Source of the DNA: Verpa conica | Lineage: Eukaryota; Ascomycota; Pezizomycetes; Pezizales; Morchellaceae | Assembly (NCBI GenBank): GCA_033030425.1 | Contig: JAUFSD010000021.1 | Coordinates: 248,001 to 312,000 of the forward strand | Direction: 5' to 3' | DNA: 64,000 bases | Shown here: positions 1-64,000 of the stretch, piece after piece | Position numbering within the stretch: the first letter of the stretch is position 1 | Layout: every line of letters begins with the position of its first letter | The notes under the pieces: model-generated | What the model saw: the letters and a program-made list of their open reading frames with translations, nothing else | Told to the model about the DNA's origin: nothing | The model's database searches: none | Program-made: the position numbers and the translations under genes

Positions 1-550
1 TGTTTTTATCGATTTCTTCGACCATCTAGAGTTGTCCTTGATGACAAATCAACAAACTACTTGCATAATCCAATGAGACCACAGCATAGTAACTCTTATT
101 TCCTCAGTGGACTCTATTTCAGCGAGCTCACAAATCGTAAATTATTAGCCAGTCCTAACTAGACCATAATTAAAGCTAGAAATTATGTAGAGTATATTTT
201 ACTTAATAAAATATAATTGGTAGCTAATAGTTCCACCGGGTTGACTAGAAAATAAAAGCATGTTTAATTTTTTACCATTGCTTACTGACCTTGATATAGC
301 TCCTTAGAGTAAAATACATATATATGTACCTATCGATACCCACCCACTCAATGAATAAATCAAATCACTAGAACAAGCATATATATGAAATCAGACCCAC
401 CACTCACGCAAACAAGTTTCCGACCTCATCGTAACCGAATACTTCTTTGTGACATCACCAAGAAACGACATCTGCCAAGAACGCTCTCCAGAATGCCTTC
501 ATGTCTTAAGTCCCAATCATCCCCCAATCAACGAAACCCTTTCGACTGGT
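1..550. other. Intergenic, no gene seen
   Basis: AT-rich sequence with no open frame that looks coding. Short plus-strand frames near 385-660 run antisense to the 3' end of the neighbouring minus-strand gene and show no protein-like composition. Confidence 0.6.
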
Positions 551-1720
551 TCACACGCCACGCCGAAGACCGATGGTCTTGGTTCTCGTGGCTCTGCTTG
601 CTCTCGCAGCTACACCCACCACCATCAGTTTCATATTCTTAATATCGTGCCAATTGCGTAGTGTTCTGGCTAGGTCTAGGCTTGCCTGATCAATATCACC
701 CTGCTCAAGCCCCACACCAGTATGGTTACCATGGCTAATAACGTAATTTGCAGCTGATGAAGGCTCGGAAGACCAGTATAAAGAGTGAGAGGACGTTGAT
801 CTTCCAGATAATACATTTTGTGTAGGTGTTGTAAACCAATGCGAGTGAGACCCATCACGGACTCTCCACTGGAGCTCGGAGAGAGGAACTCTTGTGGGGG
901 TGGACGGAAGTTCGATTATTCCATTATCAAGAAGTAGCTGTAATGTCTTCTCCTCGGCGGTGGCGGATGGGGGAATCGAAAAGGTATTATATCCACCACA
1001 CACCCGTAATATATCCATTTTGCACAAAAGTGCACCTAGTAACTGCTCCCTCCGTGTCTGATCATCCCGTAGTGATGGTAGAATTTCGTCAATACGTGAG
1101 TACAAAGCATCAACAACGAACCACATCTCGTTAATCCCCCAAGGGGTGTATCGCTCCTGTAGCCACCTTTGCATCTGTTCGTGGATATCCCGTTTTGCAA
1201 CGAGGGAGCTACAGAGCGCAGTGTATTTTTGGCAATATCTTACCAGCCCCCGGACACCAGCATAGTATAAACCTAGACTATGTTCTGACTGTGGAAGGAT
1301 ATCGAGGAGCTTCCGGCCGTTCTCTGAGAGTTGTTCTTCATCCACTAACCATTGTAGAATAGGCAGCTCTTGAAGAAGCTCAGTTGTATCTCTGGTTCCA
1401 CGCTTGTGCTGTCTTTCTACAGGGGTCTTCGTCTGGTTGTGACTTAGTTCGTGCGTATTGGGAATGTGAGGTAGGTTGGTATATAGAGGGAGAAGGTTGC
1501 AGCAGTTCCAGGAAGATATGTCAGGAATATACCCGTATTGTGTACGTAGGGCGGCGAGAACTATTTCTTCACAATGGGTACGAAGAAAGACCATAAACGC
1601 GGGAGAGGCGGTAGCGAAATCGAGTAGTGAGGAAGTAGTCATACATGACGCGAGAGAAAGCTTGGAGCTTGGAGACAGCGTGGTAAAGGCGAAAACTTGG
1701 GAACTGCCACCGCAAGGCAT
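551..1720 (-). CDS. Uncharacterised 389-aa protein
   Basis: This is an uninterrupted 389-codon frame, far longer than chance frames nearby. I do not recognise the family. The composition is protein-like: mixed helical segments around residues 110-260 with a Leu-rich stretch (LLQELPILQWLVDEEQL), then a Ser/Thr-rich part and a basic C-terminus. No signal peptide, membrane span or catalytic motif is evident. The first ATG gives a Ser-rich start; Met28 (MTTSSLLDF) is an equally plausible start. It stands alone at the edge of a gene-poor region, so it may be lineage-specific. No introns are required. Confidence 0.5.
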   Translation of the reverse strand: MPCGGSSQVFAFTTLSPSSKLSLASCMTTSSLLDFATASPAFMVFLRTHCEEIVLAALRTQYGYIPDISSWNCCNLLPLYTNLPHIPNTHELSHNQTKTPVERQHKRGTRDTTELLQELPILQWLVDEEQLSENGRKLLDILPQSEHSLGLYYAGVRGLVRYCQKYTALCSSLVAKRDIHEQMQRWLQERYTPWGINEMWFVVDALYSRIDEILPSLRDDQTRREQLLGALLCKMDILRVCGGYNTFSIPPSATAEEKTLQLLLDNGIIELPSTPTRVPLSELQWRVRDGSHSHWFTTPTQNVLSGRSTSSHSLYWSSEPSSAANYVISHGNHTGVGLEQGDIDQASLDLARTLRNWHDIKNMKLMVVGVAARASRATRTKTIGLRRGV

Positions 1721-4548
1721 TATCTACCGATATGATATAGTTTAATTCAGATATAATATAGAAGTCTAGGAGAGTAGAGAAATCTCAAGTAGAGTTATAA
1801 AACGGTTACTCAGAGCTCATGACCCAGGAGTACCACCGCCAGCAGAGGATTTATATATGTAATTTCCCCGCACCGTTGATCAAAGCTCCCTTGAATTATA
1901 TCTCCCAGGAGTTTTGTCCTTGGGATTGCCTTAATCCCAAGCCTTCCTGTTGCTCCGTCGCAACTTCATACAACCATAGCCAATCAATACCTCCGGATTT
2001 CTTTGCCGTCCATAGGCACGCGGTGATGTCACTTTCGCTTAGCCGAAAATTTTCCCACATTATTGCTGTTTTAAGCTTCGCTCTAGAGGTTTTTTGTTTT
2101 AAGAGAACTCTCAAGCCTTCAGACTCACCCTCCTACTGAAACTCGTTTCTAGGTATGGATAGGCATCAGCTAGGGAATAACTAAGGAGCTAGGTAGCCAG
2201 GTACACGGTACTTTGGCCAAGTCGATCTGCGACTGGGTAGCTAAGAACGCTTATCGGATCACCACGCATTAGTTGCAACTGCACCTAGTCCCCTATCCGA
2301 TGGTGCGATGGTTCACTTTGGCATCTCTGTTTTCTAGCCTTAGTCTAGACCTGGCTATTTATTAGGGTAATGCATAGCAATTATCTTGATCGACATTAAA
2401 AGAGTTTCGAGGTCAGCCAAAGCTTTTATCGATTGATAAACTGTAGTAGCGGTGTTTGGCCGGTAGCCAGACGAAGCAGGGGACCAAAGCATTACAACAG
2501 CTAAATTACTCTAGAATATCATTCTTATCAGCCGTCGATACGGGTATAAACACGAAATCAAAGGTGTGGGGTTGACCAACTAATTCAACAATACCATAAG
2601 CCAAGATAAACCAAGAATAGTTATCAGACAAGTTATTTTCAGTCTCTTTGTCTCTCAAATAAATTATTAAACTTTGTAAATAGTGCCAATCAGCTAGAGG
2701 TAGCCCCACGATACCCAAAGTTATGGGATCAGCCTAGGAAGAGTTTGTATTATGCATAACTCAGTGCCGCACTTAGGGCAGTTCTCAGTGCATAGAATTT
2801 TAGGTAACCTTAATATATAAGACCATGTGTCAGTAAACATAGCCAACTAGATATCATTACTGTATTTCGAGAGTGAACTTTGGTATGAGACATTACTAGA
2901 TCCAGAGTGCACAGTATAGTATAGTCATCGCTTACCCACTTCTATTTGTTGAGAATATAATCCCTCAAAGCTGTTGATCAGATTCCCGCCGCCACTCATA
3001 AACCAAATAAAAAATGTGGGTATCCGGGCAAAGACACTAAATCTAAGGTCAATAATTCTATCCCCAATATACGTTAAGCGTGAAAAAAGGGAATTTAGGG
3101 TTGCGTAATTCCACACAAAATCACTCGACCATGAATTCGACTGCAAGGTACTCAATATCGAGCCCAATTGGCCTTGATATCGACAAAATAAAACCAGGAC
3201 TTAAAAGAGACATTTGATACTCTATTTCTCATACGCACTACTACCCTTGTCGCCACTGGATAAGGACCTAAAGGGTAGTGGGAGACATTTTGGCCAATAG
3301 AGAGCGTTGGAGGTCACTACATGTATTTACTACACGTAAGAAGAATAGATTCCTATGACTAATATCAGCCATGCCGCACGTATGATGTGAGTTGAATCAT
3401 GTGAAGATGGTTTACCTGTCCGGCCACAGAACTAGTCACTGATCTTCGCTTCGCTTCTAGCAAAAGGGTTTACCCAAAACAACCAAGTGGTAAAACGATG
3501 ACACAGGCTCTGCAACAGCCCCTTAAACAGTATCCTGTGAACTGAAGGTAGAACTACCATATAGTTTAAATCGTTTAAATGGGTTGCCCACACGGGCTGA
3601 CTAGGTAATTATCCGAGTGATTAGCAAGAACCTAAAATCATTGAAAGGCTCCCTAGTCTCTTTCGATTGCAGTATAACATACCTCCCTGATGGCCCTAGA
3701 GTTTCCGTGATCCGGAAGGGTCAGTTCATGATGAATAGATGCTGGTGGGATCGAATGATAGTCATTCCTGAGTGGGGTTCCTATCTGGTGATAAATATGA
3801 GAGAGATAAGGTGGTGGGGATGATTAGACTCTGGCAAGAACAACTACCTCGAGCCGTGCCCACAGCAATATCAACGAGTGACGAGTAGTGACCAGATGAC
3901 CAGATGACAAGCCAAAGCTATGAGTTTTGGCCCCCATAGACCTTGTTTTCTTTGGTATGTACAAGCGCATTAGGTAATTAGGCAAAGCGTCTTTACATAC
4001 CAACAGTTGCCAAATAACGCAGACAAATAAAAGGATTAGTTTTAAAATAGAGAGACGGGCTATGTGCGAGCATCTACTTCGCTTAATCCCGTATGTGTAC
4101 AAAAAAAAGCACAAAACCATACATGAATATATAAGGAGAGTCTTTTAATTTTAAGGTGGGTGTGGTAATTATTCTTCCAACTATTGAAGATTAGTATCTA
4201 GAAAAACATGATATCGTGTGAGGAGTAGGTACTGTGGCTGATTTTTCTGGGATTTGTCCTCTGTACTCGACAATATTGTACCTTAGATCCAAAGCTCCTG
4301 TATGCGAGGAACCCTGGGCCTAACAATCTTTGCTGCTCCCCACCTATTTGTGCATAGATTACAGCCACTGAGCTTCACTCACACTAGTAGGGATCATAGG
4401 AGCTAAAACCCCTGTTGCCGGAGGATCATTTAAAGGGTTTCATATCGGGACAGCACCCCTGTGTGTAACATACACAAAGAGTCAATTCCCTCGCGATTCT
4501 TCAGAAATCTTTAAATTTTCTTTTTATGTGTATCAGCCCAACCACAGG
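1721..4548. other. Gene-poor AT-rich stretch
   Basis: No frame longer than about 106 codons and none with recognisable protein similarity. The sequence looks like decayed intergenic DNA. A short local duplication (GACCAGAT) lies near 3893-3908. No tRNA, rRNA or clear repeat was found. Confidence 0.5.
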
Positions 4549-6070
4549 ATGTTGCCTTCAATCGGGATATGTCTTGGTGCGCTAATAGCAGTATCCAGCG
4601 CCCGGGACCTAAAGCCAACGGTGCATATTTCTACTCGATAAGCATGCAGTCAGGTATGTTCCTGCATCGACTATATTCTCTTGGGGTCTGATCTAATGAA
4701 GCTTTTGAATTTATTAACAAAAACGGATGATAAAATATAAATTATTAGAGGATGGATGTTATGGTCCACAAATACTACATACAGACCAAGTAAGAGCTCT
4801 TAAGTATCCCCCGATAGAATCAATGCTAATCGGCCAATAGACAACTACCTACAATCTATTAACCTCGAAACGCGTTTCCAGACCACGGACGATTTTGAAA
4901 ATCATGCCAAAACTGATAATCTCCCTGACATTGTCTCTCGAGTTTCTCGGCCCGTATGGTGGAACACAGAGCCGGATTATACCGAAATGCTTCTTGAGAG
5001 ACCATAAATGAGGATAAAGCGCTTTGGGCTCGCAGGCACTCGTCGACGGTAGCAAGAAAATACGCTATGAGATAAGCACTGGAACCTGTACTTCAGTTAA
5101 CATTACCCTTGACTCAACTATACATTGGGATTCAACACCGCCAGCATTGCCGGTTTTCAGCTATCAGAGTTTATGGGTTCCTGGAGTCAATAAGGAGTAC
5201 TCTCTAGGTGGAAATGTGTATATGACGGTCCCTGATCCGAGAATGATACAAAGATAGTGCCGGGATTGGATATATGCTGGTATATGACTTGGAAACGATG
5301 CCTGGATAAACGAAACAACACTCTTTAAGGCTATTGATACGACTGGTGCTAAATCGACACATCTAAAGACGGCCGATAGCGATGTCATAGTTAGGTTTTG
5401 CGGGACAGTGAATGGATCCTATGTTCTCCCTCTCAAATACCTAAGGAAAAATCTGAGAATTTCACATAGGCACCAATGTCAGAAATCGATATCTATAGCA
5501 TTAAGAAGTCAAAGTGGTATAAGAAAACCCTCCCGTCAACATCACCGGCTCCAGCTCCTTGCGCTGACTTCTGTACTGTAGTCTTGAGCGCTACCGGTAA
5601 CTCCAGTCATCAGATCAACTCTGCGCTCTTGTTGGATCTGAGCACATCCGCCTAGGCAGATACATACATACCTGACTCAGGATCCTATGAGGTTATGACA
5701 AAAGTATCAAATGTTATAGGTGGTAAGTAAGTTACTTAGTTTATAAACCTTTGTATGACATGTAGGATGTGACTAACTTGCATGATAGCGGGAATGGGGC
5801 CGCAACTAAAGTCATGCTCGATGGTGGCTTTATTAACGATGAACTGGAGACGATACTGTAGTTTGTGACTAAGCCTCCTGCTGTCTCGGGCACGGCTTCA
5901 ACCACAAATGGGAGTGCTATAGACGCTGGAAGCTCGGATGTTACAATAGAGGGCTCAAATGTGACAGCCTCGAGTGATAGATCTAGCAGCTCGTTAACAG
6001 CCAATGGGTGGCTATTGGTAGATATTTTGTAGGTGTTTTGTTATCTATTGCGTTATTGTTGTAGACTGGC
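4549..6070 (+). pseudogene. Decayed secreted kelch-repeat protein gene
   Basis: Fragments in different plus frames follow the order of the fungal secreted/membrane kelch-repeat family. An ATG at 4549 opens a signal-peptide-like start (MLPSIGICLGALIAVSSA). Around 5080-5215 a fragment has CTSVNITLDSTIHW and a kelch-like LWVPGVNKEYSLGG. Around 5476-5660 comes IDIYSIKKSKWYKKT, then ADFCTVVLSATGNSSHQI, matching the usual 'WY-T...DFC-V' blade. Around 5860-6000 lies a Ser/Thr-rich stretch like the one before the membrane span in such proteins. The fragments are separated by stop codons and frame changes that no intron set resolves, so the gene is probably dead. Family assignment rests on motif memory, not alignment. 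Confidence 0.5.
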
Positions 6071-8780
6071 TGGGCGTAGTTGGATTGGACCAATAATCTA
6101 ATACATACATCCCAAAAGGGGTTTAAATTCCCTCAAACAGCCCATGCGTTTTTTCACTAGTATTCTATTTAGTATTCCAACAATTACCTATAACTCAATT
6201 ATGAACGGCACCATTCCCCTTAACTTAGCATTGATGTAAAATATATCCATATGGGGTTAGGGTTCTCGGGTAGCAAGCCGCGCCCAAGACACGGCTTAGG
6301 AAACTTAAATAGATCTATGTACTTTAGAAGGCAAGATATACATGTAGATTAAAGCTGCGCATCACTGGACGCTGTTAGTAGTTTACATATGTAATGACAA
6401 CTTTCTCCGCGGAAACCTGGAGCACTAAAAGGGAGGAGTAGCTTTAAAGACTCTCACCTCTCAAAGACTTTATGAGAGCCTTTTAAACCAAAGATACTCA
6501 TATTTGTGTAGGGCCTGTTTGCAAACCCAAGTACCAACCTTCTTCCAGCAGCACCAGCAAATCCGAGACACTAAACTCCCTCAAGAGCCATTGGAGCAGA
6601 AAAATATGCTTAAGAGAACAACTTGCCTTAATTTCCAGTGCCCGTACACCCTTCCGCTTGGTGTGCTGCAGCCGCACATACTTTCTTTTGTTGTTCATAT
6701 TGCAGCTGCGTATATGAAGGGGTGAGAATGAATGCATAACGGGGCTTCAACTCCGCCCCAACGTAGTACAAACTCTCTCCACATTTATATATAAGATGTC
6801 CTGTCAAAACCATAGATTTATATCACCTGACAATTACTGACGAATCCACTACTTGGCCTTTCTGGCGGCAGGCTTATCGATCGATTGACAGTACGCTTAT
6901 CATAATATCTCAAGGTTTTGTGAGCATGAGTGTGCATCTCCATGCTAATCCTTCGTATTACGTACTTCCCTGTAAGACTTTTCTTTTTTAGACGTTCACA
7001 TTTGACAAGGCTGTGAATAATACAGGCAAACTAGGCTTTCGATATATTCACCCACAATCACTCGCTGGGATAACCAATGAATACCAATGAATACTAGATA
7101 CTGGTTTGGCTATTGTGACAGCCTAGCCCCATGCAAATGCAGATATATACTCATACCTGCTATGCTTTCATATGCAAAGTTTAACGCACGTCACAAGAGA
7201 CATGCGCCGGCTAGACTTTCGCCGGATATCATGCGTTACGTGTGATTAAGATCGGACGATACCGCCCCCATACGTGTCAGGATCTAAACGACATTGCTGA
7301 GGGCTCTCAAGGAAGCGCGCCTCTATTGCTCCATGACCATCAGTGGGTATGAAATGTGGGGCCTCAAAGGGATAAACAAATCGTACGCCACATTCTTGCA
7401 TACTGCCTTAAGTTACTAATTCGGTCCGCATTCAAAATCCTTCCGCACCTATGACCAGCTTCCTAACCGCTGTAGACTTCTGTGCAACCCCATTGAGACA
7501 CAAAGAATTCTTTTTGTACTTCTCAAGAGAAACATCTTTTACTGAAGTTTAGCATCACAGAACACAAATCAGGCCCTCTGCTGCGTCTAGTTCAATAGCA
7601 ACTACAATACTATGGGATCTAGCAACTACAAGTGTTAAACAACTACGAGTCTATGGCTAGTGGTTTCTGTCTAACGAATTGCAAGAAGTCGAAGCATCTT
7701 CGGATAGTGTTACACGACATCCTGGTCTGCAAATGTTTTCATCTGATCGCTGGCAGGCAGCTTTAGAATAGAACCGATACAACAAACATCCGGAAAATTC
7801 GGAGATCGGACTCTAAGACGTTGAAGAGAATCGATTGAGAAAACTTCTTACCAGGAAATAAAGTTATTTACACTGCGGTAACGGGATGCGCTGAAGGATT
7901 TTGCTGGAGAGTTACGATCTCGCTTGGAACCTCGGTTTGCTTCGTGGATCTCTGATAGAGCAGCCAGTGGTGACGGCCCCGCAAAATTGCAGAAGATGTG
8001 GCGGACCACTTGCAAGAGTAGTTCACCGATGTTTGATAATCGAGTTTCTCCATAGTTTCTCAACGATTGGTCCATTGCCCCTGCCACAAGGGTTCAAGGT
8101 TGGAACCTTTCTGGTCTCACTAAAAGGACTAGCTTACCCATCTAGACATATTCCGCTCATGGCCTTAAAGCTCCTAAACCAACTCCTTAACCAGTGTTAC
8201 ATCACGGTTTCCGAAGTAGCCGTATTTTCTGGGTTTTTCTTGGGGATGGAAAATTGGACCGAGAGCCAATGTCAATATTTCGCTCCCCACCACCTTTCTA
8301 CGTCAGCTGTGAAAAGAGTCGTGCCTCGGAGGCGCGACAGCAGTCGAGCGCGTAAAGAAACCATAAGAAGATATCTAGAACCGTTCATCTGCCAGTTCAT
8401 CGAAGCCTTGCTTACACCATTAATATCTCACAACTCGGGAATGTTCAAACGAAATAGCATGCGGCTTTGAATCTTGCTTCTATCAACCACTGTGCTGTCC
8501 TTTCTTCGGGAATCTCGGCCTCCTTAGCTATCAACGGCAAGGCACATTGGTCTATCTATATCACTATGAAGCTGCATTAACTCACAACTGCACAAAACTC
8601 CACCATTGTTATGCTCTTCGTGCATTTCAGAGCAGCACATTCTCTGTGCATGGAGGCCAGCCTTGAGGCCCCTCTAAAAGGGAGGTCGGGCCTAGCTCAA
8701 ATGAAAGTTATATAGTAAAACTCTCTACCATCAAATATCCTTTTAAGGTGTTCGTTACCAATAACAAAGGCCTAACAAAA
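6071..8780. other. Gene-poor stretch before the patatin gene
   Basis: No recognisable gene. The longest frame (7901-8470, plus) begins at TTG rather than ATG and matches no family I know. A small direct duplication (ACCAATGAAT twice) lies near 7073-7094. Confidence 0.45.
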
Positions 8781-10815
8781 ATGACTGAAGCCTCAAACCA
8801 GCGCCCTCGTATTCTTGTATTTGGTAAGTCCAAAACAATGCTTATTTATTAATTATACTCTAGAGTATTGACCCCTTGCTTTGTAGATGGGGGAGGTGTT
8901 AGAGTAATGGCTAGCCTTAGCATTCTCGACGGATTGATGAAAGAAGTAGGAGTGTTGAATGGGACACCTGATGTTGATATAAAGCCATGTGAATACTTCG
9001 ACTTGATATGTGGGACATCTGCAGGAGGGTATATATCTCCTCTTTCATTAATTAATGTTATTAGAATGCCTGCTAATACAAAAATTAGGATCGCAGCAAT
9101 CATGCTTGGAAGACTCAGGATGACCGTTCCTGAGTGTATATCTGCTTTCGAAAGACTAGGAAAAAAGATTTTCAAGGAAGGAAAGAAATATGGGCCTAGG
9201 CGCTACCGATTCCGGAGTTCATACGTAGTCGATGCAGTCAAGGAGGTATTGAGGGAGCGGGGTTTGCCAGATGATGAGCCGTTGTTTGATTCCAGAAATA
9301 ATTGTTGCCGAACGTAAGTTGCATTATCCTTTAGTCCCTGGAAGTAACAAATACCTACTTATCTACCATATGAGATAGTTTTGTGACTACGCTACTGGAG
9401 GAATATGTAACTGGTAAAGGCGCAGCAATTCACTTCAGGACATACTCTTCGCCATCTACGCAGTATGGTGAAAGGTGCACAATATGGCAGGCTATTCGGG
9501 CAACTACCGCTGCACCACTCGTCTTTAAGCCAATAAAAATAGACAAACACCAGTTCATCGATGCTGCTACTGGCGGTTTCAATAATCCAGCGCATTTAGC
9601 CGAGGAGGAAGCGGAGGAAATATGGCCCCAAAAGAAAATTGAAGTTCTTCTCAGTTTAGGTACTGGAGAGCGTAAAGCAAGGGGGCTAGGGGGAAATCTC
9701 TTCCGGTATTTTCCTTCATTGCTAGGAGTGTTAAAGGACATGACTACCAACAGTGAATACCAAACTATATCTGTCAAGAAAATCCTGGGTGAGGAGGTTT
9801 TCTTCCGCTTGAATGTCGGTGATGGAGTCGGGGACATCAAGATTACAGATTGGAAAAAGTCAAACATATTTGAATCATCTGCTAAAAGATTCCTAAGACG
9901 CGAAGATAACATACCAAGAGTGAGGACATTGGCGAAAAAAATCATTGGTGCCCCTCCAGTCCCACGTACAAGAGGTACAATCGAGCAACTTGAGCTTTAT
10001 GGTCGTGAGCATGGAGGAGTCTTGGGAATTTCTCGGTGGTCCCTGGATACGATAGGGTTAGGAGGAGTTATGTATGAAAACATTACTTTCATTAAGAAAT
10101 CCCCCTTGCTGATAATATGATTTCATAGGATGACTCAGTCCGCAAGCGGAACCAAATATTCATGTATGTAGCCTTTAATTCCAGCACCCTGTTATATGCA
10201 TAGGCCTACGAACTTAGCCCAGGAATATCGGCAACACCTGTATTCCTGTACCCTTTTTGAAATATTTACTAATTTCTAGGTACTATAGATACTCAAGAAC
10301 ACATCCCAAGTGCATACGAACAGATTCAGCGCGCCAGCGAATCATACTCAAAGGCGAAAGAAATTTACAATCAAGAATGTCTCAACAGTGAAGGCGGCGA
10401 GAGGTCCAAGGGGAAGCGTTTTTATAATAATTACGAACAATACTTATTGCAAGCGGAAACCCAGATAACCAAAGCTTTCTTGGCACTAATAGATGAATTC
10501 GAGAGGGTACACGTGGAATACATAATGATAGAAGCGGACCTGGCAAATACCGAACAAACAGAGCAGACGGCTAGTTTGATAAAAGCGAACAAGGAAAAAA
10601 GCAGATTATTGATATTGGAACGTGGGGAGATTATTATTGAGGCCGTAGCGGTAAAAGAAAAACTTACAAAAATTACATACGGCTTCCGACCTCCGGGATC
10701 GATACTAGCTACGAGCCTTGGGTGCGCGCAGCTTCTTCAGAACCGCCCACACTACAACTTGGGGCTACCTCGAAAGGTAACACTGCGAGAGCAGACTTAC
10801 AGAGAGTCAAGGTGA
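8781..10815 (+). CDS. Patatin-like phospholipase with helical C-terminal extension
   Basis: Model: join 8781-8823, 8887-9028, 9089-9313, 9379-10071, 10129-10163, 10280-10815 (557 aa). Residues 1 to about 360 form a patatin domain: oxyanion loop DGGGVR (15-20), nucleophile elbow GTSAG with Ser59, and catalytic Asp198 in FIDAATGG. It should therefore be an active acyl hydrolase on phospholipids or other lipids. Intron 2 (60 nt) is a multiple of three without a stop, so it hides inside an open frame; removing it restores the family run GIAAIMLGRLRM. Intron 4 (GTATGA donor, TGCTGATAA branch, TTTCATAG acceptor) removes an otherwise terminal TGA and fuses a Lys/Glu-rich helical region (about 385-530), probably coiled coil. 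If intron 4 is wrong, a 383-aa patatin ends at 10120 and a separate 189-aa protein starts at 10130. No transmembrane segment is seen. Confidence 0.82.
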
Positions 10816-11898
10816 AAGAAATGGCATAAAGTACTGGGAGTTGTAACGAATTTTTGAACGGGTACGGAATGGGTATATATCCTATAGTGGAAGTGTATTT
10901 TCCCTCTTTTTTTTTCTAGTTAGTGTGACGTTTGATTCTTCATGTACTTTCTTTTTTCCTTTTTCCTCTTGTTGCTTATTAGGCTAATCTCATAAATTAT
11001 CATAGTAAGTGAACACTAAGCTCCCTTACTAGTATGACTTCAGCTAATATATTAATAACAAATTGAGCGATCAATAGCTTATACTCCAATGTACACGAAC
11101 TCCTATAACTCGTCTAAAATACACCTGTTGCCGTTTTCAAATCGAAAAATTCTAATCGTGAGGGAAGGCCAATACCTTGCCTGTACTACCTGCCCAGGCC
11201 TCTCCGGAATGGTCTAGTAATTTTACTACACCCGCCTAGACCTGTCACGGGTATCATTCACTGTCAGCCATACCCAAAGACTGAGTGCATGTAACCCTCA
11301 GTCCATAAGCTCTAGCTGAAAATACAACCACAAAACAGGGGTCACTGCCGGAGTCAAGTTATATGGAGTGGCGTCGTGCTCGGATATTCAACCATACAAA
11401 TATTTTCTTTGTGCTTTTCGGGGAGACAAGTGCGATGAATGAACATTACCGTATCCTCCCCCATACACTTAGATTAACAGAGATCTATATTCTTTCAATC
11501 CCAACTTTGCTCCGTCCATATTCCCGACCTTTAAAACAGTGCATGGAGTTAAAACTATTTCTCCTTTTAGCTTCCGAGGTTGATAGATTTCTTAGCGAAG
11601 CAATTTACTGACAATTGAGACAAAGCGCTTTCTGCGGAAGAAGTGTGGGTGGGATCCTAGAATATCAGCAAGTCTAGTTACCGAACACATCAGTCTTTGC
11701 ACGTCATTACGATACCGATTGGTACTTCCTCAACTCGGCAGGAAATAAAGGTCAAAGCGATGTTGATCTAGCCTCCGCCCGGGTCAGCACCGACGCGCTT
11801 TTCAACCGAGAAAATCAACAGAACAGTATAAATATCGCTGGTCCGCCGAATAACTCCTGGCAAGAACCATCCACAGCCCACGCAGCCAGATAAGCACC
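10816..11898. other. Intergenic, patatin 3' side to small helical gene
   Basis: T-rich tracts at 10906-10970 could belong to the 3' UTR and terminator of the patatin gene. No other feature is seen. The sequence just before 11899 (CACCATGG) is a good start context for the next gene. Confidence 0.4.
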
Positions 11899-12598
11899 AT
11901 GGAGATAATCGATGCAATTATTGAGAGGGTAGAACATGAATCACGCAATCGCACAGCAACCTCGCCGAATGAGGAAACATTGAAGGATATTTACACAAAA
12001 TTGAGATACATAAAGGAGATTTACGGGGATATCGAGTGGTTGAATGAGGAATACCACGAAAACATAGACGATCAGACATTGAAAGGATTCAAAAACGCCA
12101 AAGGAATGAGCATCACGCAGATGCTCAAGGGCTTCAATGAAACTACTTCAGACCTCAAGAAAGCTAATTGCGAGGGGTTTAGTCGGGATCTTGGGCTCGC
12201 CATCAAGCATCTTGAGGGGGTGTAAGTCATGAAGTCAAGTTTTCTGTTCTTGATAATAAATCTAACCTACTTATAACAGCATTACTATGGGCGCCTTATT
12301 GACTGGAGTCAGATCCGGTGGAGTGTTATCATCGGTTCGTATAATTCTTACTGCCTGTTTCCAGCTCTTGCCCCATAGCGCAGCTAACTTACCCTCGGAC
12401 TCTAGAGGATTAAAGCCTGAAGACTGTAAAGCGAAACACAGTAAAATAGAACTATTATTATGGTAAGGCCTTCTCCTAGTCTTTCCTCGATGATGGCCGA
12501 GATATACATGTCTAACCGGTAACACCTATTAACAGGAATATTTAATCTGGGTATTTAATGCTATTGTTGCCTTCGTGATTAGTTTTTTGGCGAGGTAG
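11899..12598 (+). CDS. Small helical protein with probable C-terminal membrane tail
   Basis: Exon 1 (11899-12221) opens at a strong CACCATGG context and encodes about 107 charged, helix-forming residues (MEIIDAIIERVEHESRN...). A clear intron follows: GTAAGT donor at 12222, TCTAACC branch, ACAG acceptor ending 12279. Exon 2 (12280-12334) reads ITMGALLTGVRSGGVLSS. A third exon at 12536-12598 would add EYLIWVFNAIVAFVISFLAR and a stop, giving 146 aa and one hydrophobic span. Its donor (GTTCGT) is weak and its intron (201 nt) is long for this window. The alternative is read-through of exon 2 to TAA at 12464. I do not recognise the family. It lies 1.1 kb downstream of the patatin gene on the same strand, which hints at, but does not prove, a functional link. 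Confidence 0.5.
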
Positions 12599-14965
12599 AC
12601 TTGCTTGTAACAGGTGGTGCGTGGATGTGAGATTTGATGTTTCGAGATGTTATTTCTCATGCGGAGAACTCTTAGCTCCTGATTTCCTGTTATGTGTAAT
12701 ACAATATAGCCATATTATCATGTTAACTGCTTTCCGCTAAAGAAAATATTTCCCATAGATGGTCACCTCCCTACGGGGGCGTGTACCTCTCGCATGCGTA
12801 GGTCGTGACCTGGTACTCAACTACCTCTTGCACTATCCCAGGGCCGGACTCCCACCCATTCTTAATTTCCGAGAAGAAAAGAACAAACGCCAGGTGTGGT
12901 GTTCACCCTGAAATTCAGAGTTGAGGCGCATTGATTGCAGGGGGGCCAGCAGATTTTTTTGTTGGGCCGTTTGTACCCTTGCCGTCCGCAACCGCCACAA
13001 TCGCAAACCACAGCGGGGTGTTTTTTGAAGAATGCTAGGTCAAGTCGGCTGTGTTACAGGACGTTTTGACCAACCCGGTAGCACTTCCAACCTAAAATCG
13101 TATTCCCCACCGATGCGGTAGTGAAAACACCCACCTTTCCGCTATTGTATACACTTTCTGGTGATATATATCTAAAATTTCGTGTTTTTATAGGATTCAG
13201 ACCAATAATCCCATGTCTAATCACTCGCAGCCCATAAGCCAACCGATAGCCCATCTCTTGGCCGGCAGGATTCCTGACATCTACACTCTGACAGAAAACT
13301 TGATCCCGGGAGTCCTTGTCAGTATGATTGGGTAGGAGATAATCTTCCACGTGCCGATACGTACAGAGTATTGGATCGCGTATATTACGCCGACTTGGTT
13401 TAGTCTCACTACTCCTGCATATTATCTGCCTTAAGAAGTAGGCATTTGAGGTCCGCCCCGGCGGACTAACCAGCCACCAAAGATGCCTAGGGTGTACGAG
13501 CCTATAACGGTCTGTTTAAAAACCCCCACTAGCGGTCTTCCTATAATGGTGATCCGTAACATGAGTCTGAAGTCTCGTTTTAGAAGAAGTGGGTTGAATA
13601 TATTGGACCGGACTTGCTGGCGCCCGTTCTAGTAAAGCTCATGTTTGGAATCGACCTTTTCCGCCAATGATACGAGGTTGATAGATAGAATGCTAAGGTT
13701 TTTCAGCTGCCACAATACCCCGCCGTTACACTCCCCTGCACTGCATTTTCAGCCCTAGCCTTCTTCCGGAAATCCACGAGATCCATCTCCTTACAAGAAC
13801 TGGTTTGCAGCCCCGTCCCTTGTCACGTCCCTTACTGCCTCATGCTGTGCAACTGTACCACCTGAGATCTCAAAATAGAGGGATAGCAGGCTGTCAAGTA
13901 CCGAATAATAACAAAGAAAATAAACAGTTGAATTAACATGAAAGATAGGGGTTGCCCGGTTCGTTTTCAAAGGAAGAATAATCTCCGGGAATGATTCTAG
14001 GGGCTCAAAACTTCCGCTGCCCTGAATCCCTATGAAAAAAAAAAACAATCTTATGCATGAGATCATATCTAGGTTGTTCCTTGGCTAAAATAGAGCTCCC
14101 CTAAAAAGCAGGATCCCCCAAGGTATTCTTCCCCGGACTGTCCAATATGCTACCGTGGTTTTATGAAGATCTCAGATGGCCTGAGTATGGCTTTATCGAG
14201 AAAGTGCCAGAAAATTCGAGTAAATCGATGTCTTCTTTCCCTCGCTTAACGTCCAATGGCATGAATATTCGAAATCCTGTATATACGTACGTACCCCACT
14301 AGTGCTTACCGCCATAAAATAAATTTGAACACGAGTCTACTTAGCACAATACCTAATTTTCCATATTTGTATATACCTACATGAGCGCTATGGTCTATAA
14401 AACTTACATTTATTTTCTTGGCTGCTCATGCTGGACTCGAGTATAGATGCCTGTTGTAAACTTCGAGGTTTTACGACAACTTTGTACCTACCACGTAATA
14501 CAGTCTTGAGCATACACATATGCATAGCGACAGAGTCTCTATAGCTTACATATGAGCTTAGAGCAAATATGATAGGGGGGAGATACACCATAAACCCTCC
14601 CTCTAGTCTCAAGAAGTGCCTCAATCATAGACTCTCACTCTCGCATGGCTACCACGCAGGCTATAATAATCAAATCCTAAGGTTTATGAGAAAGACTTGA
14701 GATAGCAGAATCCCTTCTGTCAAATTGAAATCATGCGATAGGTGGCGGGGGAGGAATTTAGATGTACGAGTTTTCTTTTTTTTTCCCTTTCCTTCTTGAG
14801 TACATGAGCCCTCAGGCTAAGGTAATTGCATGCACGAGTCATACAATTCAGGCCCAGGCTATGACCATACAATGCGATGAATCCAGCAAAGTCTCTCAGG
14901 TCTTCCAGCATAGATTAAAGTAAATGACGATAAGAGAAGTGGCAGAACGTAGCCGTTTAGGTGGC

Positions 14966-14989
14966 GACGGCGGCGGCGGCGGCGGCGGG
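14966..14989. repeat. (CGG)n microsatellite
   Basis: About eight CGG units. It lies in a region with no supported gene. Confidence 0.8.
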
Positions 14990-15264
14990 AGGTGTATATT
15001 GTCATATGTGTCTAGATTGTCGATCACGGCTCGTCTCCGTGTGCGCGCCCCATGCTATGCCAGCCATTGCGGTGCGAAGGATGCACTTGCCCCTCCTGTT
15101 TACAGCCCTAACTACACATACGCGAGGATCCCTGGTTGTCGAAATACGTTATCAGCGATCAAAGGAATTCTGAAACGGGCTCGGGCTCGGCATATGTCCC
15201 CATAAATTTCGGGCCTAGAAGCACTTTATCCACATTGAAAGTAGCGTTCTCAAACAAGGCGACC

Positions 15265-15287
15265 AAAAAAAAAAAAAAAAAAAAAAA
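15265..15287. repeat. Poly(A) tract
   Basis: 23 consecutive A residues. It might mark the tail of an old retroposed sequence, but no body could be recognised upstream. Confidence 0.7.
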
Positions 15288-16489
15288 CCTTCATGCGTGT
15301 GGCACTCATCCTCCGGGGGGGAAGCGCTGGATTGCAGGGGGATCACGATCGAGGTTCAATTATATTTTGTGCCGTCGTGCACATAAACACTTCTTTCTGG
15401 CTCTTTCTGGCTCTTTCCCGGGGAGGGATGGAGGGCACCATTGCGTCTCCTTGTGGCCTCTAACAAGAGGAATCCTTCCACAATATAATCACCAATCTAG
15501 TGGTTTGGCCCATGAAGCCGGGATCTAGCTAAAAACACCGTGGAAAGGCCAGTTTCATTTCCCTCTCCAGCTTTGGTTGACTGAGCAGCACCGTAGGTGT
15601 GGGGGGCCTACCTCTGTCTTTCCACGGGATAGTCGTCGTAGCGCTAGGTCCCTAAATAATAGAATACGGGGAAAAGAAGGCCCTGGAAATGACCAGGTGA
15701 GACAACAAGAGCCACGCGACCATACAGGAGCTTGCCTGAACATCCCCAGAAGCCACTGGTGGCCTTTGGGCGTCCACAGCTACTCAAAATATAAAACTCC
15801 AAACTCTCTATGAACAAAGATCATGTGTAGAAGCCTGGAGCAAGCTCTCTTAGAGGGTTCACAGAGCTATATTAGGCTCTCGCGCTTCAAAAATTAGGAG
15901 AACCTATACAACTCAAGCATTTTTAATATACTCTTCTACTACTAGAAAGTCTCCCCTAACCATGATGTCGGAAGAAAGGGAAGGAGGAGAAAAATCGCCA
16001 AGACCAGGAATAGGAGGGTGCATTTATGCATAACATGGGGCCCCGGCCTGTTTTATATGAAAGATTTAAGGTACCACATCTTTCTATTACTCACATACCT
16101 TTTACCTGTGTGTCTTGTTGCAAGGGAAGTATGAAGTTAGTGGTATCACACTCGATCACTCGATGTCATAACATTAGATTAATTCCTGCTGCTGAATAGG
16201 TTTACCCGGGTAGCAACGGTTGATCCCCATAACTCATATATAACTGATAATTACTTCAACATGATATATAGAGCCTCGATAAATATCCATAGGCTAATTA
16301 ATTCTAATGCGGGCAGAGGAATATCGCACTAAACCAAGCCTCGCAGTTACAAGTGATTATTATTGAGGGCTGTATATATATTACATCTTATTGCAGTCCC
16401 TAGATTATATGAAGTGGTATGGTACTGAAGTCTACACGTCGTTAATGACTAGCTATATCACTTTAATCTAAGCACAATACTGTACCGAG

Positions 16490-16621
16490 CAGAAAGGGTG
16501 GGACAGAATTCTCTACTGACAAATTTCTTTCAGCACAGTTTTGTGTAATGAAGTCAAAAACGACACTTCTATGTGTTGAGACAATTAAAGACTTTTTGAC
16601 AACTGACTGTCCCACTTTCTG
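16490..16621. repeat. Short inverted-repeat element
   Basis: The left arm CAGAAAGGGTGGGACAG (16490-16506) faces the right arm CTGTCCCACTTTCTG (16607-16621). The arms are complementary apart from a two-base length difference. About 100 nt lie between them, with no coding capacity. It could be a MITE or a stem-loop remnant; no clear target duplication is visible. Confidence 0.4.
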
Positions 16622-17619
16622 TGTTCGTTAAAGTATAGGTTATATTATGAACTCGCATGGTATGATCTAATTCCTGGAGGGCTACGCGGGTCCGCGAGAC
16701 AGATTCGACCCTACATACGGCATATTACCCTTTAAAAAAAAAAAGAACTATAACCGTATCTGCAATCAACTACTGAGACTTTGGACGCACTGACTGTACA
16801 GTAGAAGACAGTTGGTGCCCCAAGCAAGGCAGGGCACGGCGAACCAAGTCCACGTGGCCGGCCTAGCTTCCGTCCGAAGGGTTCTATTAGGTCATATATT
16901 TTCCTTCTCGGGCCGAGCCGGCCATAAATGCAAGATTAGATGGTTTTGTATGATTTTTTTCACTTTCCGCTCCTTAATTTACCTATCATACCCCCCCCCC
17001 CTCCCCCAAAGGCTGTTTCACTTCGCCTTACTTTCGAACGGGATCATATGAGACATTCGGTAGTGAAGCTTCTACCAGGTTCTCTTTTATTCGGGGACCC
17101 TTGCCAAGCTCAATTAGGGGCTACAACAGTGGTTTCATAGGCGATGTATTTCCTAATTACCTCTCTGTCAAAAATACCCTAATACAATATGTAAATTTTT
17201 AAAATCTAAATAGAGCTATAGACTTCTGCTTGAAAAATAATATCGTGATTATTTTATCATCGGATCTGATGTAGAGCAATAGGTGGTCATGAGTAGTTAT
17301 AAGCAGATCTCTATGTAATGTCCGAATCTGAATCTATTTTCTGGCATTGACTCTTATCCTAGAGAGGATATGACGATAGGACCATTAATTTTTGAGGCTG
17401 TCGACTAAACTGAAAAGAGAGTCCTCATGCATGGTTAGCCAATATCCATCGTGCGATTTTTCTACGGCCTTTCTAAAACAGGTTGTACATATACACTTAA
17501 GCAATTTAAAACCAGACTACATGATGTAGGTGTTGGGCTGGTATTTTGTTTTTTTCTGCTAACCGTCCTTGTCGCTACCTAGAGCACATGTTCAAGAGAC
17601 TTTCTCCTAATATCTATGC
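16622..17619. other. Intergenic, no gene seen
   Basis: No coding frame of interest. A C-rich run (CCCCCCCCCC) lies near 16991. Confidence 0.45.
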
Positions 17620-17756
17620 TACTTGTCCGCCAGAATAAGAACCCGGAAACAGGGGGGGTAGTTTTTGTATGGCAAAATATCAGTGCACGACGTGACGCTA
17701 CTCCATAAGAAAAACTACGCTCCCTGTTTCCGGGATCTTATGCAGGTGGGCAAGTA
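17620..17756. mobile_element. TA-flanked hairpin MITE (family 1)
   Basis: The inverted arms are 45 nt each, 17622-17666 and 17710-17754, with seven mismatches and no gaps. The outer ends begin CTTG and finish CAAG. Both sides carry a TA dinucleotide (17620-17621 and 17755-17756), as expected for a Tc1/mariner-type target duplication. The pairing continues slightly inward, leaving a loop of about 30 nt. There is no coding capacity, so it would depend on a transposase elsewhere. Confidence 0.7.
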
Positions 17757-17938
17757 CTCGTGTCAGGGCTAAAGTATTGGGACAGACCAGGCTGTCACGG
17801 ATCTGAGCGGTCACTATTTTTCTCTGTTGCTACCACCGTGCTTCACTGTTTTTACTGCGTTTGATTGCGTCACGGGTCTGTGCAATCGTTATATTTCCCT
17901 TTTCAGCGTGTCCCAATACTTTAGCCCTGACACGAGTA
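17755..17938. mobile_element. TA-flanked MITE with perfect 30-nt inverted ends (family 2, copy A)
   Basis: The first 30 nt (starting TACTCGTGTCAGGGCTAAAG, 17755-17784) are the exact reverse complement of the last 30 nt (17909-17938), including the TA on each end. The interior of about 124 nt has no coding frame. Related, more decayed copies lie at 20290-20581 and 20584-20843. The perfect ends suggest a fairly recent insertion. The left TA is also the right TA of the hairpin element next door. Confidence 0.8.
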
Positions 17939-20289
17939 CATAGTAGAAAGGTGGATTATAAGACATATGTAAATTAAATCCTAGAGGATGTAGGTTTCAG
18001 ACAGGGGAATTGGTTGAGGGCCATTATTTCCCAGGTATCCAAAAAAACATATGACCCTACATGTCCAAATTTGATCCGGTAAAGAGGTTCTACGCAGATA
18101 AACCTTTGAATATCGGGGAAATAGTTGACTGGGGGTACTATGATTTAGGTCTAGGTTATAAAGCTTATTTGAAGGGTTCAAGTAGTCTAATACCTGATAA
18201 CTTAGTAAATATTCCCCACGAGAGACACTCTAAAATACTAAAGAAGCTAGTAGTTGAGCCTTGTGGCACTAGCATACAAGGCTAAGTGGCATCAGCCACA
18301 TTGACACCTGTCCTCCGAGAGAGATAGATCAACATATATAAACCATCCCTCTTTAGAACCAAAATAACATAGAAACATCCCGCTTGAGGAAAGATCTATT
18401 TGTTTATCGGTTTGGTCTTCGTTCAGTATTGAAGAACACTCTGCAGCCTACAACCTCTGGTCCTTACTGATTCCTAGTTGGACCCTTGTACTTTTTGAGC
18501 CCCCTGATCGCTACACAAAGAGCCACAGGACTAGATTTTTCGTGATGTGAATTGGCTAGGGGCCGTGGGATGAATGCGGACTATCTAACTGGTGGAAGGC
18601 CTTGGGTGGCCGAGGTTGTTCCAGTTTCTAACCTTAATCTTGTTTGGACCTCCGCGGAGTGTCTGAGAATCATATAGCACAGGTGCATGCAGATTACAGG
18701 CAAAAGCTCCTAGTCATATGCAAGTGTTACAGGGAAGGGGTCCTTTGGTGTGACATCTCTAATGGTGGAAATATATCACCGGCCTACTAGGGTTAAATCT
18801 TGGAACAAAGGTGGTTACCGTGGTATGCTCTTTTAAAAATATTCACTTGGGGCTGCTTTCTCGCTTAATATCTTAATCGGTTCAATATCCCAAGGCTTTA
18901 AGGGTGTGAGGGTGGTGAGATCTCGCTCCACTAATCCCGGAGACAAGGCTACAATTAATGTACATTACGGGTCCGGGCAGTTGAATATGCGCAGCGACCT
19001 GGTCCTGGGAGACTTCCGATGATCTCTTATACTGGTATGCTACCGCGGCATTACCTATGGAGTATAGTCTCCCCCAAAATCATATCTCTACTATATTCTA
19101 GAGAGGCAGGATATATTCCCGTGCAGCTGCATTTACGATACGAATAGTTTATTATACGGTTCGTGCTTTATTTTCTAGGCCGACTACCGAATCTTGTATT
19201 TTTGCACAGTCTGGTCTATTCTAATGTCAAATGCGAAAGCCGCCCCTCGCCTTGGTCATGGGGATGCAGTATACACGGACACGGCAAGGGCTTGACCAAT
19301 GACCCTGGCGTTGGTTTGCGCAGGTGACTCTGTAAAATGACCGGCATCAACACCGAGGCGATCATCGCTTCCCCTCGGATTTCACACTCTTATAAACGCC
19401 GGCTGATTGCCCGTACACTGGATATATCTAGTGGTATGTGTAAAGCTATCAGGTTTTGATATTTTACTACAGCTTTCTTTGTCTCTGTTTTAATTAATGT
19501 ACTCGGGGTAGGCAGTAAGTTCAAGAAAATGCATATTTGGCTCTCACTAATCGGCAAGTTTATTTTTTTACGCACTGGCCTTTACCTGGGCCCGAGACTT
19601 GCATTTTCAGATACTTATTATCTGTCCCGAGTACATTATATTCTCGGCGCTCAATAACGCCATATTTCAAGTCTGTTTAATGCACAGTCATTATAAAATA
19701 TACTACTCAATTAGAAGACTTCGGCTGACGGGTTCAAGGTACACCATCTTTAGAAATCATTCCCGGCAGACCTGCATAGCGATTCGCAATAAAATAAAAA
19801 ATAAAAAAAATCCTGCATAAAATTACAATGACTCAGTGATCTATCCCGTGGCCCCCCCTGAGGTAGTTTCCCGGGACCAGTCTTTCACCATAAGACATAA
19901 AGATTATAGTCCATATGATGAACATGCCGCGGAGTGATTAAAATGGCTTTTTATTACATATGCAAAGTCTTGCAGGATAAAACTACATATACTCTCAGTT
20001 AAACCCACTAAAATCACTAAATGGCTGTCTGCTCATTGGTCCCTCCTAGGCGTGGCACTAGAATATGAAATACGAGAAGAAATGGCTTTTTGGATCACCG
20101 GATCTCTACACGGGACAGCGCGCGGCCACGTAGGCAAAGCTATAGGGAAATATCTACAACAATAGATGACATAGTAGTACCTTAACCTCAGGGTTTCATG
20201 CGTTATGATTAATCAACCAACCAATCAATCAGTCAGATGACATAGTAAGTAGAAGGGCCCTTTTAAGACACCAAATCTTTCAGCGTACG
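17939..20289. other. Intergenic, no recognised gene
   Basis: A 74-codon plus frame at 18061-18285 (MSKFDPVKRFYADKPLNIGE) is not recognised and is not supported further. The rest is AT-rich without clear structure. Confidence 0.4.
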
Positions 20290-20581
20290 TACTCGGGTCA
20301 GGGCTATTGGGACATACCGCAATGCCACGGATCCGAGCGGCCAGTATTGTACTATCTTGCTGTGTTCTATTAGAAAGTTTAGGCTAAGCACGCTTTGTTG
20401 AGTCTAGATCAGAATCGGTCGGCAGATACACTGAATGAATGAATAAATTTATCATTAAATAAATGACAGATACAGTGTCTTGCAAGTCAAAATTCTACTT
20501 TGTATTGATTCTACTTTGTATTGCGCCACGGACCTATCTCGTCGTTATATTTTCCAGTAATTTAGCCCTGACGCAAGTGTA
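20290..20581. mobile_element. Decayed MITE, family 2, copy B
   Basis: The left end (TACTCGGGTCAGGGCTATTGGGACA) matches copy A apart from a small deletion and substitutions. The right end (TTTAGCCCTGACGCAAGTGTA) matches its complement with several changes. The interior shares a CCACGGATC(C/T)GAGCGG stretch with copy A. It is longer than copy A and contains simple AAT-rich sequence. No coding capacity. Confidence 0.6.
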
Positions 20582-20583
20582 TA

Positions 20584-20843
20584 TACTCGGGTCAGGGCTA
20601 AAGTATTGGCACACTCTGAAAAGAGGAATATAATGACGAGATAGGTTTGTGGCTCCGTATAGTGTAGTAATTTCCAGAATTGCGACTGACAGTGTATCTG
20701 TTGACTAATTTCAATCTGGACTTGACAAACTGTATTCTGTATTTGGTGCTCTCTAATATAACACGACGGGACAGCAGCGCAATACCGGCGCTCAGATTCA
20801 TGACACCCTGGTATGTTCCAATACTTTAGCCCTGACACCAGAA
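20584..20843. mobile_element. MITE, family 2, copy C
   Basis: The left end TACTCGGGTCAGGGCTAAAG begins at 20584 and the right end ATACTTTAGCCCTGACACCA finishes at about 20841. The outer TA on the right has become AA or been lost. It lies directly next to copy B. The minus-strand frame over 20545-20838 is an accident of the repeat, not a gene. Confidence 0.65.
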
Positions 20844-23615
20844 AACATAAAGCCTACAAAGCACGGCCCTAAAGATATTTGACCACCTACGCATACATGA
20901 TGCGGTTATTATATGAGCTACTTGAAGGGAAAAGAGTGGCTTTGCAGTTGACAGAAAGGGAAATGCTGATCTTATGGAATTGAAAGGTAAAGAATAACCC
21001 TTTCCCATGATAGATCCATACTAGAAAATGTTGTGGTAGTAGTACATTGAGTGAAATTTTACCCGAAAGTACTAGAGATAATGGGTATATAGTAGGACAT
21101 AGTAACTCACTCGGCCGCGTCATAGATATGACGATGGGACAGCGGGATTATCCGTTCTATAGACATAACACAAATTATGTAAGACCTGTACCACTATACC
21201 CCTGCTCCTGTTAGGTACTGTGTCGATAGAATCAGGAGGCGGAGGGTCAGGATCGGTCTGGGTAGTGCGGCGTTGTGCACAATAGAAACTGTGACCTTGT
21301 TTTCTGGTTCTAAAGGACAAGTAGGTTATTCACACCAAGTGCAAGTATCATAACAAGAATCTAGACCACAGAACTTGGCCCCTCCAATCACAAGAGTAGA
21401 AGTTCAAGCGGGCAAAGTAACGGATCAGGCCGTGGCACCGGAGGTAGGACCCCCACATAACAGAAGTCACGGATCACTAACGCTCTGCAAGTAATTAATT
21501 CGTATTATTTGGGCGTCACGTCTAACCAGTTATATCAAGGTGTCTGTGAACAGAGCCTCACGGCACGGCACTTTCTCGGACACGCGGGGCTAGTCACACG
21601 GTCCGTTACGATTAATTGTTGTAAGCCGCGTGAGACATAACTTGAGTCGCAATGTGACATCCCGTTTCTCCATCAGTCAGGTGTGTTCATCCTCTCACTG
21701 CGTCGAGTTTGATCTTGATCTGCGATCGTTGAGATGACGGGTCACGCATCCCCGGGCTACTTCTAGGCATTCTTACCACTGCGCCACCTATTCTGTGGCA
21801 ATAAGTACTTGTGTGTTATGATAATATCCGGTCAACACGTACAGAAACGCTAGATTCCAGCGCCCATATGCGCTATTTACCTTGGGTCCAGCACTACGTA
21901 CTTAAATCAAAATACATTTACTAATACAGATGATTAGGTCGCCTAGATATGAATGGGAAAGTGCTTTTACACCTTAATAAGTTTATTAATACTAATTAGG
22001 AGTGCCTGATATAAGTACAAAGTACTGGATTCAGCCAAATAGCTCGTACAGGCTTTAGAATCCAGTATGTTTATACTTGAATTTACCACCAACGGTAAAT
22101 CAGGCTTTGACCGATTTGTGCTTCTATAACAGTAGGCTCTCGTTCTAAGAATAACCTCGGTCTAGAAGTCGCTATTTTCATATGTAATGTTTTCTAGAGA
22201 GATCTTAGTATATTAATACAACCTTTAATACAAAAACACCCCTTAGAGAAATATATTTTCTAACACACTTCACACCACTAGGTTTTACATAGAACAAGAA
22301 CACAGATATTTTTATCCGAATAAAAACAATTGTTAGAGCTATCTGAGTTTAAACATCTCCCTAGAGATAATATTGTGCAGAAAATCTCCCTAAGGCGTTA
22401 TAACAAAATGTTTCTGATATTGTTTCAGATTAGGAACAGGCTCCTATAAACCAACCTAGTATCGTCTTTAAAGAAACTCAGACTAGTGTAACCAAACTTA
22501 CTAAGACATAAGCCCTCACTTAAATTCGTTGTACTGAAGATATGATGCGCGAGTACAATTGGCTGGCAATAGTACTACGTACTACTCAGGGTTCCACAAG
22601 CTCTTTATACAGCCAATACAGTGGGGCCTAGATATAAGCATGCTTTCAGGAATAGGAATTTCATATGCCTATATCATAGTTATGCTTGTATCAAGGTGGA
22701 TTTTCTATAGACGCTAGGAATAGGGTTTTCAGCCCGTATCGGGGATTCTTATATTGAGATTTTGTTGTACCCCTAAATGCGCAGAGTATATTAAGAAGGA
22801 TATCTCTAATAAGAAGCGATTATTATAATAGTGACAATAATAAAATATTTTGTAGCCCTTCTAGACCCTTATTACAAGCCTACGTATGGGGGGGGGGCGA
22901 CAAAAACATCCAGTCACTCACGTAGCAACCGAGAGTAAATCTTCTTCCTCCACAAAAACCCATAGATTAATGTAAGTAGATAGTACATGAACTATCAGTG
23001 TATCATTCCTCTAGTCGAATTTTCTGTTTCTTATCTACTGTGGTTATGTAGTGATACTCATCTCAGGCCTTTGGTTACTTTGTACTCTAGTGACTTCTTG
23101 CTTTAGTCCCTAGTATCCTCTCCGATAATCCTAGGTGTTTGACTATATTTTTAAGAATATATTACTAGGCCGCTTTGAGTAGGAACAATCGACGAGTAAG
23201 CGGCTCATATTATGCGAGTGATGGCTTGTGTCGGATAGTTGGAGACCAAGTGATTACCGCTGACTAATGAATAGTTATATTGAAGCGCCTCTAATGCAGG
23301 AACCACGGGTATAACAAAGGTACTTGTCCCCGAACCGTGAGCTAATAAAATCTGCTCCTCATTCATGCCACTGATAAACCTCATTCTTGTTATTTCTTTA
23401 GAAACCCACGAGCCGAAGTGATTCAACTCTGTATGGATTCATTTATTCTAACAAGCTCGATTTCCACCGAACTAAATTTTTTGAAACCAACCTCTTCCAG
23501 ACAGGGAGAAGGGGGGGGGGGCGAGATAACATTTATTTACACACCACGACCGACCATGAAACTACCCCACATGTCCAACCCTAGATAGATACAATTCCCC
23601 CACTCCACAGCAGAC
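20844..23615. other. Gene-poor stretch before uS15m
   Basis: No gene recognised. It contains a 10-nt inverted repeat (TACTGGATTC/GAATCCAGTA near 22024-22067), G-tracts near 22888 and 23511, and a tRNA-box-A-like motif on the minus strand near 21777-21787. Confidence 0.45.
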
Positions 23616-24624
23616 TCAAATACTCAATTCCTTCATGACAGCCGCCTCATCCAAGCCCAACGCATCCATAATATTCCTATACCTCACCCCACCTTTTTCC
23701 TTCCTCTTCAAATACTTCAACAACTTCTGTCTCCTATGCACCAGCAATCTTAGATTCCTTTTATTATGCTTATCCTTATTCCCACTCGCCTGCAACATCT
23801 TTGCCAGGTTCCTTATCTTGACCGTCAATATGGCCGCCTGAACCTCACTACTCCCCGTATCCGGGCCCGCCCTCGGTGTCTTGACCGGCCTCCCATCATC
23901 CGCCTGTCTCTTTGGAGCGTCCGGATCCGGTGGCAAAGTATCATCGGTGACATGGCGACCAAACGTATCAATGCAACGAATGGTGTTAACCCTCTGTCTA
24001 TCCGCACTACTCCCAATACTCAAGCTCACAATCCTCTGTATTGCCGCCACGGCATGTTTGTGTTCTTCCTCGTGAGCCGTGATCTTCTCCGGCCAGATGT
24101 AAGTATCCACCACCCCGCTTGTGGAGATGGGCTTTGTTGGTGCGGTCAGCTTCTTGCTCTGCTCTATCGCCGTCTGGAGGTCCTGCGGTGTGAGGAAGTA
24201 GTTCATGTGAAGTGCGTTGTCGTGGCCTCTTGTGGGGTCTATGTCATGGGTGAGTGCCCAGTCTACCGGGGGGAGGAGCGGGGATGGCGTTTCGAGGGAT
24301 TTGAGGAAGGGGGTCTCGCGCCCTGTGACGGGGTTGACGGCGCTCTTGAGACGTTCTTGTTTTAGTGCTTCTTGCAGGGCGAGGTTCCCGAGACGTCGCT
24401 TTTCGGAGAAGGCGATGGATTCGGTGGAGCGGTGTTTGTGTTTTTTTGTGGCTTTGGAGACGGGGTGTGTGGTGCTGAAGGGTGCGAGACGTGCTGGAGT
24501 GGGGGGTGTTAGTGGGGTCCTCCTGGTGGGGGGGAATGTACATACTTGAGACGGGGGATACCCGGAGGTTTGATAAGCAGCGGGAAAGAGCTGATGATGA
24601 GGGGAGAGGTATTCGGGGAGGCAT
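23616..24624 (-). CDS. Mitochondrial small-subunit ribosomal protein uS15m
   Basis: Model: complement of join 23616-24493, 24546-24624 (318 aa). The C-terminal 80 residues or so are the S15 fold: GSSEVQAAILTVKIRNLAKM, then KDKHNKRNLRLLVHRRQKLL and YLKRKEKGGVRYRNIMDALGL. These include the His/Arg-rich rRNA-binding helices. The long N-terminal half is typical of fungal mitochondrial S15, which is far larger than bacterial S15, and it starts with a Ser/Arg-rich presequence-like segment. The 52-nt intron has a GTATGT donor, CACTAACA branch and CTCCAG acceptor, and joins the frames exactly. It acts in the mitochondrial ribosome (yeast counterpart Mrps28). A TCACGTGA palindrome lies 115 nt upstream of the start. 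Confidence 0.92.
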
Positions 24625-24738
24625 GGTGGCTGTGGGGGAGTTTGGGAGAGTTCGAGGGAGTTGTGATACTCAATTCCTCCTATGGGCGTTGGGGGATTTC
24701 TTTAAGCATCAAGAGAATTTCAGAGTTGAGGTTCAAGG

Positions 24739-24746
24739 TCACGTGA
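24739..24746. promoter_or_regulatory. TCACGTGA E-box-like palindrome upstream of uS15m
   Basis: A perfect 8-nt palindrome 115 nt upstream of the uS15m start. The core CACGTG is the binding site of Cbf1/USF-type bHLH factors in fungi. The regulatory role is inferred from position and core match only. Confidence 0.4.
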
Positions 24747-25549
24747 TCTTGAATACTTGCATGAACAAACAATGCATTGTGGATATGCAACCTAACGTCA
24801 AGTGAGTGTTAACTCCACAATACACCCAATTAATTCAATCCCGCCGCCTAAAAGACTCTAAGAGTGTTCCTAACGACTTGCCTTGCGATTTGATCCTCGG
24901 GTCGCAGATATTGGAGATCTTAGGTGGTAATATAAATAATTAGTGTTAACTCACTCGGTGGTCCTTGGGTATAAAAGTCCGATAATAAGGATACATCACT
25001 CATAAAGTATCAAGAGAGACCTAGAGGGTATGTACTAGGGATAATCCAGAAGGAAATGACCCAGAAGTGTAATCAAGTAACTCGAAAGGCTAACAGAGTC
25101 CAGTCAGGTACAAACTCCTGCTATCGGGTTTGTGTTCTAGTTAGTAGAGCTAATTTGGAATCAATATTTCCAGAAATTCAGAAATCCCATTGGGGAGTCG
25201 TGAATGATGAACGTCTCTTTTTCTTTCCTGCAGTGTGGCGGATACAAGCCATGCCAAGCCACACCCTTCAATGCACGAACCATCACTCGAAGCCCATCCC
25301 TAAATCGTTAGTAATTCTTTCCCTCCTTAATCCAGGCAATCTGACTTATTCATAGAGACAATAAAATACTCCATTAACCCCTATAAGTCACGCTTCCCAC
25401 TTTACGAATTTCCTACCTGAGATGTATCAAAAGGTGTTTCCCCCCAAAACTGCATGAGAATAGTACTTGTGAGGAACGCCTAATTTATTTATTTTATTCC
25501 ACAGCTTGAATCTCCTTTATAATATCACCCCCTCCCCAAAGAATCAATC
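24747..25549. other. Intergenic between uS15m and CSN6
   Basis: No gene seen. This is the 5' flank of uS15m and the 3' flank of CSN6. Confidence 0.5.
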
Positions 25550-26912
25550 TTAAAAATTCGCCCCAAACCCACCAAACCCACCATGACTCCTCCTCTCTCT
25601 CCTCCCACCTTCACCCCAGTCACTCATCCCGCCACCGCTATTACCACCTCTCCCAGCAGCATTTGCCTTTCCGGTTTGTTCAATTCCCCAGAACTTCTTG
25701 CCTACACCACGAACCTCCTCGATACTCTTGGTCAGAGTCCCAAGCAACGCCACGAGGTGCACATCAGACTGTTCTGACAATTGCTCTTGGCGGAAACCTT
25801 TAGCGTCTGCTGGTGTTAATAGCGGGAGACGCGAGTGGGTGAGTGATTTCAGAGAACGGAGAAGCTGGTGATTCGGCTGTTCATGTGGTGGCTCAGAGAG
25901 GTATGTTGTAAGGAGTTTGATACGAGAGTGGAGCATGCGGATCGCATTAGCCTTAGCTGTAAGGTTTGCAAGCACTAGATTAATCAGTTAGCGACATCAA
26001 CCCTTATATATTCAGCACACGACCCTGGCCTACATTCGTCATTCTGAGTCCCAGTACTGATTGGGACATCGACATCTTTATCATCAGCCTTATCCTTCCC
26101 TTTGCCCTTCTCATCCTCTCCCAACTTGATCTTCTTCGCTCCATCCTTCGAACTATTCTCTCCACCCGTTCCCTCTAACCCCGACAGCTCAGCAGCAGCA
26201 TTTCCGAAACCACCCTTAGCAACAAAGTCCACACCAATCATCTCAGCCTCCCCAGTCTCGATCGTATAGTTCAGAGGAACAAACAGCAGTTTCAGCTCAT
26301 TCTTGCTCTCCTGCGTAGGTGCATCTGTAGCAATTGCTGAATCGTCCGCTTCAAAGATGGACTCATAGATCGCTAGCGGGAGCTTCCCACCACCACCGAT
26401 AGAAGCGCTCGGGGACGGGTTGAGACATAGCAGGATGAGCGACTCGTTGTGGTTCAGGAGCTGTCGGTGAAGCGGGACCATCCACGGCAAAGGTGCAAAC
26501 GTGGAAGACGAAGTTGTAGTGAACCAGCCGAGCAGATCAAGTGCTGGGTGGGTCTCTTTAACTATTTGTTTCACTATATCAGTAATCATGAGAACTACCC
26601 TATGGAAAGTGGGAACCTACAGAGCTTCAACTTATCGACAAACCAGGACTCTTCAACACTGACCTTATCCTGGTCGACAAGCAACAGGATCTCGTAAGCG
26701 TGTTCGATATCGATCTCGCGGCCTTGCTGCGTGCCCATGAGAGCACCGATTATGGGGCCAGTGCCATTACGCAGGGTGTGGCGGGTGATGTAGTCGGAGA
26801 TGGTGAGCAGAGCTAACGGATGTAGTGAGATCTGTAGTCCTGAGGTCGAAGGGTGCGAAGAGATAAGTGAATTAGCCTCGCTTGAAGAACCAAGTTTCTC
26901 CGGGTTTGTCAT
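25550..26912 (-). CDS. CSN6: COP9 signalosome subunit 6 (MPN domain)
   Basis: Model: complement of join 25550-25974, 26034-26616, 26664-26912 (418 aa). The N-terminal part is an MPN domain (LQISLHPLALLTISDYITRH, GPIIGALMGTQQGREIDIEH, HPALDLLGWF). It lacks the JAMM zinc ligands, as CSN6 does, so it is a scaffold partner of CSN5 in cullin deneddylation. The C-terminal helical part (LTAKANAIRMLHSRIKLLTTYL) is the conserved MIT-like helix. Intron 1 (47 nt, GTCAGT...CTGTAG) is chosen because it alone joins the frames before VPTFHRVVLMITD. Intron 2 (59 nt) has a GCTAACTGA branch. A Lys/Asp-rich insert precedes the last helix, and the tail is rich in Gly and Arg. CSN6 acts mainly in the nucleus. Confidence 0.9.
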
Positions 26913-28050
26913 TTTTGCTGTCTGTGAAGTGGTGGATGGGAGGAGTGGTGTTGGATTGTTGGGTTCTTGAGTTCTTGGTGGGGGGAGCTCTAGAGCTTGG
27001 TGGGGAAACGTGGGGGATGTTGGTGTTGAGGCTGAAACCCTGGTGAGCCTCAGAAGGGTTAGGGGTGTTGACTAAGCGGCAGTGAGACATGGTTTCTCAC
27101 TCGGTGAAACAGTTGCAGCTGGTAATGATCTCTGGGTAGTTGCGCAGAGCTTGTGTTGATTTCTAACCACTGGAGACTTCTCCTAAAAAGAATTATTCCC
27201 ACGACATGCTTGCTGTCTGTATTCTACCCACTAGGAGTCTTTGTCTCTGATCTGATAGGATGCCCTAGCTGCGACTTGCATTCTCGGGTTCCTATCTCCT
27301 GCCTAGAACCTGAAACTCCTAAACTCTAATAACTATTTTCTCTAGATTTACTAAACCTGTAGATATCAAGAGGCTGTGGTACTATGAGATGATCTTTGAC
27401 CACTGCTTATTTCCAGTATACAAGTTCTAGAAGTCAAGTGGAATCATTATCTATGTAGTCATTTTACTACCCTCTTTCTATATTTAATTCTTCGCTTCAA
27501 TAATAAAATTACGGAACCGCACTACCCCTATAACTTTTGATACTATTAGCTAGTAATTTCAAAAGTCACAGAGACTATAGGGATATATCATCTCCAATCG
27601 ATAACATTAACCCACACGTGACCCGAATCCGATGTCTTCTAAATAAGCACATCTCACAGCGTACCCACAATATTTAAATATTTGCCTTAACTATATAGGC
27701 ATCTTCAACATACCCGGGCTTACAATGAGTACAGTTGTAGGCCTAACAACCACATTAAAAATTGCGTTGGAAGAGACCACATATTGTGCGCTAAAAAAAT
27801 ATTCAATACACTGAGAAATCGTATAGGTGAGATGAAAATGATAATTTTTGTGTATAACCACTATTGGCGCCGCTAGATGAGGGATAGGTGATGGGCTGTT
27901 ACTCATGGTCCTCACAGTCACTTATAACTTACAGGTGTCAATAGCGGTATATCCAAGTTCTATATAATGACTTTTATTTCATAGTTGTTCGCGCTTTTAC
28001 TGGAGACAACCCTGCTAGAAGTTGTTTAATACACCACTTGAATACAAATC
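26913..28050. other. Intergenic between CSN6 and ETF-beta
   Basis: No gene seen. Short minus-strand frames here (for example 27691-27921) lack protein-like features. Confidence 0.5.
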
Positions 28051-28963
28051 CTACAACGCCCCCAACTCCTTCAAACGCGTAATCAACCCAGCAACATCCT
28101 CAACTTTACCACCACCCTTACGTGGCGCAGGCTCTACAAAATCCAATTAGCGCTCAAGAACGAAAGAGGGAGGGGAAAGAAAGAAAGAAAGAAAGAAATT
28201 TTTTTTTCACATACCAACAACCTGCAAAGTCTCCAAACGCTTCTTAAACTCCACATTATAATCACTCAACTTCTTCTTCTCCAGCGTCTTTTTCTTCGCC
28301 TTCATAATATTCGGCAAACTCACATACCTCGGCTCATTCAACCTCAAATCCGTCGTGATCACCAAAGGCAACGCCGCCTCCACCACTTCCTCCCCACCAT
28401 CAACCTCCTTCGTAACCCTAACCCTCCCGCTATCCAACAACTCAACCTTACTCGCCTGTGTCGCCTGACTCCACCCCAACAGCCCAGCCAACATCTGACC
28501 GGTCTGTCCCGCATCATCATCGATACTCTGCTTCCCCAGAAACACCAAGTTCCTATCCTCGGCCTTGACCACCTCCTTTAGCAACTTGGCGACCGCGAGC
28601 GGCTCAAGTTCTGAGTCTGTCTCGACGAGGAGGCCCCGGTCGGCGCCCATGCCCATGGCGGTCCGGAGTGTTTCTTGGGACTTGGCGGGACCGGCGCTGA
28701 ATGCGAGGATGTCTGGGACGGTGGTGGGTGAGTGGCGTTCTCGGAGGCGGATGGATTCTTCGAGGGAGAGCTCGTCGAATGGGTTCATGGACATCTTGAC
28801 GCCATTGGTTTCGACGGCGGTGTGTGCGGCGTTGACGCGGGGTTTGACCTAGTGGTTGGTTAGTGGCTGGTGGTAGGGGGGGGGGAATTGAGGGTGAATG
28901 TGGGGTACAGACTGCGTAGTCGATGACCCGCTTGATTGGGACGAGAATACGAAGAGTGGTCAT
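28051..28963 (-). CDS. ETFB: Electron transfer flavoprotein beta subunit
   Basis: Model: complement of join 28051-28133, 28215-28848, 28913-28963 (255 aa). It starts MTTLRILVPIKRVIDYA, the usual ETF-beta opening, continues VKPRVNAAHTAVETNGVKMS and NPFDELSLEESIRLRE, and contains the ETF-beta signature region DLRLNEPRYVSLPNIMKAKKK. The last small exon gives EPAPRKGGGKVEDVAGLITR. It pairs with ETF-alpha in the mitochondrial matrix and passes electrons from acyl-CoA and other dehydrogenases to ETF-ubiquinone oxidoreductase. There is no cleavable presequence, which is normal for the beta subunit. Length is typical. The 81-nt second intron contains a (GAAA)n run. A TCACGTGA palindrome lies 121 nt upstream of the start. 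Confidence 0.95.
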
Positions 28964-29083
28964 TGTTGCCGGTTTGTGAGGTGACAATTGACCGTGGCGG
29001 GTTGGTGATATTCGTGGGGTTGAGTGAGGTTTGTGAAGTTCGGCGTGGAGTTGAATGTCACGGGCTAACTCGGTACTTCCATG

Positions 29084-29091
29084 TCACGTGA
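29084..29091. promoter_or_regulatory. TCACGTGA palindrome upstream of ETF-beta
   Basis: The same 8-nt palindrome as upstream of uS15m, at nearly the same distance (121 nt) from the start codon. Its role is inferred. Confidence 0.4.
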
Positions 29092-29120
29092 ATGTCAAAC
29101 ACCCCACCTTCTACTCCCGT

Positions 29121-29302
29121 CATTTATTTATTTTATTTATTTATTCCCCACTCTTAGCAATCACCAGAATCGGATAATTCCAAGGTGTGATATAGAGAAA
29201 ATAGTATCCAAGAATTTATTACACTTGGAGGTCTATATAGAGACGAGTGAGGACCTATGAACCCCCCGCTCTCACCTACTCTACCGCTGAGTCAGCCAAC
29301 AT
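29121..29302 (-). repeat. Possible tRNA-derived SINE
   Basis: On the minus strand a pol III box-A-like sequence TGACTCAGCGGTAGAG (29279-29294) has a perfect D-stem (ACTC/GAGT). A box-B-like GGTTCATAGGTCC (29251-29263) follows at tRNA-like spacing. The unit ends in an A-rich (AATA/AAAT)n tail (29121-29145). Total length is about 180 nt. The rest of the cloverleaf does not fold, so it is not a functional tRNA. No target duplication is obvious and no second full copy was found here. Confidence 0.35.
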
Positions 29303-29647
29303 ATGTAGATTATTACCTCAACTACCCTCAGCTTCCCAAACAGGGAACCGTTATCAAATAAACTTAACCAAAACCAGAATATTCTACAGAATTAAACCCA
29401 ACCTGCCAAATAGCAACCTTAATTCCCTTACTATCATTTTTCACCTCTCTATCTTGGATCTTTTCTTCCTCCCTTCAATTTAGATCTCATCCTTCTGCCC
29501 ATGGCCTAATTACCCTTAATACCAGCAATGCCTCCCATAGTAATACCAGTCAAGAAAGGAGAAAAAAGATATCCAACCCGTAGAATTCACCGTCAAAAAA
29601 GAGAAAATCATTTCCAAAAAAAATATATATATCCATCTTAGTTTACT
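29303..29647. other. 3' flank of the Acinus gene
   Basis: No gene seen. A plus-strand frame of 78 codons (29247-29483) overlaps the SINE-like unit and is not coding-like. Confidence 0.5.
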
Positions 29648-31786
29648 TTAATGTCTGCTCCTCTCATCTCTCGCCCTGGCAGCCAATCGCTCCCTTGCAA
29701 TCTCCTCGCTCACGGGCATATAATACAGTTTTGGTTTCGCCAAGGTACTCTTAAACAGGTCGTCCAAGTCCACAACCCTTGTGGGTCTTGGCCCTGCACC
29801 TGTTGCTGCGGCTGTATCGGTGGGTGGTTGTGTAGGAGCCGCTTTCTGAACTGCAAGTACTTTATCCCCCAGGTTAAAAACCCTTCCAAAATTCTGTTCC
29901 GGGGCCGGAATGAGCTTACCACTGTTTTTACGTTCCACCACCCTCTCCCTTGCACCCCTCGGTCCTGTTGGGGCACCAAGCAGCTCTACTCCTCTTCCAC
30001 CTGCAGCTCCTCTCCCTCTCGCTTGCGCACCACCCGCGCCAACCTCTTCCAGTTCCGCCCTCACCCCACCATCCTCTCCTTCGCCCTCCTTATAGACAAC
30101 CTCCCACCTGCCTCGGCTTTTCTTCTCCCGTTGAACCCACCCTTCCACCGACTCCTCGGGTACGAAATCTGCCCACAATGGCTTCCTCGTCCTCTCGTTC
30201 GGCCATACTTTCCCATGGACCCCTACACGTACCCTAGTCGCAGCAGTAACAGATGCGAAAATCATTAATGCATGGGATTTGATAGAGTCAACAAAGAAAA
30301 ACTCAATTGCTTCCCCAACTGTGGCTCCAGCAAGAGTAGAGAGGTGAGAGCGGAGGAGAGGCTCATTGATTGGGCGAATAAGATTGCGAATGTAGAGTGC
30401 ACGGGTAGCAGGGTGGATAGAGGGTGGGACTGGTGGATCATCATCGTCATCTGCAGCTGCAGTGGCCGCATCGGCGGAGGTGTCGGCAGTAGTCTCATGG
30501 TCCTGTGTGGATGTGTCCCCATTATTAAACAACCCCTTGAACCGTGCATCACGCTGTCTAGGCTTCGGTGCAGCAGGAGAAGAAGCTCGCGGCTTCTTAG
30601 AAACGCTTCCTTCTTCTGAGTCAGGCACTTCCGCTGAAGCGGGTAAGGGTTCTTCAGCTGGAGGCGGACTGGCGGAGCGGCGCTTCCGCTTACGGAGATC
30701 AGAGGGGGTATCCTCACGGGTATCCATTGGTTCGGAGGAGGCGGTTGGAGCAGCGAGGTCAACCTGGGAGGTAAGTGCGGCTGTGACCTCGTCCTCGGTA
30801 GAGGTCAAGAAGGATGAAGGTGCTGGGGTGATTGTAGGCTCGATCGGAGCTTCGACTAGGGCTTCAGTTGGAGCTTCAGCTGGAACTTCGACTGGAACCT
30901 CTGTTGGAACCTCTGTTGGAACTTCCGTTAGGGCTTCCACTGGAGCTTCCACTGGAGCTTCAAGCATGGGTGCATCCTCCTCTTTTTTGGCAACAGGTTC
31001 ATCAGGGATAGAAGTTGGGGCGTCCTCGGGAGTCTTTTCAGGTGCTATGTCAACCTGCATGTCATCTGCTTCAACTAGGGCCTCTGGTTCATCCACCTGA
31101 TTTACCGGTTCCTGTTTTTCCTCCGTTTTTTCCTCAGGCGATTCCTGCTGCTCAGACGCAAGCTGCTCAGAAGTAGCTTGCAATTGTTCCTCCACTACAT
31201 CAACAGCAGGAGCTTCATGTTCCTGCTCTTGTTGCGGTAGCTCCACTGCCAACTCTTCCTGTACCTGTTCCGGAACTGGTGTTGGTTCTGGTTCCTGTGG
31301 TTTCTCCTGCACTAGCTCGACTGGTAACGCCTGTTCCTGTACTGGCTCCGGCTCCTCTAATGGTTCATGTACCTGTTGGTGTACTGGCTCAGGCTCCTCT
31401 ACTAGCTCCTGCGCTTGTTCCTGTACTGGCTCCAGTTCTTCTACCGGCTCCTGAACCTGGACAGGCTCCGGCTCGGGCGTCTTTTCGCGCAACCTCTCCT
31501 GGACCAGCTGCTCAGGGACAACCTCCGGAGCGACATCAATAGTCTCTACTGTCGTTTCCACTGCGCCACCGTTGATCTGCTCAGAATTCTCTTCCGCTGG
31601 TTGTTGCTCCTCCTCCGGCGCGACTGCCTCAGCTGCTTCCTGTTGCTTCTGTCGCTCCTGCAAGATATCCTCTGCTAGTCTCTCTACAAGCGCTTGCTTC
31701 AACCCTCCGACCGGTAAACCGCGCCTCTTCAGCTCGGCCTTGAGCTCGGTGACCTTGAGCGAGGAGAGAGTTGCTGGGTCGAGCAT
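29648..31786 (-). CDS. ACIN1: Acinus-like protein (SAP - RRM - RSB motif)
   Basis: A single 712-codon exon. Residues about 5-42 are a SAP domain (SSLKVTELKAELKRRGLPVGG...LVERLAEDI) for nucleic-acid binding. Residues about 460-545 are an RRM-like fold (TRALYIRNLIRPINEPLLRS, HALMIFASVTAATRVR). The last 45 residues hold the RSB motif (DLDDLFKSTLAKPKLYYMPV), which in Acinus binds RNPS1 and SAP18 to form the ASAP complex linked to splicing and the exon junction complex. This SAP-RRM-RSB order is diagnostic of Acinus. Between them lies a long acidic, Pro/Glu/Val/Gln-rich region with imperfect repeats, and after the RRM an Arg/Gly-rich linker. Expected location is the nucleus. The long plus-strand frames here are antisense shadows. 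Confidence 0.85.
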   Translation of the reverse strand: MLDPATLSSLKVTELKAELKRRGLPVGGLKQALVERLAEDILQERQKQQEAAEAVAPEEEQQPAEENSEQINGGAVETTVETIDVAPEVVPEQLVQERLREKTPEPEPVQVQEPVEELEPVQEQAQELVEEPEPVHQQVHEPLEEPEPVQEQALPVELVQEKPQEPEPTPVPEQVQEELAVELPQQEQEHEAPAVDVVEEQLQATSEQLASEQQESPEEKTEEKQEPVNQVDEPEALVEADDMQVDIAPEKTPEDAPTSIPDEPVAKKEEDAPMLEAPVEAPVEALTEVPTEVPTEVPVEVPAEAPTEALVEAPIEPTITPAPSSFLTSTEDEVTAALTSQVDLAAPTASSEPMDTREDTPSDLRKRKRRSASPPPAEEPLPASAEVPDSEEGSVSKKPRASSPAAPKPRQRDARFKGLFNNGDTSTQDHETTADTSADAATAAADDDDDPPVPPSIHPATRALYIRNLIRPINEPLLRSHLSTLAGATVGEAIEFFFVDSIKSHALMIFASVTAATRVRVGVHGKVWPNERTRKPLWADFVPEESVEGWVQREKKSRGRWEVVYKEGEGEDGGVRAELEEVGAGGAQARGRGAAGGRGVELLGAPTGPRGARERVVERKNSGKLIPAPEQNFGRVFNLGDKVLAVQKAAPTQPPTDTAAATGAGPRPTRVVDLDDLFKSTLAKPKLYYMPVSEEIARERLAARARDERSRH

Positions 31787-34700
31787 TGTTGCTGTCGCGC
31801 GAATTGCACGTTGTAGCAGGTATTTCTAGAGTCGGGTATACTAAGTTAGATCGGGATGAGGGATTGATGGGGGGGTCGTATGTGGCAACTTTTTCTGTTG
31901 GTTTTGTTGTGATGTTGATGGGGGGAGAGATTCTGCTGTTGTGTTGTTGAGAGAGGACGAGGCTGGAAAGGCTGGAAGGGGAGTTGCGTCAATAAGTGCG
32001 CTAAGCCTAACTTGGAGTGACACGAGGGAACCCGCCGCCGTTTGTTTGAGGCTCAAACCTGGGGATATCTGTGCCTGAAGAGAACCGCAATATTATTCAT
32101 AAGGCTGCGTAAGAAGAGGAAGCGGATAACTGTGATAACAGAACTGGGCGGGATATTATACCACCAGAAATTGTTCAAATCAATGGATTGGGGATGGTGA
32201 TAATGGCCGCTCTCTTCCCCGAGCGTGTTATGTTAGGTATGTCGACGCGCTCCAGGTTGGGTTAGTAATGACTAGGACCATTATGGCTATATGTATATTT
32301 CAGAATCACAACATCGCTTAGTCATAAAATTATCATCTGGGGCCAACCAAATCCACCTAGTAATACGGAAATAGAGTACTCCTTTCTCCATTTCCCGTTT
32401 TGACTTTACCAAAGTATCTGGGGCAACGTCTTCATTTTTAATGGGAGTCTCCGTAGAGGGCCACCTATGAACTTGTAGACTTTATCGAGGTCTTTCTCGT
32501 ATCCTAAAGTCTTTCCTAGATATCCTTCTGGGAAATAAACATAAAATAACACTACTCTCATCAGGAGAATCGATTATTCGACTCTGATAACTTTATAGAT
32601 GTGCTAGAAAATTCTATCCACGTACCAAATACATTTATTAGCAGCTAAACCTTAAATTTAAAATAATTAACTCGAAGACCTACCACGATTTATACAAGGC
32701 CTAAAAGCTCCACATTTATCACACATCTTCTATACGCTAGATATCCTCTTTGGCCAGCTATGTAATATCTCACACTCTTGTTGCAGCTTCAGCGAACAAA
32801 TACCACATATTTTAAACCTCGAACAATACGGAAGAAGCCACCGATTCTCTCTGTACTTGTATAACTAACGCTCAGTGGAAGTTTCTAATAATAACATTAT
32901 TGTTATCCCTTAAGAGACAATTTGATTAGGGTGCGTCCAAATTAAAAGACAAGGGCAGATGATATAGAGGAAACATACCCAATAATACAATTAAGTGCTG
33001 AGAAAGCGGTTTTCCAAAAGACTAATTGGAGGTCTTTATGGGAACTGTAGGGTCTGTACTTTGTGTTTGGGACCCCGGGGCTGAGTTTTCTTTTAGCCTT
33101 GTAGTTGCAAAACCACCTTTTCCACCTCCCATCTATTCCGGAATATTATCGACTGTCATGTGTGATCACATTTACCGTCTGTATCTTCTCCATCTATACA
33201 ATTTCTATAATGAACAACCTATTGATCATGTAGAATATTGGGTTCTCCATTACAGTTAGATAGATATAGATCATAGGTAAATAAGTCCTTTATTAATACT
33301 ACAGTCACTTCTATGAGGAAATTTCTAGTTATTTCTCGTGTTAGTAAAGGACAGTATACCTAAGGAAACAAATACTTACTTATGCGGCCAAAGGTTACGA
33401 CTAGAGAGCGCAAACTAAATATTTTTAACAATAGATGATAATAGATAGTAAGCATATAAATGAAATATGTCATGTTCTACTTACTACTATATGGTAGCCC
33501 AATATAGACGTATTTTTTATACGCGTATCGTAGCTGTGAGAATATAAACCCCTAGTTTAGAGTCAACGATGACTATTTGACCTCTCTATATATCTTTTTA
33601 AACCCGTGTGTAGAAGTTACCCTTGCGTTGAACAGTTTCTTGAGTGCCTGTATTAAAGATCTGGTAGTTCTGTTGAGTGCTTAAATAGGCATATCTTTAG
33701 AAGTGTTCTAGTCGATTCAGGAACGCCGCTTATCCAGGAATGTTCTTTGCTGGACTAGCCCACCAGAGGAGAGGTAGTCCATTCAGGAATGCTCCAGTTT
33801 ACTCAGGAACGCTGCCGGAAGAGATTATGTATTTTTGGGTATTTTAGTTTTTCCAGATAGGTGCTGTAGATAGTTAGTTAGGGGAGCTGAATACACAATC
33901 GTTCTCTATCTTAGGAGTGAATTGCTGCTGCCATACTATTGCTCCTTGCGTCCCAAAATAATAGTGGTGGTGGCGTTTCCGATATAAAGGGCTATTATCT
34001 GGCTGACTGGTCTATCTAGAAATTTCTTGGATAAACAGTGTTCCCCTAAGGGACTGGAGCAGAGCTTCATTAAGGTGGATATATATGGTGGATATTCCTC
34101 AGTCTATTTATGGTTAGTATAACCGAAGATATAAAATCCATATACTATTATATAGATAGGGTAGTACACATACCAATATGCATATCGATACTATTGTATC
34201 TAAGCGTTGCATTCATAGATATCTCTCCTAGTTCTGTGAAAGGCCTGCCGAAAAATCCTGTATTATGAAGGTATTTTTCTAAGAATGTACCTTAGATCGA
34301 TATTCAAAATGGTTTGTACATCTTATATGCCCTTCGTGTTTCAAGTACTTTACTATTCGGAGTGCCTAAAGCCTTCAAATATTTCAAGGCCCTATTTTCT
34401 TCACATGTTGCTGTTAGTAAACTCTTAAGCAGTAGTGATTAGATTAGTATAAACACATTAACTTACCTCGACCGGTCACTATACAATAACTAGGCCTACC
34501 CGGGGGATCATGTCTAGTTAAATGCGTAGTATCTGAGGGAATCGGACAATAAATCAATGTTATTTTCCACGGAGCTATATGATTCTTCGCCAGTCTAACC
34601 CGAGCGGGAACCTTAACGGAACGCAATTTCCTTATCATCCCCCAACCTAAATCGAGAGGGATACTGCCTAAATCGACAAGCCAAGCGCAGCTCATCATAT

Positions 34701-35427
34701 AACAGGCTCCGTATGCTTCTTTTACTAAATATTAACTCTAATACTATAATAAAAAAAGCATCAGCGTCAGCGTGTCCATCAAAAGCACTAAGGGCGTACT
34801 TGGTATAGTATTACGTACCTTGATAGGCACCCCAAAAATTTGCCCAAGTACCTTTCGGTTCGGTAATGGCTCACTAATGATCTCCTCTTGAAGCTTGTGA
34901 CTATTTCTGCGGTGCCCTCTATGTTTTATCCAGGCGCCCTCTATAGAGCACAATGCCAGAATACTCAGTGTCCTTCATGTATGGAATCAGACGATAGGGT
35001 AGATGTGATTACTCGCCGGCTGATGACCTGTTAATACGTTGTTGATCATAACAAAGGATATAAAGTCCGGATTGTCTCTTTGTGTTGTAGGATCGTTCAT
35101 TTGATTTGCGTTGCTGGGGAATGGTTTTCTTTGCTGCCGTCTCTAGGGTATTGATGACACTAGGTGTTAGGTTCTTACACCAAATATCACTCGGGTAACC
35201 TTTCACAACCACACCTAACTCGTGCCAGCACCACATCAAGCCATGTCAATGTTACAGCACCAAAGACTTATTAATGTCCGATTTCAATTTCAATTTCCTA
35301 TTCGGCCAGGTTCTCTGATATACAAAAAAAAGCTCATGCTACTAAAGAAAGAAAGAAAGAAAGAAAGAAAGAAAAGCCAGAATCCCTTAAAACACTCCCA
35401 CTCCCACTCCCATCACGTAAGTGCAGT
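31787..35427. other. Intergenic, 3.6 kb
   Basis: No gene recognised. The CT-rich stretch next to 31787 is probably the Acinus 5' region. From 32.1 kb the sequence is AT-rich. Four CAGGAA(C/T)G(C/T)(C/T)-like motifs occur at about 33717-33815. A (GAAA)n run lies at 35344-35374. Confidence 0.45.
35344..35374. repeat. (GAAA)n microsatellite
   Basis: About seven GAAA units just beyond the 3' end of CPA1. A similar run lies in intron 2 of the ETF-beta gene (near 28180-28198). Confidence 0.75.
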
Positions 35428-37067
35428 TTAGACAGCAGCAGCAGCAGCTTCCTTAGCTCCAATATCCGCCTTCGCGCTCGCAGCCCTCCTCTCAACTTCC
35501 CTCAAAACGTGGCCTGGCGCAACACCAACCCTCTGCTTACTCAAGATATCAACCAAGAGGGGGCTAGGCCTTCCAACCCTTCCAGGGGCGGAGGCACTCT
35601 GTTCTGCCTTAAAGGCTGCGACTTGATTGAGGTAGTCATCAAAGAGAAAGCTAGAATCAAGGGGGCCACCCTTGGCTTCGGGATGGAATTGAATAGACAT
35701 AATAGGTCGAGAAGTGTGGATAATTCCTGTGGCACAGAGTTAATATTGTATGTAGCAGGGGGAAAGGTGTTACAAACCCTCGTTAGACCCATCGTTAAGG
35801 TTGACAAAGTATTCCTTCCAGTCAGCAGTAGGAAGGGTGGACATATCAATAGCATATCCATGGTTCTGGGAAGTAATATGACAACGTCCAGTGGTGAGGT
35901 CAAGCGCAGGGATGTTGTGGGCACGGTTTCCGTACTTCAACTTAATGGTCTTGGCACCTGCAGCGAGGGCAAGAAGCTGGTGTCCGAGACAGATACCCAT
36001 GATAGGGCCAGTATAGGTCTCCATCATCTTACGAAGATGGTAGACAGTCGTAGCACAGTGAGTTGGGTCACCGGGACCGTTGGAGCTACATATTACAATG
36101 TCAATGACTCATTATCCAGAAAAACCACGGAGGGGAAGACAAACATGAAAACACCATCAAAGTGGTGCGCAACTTTGTGGATAGGATAGTCCCAGGGGAA
36201 GCAAGTAACGCTTGATCCCCTGCTAACCAAACTCCTCAAAATATTCTCTTTAACACCACAATCGATGACTGCAACGTGGCAGTCACCGGTAGCACTCGCA
36301 ACATGGAACGGTGCCTTTGTGGACACCTTCGCAACTAAATTGATCTGTTCAGGATCGACAAACGCCTCATCCTGATCCGCATCGTACTCCTCTCCAATAG
36401 TGATTCTTGCGAGAGAAGAACCCTGCTCACGGAGGTACGTGACAATGGCCCTAGTATCAACACCAGTGATGGCAGGAACACCCTCACGAGCACACCAATT
36501 ACCGAGGGACTCAACTGCAGTCCAGTGAGAGTATTTCTCGGCGACATCGGCAACGACAACACCAATGGCTTGGAGATGAGGAGACTCAAAATACTTTAGG
36601 AGGCCATCTTGGTCACGTGCATCAGAGGGGACACCGTAATTTCCAATGAGCGGCTGGGTGAAGACGAGGATCTGACCACGATAAGAAGGGTCTGTGAGTG
36701 CTTCAGGGTACCCAACGAGGGCAGTTGAGAAGACTGCTTCGCCGGAGGTGTTGGATCGTGCACCGAAGGATTTTCCGTGGAAGATAGGACCGTTCTAGGG
36801 GTTCTCAGTCAGTACCGGGAATCAAATGGGAGCGTGCATGAGTCATTGGGCTGCAGTTGATCAGGTAGACGTTCGAGATAGAAGAAAACTCACTCTAATG
36901 GTAAAAGTTGCCCTGTCGTGGCTGACAGGAGTGCTCTTCTTCCTCTCCGGCTGTGGCATCTGCCTCCCAGCGCTTCCAGTAACGGTAGCAAGATTCCTGA
37001 CCTGCCTCAAGCCATTGAAGCGGGAAGTGGCATTGAGGCCCTTGGCAAAGATTTGACGGGCAAACAT
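35428..37067 (-). CDS. CPA1: Arginine-specific carbamoyl-phosphate synthase, small (glutaminase) subunit
   Basis: Model: complement of join 35428-35726, 35778-36085, 36145-36794, 36894-37067 (476 aa). Residues 1 to about 30 ([20 protein letters not shown]...) look like a mitochondrial presequence, as in Neurospora arg-2. The small-subunit N-terminal domain follows ([27 protein letters not shown]). The class I amidotransferase domain has the Cys307 nucleophile in [10 protein letters not shown] and His392/Glu394 in [10 protein letters not shown], so the triad is complete. It supplies ammonia from glutamine to the large subunit for citrulline and arginine synthesis. All three introns (51, 59, 99 nt) join conserved blocks in frame, for example FDGVFI-SNGPGDP. 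Expression is probably controlled by the attenuator uORF upstream. Confidence 0.96.
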
Positions 37068-37189
37068 ATTCGTGATTTTATTCGGCAGGTGAAGGAAGAA
37101 AGGAATGCCCTAGGCAGCGGAGATGATAGTGATATGTGGTGTTTCCTGTATGAAGATGATGTAATTTCGTTTATATGTGATTGCTTGTT

Positions 37190-37599
37190 TTAATAGGAGC
37201 TGTTCTTCCAGATGTGATCTACAGGCAGGAAGAAGGTTATGTTAGCCCCGCACACCAAATACTTGAGGCTCCCTCAGAGGTGGGGTGGAGTGGGGGTATT
37301 TTAATGGGGGTTTCCTTCCCCTGCATACCTGAGAGATAATCCTATAGCAAACACGAAATCAGCACGCAATTCAGACCAATTAATGACGTATGGATATCAA
37401 AAGAAAAACGGATTGATGTAAAAAAAAAGAGGCAAAAAGCTGATGGGGAAATAAAATCCACAAATAGGGCCAAAAAGCCATTCTACTCCACACGGCTGGA
37501 GGAGGGGCAATGCAAAACTGAACTAGTGTGGGCCAGAACTTCATGGAAGCAAAGTAATGCACATACCTGTGAAGTGAATACGGAGGGAACAAATCGCAT
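37190..37599 (-). CDS. Arginine attenuator peptide uORF of CPA1, split in three exons
   Basis: Model: complement of join 37190-37218, 37329-37341, 37567-37599. Exon A encodes MRFVPSVFTSQ and ends at a GTATGT donor. A 13-nt micro-exon encodes DYLS plus the first base of the next codon, between CTATAG and GTATGC. Exon C completes DHIWKNSSY and a TAA stop. The result is 24 residues with Asp12 and Trp19 at the positions known from the Neurospora peptide. The family works by stalling the ribosome at the uORF stop when arginine is high, blocking initiation at CPA1 and promoting mRNA decay. The uORF stop lies 122 nt before the CPA1 start. The second intron has a GCTAAC branch and the first GCTGAT. 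The exact length and conservation make chance assembly unlikely. Confidence 0.88.
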
Positions 37600-38967
37600 A
37601 CGGGCGACTTTCAATTGCAAGAGATCTCCTTTGTATTAATTGAAAGGAAGATGACTCGAGCAGTTTTTATCTGTGGGAAATCTTCACTTTACCAACTTGG
37701 GGTTGGTCAAGGGTGGCTGTTTGAAAAGGAGGAGAGAAAATTTTCAGAAGTAGGCTCTTTCTTTTGCAGGCTGTAGTCGTGATATACTCGAGTGGGGGGG
37801 GGAGAGATCCGGTGGACTTTATGGGCTGCGAAGAGATCCTCTGAGGCAAAAAAATTACAGGGAAGGAACCCGAGCAGCGATGTTAAGTTGAGGTTGGTGC
37901 GTAACTTTCCTGCGCGGGGGGGAGAGGGAGGGGAGATGACAACGCAGCCATTGGCCAATGTCTCGGTTCCGATCAGTGGCCTGGGCACTTGCATAATCCC
38001 TCCTCGGACCTGCAATACCACGACAACAGTTAGTTTTCTTGATTTCATGTCGCACTCACCGATAGAGTACATACATAGGTACAGTTTGCCTGTGATCATG
38101 AATGCTTTTTCTCTGCCGGTTTGAAATTATTATTACATGTATGTACCCCAGAACTTGAGAAAAACAACTTTCCCTGGACCCTGAGTACAGTACGGTACCT
38201 TATCCGCATTCAACTACCTTGCTCGTGACACAGGGCTCCGGTATTTAGCAACCTGAGATCTCGGTTCACCTTATAAGATTTGACGCATTCTGTATGCACG
38301 TCATAATTTGTAATTAGGAATGCATGAGGATTGATGGAAAATATCTTATCAATACTATTGTTTCGATATGCCGTACGTGTAGGCCCCACAAAGCGGCTCG
38401 GAAACAAACCAGCCGGAGCATGGAACAAAGAACAAAGCAGCCACATATATTTAGCCCGTTATCGCCCAGTTCCATCACCTTGGTTAATGCGCCACCCGGA
38501 TCCCCAACCCGGCTAGATACATACATTACCTGCTTCACATCCGATCACTCGTCTAGGATCCTCAACGCAATGCAATATTGAATGGATGAATGAATTAATT
38601 GGAGCTCTAAGGGCAATTCAATATCTTCTATTAGTGGTAGTCATGAGGTAAGGATTCCAGCAATAATCTTATAATAATAATAATCTCTGCTATATAGGAA
38701 CATGTACATGTATATAGAGCAGCTAACAAAAAAGGCAATAAGGCCTGCTCTACAGTCTCCAGAAGAGCTCTGCCACCAATTGGCCTCGAGTATACCTACA
38801 AAACCCGCCAAGGCCATAGTGCTCAGTGATATATACCATTCATCACCTACCCTATTCCTATCCATACACAATATCCGCCTGTCAAAAACCCTCAAGACTC
38901 TCGGTCTTTATATATCCACACCGCTTCGCTAGTTTTATTAGTGTCATAACCTTCCGCATTCCTTCTG
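37600..38967. other. CPA1 promoter region and RMT2 3' flank
   Basis: No other gene seen. The sequence before 37599 should hold the CPA1 promoter. No confident Gcn4/CPC1 site (TGACTC) was picked out by eye. Confidence 0.4.
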
Positions 38968-40257
38968 TCACCCTAGGAATTCACAAATCGGCAACTTATA
39001 CTCTGGAATTACCCAATATCTCCTCCTGACTCCATCCCACACTTTACCACCCTCCTCCATGTCATCTTCATCCTCGCCATCTTTCTTTAAAGGTATAACC
39101 TCCCACTTAGTTTCTAGCCCCGCCTCAAACATGTCCATCGCAACTACGCGAGTGTAAACATCATATGAAATCCTCCGATCCGCTCCTAGCCCGTGGAAGA
39201 AGCTGAATTTACCGCCTTCCGCCACGGGAGCCAGGAGTGCGATCACGTATTCACTGAAGAAGTTACGAAGTTCGTCATAGGACTCGGCGAAAGTATCAAA
39301 GTAGATAGCGTGGAATGTTACACCTTTGTTTATTAGGCCCGGGAGAACCTGCTGCTAGTTAGAAATCGAGCGATAAAATAGGATGGGGAAAGCTGCACAT
39401 ACATCTTGCCATCTTCCTTCAAGAATCTCAATGCCTTCCTTCTTATCCCACCCATCTTCCTTCATCTTTTTCAGCACATCTGGATGCGGTTCAACAATAA
39501 CATGCTGACTCGGTTTCTTCGCCTGGAAAAAACCATCTATTATCCCCATCCCAAATCCAATATTCAGAATCCTCTTTCCCTCAGCCTTTCCAACAAGCGC
39601 TGCCACACTCTTCTCCATAATTCCTCTCTCCCACTCCATCATAACCCCGTTATTATCCGAGTCAAGCAGCTTATCGTCATGGTATGTCAACCTTGAGGCT
39701 AGATAATCCTTCGAATTCACATCCTTCACCTCCTTCACCTCCTCCGGTTCCAGCTCCAGCTGCGTCACCTCTGTCTGTGGTGTTCCTACAGTCTCCTGTA
39801 CCAACTCTGTCTCATCCCCCCCCTCACCACCTTCACCACCCTCTATACTCTCCTCTTCACCCCCACTAAGCTCCTCATATCCTCCCAATCTCCCCAGGAT
39901 TAACTCAGCTCTCACACCAGCCTCTACCATAATCTCATACAAGCTCGTCAATCCTAACCGGTCTGCAATACACCCTGGCGTCTCGCCACTCACATCCAAA
40001 TCATTCCATATCGCGCCGTTCTGCAACAACAACTTTAGCGTCTCCTCGGCAGCCTTCAACTCTTCTTCCGTATCCCCTGGCGTACAAGACGCAACCGCAA
40101 CATGTAATGCCGTCTGTCGCGTCTCTGGGTCAAAAACATTCGCAGATGTAGTTTTGAGCAATGATTCAACGACGGGGATGTTGTGATCTGTTGCTGCGAG
40201 AAGGAGCATTGTTGATGCTGGATCTGTTGGGCTATTTACTGGAATAGTAGTTGCCAT
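38968..40257 (-). CDS. RMT2: Protein arginine N-methyltransferase 2 (delta-N type) with ankyrin repeats
   Basis: Model: complement of join 38968-39348, 39403-40257 (411 aa). Residues about 15-120 are ankyrin-like (TALHVAVASC, LLLQNGAIWNDLDVSGETPG). An acidic Gly/Glu-rich linker follows (about 130-180). The methyltransferase has YLASRLTYHDDKLLD, SAM-binding motif I ILNIGFGMGIIDGFFQ (about 230-245), HVIVEPHPDVL and HAIYFDTFAE. This architecture is specific to fungal/plant RMT2, which methylates the delta nitrogen of arginine, for example on ribosomal protein uL11 in yeast. The 54-nt intron (GTATGT, CTAACTAGCAGCAG) restores GRWQD-VLPGL. The tandem AGCAGCAG acceptor could add one or two Gln residues. 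Length is normal. Confidence 0.95.
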
Positions 40258-42735
40258 TTTTGGTCTTTAGTTCCTCTCCTCGAATAGTTTTAGCTCTTGT
40301 TTTTTAATTTCGGCTTGGTCGGGGTGATCGAAGGTGGAGTTTATGCCCGGGGAAGTGATATTTGGGAGCTTCGAATTTGGGAGATGATTTGAGATGAGGT
40401 GGGGCTGATAGGGAAGGTGGGGCTATGCAGAGCGGGATTGGTTACCCGGTCGTTGGGCCACACAACAGTTATGAGTGTAACACAGCTGGGACATCTACAT
40501 CAAGCATGAACATGGGTCTTTCTATTCCAGTACTGAGCAGGATTCTTTCACCAAAGAGCCTATGTTGGCATATGACCACACATTCGAGTTGGAATGACGT
40601 TTATCTTCCCTATCAAAGATTTTATCTCCCTCAGACTATATTTCCCGACAAACCTCTTATACTTGTTAATCAGTGCTACCCAATCTTGCTCTAAGCCACC
40701 ATATCTCAGTAATATATCAAGGGCATATCTTATTGTCTGACCTTTTAGAAGAGATACTTGTTTGTCGCTAACTATTTAAGTAATCAAAACCTAGAGAAAA
40801 CATCAAAATTGGCTTCCTCATCCTTCGTAAGGTTTAGAGGGACAATGTGTTATGGAATAATATACTATAATCAACCCTGGGGTCATACTAGTATATTTCG
40901 GTGGCTGTGATGGATACTGGTGGCGGAGGAGTATAGCACTGCTTATTGGGTTGGTAGTCTATGGCACTATGAGCGAAGAGGTCCACCAACTATAAGTATC
41001 CAGGCATTAGAAACGACCAATACCATGCTTCATCCGTCTAGGCATGAGTGATTTCACACAAAAATCAAAAGCCATTTTATAAATCACTAAAACCAGTACC
41101 GGAGCCCGCCGAACACTTGCGGCACTCCCACAAATGACCCAAGGTAAGCTCTAGAGGCACTTATACTCAAGGGTTTAAGAATTATACTCAAAATATTTAG
41201 GATAATAATACCTATGTCCACCGTCAATACACTCTGCCTCTACCTCGATTACACCAAAGTCAACTATCACACATTTCGCACGGCCTTAGACCTTTTCTTA
41301 ACCTCGGAAGGAAACAGTCATCACGTGATGTGTCCTACATATGGTATATATTAATATGCTTATGTTACAACATGAACTCAATAGCAGCTTCGTACATATG
41401 TTATCCCCAAAATCCAGTGGTCTATAAGAGTCCGCAGAACTAAAACTAGTCTTAGTCCAGGTTATAGTGCAGATATCCGAACTAGACAGGGTTACATACG
41501 ATGTTTCGCATTTTTTAGGATGCATTATATAGTTCCGTAGGATATAGTGGGTTTGATTGACCTAAAACGGTGAGACATGGGGGCGGGAACACATCTTACT
41601 GTTATTTTAGCCTTGTGTTAGCAAGTCATGTGGCTGAAGAGTGGGCGAGAAAGGTGACTTTGTTGAGCAGACATTAGCCATGGCACGAGAACGGTGGTCT
41701 AATCAGGAGCTAGGGGAGTTTGCCAGATGGCTGGGATCTAAGGAGGGGAGCGAGAGGATCTTTAAGGGCCTTCCTCATGTACATATTTACATAGAGAGAA
41801 TAACATCTATAACAAGGTAGAATATACTAGGAGCCCTGAGTTTAAAGAGCCCTAAATGTTAGGGGTTCTTTATTCTTCTTGTCACCTCTGCTCTCGATTT
41901 CCCGTACTACCTTTACTTCACCAGTCCATTGAATAAATGTTACTGCCTTCTCATTTTTATTGACAAATAAACCGCTACTTCCACATATTATTATTCACTC
42001 ATTCACCCATTCAAACTCCATCCTGTATTTATGACTAATGCATTCAACCTCCACCCCTTTACCTTAGCCCTAGGGCTCCATGTATTTATGAATAATCATC
42101 ATCATCATCAACCTCCACCCCTTACTCCCCGAGTGACCACTTATGAAAAAAACACCTGCCGCCCTAATCACGTGAGAGGAGGCCGGGTAACTAACATGCA
42201 AGTACAACTTGCAGTTTAATCAAAATGTGGTCGTGGGCGTGAAGTACTTGCGGGGTGTCACAATATTATTTTATCCCAGACTGAGTGGTGTGCATAATAG
42301 TTTTTTTTTTTTAGCGACAAATAATATTTATCGCTTGAGATATGTCACAGAGACCACGTATTTTACCAGTTTGATGAACCCCCGCCTCTCTCTCTCTTGA
42401 GGTCAATTGGTATCAAGCCTATCTCGTCCCATCCATCCATACCATTCATTCCTCCCCACATCCGTCAACAGAAACAAAAGTCCAACCCCATCGTCTTCAA
42501 TGCACCCCCTCCCCCTACCCCCCTCCCCATTCCCCTTCCCCCACACATGCAAAGTAGAAAGAAAACCCAAATTCAGCAACTTTTCTGTAGATTGTTTACT
42601 ATAAATTACCGTAGTAAGCCGTCTAACGCCGCCTACGCCATTTTTTTTTTACCACCAGACACAAATCCCAACCCTTCCCACCAAAAAAAGATCAGGCCTG
42701 GTCGTGAATCTTGGCCCCGCTAGAAAGTTGATAAA
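40258..42735. other. Intergenic between RMT2 and LSM12
   Basis: No gene recognised. One TCACGTGA palindrome lies at 41321-41328. The (CAT)n-like stretch near 42095-42110 is a simple repeat. Confidence 0.45.
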
Positions 42736-43586
42736 CTACCCGCCCTTTCTCTCTCCCGAAACTGGTGTAACGGACCTCCGAGCTGTTTCGAGCTTTTTTC
42801 GTTCTCCCTCGAGCTAGATTATGTCAGCCAGTACTCCTTCCGGGAGTAGGGGAGAGGATACTTACAACCCTCTTGACTCGATTCAAGGCGTTCTTATCCT
42901 GCGACCTCACTCTATCGGGTGTGTAAGGTTCATCAATAACCACATTTTCCAACACCACAATCTGCTTCTCGTGCCATCGGCAGGGCATCCTAGGAGCGTA
43001 TCAGCACCGTAAAGTAAAGAAATACAAGAAAGAAAAAACCTACAGCCTTGCCAAAGCATCATAAATATCCTGTCCCTCACCAGTGACCCCAACCCCCTTA
43101 TTAGCAACTCTCTCTGCCTCCGCTTTCGCAGTTTCCTTCTCTTTTCCCTGCAGCGTGCCTAGGTTGATGGGGCCGATCTTTGGCTCTGCATTCGTGAATG
43201 GTGTGTTGGTGCGTTGCTGCTTATTGGGATTACCGAGGACTGTCACCTCTTTCAGGAACGAGATCTTGAGGATCCGGTAGTCGGCTGGTGAGCTTGGGCT
43301 GTTGGAGGTGGGGTTCTGTGATAGTGCGAGAGTAGAGGTGAGGGGGTCGTAGGAATAGATCGTGCCTTCGTAAGTATCGTCGATTATAGTATGGACGCGG
43401 ACGCTGGAAGGGGGGGTCAAGTTAGTGGGGAGAGAGTGGGGTGTGGAAGAGAGTGGGAGGCAGGTACCGGAGACCAATGGCCCAGTCGAGAGCAGCAATG
43501 TTCGCACCGGCACCTCCGCTGAAGCTAGGGCTGTTGGCAGGGACACTACCGCCACGGCCACCGGAGGATTGACGTCGGTTGTCCAT
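42736..43586 (-). CDS. LSM12: LSM12-like RNA-binding protein (LSM and anticodon-binding-like domains)
   Basis: Model: complement of join 42736-42813, 42866-42989, 43044-43403, 43468-43586 (226 aa). The start MDNRRQSSGGRGGSVPANS leads into the LSM12 LSM domain (LDWAIGLRVRVHTIIDDTYE, then GTIYSYDPLTSTLAL and ILKISFLKEVTVL, about 35-100). After a Lys/Ala-rich linker comes the AD domain (GQDIYDALARL, then MPCRWHEKQIVVLENVVID and PYTPDRVRSQDKNALNRVKRV). The last exon gives LEGERKKLETARRS. All introns are 52-64 nt with good signals. The raw frame 43040-43561 misses both the true N-terminus and the AD domain because it runs through introns. LSM12 proteins associate with Pbp1/ataxin-2 complexes and polysomes. 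Confidence 0.9.
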
Positions 43587-46500
43587 CGTGTTGATAAAAG
43601 AAAAAAAGAGAGAGAAAGAAAAGAAGAAAAGAAATAAAGCCCCTCTCCGTGAAGTTGATTTCAGCTTATACTTATGCTGCCTGCCTGCCTGTCGTGCGAC
43701 TCAAAAAGTATTCCAGACACAACCCTTATGTACGTAGCGACGATCACCGGAGTTCCCACGACTCGTTTCGCACAGACCACGAAAGGATCTGCGGCAGGTT
43801 TGAGGGGAGTGGCTGTCGCGATGGCAGGAGTTTGTATGGTAACTTCCTGCGATGCGATGGGGGGTGTTGGTGGGTTGAAACTCGGGAGGTGATGGTGAGG
43901 CTGGACCCGTTGCGGTGAGATCGGCGGTGCAAGCGGTGGACGAAAGGGGAAAGGGACCAACCCCTTACGAAGAGAATAGAGAAGAAAGGGAACGAGAGAA
44001 CCAGCAATTGGAACAAAACTACATGTATTTAACTGTGAATCTTGAAGGAAAAGCCCCCTCTGGCTGTGGAGAGAAGAACGTCACACCTGCAGCTGGAAAG
44101 CTCCAATAAGAGAGTCCGTCGGAACAGGAACAGAACCAATGAGAAGTGAACAAGAAAGAATGGGATGAACGGAAGAATGGGAAAGATATGTAGAGAAGGA
44201 GAAAGACCAGAATACACGCATATATCCCCATCTTTTATATAATATACAGGTACATATACCTTCAGGGTGATACACATGTACTGTACATAGATGCACATAC
44301 GGGCACCCGTCAGGCGGTACTGGCGCCATCACTCGGCATATCTTAGTCATGGTCAACACTCAACGTCAACTACATCCTTTGTTCTCTTATTCTACAGCTA
44401 TTTCAGAAAGAGTTTTCAGAAGGTCTCTGCGGTTCATTCACAACAAGTTTTACTTTCCTTCTGGTATGTTTTCCTGCCAATACTTAGCCCCCTCAGCATT
44501 GCAGAACTAATCAGGCAGGTAGGATCCATTAAAAACACAGTGTGGGAATTATCCTATACCATTTGTGGTCTATTAAGACCTACAGCAGGTATCAACGCCA
44601 CCAGGATCTCATTTTTGCACCCACTTTTAAGAGTACGGGGCCACTCTATCGTAAATCTTCTATCAAAAACTAAGAAAATGTATTTCGCCCAGAAATATTG
44701 CACTATTGATGTAGGGACTTCTTCTACTAAGCCGAGAGATATATTCCAGGCCCATCCATGGTTTATCTACTTGCAATAGTGTCCAAAGAATTTTACGACA
44801 CGCAATTCAGCTATAACTAAGAAATCCACGGCCCAGTCCCTGAATCCATCCATACATTCAAGAGCTTATCTAGCAGTAAACCCTATTTACCTCTCTCTTC
44901 ATTGTTGCCCCTTAGTCTCTTTTTATCACCTATCTAACATCACAGCTCTTCTAACTACGTACATATATCAATAGCCAAAGTCGTTTACTCAACAGACCAT
45001 GCAGTACAAGATAAATTACATAAAACCCTTCATTCGGCTCCTACGAACCGGAAATGCAAAAATACAATGATTTGATAGGCTAGCATACACGAACATAAGC
45101 AAAAGCACAGAGATATCTCTATCAATAGGGCCGTAATTCACACATAGTAATTCCCCTTCTCTGTTCATTCTCCTCCCGGCTTAAGCCCTTTATACAGTTT
45201 TTATCTAACCTTTACTATAACTTTAGTTAAACACGCATCGGGCATGCACAAGATACCCACGAGTAATCCCGTCGATTTAGGCTGCTGAGATTCTGTAAAA
45301 ACTCTACTCCACTAGACGCAGCTGAAGGACTATCAGCAGAGTATGCCACAAAAACCCACAGATCAGTGATATCATTGATCACAATATACAGGGGCCTAGA
45401 TAAACTAACAAAGTATACAACTACCCAACCCGAAACTATTCCCCCTATAGAATTTCGGCTAATTAAACCAAATCCCGTGGGAAAAGCTATTTTTTACATC
45501 GTGCATCAACCGAAAGAGACATTTTATAGCAGTAGAAATGTGACTCCAGGACCGGTTCCTAACAACAGAAGAATCCCAAGGAATACTCTAGGCTATAACA
45601 TTCTTGACAGGCATTACTAGAGTACACGACAGAAACTCCCATGAAGTGGCTAGCAGCGACATTAGTAAATACTAAGCTCTACTATTGATATGAACCTGAA
45701 AAACAGAACATGCAGGAGTAGATGGAACCTGAGGTTGGGAAGGAAAAGGAAAAGAGAACGGAAACGGAAATGAAAATAGGAGTTGATCGGTTTACCTAAG
45801 TAACAGTAGATTATTCACCAAAGGCCGAGGTAAGTCACAATTATACCTACTTTAGATGATAAAATAGCTGACATTGTCTTCATTAGAGCCATAATCTATC
45901 ATATAAACGACTAACGAAGATAAAATCAGACTTATTATTTAACGATCATGGTCTAGCTTACTACTTGTTGGTGAGGATAAGTAGGTTAGTCACTAAGCAT
46001 TATACACTCTAGCGCAACATAACTATCTTTAGACATTACACCACAAACAATGTGAGCCACACATAAATAAAGACCTGAATTATCCAGAAAGACGCTATTG
46101 GAGAGTCTCTATTACCACACGAATAAAGACGAAGTCTTTATTCTCATAGCGCAAACACCTATTTTAGATACTTACCCAATACGGTATTGCAAGAATAACT
46201 ACAATTACCGGCATTTCCTACTACATCTATAATCTGATAATATCTCACTGGAAAGCATACATCTCCACATCGACTATTCACAAACTACCAGAGGCCCAAT
46301 CATGCGCAATCACTCGGTATCGCGATCGAAGCGCTAGACCCATTATCCTCAACCGCGACTACCTCCGAAGATTTATGTGCCAGCAAGCTTTCTTTCCGAT
46401 CCTAGAAATTCAATACAGTCTCTCAACCGCTTATTTATATTGCTACTGTTTATGATAGTTATTGTATGTGAACAAGTTAGACTAACGACCAGTGTTTGTT

Positions 46501-46884
46501 CTTGGACGTATTTAAGAAAGTAATAGGAGCTAGTTTTATGATTAAAATAATGGACGGTAAATATAGTCTCAAAGATACCGAATAGTCATTTAGAAGCGAG
46601 AATATACACGTATTGTTTAATTTCTTTTCTCAATTATGTGTGATGATAAAAAGAACCAAATCATGTATAATATAGACTCTTTCAAGATAGGCTAAATATG
46701 TCTAATATCCGAAGTAGCTGAGCAGAAATAATATTCAGTTCACCTAACTTAGTACTGAGTATTCAAATATTAACGACGATCACAGAACCCATCTTTCAGA
46801 CCCCACACACACTTAAGCTGAGAATCTTCAAATCCTATCCCATAAAAATACACTTCATCCAATAATATTTACAAGTCTCATATA
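43587..46884. other. Intergenic between LSM12 and MEF2
   Basis: No gene supported. Overlapping frames at 43649-44016 on both strands reflect GC-rich 5' flank rather than a recognisable protein. An 84-codon plus frame at 45366-45620 and a 162-codon frame at 44291-44779 match nothing I know. Confidence 0.4.
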
Positions 46885-49496
46885 CTACCCACCTCTAATC
46901 TCGTGAACCACATCCCTCACCCTATTCCCATTCATCTTCTCCCACCCCTCTAAAGACATAACAAACGTCCCTCTCCCCGCCGTAATAGACCTTAAATGCT
47001 TCAAATACCCCACCATCTCCTTCAACGGTACCCTAGCCCTGACAGTCCTCTTCCTACCCCCTTCATCCCTCACCGCAGCAGCCCCCACGCCCGGCGCATA
47101 AACCTTCCTCAAATCGACCTCAGAGTCATCACCAACCTCCACATCGAGCCCTCCAAGCTCCAGCACATGTCCTCCCCGCGCACCAGAGATATCACCGACG
47201 ACTTTACCCAGGTCTTTTTCTTCACACGTAACAACAACATCCATGACCGGCTCCATGAGTATGTTTTCTCCGTTCGCAGCCTCGCGGAGTGCAGCGGTAG
47301 TGGCAAGTCTAGCCGCCGACGAGAACGCCGCGAGAGTGCTTTCGACGCCAAATATGTCGTGTGCTAGGTCGACTCTGACTCTAACGCATACATTACGGAC
47401 CGGGAAGCCGAGCGCAGGACCACGCCCTAGTGCAGCTGTAGCACCGTTGACCAGCGCTGTTTCGAGCTCTGTCTCATCGAGCCATTTTGGGAGCTTGACT
47501 TCAGTAGTCTCGCCTGTTGCTTCGTCTACTATCGACGAGGTGTTGAATGTTACGACGATGGTGTTGCCGTCGATGTTTGGTTCTCCGGCTGGGAGGGTGT
47601 CGATTGCCTCTACTGATACTGAGCAGGCTGCGGTGGCGCGCTTGCCGGCGATTTCTTTGTCGAAGGTTTTGCGAAGGTATTCGGATGCTGGCCCGGGTGT
47701 GACGGTCTCGCGGTAGGAGATGAGGATACGGCCCATTTCGGCTTTGGCTTTGAGGTCGTTGACGAGGCGGTCCCGGGAGATTTCAAGGTGGAGTTCTCCC
47801 ATTCCTGAGATGAGGGTTTGGCCTGAGTCTTCGTCGATGGAGATGTGGAGGCTTGGGTCCTCGCGGAGGAGCATCTCGAGGGCTTCTTCGAGGGGTTTTT
47901 GCTCGCTGAGTGATTGGGGCTCGATAGAGGCAAAGAATACCGGTGGGGGGACTTCAATTGGGCGGAGTTGGAGTGTTTCGGTCGACATGGCGGATTGTTT
48001 GCTGTGCTTGTGTTTGTGCTTGGGGGTACCGGGGGTCTCGGAGACTAGTGTGTCGCCGGTTCTGGCGTGCTTCAGCCCTATTATAACGCCGATGTGCCCA
48101 GTGTGAATAGCGTTGATGTCGACTGCATCGTCTGCATACATCCGAACGAGTCTGTGGGCTTTTTCTTTCACGCCGAGGTTGGTGTTGTAGAGGTGGTGTG
48201 CACGGGTTAGGGTTCCGGAGTAGACACGGACAAATACCATTGCCCCGCGCTTGGGGTCGTTGACCACTTTGAAAGCTAGAGCGCAGACTCTGCTGTGGTC
48301 TGTGATATCAAGGACGCCTCGGTGCCTCCCGTGGTTGTAGGAGACTTCGACTGCTGGTGTGTCGAGCGGTGAAGGTAGGAGGTCCACAACGGCGTCAAGG
48401 AGTGGCTGTACTCCGATGTTTCGGAAACTAGCTCCAGCAAACACAGGGATGATTTTACCATCACCTTTAAGAGTCACTTTCCTGAGTGACTTCTTTATGT
48501 CCGCTGCTGGAATCAAATGATGATCTTCCAATTCCATAAAAACCTCCACCAGGTCTTCATCATGCTCCGACAACAGCTCTACCAAGGCAGTTCTAGCCGT
48601 CCTAGCTTCTCTATAAAGATCCGGCCTATTCACCTCCAACCACGCATAATCACGCAACTCAATCTTCTGCCCATCGCCCCCCAGACCCCACATAAACACC
48701 CTCTGCTCCACCACATCCACAACCCCCCTAAATACATCCTCCCCACCCCTTCCATCATTCTCATACACCGGCAACTGACACACCGCCGGCCACCCATTTA
48801 ACTTCGCCGCAACCTCCTTCACCGTCGGCCCAAACCTCGCACCCACCCTATCGAGCTTATTCACGAAGACTATTCGCGGGATATTATACTTTTCCGCCTG
48901 ACGCCACACCTTCTCAGTCTGTGCCTCTACCCCCGCAACACCATCCAGGATCGTCACAGCGCCGTCTAGAACACGGATTGAACGCTCGACCTCGAAGGTG
49001 AAGTCTGCGTGTCCAGGTGTGTCGATTAGGTTGATTGTGTGTGGTGCTGAGCCGGGGGTGGAGGGCGTCCAGTTGAACGTTATGGCCGCAGAGGTGATTG
49101 TGATACCACGGGATCGCTCAGCGGGGAGATAGTCCATTACTGTTGAACCCTCGTCGACCTCTATCCAAATTAGTAATAGTAATAGTAATAGTAGTATTAA
49201 GAAGGGCTATACCCCCTATTCGCCGCGTGAACCCGCTGTAGTAGAGCATTCGCTCAGTGGTGGTAGTTTTCCCCTACTATAATTAGTATTTGATTGTCAA
49301 TGGGTGGTGTTGTGCAAAAACTCACGGCATCGATATGTGCTATAATCCCAATGTTCCTAGTGTGAGCTAATGGGACGGGTTTGTCGCCTGCTGAGGTGGT
49401 GTAGCATCGACGCAATGGGAGTGGAAGTGGGAGACGGAGAGTCCTGGTGAGAGAGAAACATCTCCAGTAGATGCTGGGGTGGGTAGGTATAGGCAT
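46885..49496 (-). CDS. MEF2: Mitochondrial elongation factor G2 / ribosome-releasing factor 2
   Basis: Model: complement of join 46885-49160, 49213-49273, 49326-49496 (835 aa). The start [20 protein letters not shown] and following Leu/Pro/Arg-rich residues form a mitochondrial presequence. The GTPase domain has G1 AHIDAGKTTTTE (53-64), split by intron 1, then [21 protein letters not shown]3 DTPGHAD (124-130) and G4 NKLD (178-181). Domains II-V follow ([38 protein letters not shown], then [20 protein letters not shown]). The diverged G2-loop context and KHKHKHSK insert near residue 460 fit EF-G2 rather than EF-G1. It splits mitochondrial ribosomes together with RRF. Met at 49496 is chosen over 49649 because the upstream residues look like 5' UTR. 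Both introns are 52 nt. Confidence 0.93.
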
Positions 49497-50623
49497 TAGA
49501 GGAAGTTGGGGGTGGAGTTGGATGGGAAGTTTTAATTGTTGGTGGACCTGGATGGGCCGGGTAATGGCTGCATCATTGTATATCACTCGGTCGTGGTGGG
49601 CCACTTGCTGGAGAGGATTGAATTGAAGTTCTGTAGAGTCCTTTGTCAACTGAGATGTTTGTCCCTTTGCTGATAATAGCTTAGAGAGGGGGTCTTGAAG
49701 AGTTTGTGGATTATCGGTTGGCTCTTATGTACCTGAAGACTTCTACGGCCTCATCTTTACATGTACCTCAGAATGAATGAATCATATTATTTACCCCAGA
49801 CCCTCAGCTCTTGTAATGAAGTACGGTAAAACCCATAGCCCTCACCAGATGGATACAGATTGTTTCAACGAGGTTCTACTGTCAGCCAGTCAGTCACCCC
49901 ACCTGTAACATCTGGGTAGGTCCCTAAGACACGTTCACCGGCTGAAAGGCTAGCTTCCTGCTATCTTCAATCAAAAGATGAAAAGATAAAGTATATGGTT
50001 TATCCCCCGTGAGAGGCATGGTGTAATGTCCACCGTCGGTCCCTATGACTCGATGAGGAAAAGGAACCAATGTTATATTGGTAAGTGCTAACTAAGTGAA
50101 AGAAGAATCATCATGATGAGCAGGAGAAGAGATACTCTAACTACATATATGCCAAGGGCCACGTGATCCGAGCGTCCCGTGACACATGATGCTCTTAAAA
50201 GGATCATGAGCTAGTGTGTCTAAAATATTATATAATCTTCACGTGATATAGCACCACTTAACCTTACAGATATGTAGAAACAGCACCACATCACAGATAA
50301 TCACTCGATCACCACAGCCAGGAACAAGCCACCCACTGTGGCACAGACTAGCCACATCTCAACACCACTGCAGAGCCTCCAGATGAATGTATTCAATACA
50401 CTCCCCCGAAGAGATCAAATACCTGAGGATTGAAGAAGAGAATAGCATCCTCTAGAAGCAATCAAATACAGAATCACCATCGTGGGATAGACCCGGAAGT
50501 CTCTGTCGATCCCTTTCAGCACTCCAGCATCACCCCCGGCATCCCCGTCATCACCATCACCTCCGCCACATCCACATCTCAGACAACCACAACCCCCCGA
50601 AACTCCTCCTCCTCCTCCACACA
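49497..50623. other. Divergent intergenic region between MEF2 and VPS17
   Basis: The two genes are transcribed away from each other, so both promoters should lie here. It contains CCACGTGA (about 50159) and TCACGTGA (50239-50246), the latter 378 nt before the VPS17 start. No gene seen. Confidence 0.5.
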
Positions 50624-52433
50624 ATGGACTACTCTGCACTTGCCTCTGACACCGGTGGTTTCGGCGACCCCACCGACCAGCCGTTCGCTCAGCACATAGT
50701 GCCTCAATACCCTCACTCAACACTGGGTGATGATACTGAACCTCCATTCACCCCGGGTCCCTTCACACCTATCCGCCCCAGTCATGATATCGATGACCAC
50801 GGCTTTGGAAGCCCGGTTATTCACCAGCATGAAGAGGACACCGGGGGGTTTAGGAGTCCCGGGTTTGCGGGGGAGTCGATAGCGAGTCCCCGGATCCCAC
50901 CCCCCCAGGAACATCCAGAGGAAGAGCACCAGGATGATCAGCAGCCAGATACACAAGCTCAAGGGAGCTTTAAGGATCAGCAGCAACAGCAGCAACAGCA
51001 ACCGCAGCAAAGACAGGCCCCCCAACATAAGCTACAGGCAAAGATTACGGCACTTGAAAGAACTGGCCGGAAAGATTTAATCTTAAAGTTCGATGTCCAT
51101 GTAAGTTATATAAAAAGTTCCAATGACGTATATTACAATACTAACTACACTCAAGACAAACCTTCCAAAATTCCGTACGACCCAATTCCGTGATGTCCGC
51201 CGCACCCATCCTGAGTTCCAAAAACTCGCAAATCACCTCCTGTCCAGTAACCCTGAATGTATAGTCCCTGCAGTCCCGCCATCCTCCACCTCCGCCGGTG
51301 TCGGCACAGATGAGGACGAAATCCGCGTTCGGGCAACCATGCAGCGCTGGCTCAATACTGTTTGCTCCAACGATGTCCTGATCCGGGATGAAGAAATCGT
51401 CTTCTTTGTCGAGTCCGACTTTGGGTACAGTCCCGTTGTCCGGCGGAAGCAACCTGCAACCGGTGTTCGTCGGCGAGTCATCAAACAGTTTGCACCACCT
51501 CCAGACGACACTCCCGAACTCGAGCAAGCCCGGCCCGTCGTAAAGGCGTTCTACCTCGGCACTATGGAAACCGGTCAGAAGGTTGATCGTGTCGTCAAGA
51601 GCCGTCGGGGTGTCGGGCTTGCTGAATCGGAACTCGGGATTCGCCTCTTTGCACTGTCTCAGACTGAGGTTCACCCAGGCATGTCGAATGCCTTTAGAAA
51701 GCTTGGCAAGACAATCCAATCGGTTGGTGACTTTCATGCAGCCCAAGCAACCGCCGAGGCGACCACGCTCGGCGACCCTCTAAACTACCATTCATCGGAT
51801 GCCTTTATCGTGAAGGAAACGCTTACGAACCGTCAAATCTTAATGCGCGAGTTAGAAACCGCTAAAAAGGATGCCCGCAGTAAACTCCAAACCGTCGAAG
51901 TATTGAAAGCAAAAAATACTATCAAACATGACAAAGTCGACGAAGCAATACAAGCCCATGAAGAGGCCAGAGCCTCGGAACAACACCTCGAAAGCAAAGT
52001 CAAACGCGTCACCGGCAACCTTATCCTAGAACGTAGAAGGTGGTTCGCACGCACAGCAAAAGACACCCGTAATAGCATCCGTGACTACTGTCTACGTCAG
52101 ATTGAAGCAGAACGCCGCACACTTGCAACACTTGAGTCAGTCAGACCTGACATTAGGGCTATCGACGCTAGTGGTGGATTATCTAGACTAGGCCGTGACG
52201 CCCCCCCAGCGAGTAGGAGAGCAAGCTTACGTGTGAGTCAGGGACCCTCAGGTGATGCCTGGAGTGGCGTGCAGAGGGTCCCAGGCGTCAATAGACCAGG
52301 GTTGGAAACTACGTTGAATAATGGGGCAGCAGGAAGCGCCATTAAGGAAGTAGAGGAGGAAGGAGTCATGGGCGATGAGGATAGATTGGACGCTAAGAAT
52401 GCTGCGAGCCGGTTGGCTGGTAGTACTTTTTAG
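50624..52433 (+). CDS. VPS17: Vps17, SNX-BAR subunit of retromer
   Basis: Model: join 50624-51100, 51156-52433 (584 aa). The acidic, Pro/Gln-rich N-terminus includes a Gln run. A PX domain starts at about residue 135 (KITALERTGRKDLILKFDVH, then TNLPKFRTTQFRDVRRTHPE and FQKLANHLLSSNPECIVPAV). A central linker has VVRRKQPATGVRRRVIKQF. A C-terminal BAR-type coiled coil spans about 320-500 (ILMRELETAKKDARSKLQTV, KVKRVTGNLILERRRWF). The 55-nt intron has a GTAAGT donor and TACTAACTAC branch and falls inside the PX domain. Vps17 pairs with Vps5 on endosomes and recycles receptors such as Vps10 to the Golgi. The 3' flank carries a TGCTTG/TG repeat (about 52455-52482). Confidence 0.93.
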
Positions 52434-52727
52434 TCCCTGTTGAAGCTTGTGAATGTGCTTGTGCTTGTGCTTGTGTGTGTGTTCAGGTAGATTGTTTTTG
52501 TTAGTAGATAATCGATGCATCTTGTCTTATTGCCCAGACTCCTATGGGAAGTGAATCTTCTTTTTTTATATTATACATACCTTTATGACTCGCAGAGGAG
52601 GGGGAAGGGCTATGCTAGGCTTAATACGGATTAGCTAGACGGTTACTCTTATCAAAGTGATTCAGAGAACAACTAGACCCCAAGTGCGAAGTGACTATAT
52701 ACCTCATTCATTCACAGAGGACCAATA
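52434..52727. other. VPS17 3' flank
   Basis: Contains a TGCTTG/TG-rich simple repeat just after the stop codon, which may lie in the 3' UTR. Nothing else seen. Confidence 0.5.
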
Positions 52728-52927
52728 TACTGTATTGACTCGATAAATTGGCTATGCGAGCGTCAACGCCACCTATGCTTAATAGTGTTCTCTAAACTCG
52801 TTTGAGCTTCCTTTAAAACCATTAAAGCTAGCTCATGATAATAATCCTTACAATCAGATAGCAGGTTTGCATTTGATAGGAAGTGGCGGCGGCGCCCGCA
52901 TAGCCAATTTATTGAGTCAATACGGTA
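52728..52927. mobile_element. TA-flanked MITE with 45-nt inverted ends (family 3)
   Basis: The left arm (52728-52772, TACTGTATTGACTCGATAAA...) matches the reverse complement of the right arm (52883-52927) with a few mismatches. Both ends carry TA, and the whole is 200 nt. The interior has no coding frame. The ends differ from families 1 and 2 at 17.6-20.8 kb, so this is a separate family. Confidence 0.75.
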
Positions 52928-55900
52928 AATATTGTCTTAGTCATAATATATCACTCGTATTAGCTTTCCCCCCTCCTTTCTTTTTACTTGTGTGACTCAT
53001 TACTTATAGTCACCGAGCGTTTCCGAAATATAGTAATAGGTGAAGAGCGACATGTTTACCTTACCAGCTCACATTGTGAGCTTTCGAGATTTTACATTCA
53101 CTAAATCTAAGGATGATCGTTTCTTTAACCCCCCCCCCCCAGTTTAACAAATCACTATAGCCCCTTTTATCCTATACCTCATGTATTTTTTTTATAGATC
53201 CCACCCTATTCTATAAACGCTTAATGACTACGAGTATATACATGTACTTCCCTTATCAAGCTTAAATTATAGTTCTGCATAAGGGTAGTCTGCATATAAG
53301 ATATCTATGGGTCACGTGATCATTCCTAGAGGTTGAGTTCATCAGATCTCACGTGATCTAGTTTAGATGGATTGTAATATTCATCAGATGTCACTCGGGG
53401 GGATTATACAGCTCCCGGTAGAAATATGGCGCGCAAGATAATTAGTCTTCTACGTTTTTTTTTGACGAAGGTATGGAAAATAGCCTTAGCTAGAAGCCCT
53501 TCCCCCCGCCCTGCGCGATAATCCTTGTTTCTAGAATAATTCTACCAGAGGCTGTAAGGGAGTGGAAAGTAGTGCTTTTTTGATTTTTTGATTTTTTGAT
53601 AGGTTGAGATTGAATATGGAGCTTGGTTCTTAGTAGGGGGTTGCGGTAGGGCTGATATATAGGGGTTGAGTAATTGGTTTTGTATTTAGGGTGCTGAGAG
53701 GGTGAGTATCTTCTTTTTTTGCTTCGTTATCTAGAATGCCGAGTGATGCTTGAAGTTTAATTCATATCAACACCGCTCTATGATGAATATCCAGTATTTT
53801 ATGATATATTACGGCCCTGTAAGTATTAGCTAGAAATATTCCAACCTTATATTCCAAGACTTTATCGATACAGGAAACTATCTCCTCATTGGTCTACCAA
53901 TTAATGTTTTTGTAGTTGGGCCAATAGTAGACCCGATCTTATCTGATCGATCCCACCCTCTCACATCCCCAACAGAACTTCTGACTATGTGGTAGTAGGG
54001 TTTAGTGGAACGCTACAACCGGTCAGCTCAAAATGCCTGCGGATGCCAACATTTACATAAGATCGGCAGATATAGCAAGCAAGGCGACCATTCGTTCGCC
54101 TTATCGAAAGGTTATCATGCACGCGACGTGTTGCCGACATATGCCCTGGGGATCGAAGAGTGAGACGCACCAACAGCGGTTCAGTTGTCTAATCCGATTT
54201 CGATCCAACTGGTCTTTTATAATCGACTTCCCTGCCATCTGCGGGTAGGTCCTTTATGACCCCAACAAGCCCCCAACACTAGATGGGGGCATGCACACTA
54301 TCTGCAGGTCTCGAATACCCCTTGAAGAGAAAGCACAAAGCTGAAACATTTCTCAAGATTGTAATTGGTCCGCCATGCAGTCGAGTACCCTGATCACTCG
54401 ATAACTCGTACGATTGCGGCCTACAGATTACTATACGAGGCGAGCAGATATCTCATCGTAGAAGCGTATCAGCTGGTGTCTGAAACGAGTATTAGTGAAC
54501 CTATGCAACCGATGAACTAGATGAGTAAAATAACCCTAGACTTATAAAGTATTGATGCTTCTAGAATGGACTGCTATTGCATACCTAGCAGTCTGTTCCA
54601 GAAATGTCAGCACTTTACGAATTCGCTGTATGCGGAAGAGCAAGTCTGAGGCCCCTAGAAGAGGAAAAAGTCACCCTTTTGATAAATACCTTTTTTGAAC
54701 CTTCTCGAGTACTCAGCCTGATAAGACAAAGCCGAGTGGTTCTAGCTCACGATACGGTAGTAGCAATGAAGAAGGTGGAGGTGGCGGCAGGAGTTCTAGG
54801 TATACGTTTAGTCAGTAATTCCTTTCAATACCTAACTCACCTAGTTCCCTACTGATCTTATAGCTTCTAGAGACCTCAGCAAGCTAAACTCCACTTCTAA
54901 CCTAAATAGATTAGCCTAGCAACTTCGTATACAAAACCATCTTGGATCAAGCCAAACGAAGTCTACTTTCGTCATCCTACTTTTCTATACCCTTCCCCAT
55001 TACACTTTCCTCTCCCAGATACTACTTATTCTCCACTAACTATACTAGGTCCAGTGACCCATGTATTCAACGGAAAAGATCGATAGACAGCAATTTCGGT
55101 ACTTATAATGCGGGTATACGGGGGTGAATTCGGAACATCCAAGACGCCTCGCCGCAACATTTATGTAAGTTTCCTGCGTCAGTTCCAGGTACACCCTCAT
55201 TCCGCTTGTGTTAACCATAGGCAATATGCTTGCGCCACCAAAGTATCCCCAGGTCAAATGTAGACGGCCCTAATAGTGTTTATAGACAGACCCAAGAGCA
55301 GGGTGGCCTACAGCTCAATTTTAAAGCCATAGCAACTAGAGGCGTTTCCAAAGCTACCATTTACAGTATCTAGAAGGTATTCCACCACATTACGCTGCCA
55401 GAAAAGTCGTACGTTGTATTGAAGCCAAATTTGTTAGTTATTTTAGGGATTATAAAGGGCCTATGAATAGTGGTAACTACCACTATCAATAGTATCCTAA
55501 CCAGAATACTAATCATATTAGGTAAAACTAGATACCCAATGGATAACTAATGTGATATAGGTTAGAAATTTTTGGCTTTATAATTTTGATTCTTGTGCCC
55601 TGGTGTTACTAGGGTTTGCTGCATCCTATCCAACCTTTGTGTTTTATAACTTATATTCTGTTTGGTAGTTTTTTTCTTAGTACTCAATATCATAGCTCTT
55701 GGGCTTTATGTCTATTCTGAAATGAAAATAAACCCTGATTTAGACTACCCATCCAATATACCCGAGTGATTGAGTGTGATTATTCTGGCTTATAACCTGT
55801 AGCCTTAATGTTATTCGTGCGGTTCCTAGAGACTGTTCACATCCAATTATTTGCGCAGTTCCGTACTTATCATGCATAGTGGCATGTAGGTGCAGCGCAC

Positions 55901-58900
55901 TTGGCAGAATTTTCCCCACGAGATTAATTGCACTTTTGATCGAAGTGCACTTTTTACCTGCAAGGTAACTGACATTTCTTGAGCCGTGATATATTACCTT
56001 CTATAGTAAGATATAGATTGAAATTATATTGTCACAACCTTAAATCGTTTGAAATCTTAAACACAAGGTTTGTTGCAGCACCAAACCCCATAGAAGCTGA
56101 GAGAAATCTACATTCAAGTAAGTAATTTCTTAGTCTATGGCCCACCAAACATAACCAGAAATCAGTGGGCTGAAAAAATCAAGAAAAACCGAAATGGTTG
56201 CTCCGAAATGTCCTTATGGAAACTTGTTGGGTAAATAAATGCAGTCTTTATACATTCAGTATACATTAGCTTTGCAGGCATCATTTTGATATTCCTGAGC
56301 TGGAATCCTGGAGCCAAAGGGGGATATCCGATCGTTAAAATATAATTTACGTCTCGAAGTCGAAATCGAGATCGATGTATCCGACAGCCTTATTCCTAAA
56401 AAAAAAATCGTTTAATACGATATAAAACCAGAGCCTAAAAAGTTAAGAACTGGAAGTAGCCAAAATTCCCTATTCGGCCGGTATCCAGCTCCGGTATCCA
56501 GGTAGGACACGTGGCCCAGAAAGGGTAAAGGCTAGGAATTGAGAACTATATGCTATGTTCAAAAGCCCCCCTCCAATATTCTCTCTTCCTTCTTTTAAGG
56601 CCGGAGGGTCTTTATTGCTTGGTTACGTTCGTATGTTGTAGGAATTCTATACCCGCTTCTTAAATACGCCCAAACCCTTTGACCCTCTCACAGCTACCGG
56701 AAATCCTCTGGAACCCTGAGAAAACCGCTTCCAATCCGTAGATAAATCCTGATGGACCGGGTCCACTCCTAGGGCATATACTGTTCTGAATAGCGCTGAA
56801 TCCATCGCCCCATCCGGGATAATATGGCTATTAATTCCTAATGGCACCTGAACTAGCAATCTTCCAGACTAGAGCTTCAGGCCATTCCAGGAGATTTTAT
56901 ATTTCTGCCATAGACCATATTTCAGTTGCGCCTTGGGAGCCCTTTAAAACTAGATATCATAGCTCTCCCTTCTTGCCTTAAACCGAGATGCTTGCCCCTC
57001 CTAAAAGCGATCCCCAGCTCTTAAAATTCTTTCATCGCTGAAAACCGAAGTCCCTACTCATTTGCAGTCCAATTCCCCACAACACCTCTAAAATCTTCCT
57101 CCACATAGACTCTCAGATGGGATATCTGCCATTTTTCCAATAATCTGATGAATCCTCGTAGCTTTCATACATTTCCAATAAGTAGCAGTAAAACCCTGTT
57201 GCTGTCTACAGTCAACGTGGGTTGCTTCCCCGGGTAGCAGGCAGAGTATCAGTTCCTTTCAAAAATCTCTTCAAACACAGCAATACCTGTCGATGATCTC
57301 CTGAGGCCAAGAAGCCTACTCCCTCCGCAGGTAGTTGGATGAAAGTTCGAATATCTGTTTCCTCACTTGGTGCAACTAGCCTTGTCCTCCTTCAGATATT
57401 ACTAGGTATAAAGCTTCCCTTCCACCATTCAGACCAAAATACCGAGGTGTTTTCTCTCAAGATTTTCAGGTGTATTAAAATTTGCCAGGTGTCGAGAATT
57501 ACCCCTCCCACAAGATATCCATCGCTCCCTCAGGCAAAAATCACCATTATTCCCTTCCAAATTCCACCACATTGCTCAACCAAGACTTCCTGATCCGAGA
57601 TTTCCGCTCTTTTGTCGAATAATATTAGTCCTCGCGAAGTAATGGTTCGATAGCCAAGTGGTGATCATTCCCCCAGTAAACTTTGGACCGCCCATCCATT
57701 CTAAACCCCAAATGAAGTGTCGTTCGTTGTTACATAAACACCAGGTGTCTATCTCATCCCGAATCATCACCCAGGCCACCAGCCCCTTTTCCAACAGCCT
57801 TGGAAGGTCCACCAAATACAGTACTGCCCATCGATGATCGCCTAATGCCAGTATGTCCATCTTTCCCCGAGACGCCTGTCACCTCCAAGTATGATCCCTT
57901 CCAACAGTAGCCAGGTGAGGTGTTGCTCGTCTCTATTTGTCTAGGCCGGTATCGATAGATCAATAAGCCATGTGATCTGCCTTTCATAGTGAAACTAGTA
58001 CATCTATCGGGATAAGATCAGATGGCCTAGTGATCTATCGGCACCGCTAGTATCCCTTCATCTCCTCCTCCTTTGGAAAGTTCGCTACGTATGATGTCGT
58101 TATTCGTCCAATGCTGGGGGTCGAAATTTCTCCAGTAACAGTCATACACCTCCAAATAATCTGTTGTCCATAAACAATTGCCTGAATTCCAGATGCCTGA
58201 GTCACAGTCGAAACACTTCCTTCGTCATCTCCCAAGTCTTCTAGATCTAATGCTCTCCATCCATAATTGTATTGACTCGTGTTCCTTGTTTCCCTGCAGG
58301 CACGGTCAGATTACGTTCATCAAAAGCACCACCAGGTCCGGTTTTGACTTCCCTTGGTACTTCTAGTTCGAAATATTCGCTGTTTCTTTGACCACGTTTC
58401 TCTTAAAAACGACCAAGTACATTGTTGTTTGCGTGCAATAGGGGGGGAGATTCAAGGTTAGTCCATGATTGGGAGTTGACATACCAATCCATTCCTCGAA
58501 TAAAAGCTTCTCTCTAAGGCTACCAATTGTATCCATTCGGATGCACGCCACTTTTACAAGCAGAATGCAGCCTACCGCACCCAATCGATCAATTACCATC
58601 TCAAGAAATCATATTTCGCCATGCCACACATCAGCGACAACGCATGCAAGAAAGGGTATTTTTGTCATCCCACCATAAACGACAACGCATGCAACCCAAG
58701 CTTCTAATAATCGGTAACTTCGGGCCTCCTTTTCACCTCCCCTCCGCACATATTATCCGTTACGATCGCTACCACTGTCACTGTCACACAATACTGTATA
58801 ACAGGTTACACAAGAACTGTTGTTAGAACCTTAGGCTATGTAATCCAAAAGATAATCGCCGGAACACTTGGCTCCAGAAACAAAATGAAAGGACAGATTC

Positions 58901-59986
58901 TTACCACACTTCATCCCGGAGAGGGGGGTAAGGCGATTGCGTAGGTATCACAGCCGATGAGGATGGATGCCCCCACATGGAATATCAGAGAGTGAGGCGC
59001 AAGGCGAGGCAGCATGGTTGCAACCAACAAAAACGAGGCTGGCAAAAGCAAAAAAAAAAACTTGAATTGCGAATAGATACCTACCTTAGAAGACACCCTC
59101 CCCCCCGGGTATGCAAGAACCAGGGTCGGGCTTAGAGTAGTTCAGACCAATCGAATAGTGTGACTGAACTTAGGTTCTTCCCATATCAAGGCATTTTTAG
59201 GACTCCTATATTCTCTTAAGCCTCCCCTCACTCCACTTAATTTTATTAGGCATAATGCAAAGCTATATCCGGCCTTCCCGCGGAGGGAAGAGGAACTGTA
59301 GGAAGCATGGATCCTGCCGGCGAGAGTCTTGGAGTAACTACGGCTCGTACCAAATTAGTATATGTTTAAAAGTCGCTCCAGCAATTCGTTCATTACGTTT
59401 GATGGTCCGGGAAATTACTTTTTTTCTAACTAATCACATGTATAGAGAATGACTTTTTAAAACGAATCAGCTAGTAGAGAATACATGAAAATCTTTATAA
59501 AACCCAAGCACGACTTTTCCATACATAAATAACTAAACAAAAGGGAGAGGGAAAGGGTATCCCTTTCGAGTCGGCCAGCCTGGAGGAAGGAGGAATCGAA
59601 AAAAATGCTCTCACCAGGTAAAGCCACCAACCTGAAAGCCGACGAACAAAATCCCGTTTAAAAATTGCAAACCAACCACCCACACAAAAAAAAATTGAGA
59701 TCTGTATGTCCTCCAACTGTATCGCCATCACAAATTATGAGGCATAAACTCGATTCCAGGGCCCCAATTATGCACAACCCCACTCCTCGCTTGTGGTGAA
59801 CAAGTTTTATCTTTACTGCTGTTGTATCGGGCGTAGGTGCTGAGATCACCCCTTAACCAGCCGAGAAATGAAATAAAAATACCCTAAAGCAACATACGAA
59901 CCTGTACGTAGGAAAGACTGTGCGATCCAAAGTTGGAACCTGGTTCAAGAGACTGTTTTTTACTTCGTCAAAAAAGAAGTATCTGT
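52928..59986. other. Gene-poor stretch with decayed sequence, 7 kb
   Basis: No intact gene. Two TCACGTGA sites lie at 53312-53319 and 53349-53356. A TTTTTTGA triplet repeat is near 53577-53600. From about 56.1 to 58.1 kb the minus strand shows short protein-like pieces in shifting frames (such as GDHRQVLLCLKRFL and GDHRWAVLYLVDLP), suggesting an old degraded coding repeat that I cannot name. CGACAACGCATGCAA occurs twice near 58635 and 58680. Confidence 0.4.
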
Positions 59987-62900
59987 CTAGCCAGAAATGA
60001 TGTCTATTTTCCCACGTTTGTACTGTCGCTTCTTGCTTCCACTGGGCTTCGTTTGCGCGAGGGTGATATCTGAATCTCCATTCGATTCTAATGGTGTGAA
60101 TGCGATGTCATCTTCTTGCCAGTCAGAATATCGCTGCTTCATCACCGGGGTTCCAAACGTTTTACGCTTAGATGTTGCAGAAGAATCCCTTGTACGCTCC
60201 CCGGATATCTCTCTTTCCCCGCTTCTCTGAGGAGATAAAGTCCGCTTAACAACAGATGCTGCTATAGCCGTAACTCCACGTGCGTTCGCTTTGACCCGCA
60301 TATTACGGTCCTCGGTGATAAGCACAGCCGGCACCGCTCCTCCTGCCTCGCCAAGAATCTGCCTCCGTATATCCCCTTGCTGTTTTGTTGTTTTAATAAT
60401 GATATCATCTATGTTTCGAATTTCATCTTCACCATTCCCTCCAAGTTGTTCTTTATAGAACCCGGTGTTCGTTACATTGCTACCCTTAGCCGTGATGACT
60501 TTGATATCTCTTTTCTCGCTCAGATAATCATTGATAATTTTGATCGCAGTGGTAGCGGCATCGCGTACAGTTCCAGAATTCTTTGCAAGTCCGACCAACT
60601 CGGTAATCACTTTTCATTTTAAGTCAGTGGATATGCTCCTCATTTTTTCCTTCCGATAACATACCACAATTAGGTATAATAACTGTCCAATTATTCGATG
60701 AAACTATGAGTTGAAAGGTCTCAGGGTGACTCAGAAGCAAATTTGTATCAACAATAATTACCTATGTGCTATTAGTAAATTAAGAAGATATTCAGTAGAA
60801 TATGATTGCTTACAGTGTACTGTGGCTTTAACGCTTCTGGCCCCTTTACCACAGAATGTCTAACCTCATCCGCCACATCCACAGAAAGCCCAGACCTCAA
60901 TTGTGCTTTTAGTTGACGTTGTTGTTCTTTAAGACGGCGTACTTCTTCAGATTGATTAACAACAACATAATCACCATCATCTTCAGTTTCATTGCCATCG
61001 TTCGCCGTAGTCATGTCGACATCAGAATCCTCTTGCATAACAGATTGTTCTGGCGCATGAGTTTCGGACAGCAAATAACTAGGCAAAGTCATGGCAAGTT
61101 TGACACTTTTAGACTCTTCGATTCTCTGTAGTAGGCGTGGGTGGACCGAAAAGCTCCTATTCTTGTATGTCAAATGATCACCACTCTACTATCAAATCAG
61201 CTGCTGTACCCTATACTCTATAACAAGACTCCAAACTTACCGAAGCAATTCTTGTAGCTATCCATAATATCCGTTCAATCCGAATATTAGCCATAGATGG
61301 CAATTCCATCGACCTTTCTTCATCATCCACTTGTGCATCTTCAAACCACTTCTCCGGGAAATAAGATCTAGACCAATCAAGTCCGCGAAGCGTGTAGTCT
61401 TCCGGTAATGGTCTTCCGACACCCTTCTCAGGAACTGGAAATCCTTCACATTCAAATCTCTCGTTGTCGAAATTCTTGGTAAGGAAATTGAGCATAATTA
61501 CCAGGGATTGCCATGGGAACTCATTTTCTAGCAATCTTGTGGCTGGCTCGGAAAACCTGATGTTCATCATGAAAACAAGCCAGATGTGAAGATGCGGCAA
61601 AACGTTGGCATCGCCGACCCGTTGTAGAGCAATTGTTAGAATCTCGTACGCAAGTCTCTTCGAATAATCCAGTGATATCTCTTGAGCTGTAAAACCGTCG
61701 CGAGCTCCCGTTGCAGCAGGCATCGCAACTCTAGATCGAGGCTGAAGCAGGGAGGTGGCATGTTCCCAACTAGCCTCATTAGGAAGCGGTGGAAGAAGAC
61801 CATCAAACTCGGCGGCATTGCTACCCTCTCCTAATGTATTTGCGGAAGATGCATCGTCTACCTCCTCGACCCTACGACCTTGCCGCCAGGCCTGACGAAG
61901 GAGACTGTCCTTTGCTCCGTATTGGAATAGACCAGTAATGTTGCATACAGCAATATAAGCCCCAGGGACCTATTTTGGAACCAGTTAAACTTAATACCTC
62001 AAAATTGAAAGGAGCGTAGATTCACAAACCTTCCATTTGAACTTAGGATCTCCTATATGTTTGTCCAAGATATCCAGAAAGTCATCAAGCGCCTCGTCAA
62101 ACTTCTCTAGGTCGATGTGCGTGAAATTGATACCATGCAACTGTATGAATCCAGCATCCACCGGCTGAGTCTTCTGAAACCCACTATCAGGTGCGAAAAT
62201 GGGATCAAAGAGTGTCAAGATACTCTCCCTAGCCGAAGAGAAAGGTTGGGTCACGCCCAAGCTCTTACAGTAGTAAAATAACTGCTGCAGAACATTGGGC
62301 CGAGCTAAGATAGCTAGGTGATGATGCAGGCGTCCAACATATGGGGTTTTATCTGCTGCTTTAGAGTACCAGGAGTGGGAAACTCTTCCCCACACTTCCC
62401 GGTCGCGAGCATCATCGTCTTCAATGGCCATCCGATATCTACCAAGATCGCCGAGACACTCGACCCATGTATCTTCAAAAGTTGGCACAGTCTCGTACAC
62501 TAAAATATAATTAGGGTAGAACACACAAGAATCCACAGAATGACTTACAAAGAGCCATCATGCTGTAAGCTAGATAGATAAACGTTAACATATGTTCTAG
62601 AGAATGCGGCAATCTGTGGCGTAACAGCTCCAAGAAGCTATGAATACCATGCCGCCACATTCTGGCCGGCATAGCGTACTTGAGAGCCAACTTCCGCAGG
62701 GAAGGGCTTGCGCTAGGATGTTGCGAGGCCAAGAAAAAGTCATGATGTTCATGCAGAAGTGTGCGATGCAAGGCTATTAGCGCTTGCCATTGCTCATTGT
62801 TCAGCTTTGGGTGCTTTCCATCAGGATCTTGAGCAGCTGCAGCTTGCTTTGCATCAACTTCACAGCATTTCGCCTCTACCATCACAAGACCAGCATAGAT

Positions 62901-64000
62901 CCCTTTTACCTCAGCTATTAGTTGCGCAGAGCTGATAGGCCTCGTCTCGGGCTGCCCAACCATACGCGGGGTATCTTCTTCTTCATCTGTAGGGTTTGGC
63001 TGAAACTGCTGGGTTTGAACATTGTTTAATATCATCATTTTCCCTCCCTCACGACTGCCTTGAGCAATTTGTTGCTGCTGCTGCTGCTGCTGAGCTGGCG
63101 CACCGGCGTTTCTTTGCGGCTGTGCTCGGGGATCGAATAATCTAGCACCCTTCTTCTTTTGTTCTCTTTTTGGACGCGTATTCTGTGGCGATCGTGTTGC
63201 GGGAGCAGCATCTTCGAGCCGCTTTGAAGGGTCTTCCTCAATCCTGAAAGCACCCGGCGAATCTCTTTGTGGGTCAAATAAACGGCGTTGTTGCGGTGGT
63301 GCTGCTCTAACGACCCCGCTATCTTCACCTTCACCAGGATTTTCAAACTCATACCGAGATCGATCGAACTCTGGATCAAGTACATGCTGTTGGTTTTTTC
63401 TTGGGCGCGAAGCTTCAATAATTTAGCATGAGCACATTTCATGAATATTCGAGTCTTAATTCATACCTGGGCTTCCAATGCTCCGGCCAGCCGTCTCGAA
63501 TCGTTTCGGGGCCTGCGCACGTGTTCTTTTTGGGGATTGTGTTGCGTGGCTTTCGCGAATCTGCTGAACAGGAGATTCCATCGCAGAGTCACCTGTACGT
63601 TTACGGCCATTTCGAGGAGAACGCGCTGTTTGGGCTTGGTCTACATCGTGCATTCGAATGTCCGAATCGTGTTCTAAAGTGATACCTGAGGTTTTCTGTT
63701 CGATTTCTTGAACTCCGGGGCTTCTTGTACCTGTGAGCTCACCATGCTCCCTAGACCACGTAGAGCCTGTTTCGGGTTTCTTTGAGGCTTTCGGGGATTG
63801 CGGTGCCCCTGCCAGGTCCCTTGTTTGCCACTGAAGATACGGGGCACCCCCAAGATCTTGAGGCGGGCTATCTCGTGTCGTGGTGTCGGTCGCCTCTAGC
63901 CTTTCGTTGGGACGTATTACAGATGGATCTGGTGGGTTTCTGGGTTGATAGAGGTCAGCAAACATGTCAAGACTGGGTCGTGGGGCATGTTGTACCCTCG
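59987..64000 (-). CDS. EST1/SMG6-like protein with C-terminal PIN domain (5' end at or beyond window edge)
   Basis: Model: complement of join 59987-60609, 60665-60761, 60814-61161, 61241-61969, 62030-62499, 62549-63412, 63467-64000 or beyond. From Met at 63965 it would be 1,209 aa, but the frame stays open to the window edge. The N-terminus is low-complexity with a Gln run. The EST1-type helical domain includes LIALHRTLLHEHHDFFLASQ, MPARMWRHGIHSFLELLRHR and VPTFEDTWVECLGDLGRYRM. The C-terminal PIN domain is rebuilt only by splicing: IIVDTNLLLSH, VIIPNCVITELVGL and VLITEDRNMRVKANARGV, with acidic residues in each. This order matches SMG6/EST1A-type proteins, linked to nonsense-mediated decay endonuclease activity and telomere maintenance. 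Introns are 49-79 nt. The 135-codon frame at 63035-63442 is an out-of-frame shadow. Confidence 0.88.

Follow-up and report, generated by a model that had tools for sequence, protein, structure and literature searches.

A predicted arginine attenuator uORF of Verpa conica CPA1, split over three exons with a 13-nt micro-exon

Among regulatory nascent peptides the arginine attenuator peptide (AAP) is a textbook example, and the leader of the CPA1 gene of Verpa conica raises the question of whether such a peptide can be encoded in pieces that only splicing brings together. The leader was examined within a 64-kb stretch of contig JAUFSD010000021.1 (the window). When minus-strand positions 37599-37567, 37341-37329 and 37218-37190 are joined by the removal of two GT..AG introns, the product reads MRFVPSVFTSQDYLSDHIWKNSSY, followed by the stop codon TAA (Table 1). 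The joined uORF has 24 codons plus TAA, with Asp12 and Trp19 in the positions seen in the AAP family. The original prediction had assembled three pieces into exactly 24 residues with these two amino acids so placed, and its coordinates, lengths and residues were all reproduced on joining. It had also assigned DYLS to the micro-exon, which is borne out with one refinement: this exon also holds the first base of the Asp16 codon, hence the phase of intron 2. Intron 1 separates the codons of Gln11 and Asp12, and intron 2 interrupts that of Asp16. Being internal, flanked by splice signals and, at 13 nt, below the size limit of about 30 nt, the middle piece qualifies as a micro-exon, predicted from the sequence. 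The earlier observation of a three-exon AAP uORF with a 13-nt micro-exon is confirmed.

Table 1. Predicted features of the CPA1 leader and gene in the window
Feature	Coordinates	Strand	Details	Basis
uORF exon A	37567-37599	-	MRFVPSVFTSQ, 33 nt; CCCGTATGC, C at -3, weak start	Joined frame and start context
Intron 1	37342-37566	-	225 nt, phase 0; GTATGT...GCTGAT...CTATAG	Joined frame, splice and branch signals
Micro-exon	37329-37341	-	13 nt, GATTATCTCTCAG; Asp12-Tyr13-Leu14-Ser15 and first base of Asp16	Joined frame, splice signals
Intron 2	37219-37328	-	110 nt, phase 1; GTATGC...GCTAAC...CTGTAG	Joined frame, splice and branch signals
uORF exon C	37190-37218	-	Remainder of Asp16, HIWKNSSY, stop TAA	Joined frame, PDB match
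Spacer, uORF stop to main start codon	37068-37189	-	122 nt, without ATG	Sequence
CPA1 coding exon 1	36894-37067	-	Start CGAATATGT, A at -3, strong context	Frame, TIGR01368
CPA1 coding exon 2	36145-36794	-		Frame, TIGR01368
CPA1 coding exon 3	35778-36085	-		Frame, TIGR01368
CPA1 coding exon 4	35428-35726	-	With stop codon	Frame, TIGR01368

Comparison of the spliced product with attenuator peptides had been put forward as a check on the original prediction. Against PDB chain sequences (phmmer, E up to 10) the joined peptide gave a single match, to the AAP chain 2xl1_A (E 3.9e-7), in an ungapped alignment over positions 4-20 in which 14 of 17 residues are identical. We take this chain to be the AAP of Neurospora crassa, whose residues 1-3 and 21-24 were added to the reference for the identity scores given below; the C-terminal end of the Verpa peptide, HIWKNSS, looks closer to the yeast CPA1 peptide. 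The AAP core comprises about residues 9 to 20; the critical Asp is number 12, and Trp19 also has a role. That the conserved Asp is critical to AAP function is also stated in the cited part of a study of an arginine-responsive uORF in Toxoplasma (PMC8370653). By its sequence, the joined peptide is an AAP: it shares the similarity of the core, has Asp12 and Trp19, agrees with the expected length of about 24-25 codons, and lies upstream of a carbamoyl-phosphate synthetase (CPS) small subunit gene. Its context also agrees: by its sequence the uORF start would suit leaky scanning, and the next ATG is that of CPA1.

The downstream gene was identified as encoding the CPS small subunit by model TIGR01368, which scores 445.4 bits (cut-off 307.35). 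Its four joined exons form an open frame of 476 codons, and the coding introns are 99, 59 and 51 nt long. Among the best 120 of 7,999 scored relatives of the protein, the closest, P0001 and P0002, stand at 91%, followed by Rhizina undulata at 81%, with Peziza and Terfezia among the others. Rhizina belongs to the Pezizomycetes, and the relatives thus point to a probable pezizomycete host. P0001 and P0002 are encoded on contigs of about 2 kb (2,061 nt for the longest with P0001, 1,930 nt for P0002), which by their lengths may be transcripts that could accommodate a leader. Of the 120 relatives, nearly all are about 420-495 residues in length, which fits a small chain alone. Several, P0033 and P0074 among them, bear the name of the arginine-specific small chain, and many others are named as CAD or otherwise. 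A search of the genome found one further related locus (contig C23), in three stretches of 42-65% identity. This was considered as a second CPA1 copy and rejected, as its frames carry glutamine amidotransferase, CPS-large, MGS-like and aspartate/ornithine carbamoyltransferase domains (Pfam), the make-up of the pyrimidine enzyme. As no related locus was found besides that of the pyrimidine enzyme, the gene in the window is of the arginine type; this and the TIGR01368 score uphold the original naming of the attenuated gene as CPA1. The interpretation as a CPA1 attenuator uORF split over three exons is well supported.

Two further observations concern the surroundings of the gene. Just behind the CPA1 stop codon, at about 35344-35376 on the minus strand, is a run of TTTC repeats that probably belongs to the 3' UTR. 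The upstream neighbour, on the same strand (38968-40257, minus), has ankyrin repeats in its first reading frame (PF13637, above cut-off), and its coding sequence seems to run on below 39355. It looks to us like the arginine N-methyltransferase Rmt2, which would make it an arginine-related neighbour of CPA1; no methyltransferase model matched in the same search.

The splice signals of the leader were examined next to those of the window as a whole. Both introns are GT..AG with exactly one CTRAY branch motif each (GCTGAT in intron 1, GCTAAC in intron 2), in agreement with the proper junctions and good branch sites claimed for them at the outset. The donors, GTATGT and GTATGC, are each preceded by CAG, 17 and 23 nt follow the respective branch A, and in each case the acceptor is the first AG past the branch motif. 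On both strands of the window, and by criteria chosen after the introns had been seen, 73 of 7,117 GT dinucleotides have the form GTATG[T/C], and 154 of 3,913 YAG trinucleotides are the first AG at 5-45 nt after a CTRAY. Ahead of a branch motif and YAG, GTATGT occurs 10 times in the window (6.45 expected) and GTATGC 7 times (5.65 expected); for the donors of the CPA1 coding introns the figures are 6 against 6.65 (GTGAGT) and 6 against 7.8 (GTTTGT). By similarly post hoc criteria, four micro-exon-like units with all signals are present on the two strands of the 64 kb, the uORF micro-exon included. The other three have their first base at 3695 (minus), 4287 (plus) and 54592 (minus), and are 13, 13 and 8 nt long. 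The uORF introns lie at CAG/G and CAG/A (the slash marks the splice junction), two of the three MAG/R sites in the 75-nt frame, and these sites stem from the codons of Gln11-Asp12 and Ser15-Asp16. This origin suggests how a strongly conserved peptide may attract introns.

The order of the start codons has the pattern that leaky scanning requires. The first ATG below 37951 is that of the uORF itself; its context is weak (C at -3) and that of the CPA1 start is strong (A at -3), with a spacer free of ATG. Further upstream, some 60 nt ahead of the uORF ATG, the sequence TGCTCGAGTCATCTTC (about 37652-37667, minus) contains GAGTCA, presumably part of a Gcn4/CPC1-type site; a full TGA[C/G]TCA was not found within 1 kb upstream.

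Taken together, the locus very probably represents a working AAP uORF of the CPA1/arg-2 kind, in three exons, spliced for the most part constitutively and with a core that is complete only after splicing. The pre-mRNA would be processed in this way in most cases, an efficiency that draws no support from known AAPs, and the first ATG of the mature leader would then be that of the 24-codon uORF, in a weak context. Part of the scanning ribosomes would bypass it and initiate at CPA1, the next ATG, and the rest would translate the uORF. At high levels of arginine, the completed nascent peptide may, through its core, stall the ribosome at the uORF stop codon, which would block scanning to CPA1 and expose the mRNA to nonsense-mediated decay. 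For AAPs in general, the cited parts of earlier reports describe leaky scanning past the start codon (PMC7969011), and stalling at the uORF stop codon with decay of the mRNA (PMC11550727; PMC7049704); stalling, the arginine response and mRNA decay in V. conica would follow by analogy with such known AAPs.

The constitutive part of this reading bears on what incorrect splicing would produce. As the 13 nt do not make up a whole number of codons, skipping of the micro-exon changes the frame and gives a different uORF of 26 codons, MRFVPSVFTSQITSGRTAPIKTSNHI; retention of intron 1 gives one of 38 codons, and retention of intron 2 one of 45. None of these three mis-spliced forms has a complete core, so that arginine sensing presupposes accurate splicing, and splicing is predicted to gate that sensing whether it is regulated or not. 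A cell could exploit this by splicing the micro-exon alternatively, inclusion giving the AAP, skipping the 26-codon form, which lacks the sensor, and retention of an intron the 38- or 45-codon form, and so set the fraction of CPA1 mRNA that obeys arginine. Apart from the frame shift on skipping and the loss of the core in all three forms, such control would be in keeping with the length of intron 1, which at 225 nt exceeds all three coding introns of CPA1, and with two precedents: a 20-nt micro-exon in Xlr2 of Trichoderma virens is given as glucose-dependent in the cited part of its report (PMC11121469), and the leader of N. crassa SAM decarboxylase is described as spliced with or without two predicted uORFs in the text cited (PMC5640933). 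The good splice and branch signals on both sides of the micro-exon speak against it, as does the outcome for RNA structures or known RNA elements, which were considered and set aside: no Rfam model matched in the window at gathering scores and folding is unremarkable (z -0.72 for intron 2, -0.96 for intron 1 and 0.20 for the whole stretch), leaving no sign of a structure that controls splicing. Regulated inclusion is improbable, if the best of the alternatives.

Considerably less likely still is that the split uORF is a relic, either because the leader is usually not spliced in this manner or because transcription begins downstream, so that CPA1 has been freed from AAP control. The uORF would indeed be bypassed if transcription began inside or below intron 1. 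The 24-residue frame, Asp12, Trp19 and all four splice sites are intact, however, which argues against decay; the identity to the N. crassa AAP at 14 of 17 residues over positions 4-20 and the retained order of a weak uORF start before a strong main start point the same way.

The freedom that splicing gives to the assembly of short frames was measured by enumerating all 24-codon ORFs of one, two or three exons on both strands (GT..AG introns of 40-300 nt, middle exon of 6-27 nt) and scoring them by identities to the N. crassa AAP, with three-exon combinations having fewer than two matches in their first two exons pruned alike everywhere. After pruning, 8,223 and 12,247 three-exon frames remained on the two strands. 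The proposed three-exon frame is the best in the 64-kb window, at 15/24. Other splice choices at its start codon reach at most 12/24, no other start codon in the window exceeds 8/24 on either strand, and 20 dinucleotide-shuffled strands give 9/24 at best. Contiguous and two-exon AAPs were rejected as candidates in the window, their best scores being 5/24 and 7/24, and the absence of a contiguous attenuator ORF, as claimed originally, holds. A chance assembly of unrelated GT..AG fragments is highly improbable despite the thousands of combinations that splicing permits, given a score of 15/24 against 9/24 and 8/24 in the controls and a position directly upstream of CPA1.

Uninterrupted forms of the peptide were also looked for. 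The joined peptide found no match in a six-frame search of its own genome (run without a positive control), a miss that is expected of a split ORF but does not confirm one. The uninterrupted core, written as the DNA pattern DY[L/I/M/F]SDH[L/I/M/F]W with a TCN serine, was absent from the 45.8-Mb genome; elsewhere the pattern matched 10 stretches in a collection of prokaryote genomes and two in viral contigs. These 12 were rejected as AAPs, since their translations look like chance and two have stop codons right around the core. One of them, L011 (Erwinia), shares two more residues past the core, Arg-Ala, which we take to be as in the N. crassa peptide. The scarcity of such matches shows that an accidental core is rare.

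What is new in this element, relative to the known AAP mechanism, is a core that has to be put together by two splicing events. In the parts of the literature searched, neither introns nor micro-exons were found described for an AAP uORF, which does not in itself show that none is in print; the paper of Hood, Spevak and Sachs (2007) is said to be devoted to the evolution of AAP genes. If the core is spread over three exons, arginine control of translation hangs on the fidelity of splicing. Scans for contiguous uORFs would overlook such AAPs, and any claim that intron-rich fungi have lost the AAP would have to be re-checked. Were inclusion of the micro-exon regulated, a splicing switch would sit atop a nascent-peptide sensor, acting all or none through the frame-changing length. 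The split uORF also offers a simple test of whether splicing and nascent-peptide sensing are coupled.

Several known systems share part of this arrangement. Micro-exons as such are known from filamentous fungi. The 20-nt micro-exon of T. virens Xlr2 is likewise a very short internal exon of a filamentous ascomycete, not a multiple of 3 in length and part of a functional core, and is called by its authors, in the cited text, the first functional case in filamentous fungi, with no reads joining the flanking exons (PMC11121469). It differs in lying, according to the same text, in the DNA-binding domain of a transcription factor, whereas that of Verpa is part of a leader peptide, where it would act as a gate on translational control. 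In N. crassa SAM decarboxylase (SDC motif), leader splicing decides whether the predicted uORFs are present in the mRNA, but the system does not concern arginine, the cited part mentions no micro-exon, and the authors saw no direct tie between motif and splicing (PMC5640933). uORF homology group 8 and its relatives are similar in having introns at conserved places within a short conserved ORF, but are not related to arginine, and no micro-exon is mentioned in the portion cited (PMC2075485). The uORF of Toxoplasma TgApiAT1 encodes a leader peptide that responds to arginine, depends on a critical Asp and is AAP-like in sequence, for which its authors suggest convergence with the AAP; there, however, a transporter is controlled, the uORF has 99 bp within a 703-bp 5' UTR, and the one transcript intron is not placed in the uORF in the text cited (PMC8370653). 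Closest are the AAP uORFs of N. crassa arg-2 and Saccharomyces cerevisiae CPA1, which are like that of Verpa in length, core, Asp12 and Trp19, and in their place ahead of the gene for the CPS small subunit. They also share the pairing of a weak uORF start with a strong main start, and a spacer free of ATG. What would set the Verpa frame apart from both is that it exists only after the removal of two introns, both of which lie within the core.
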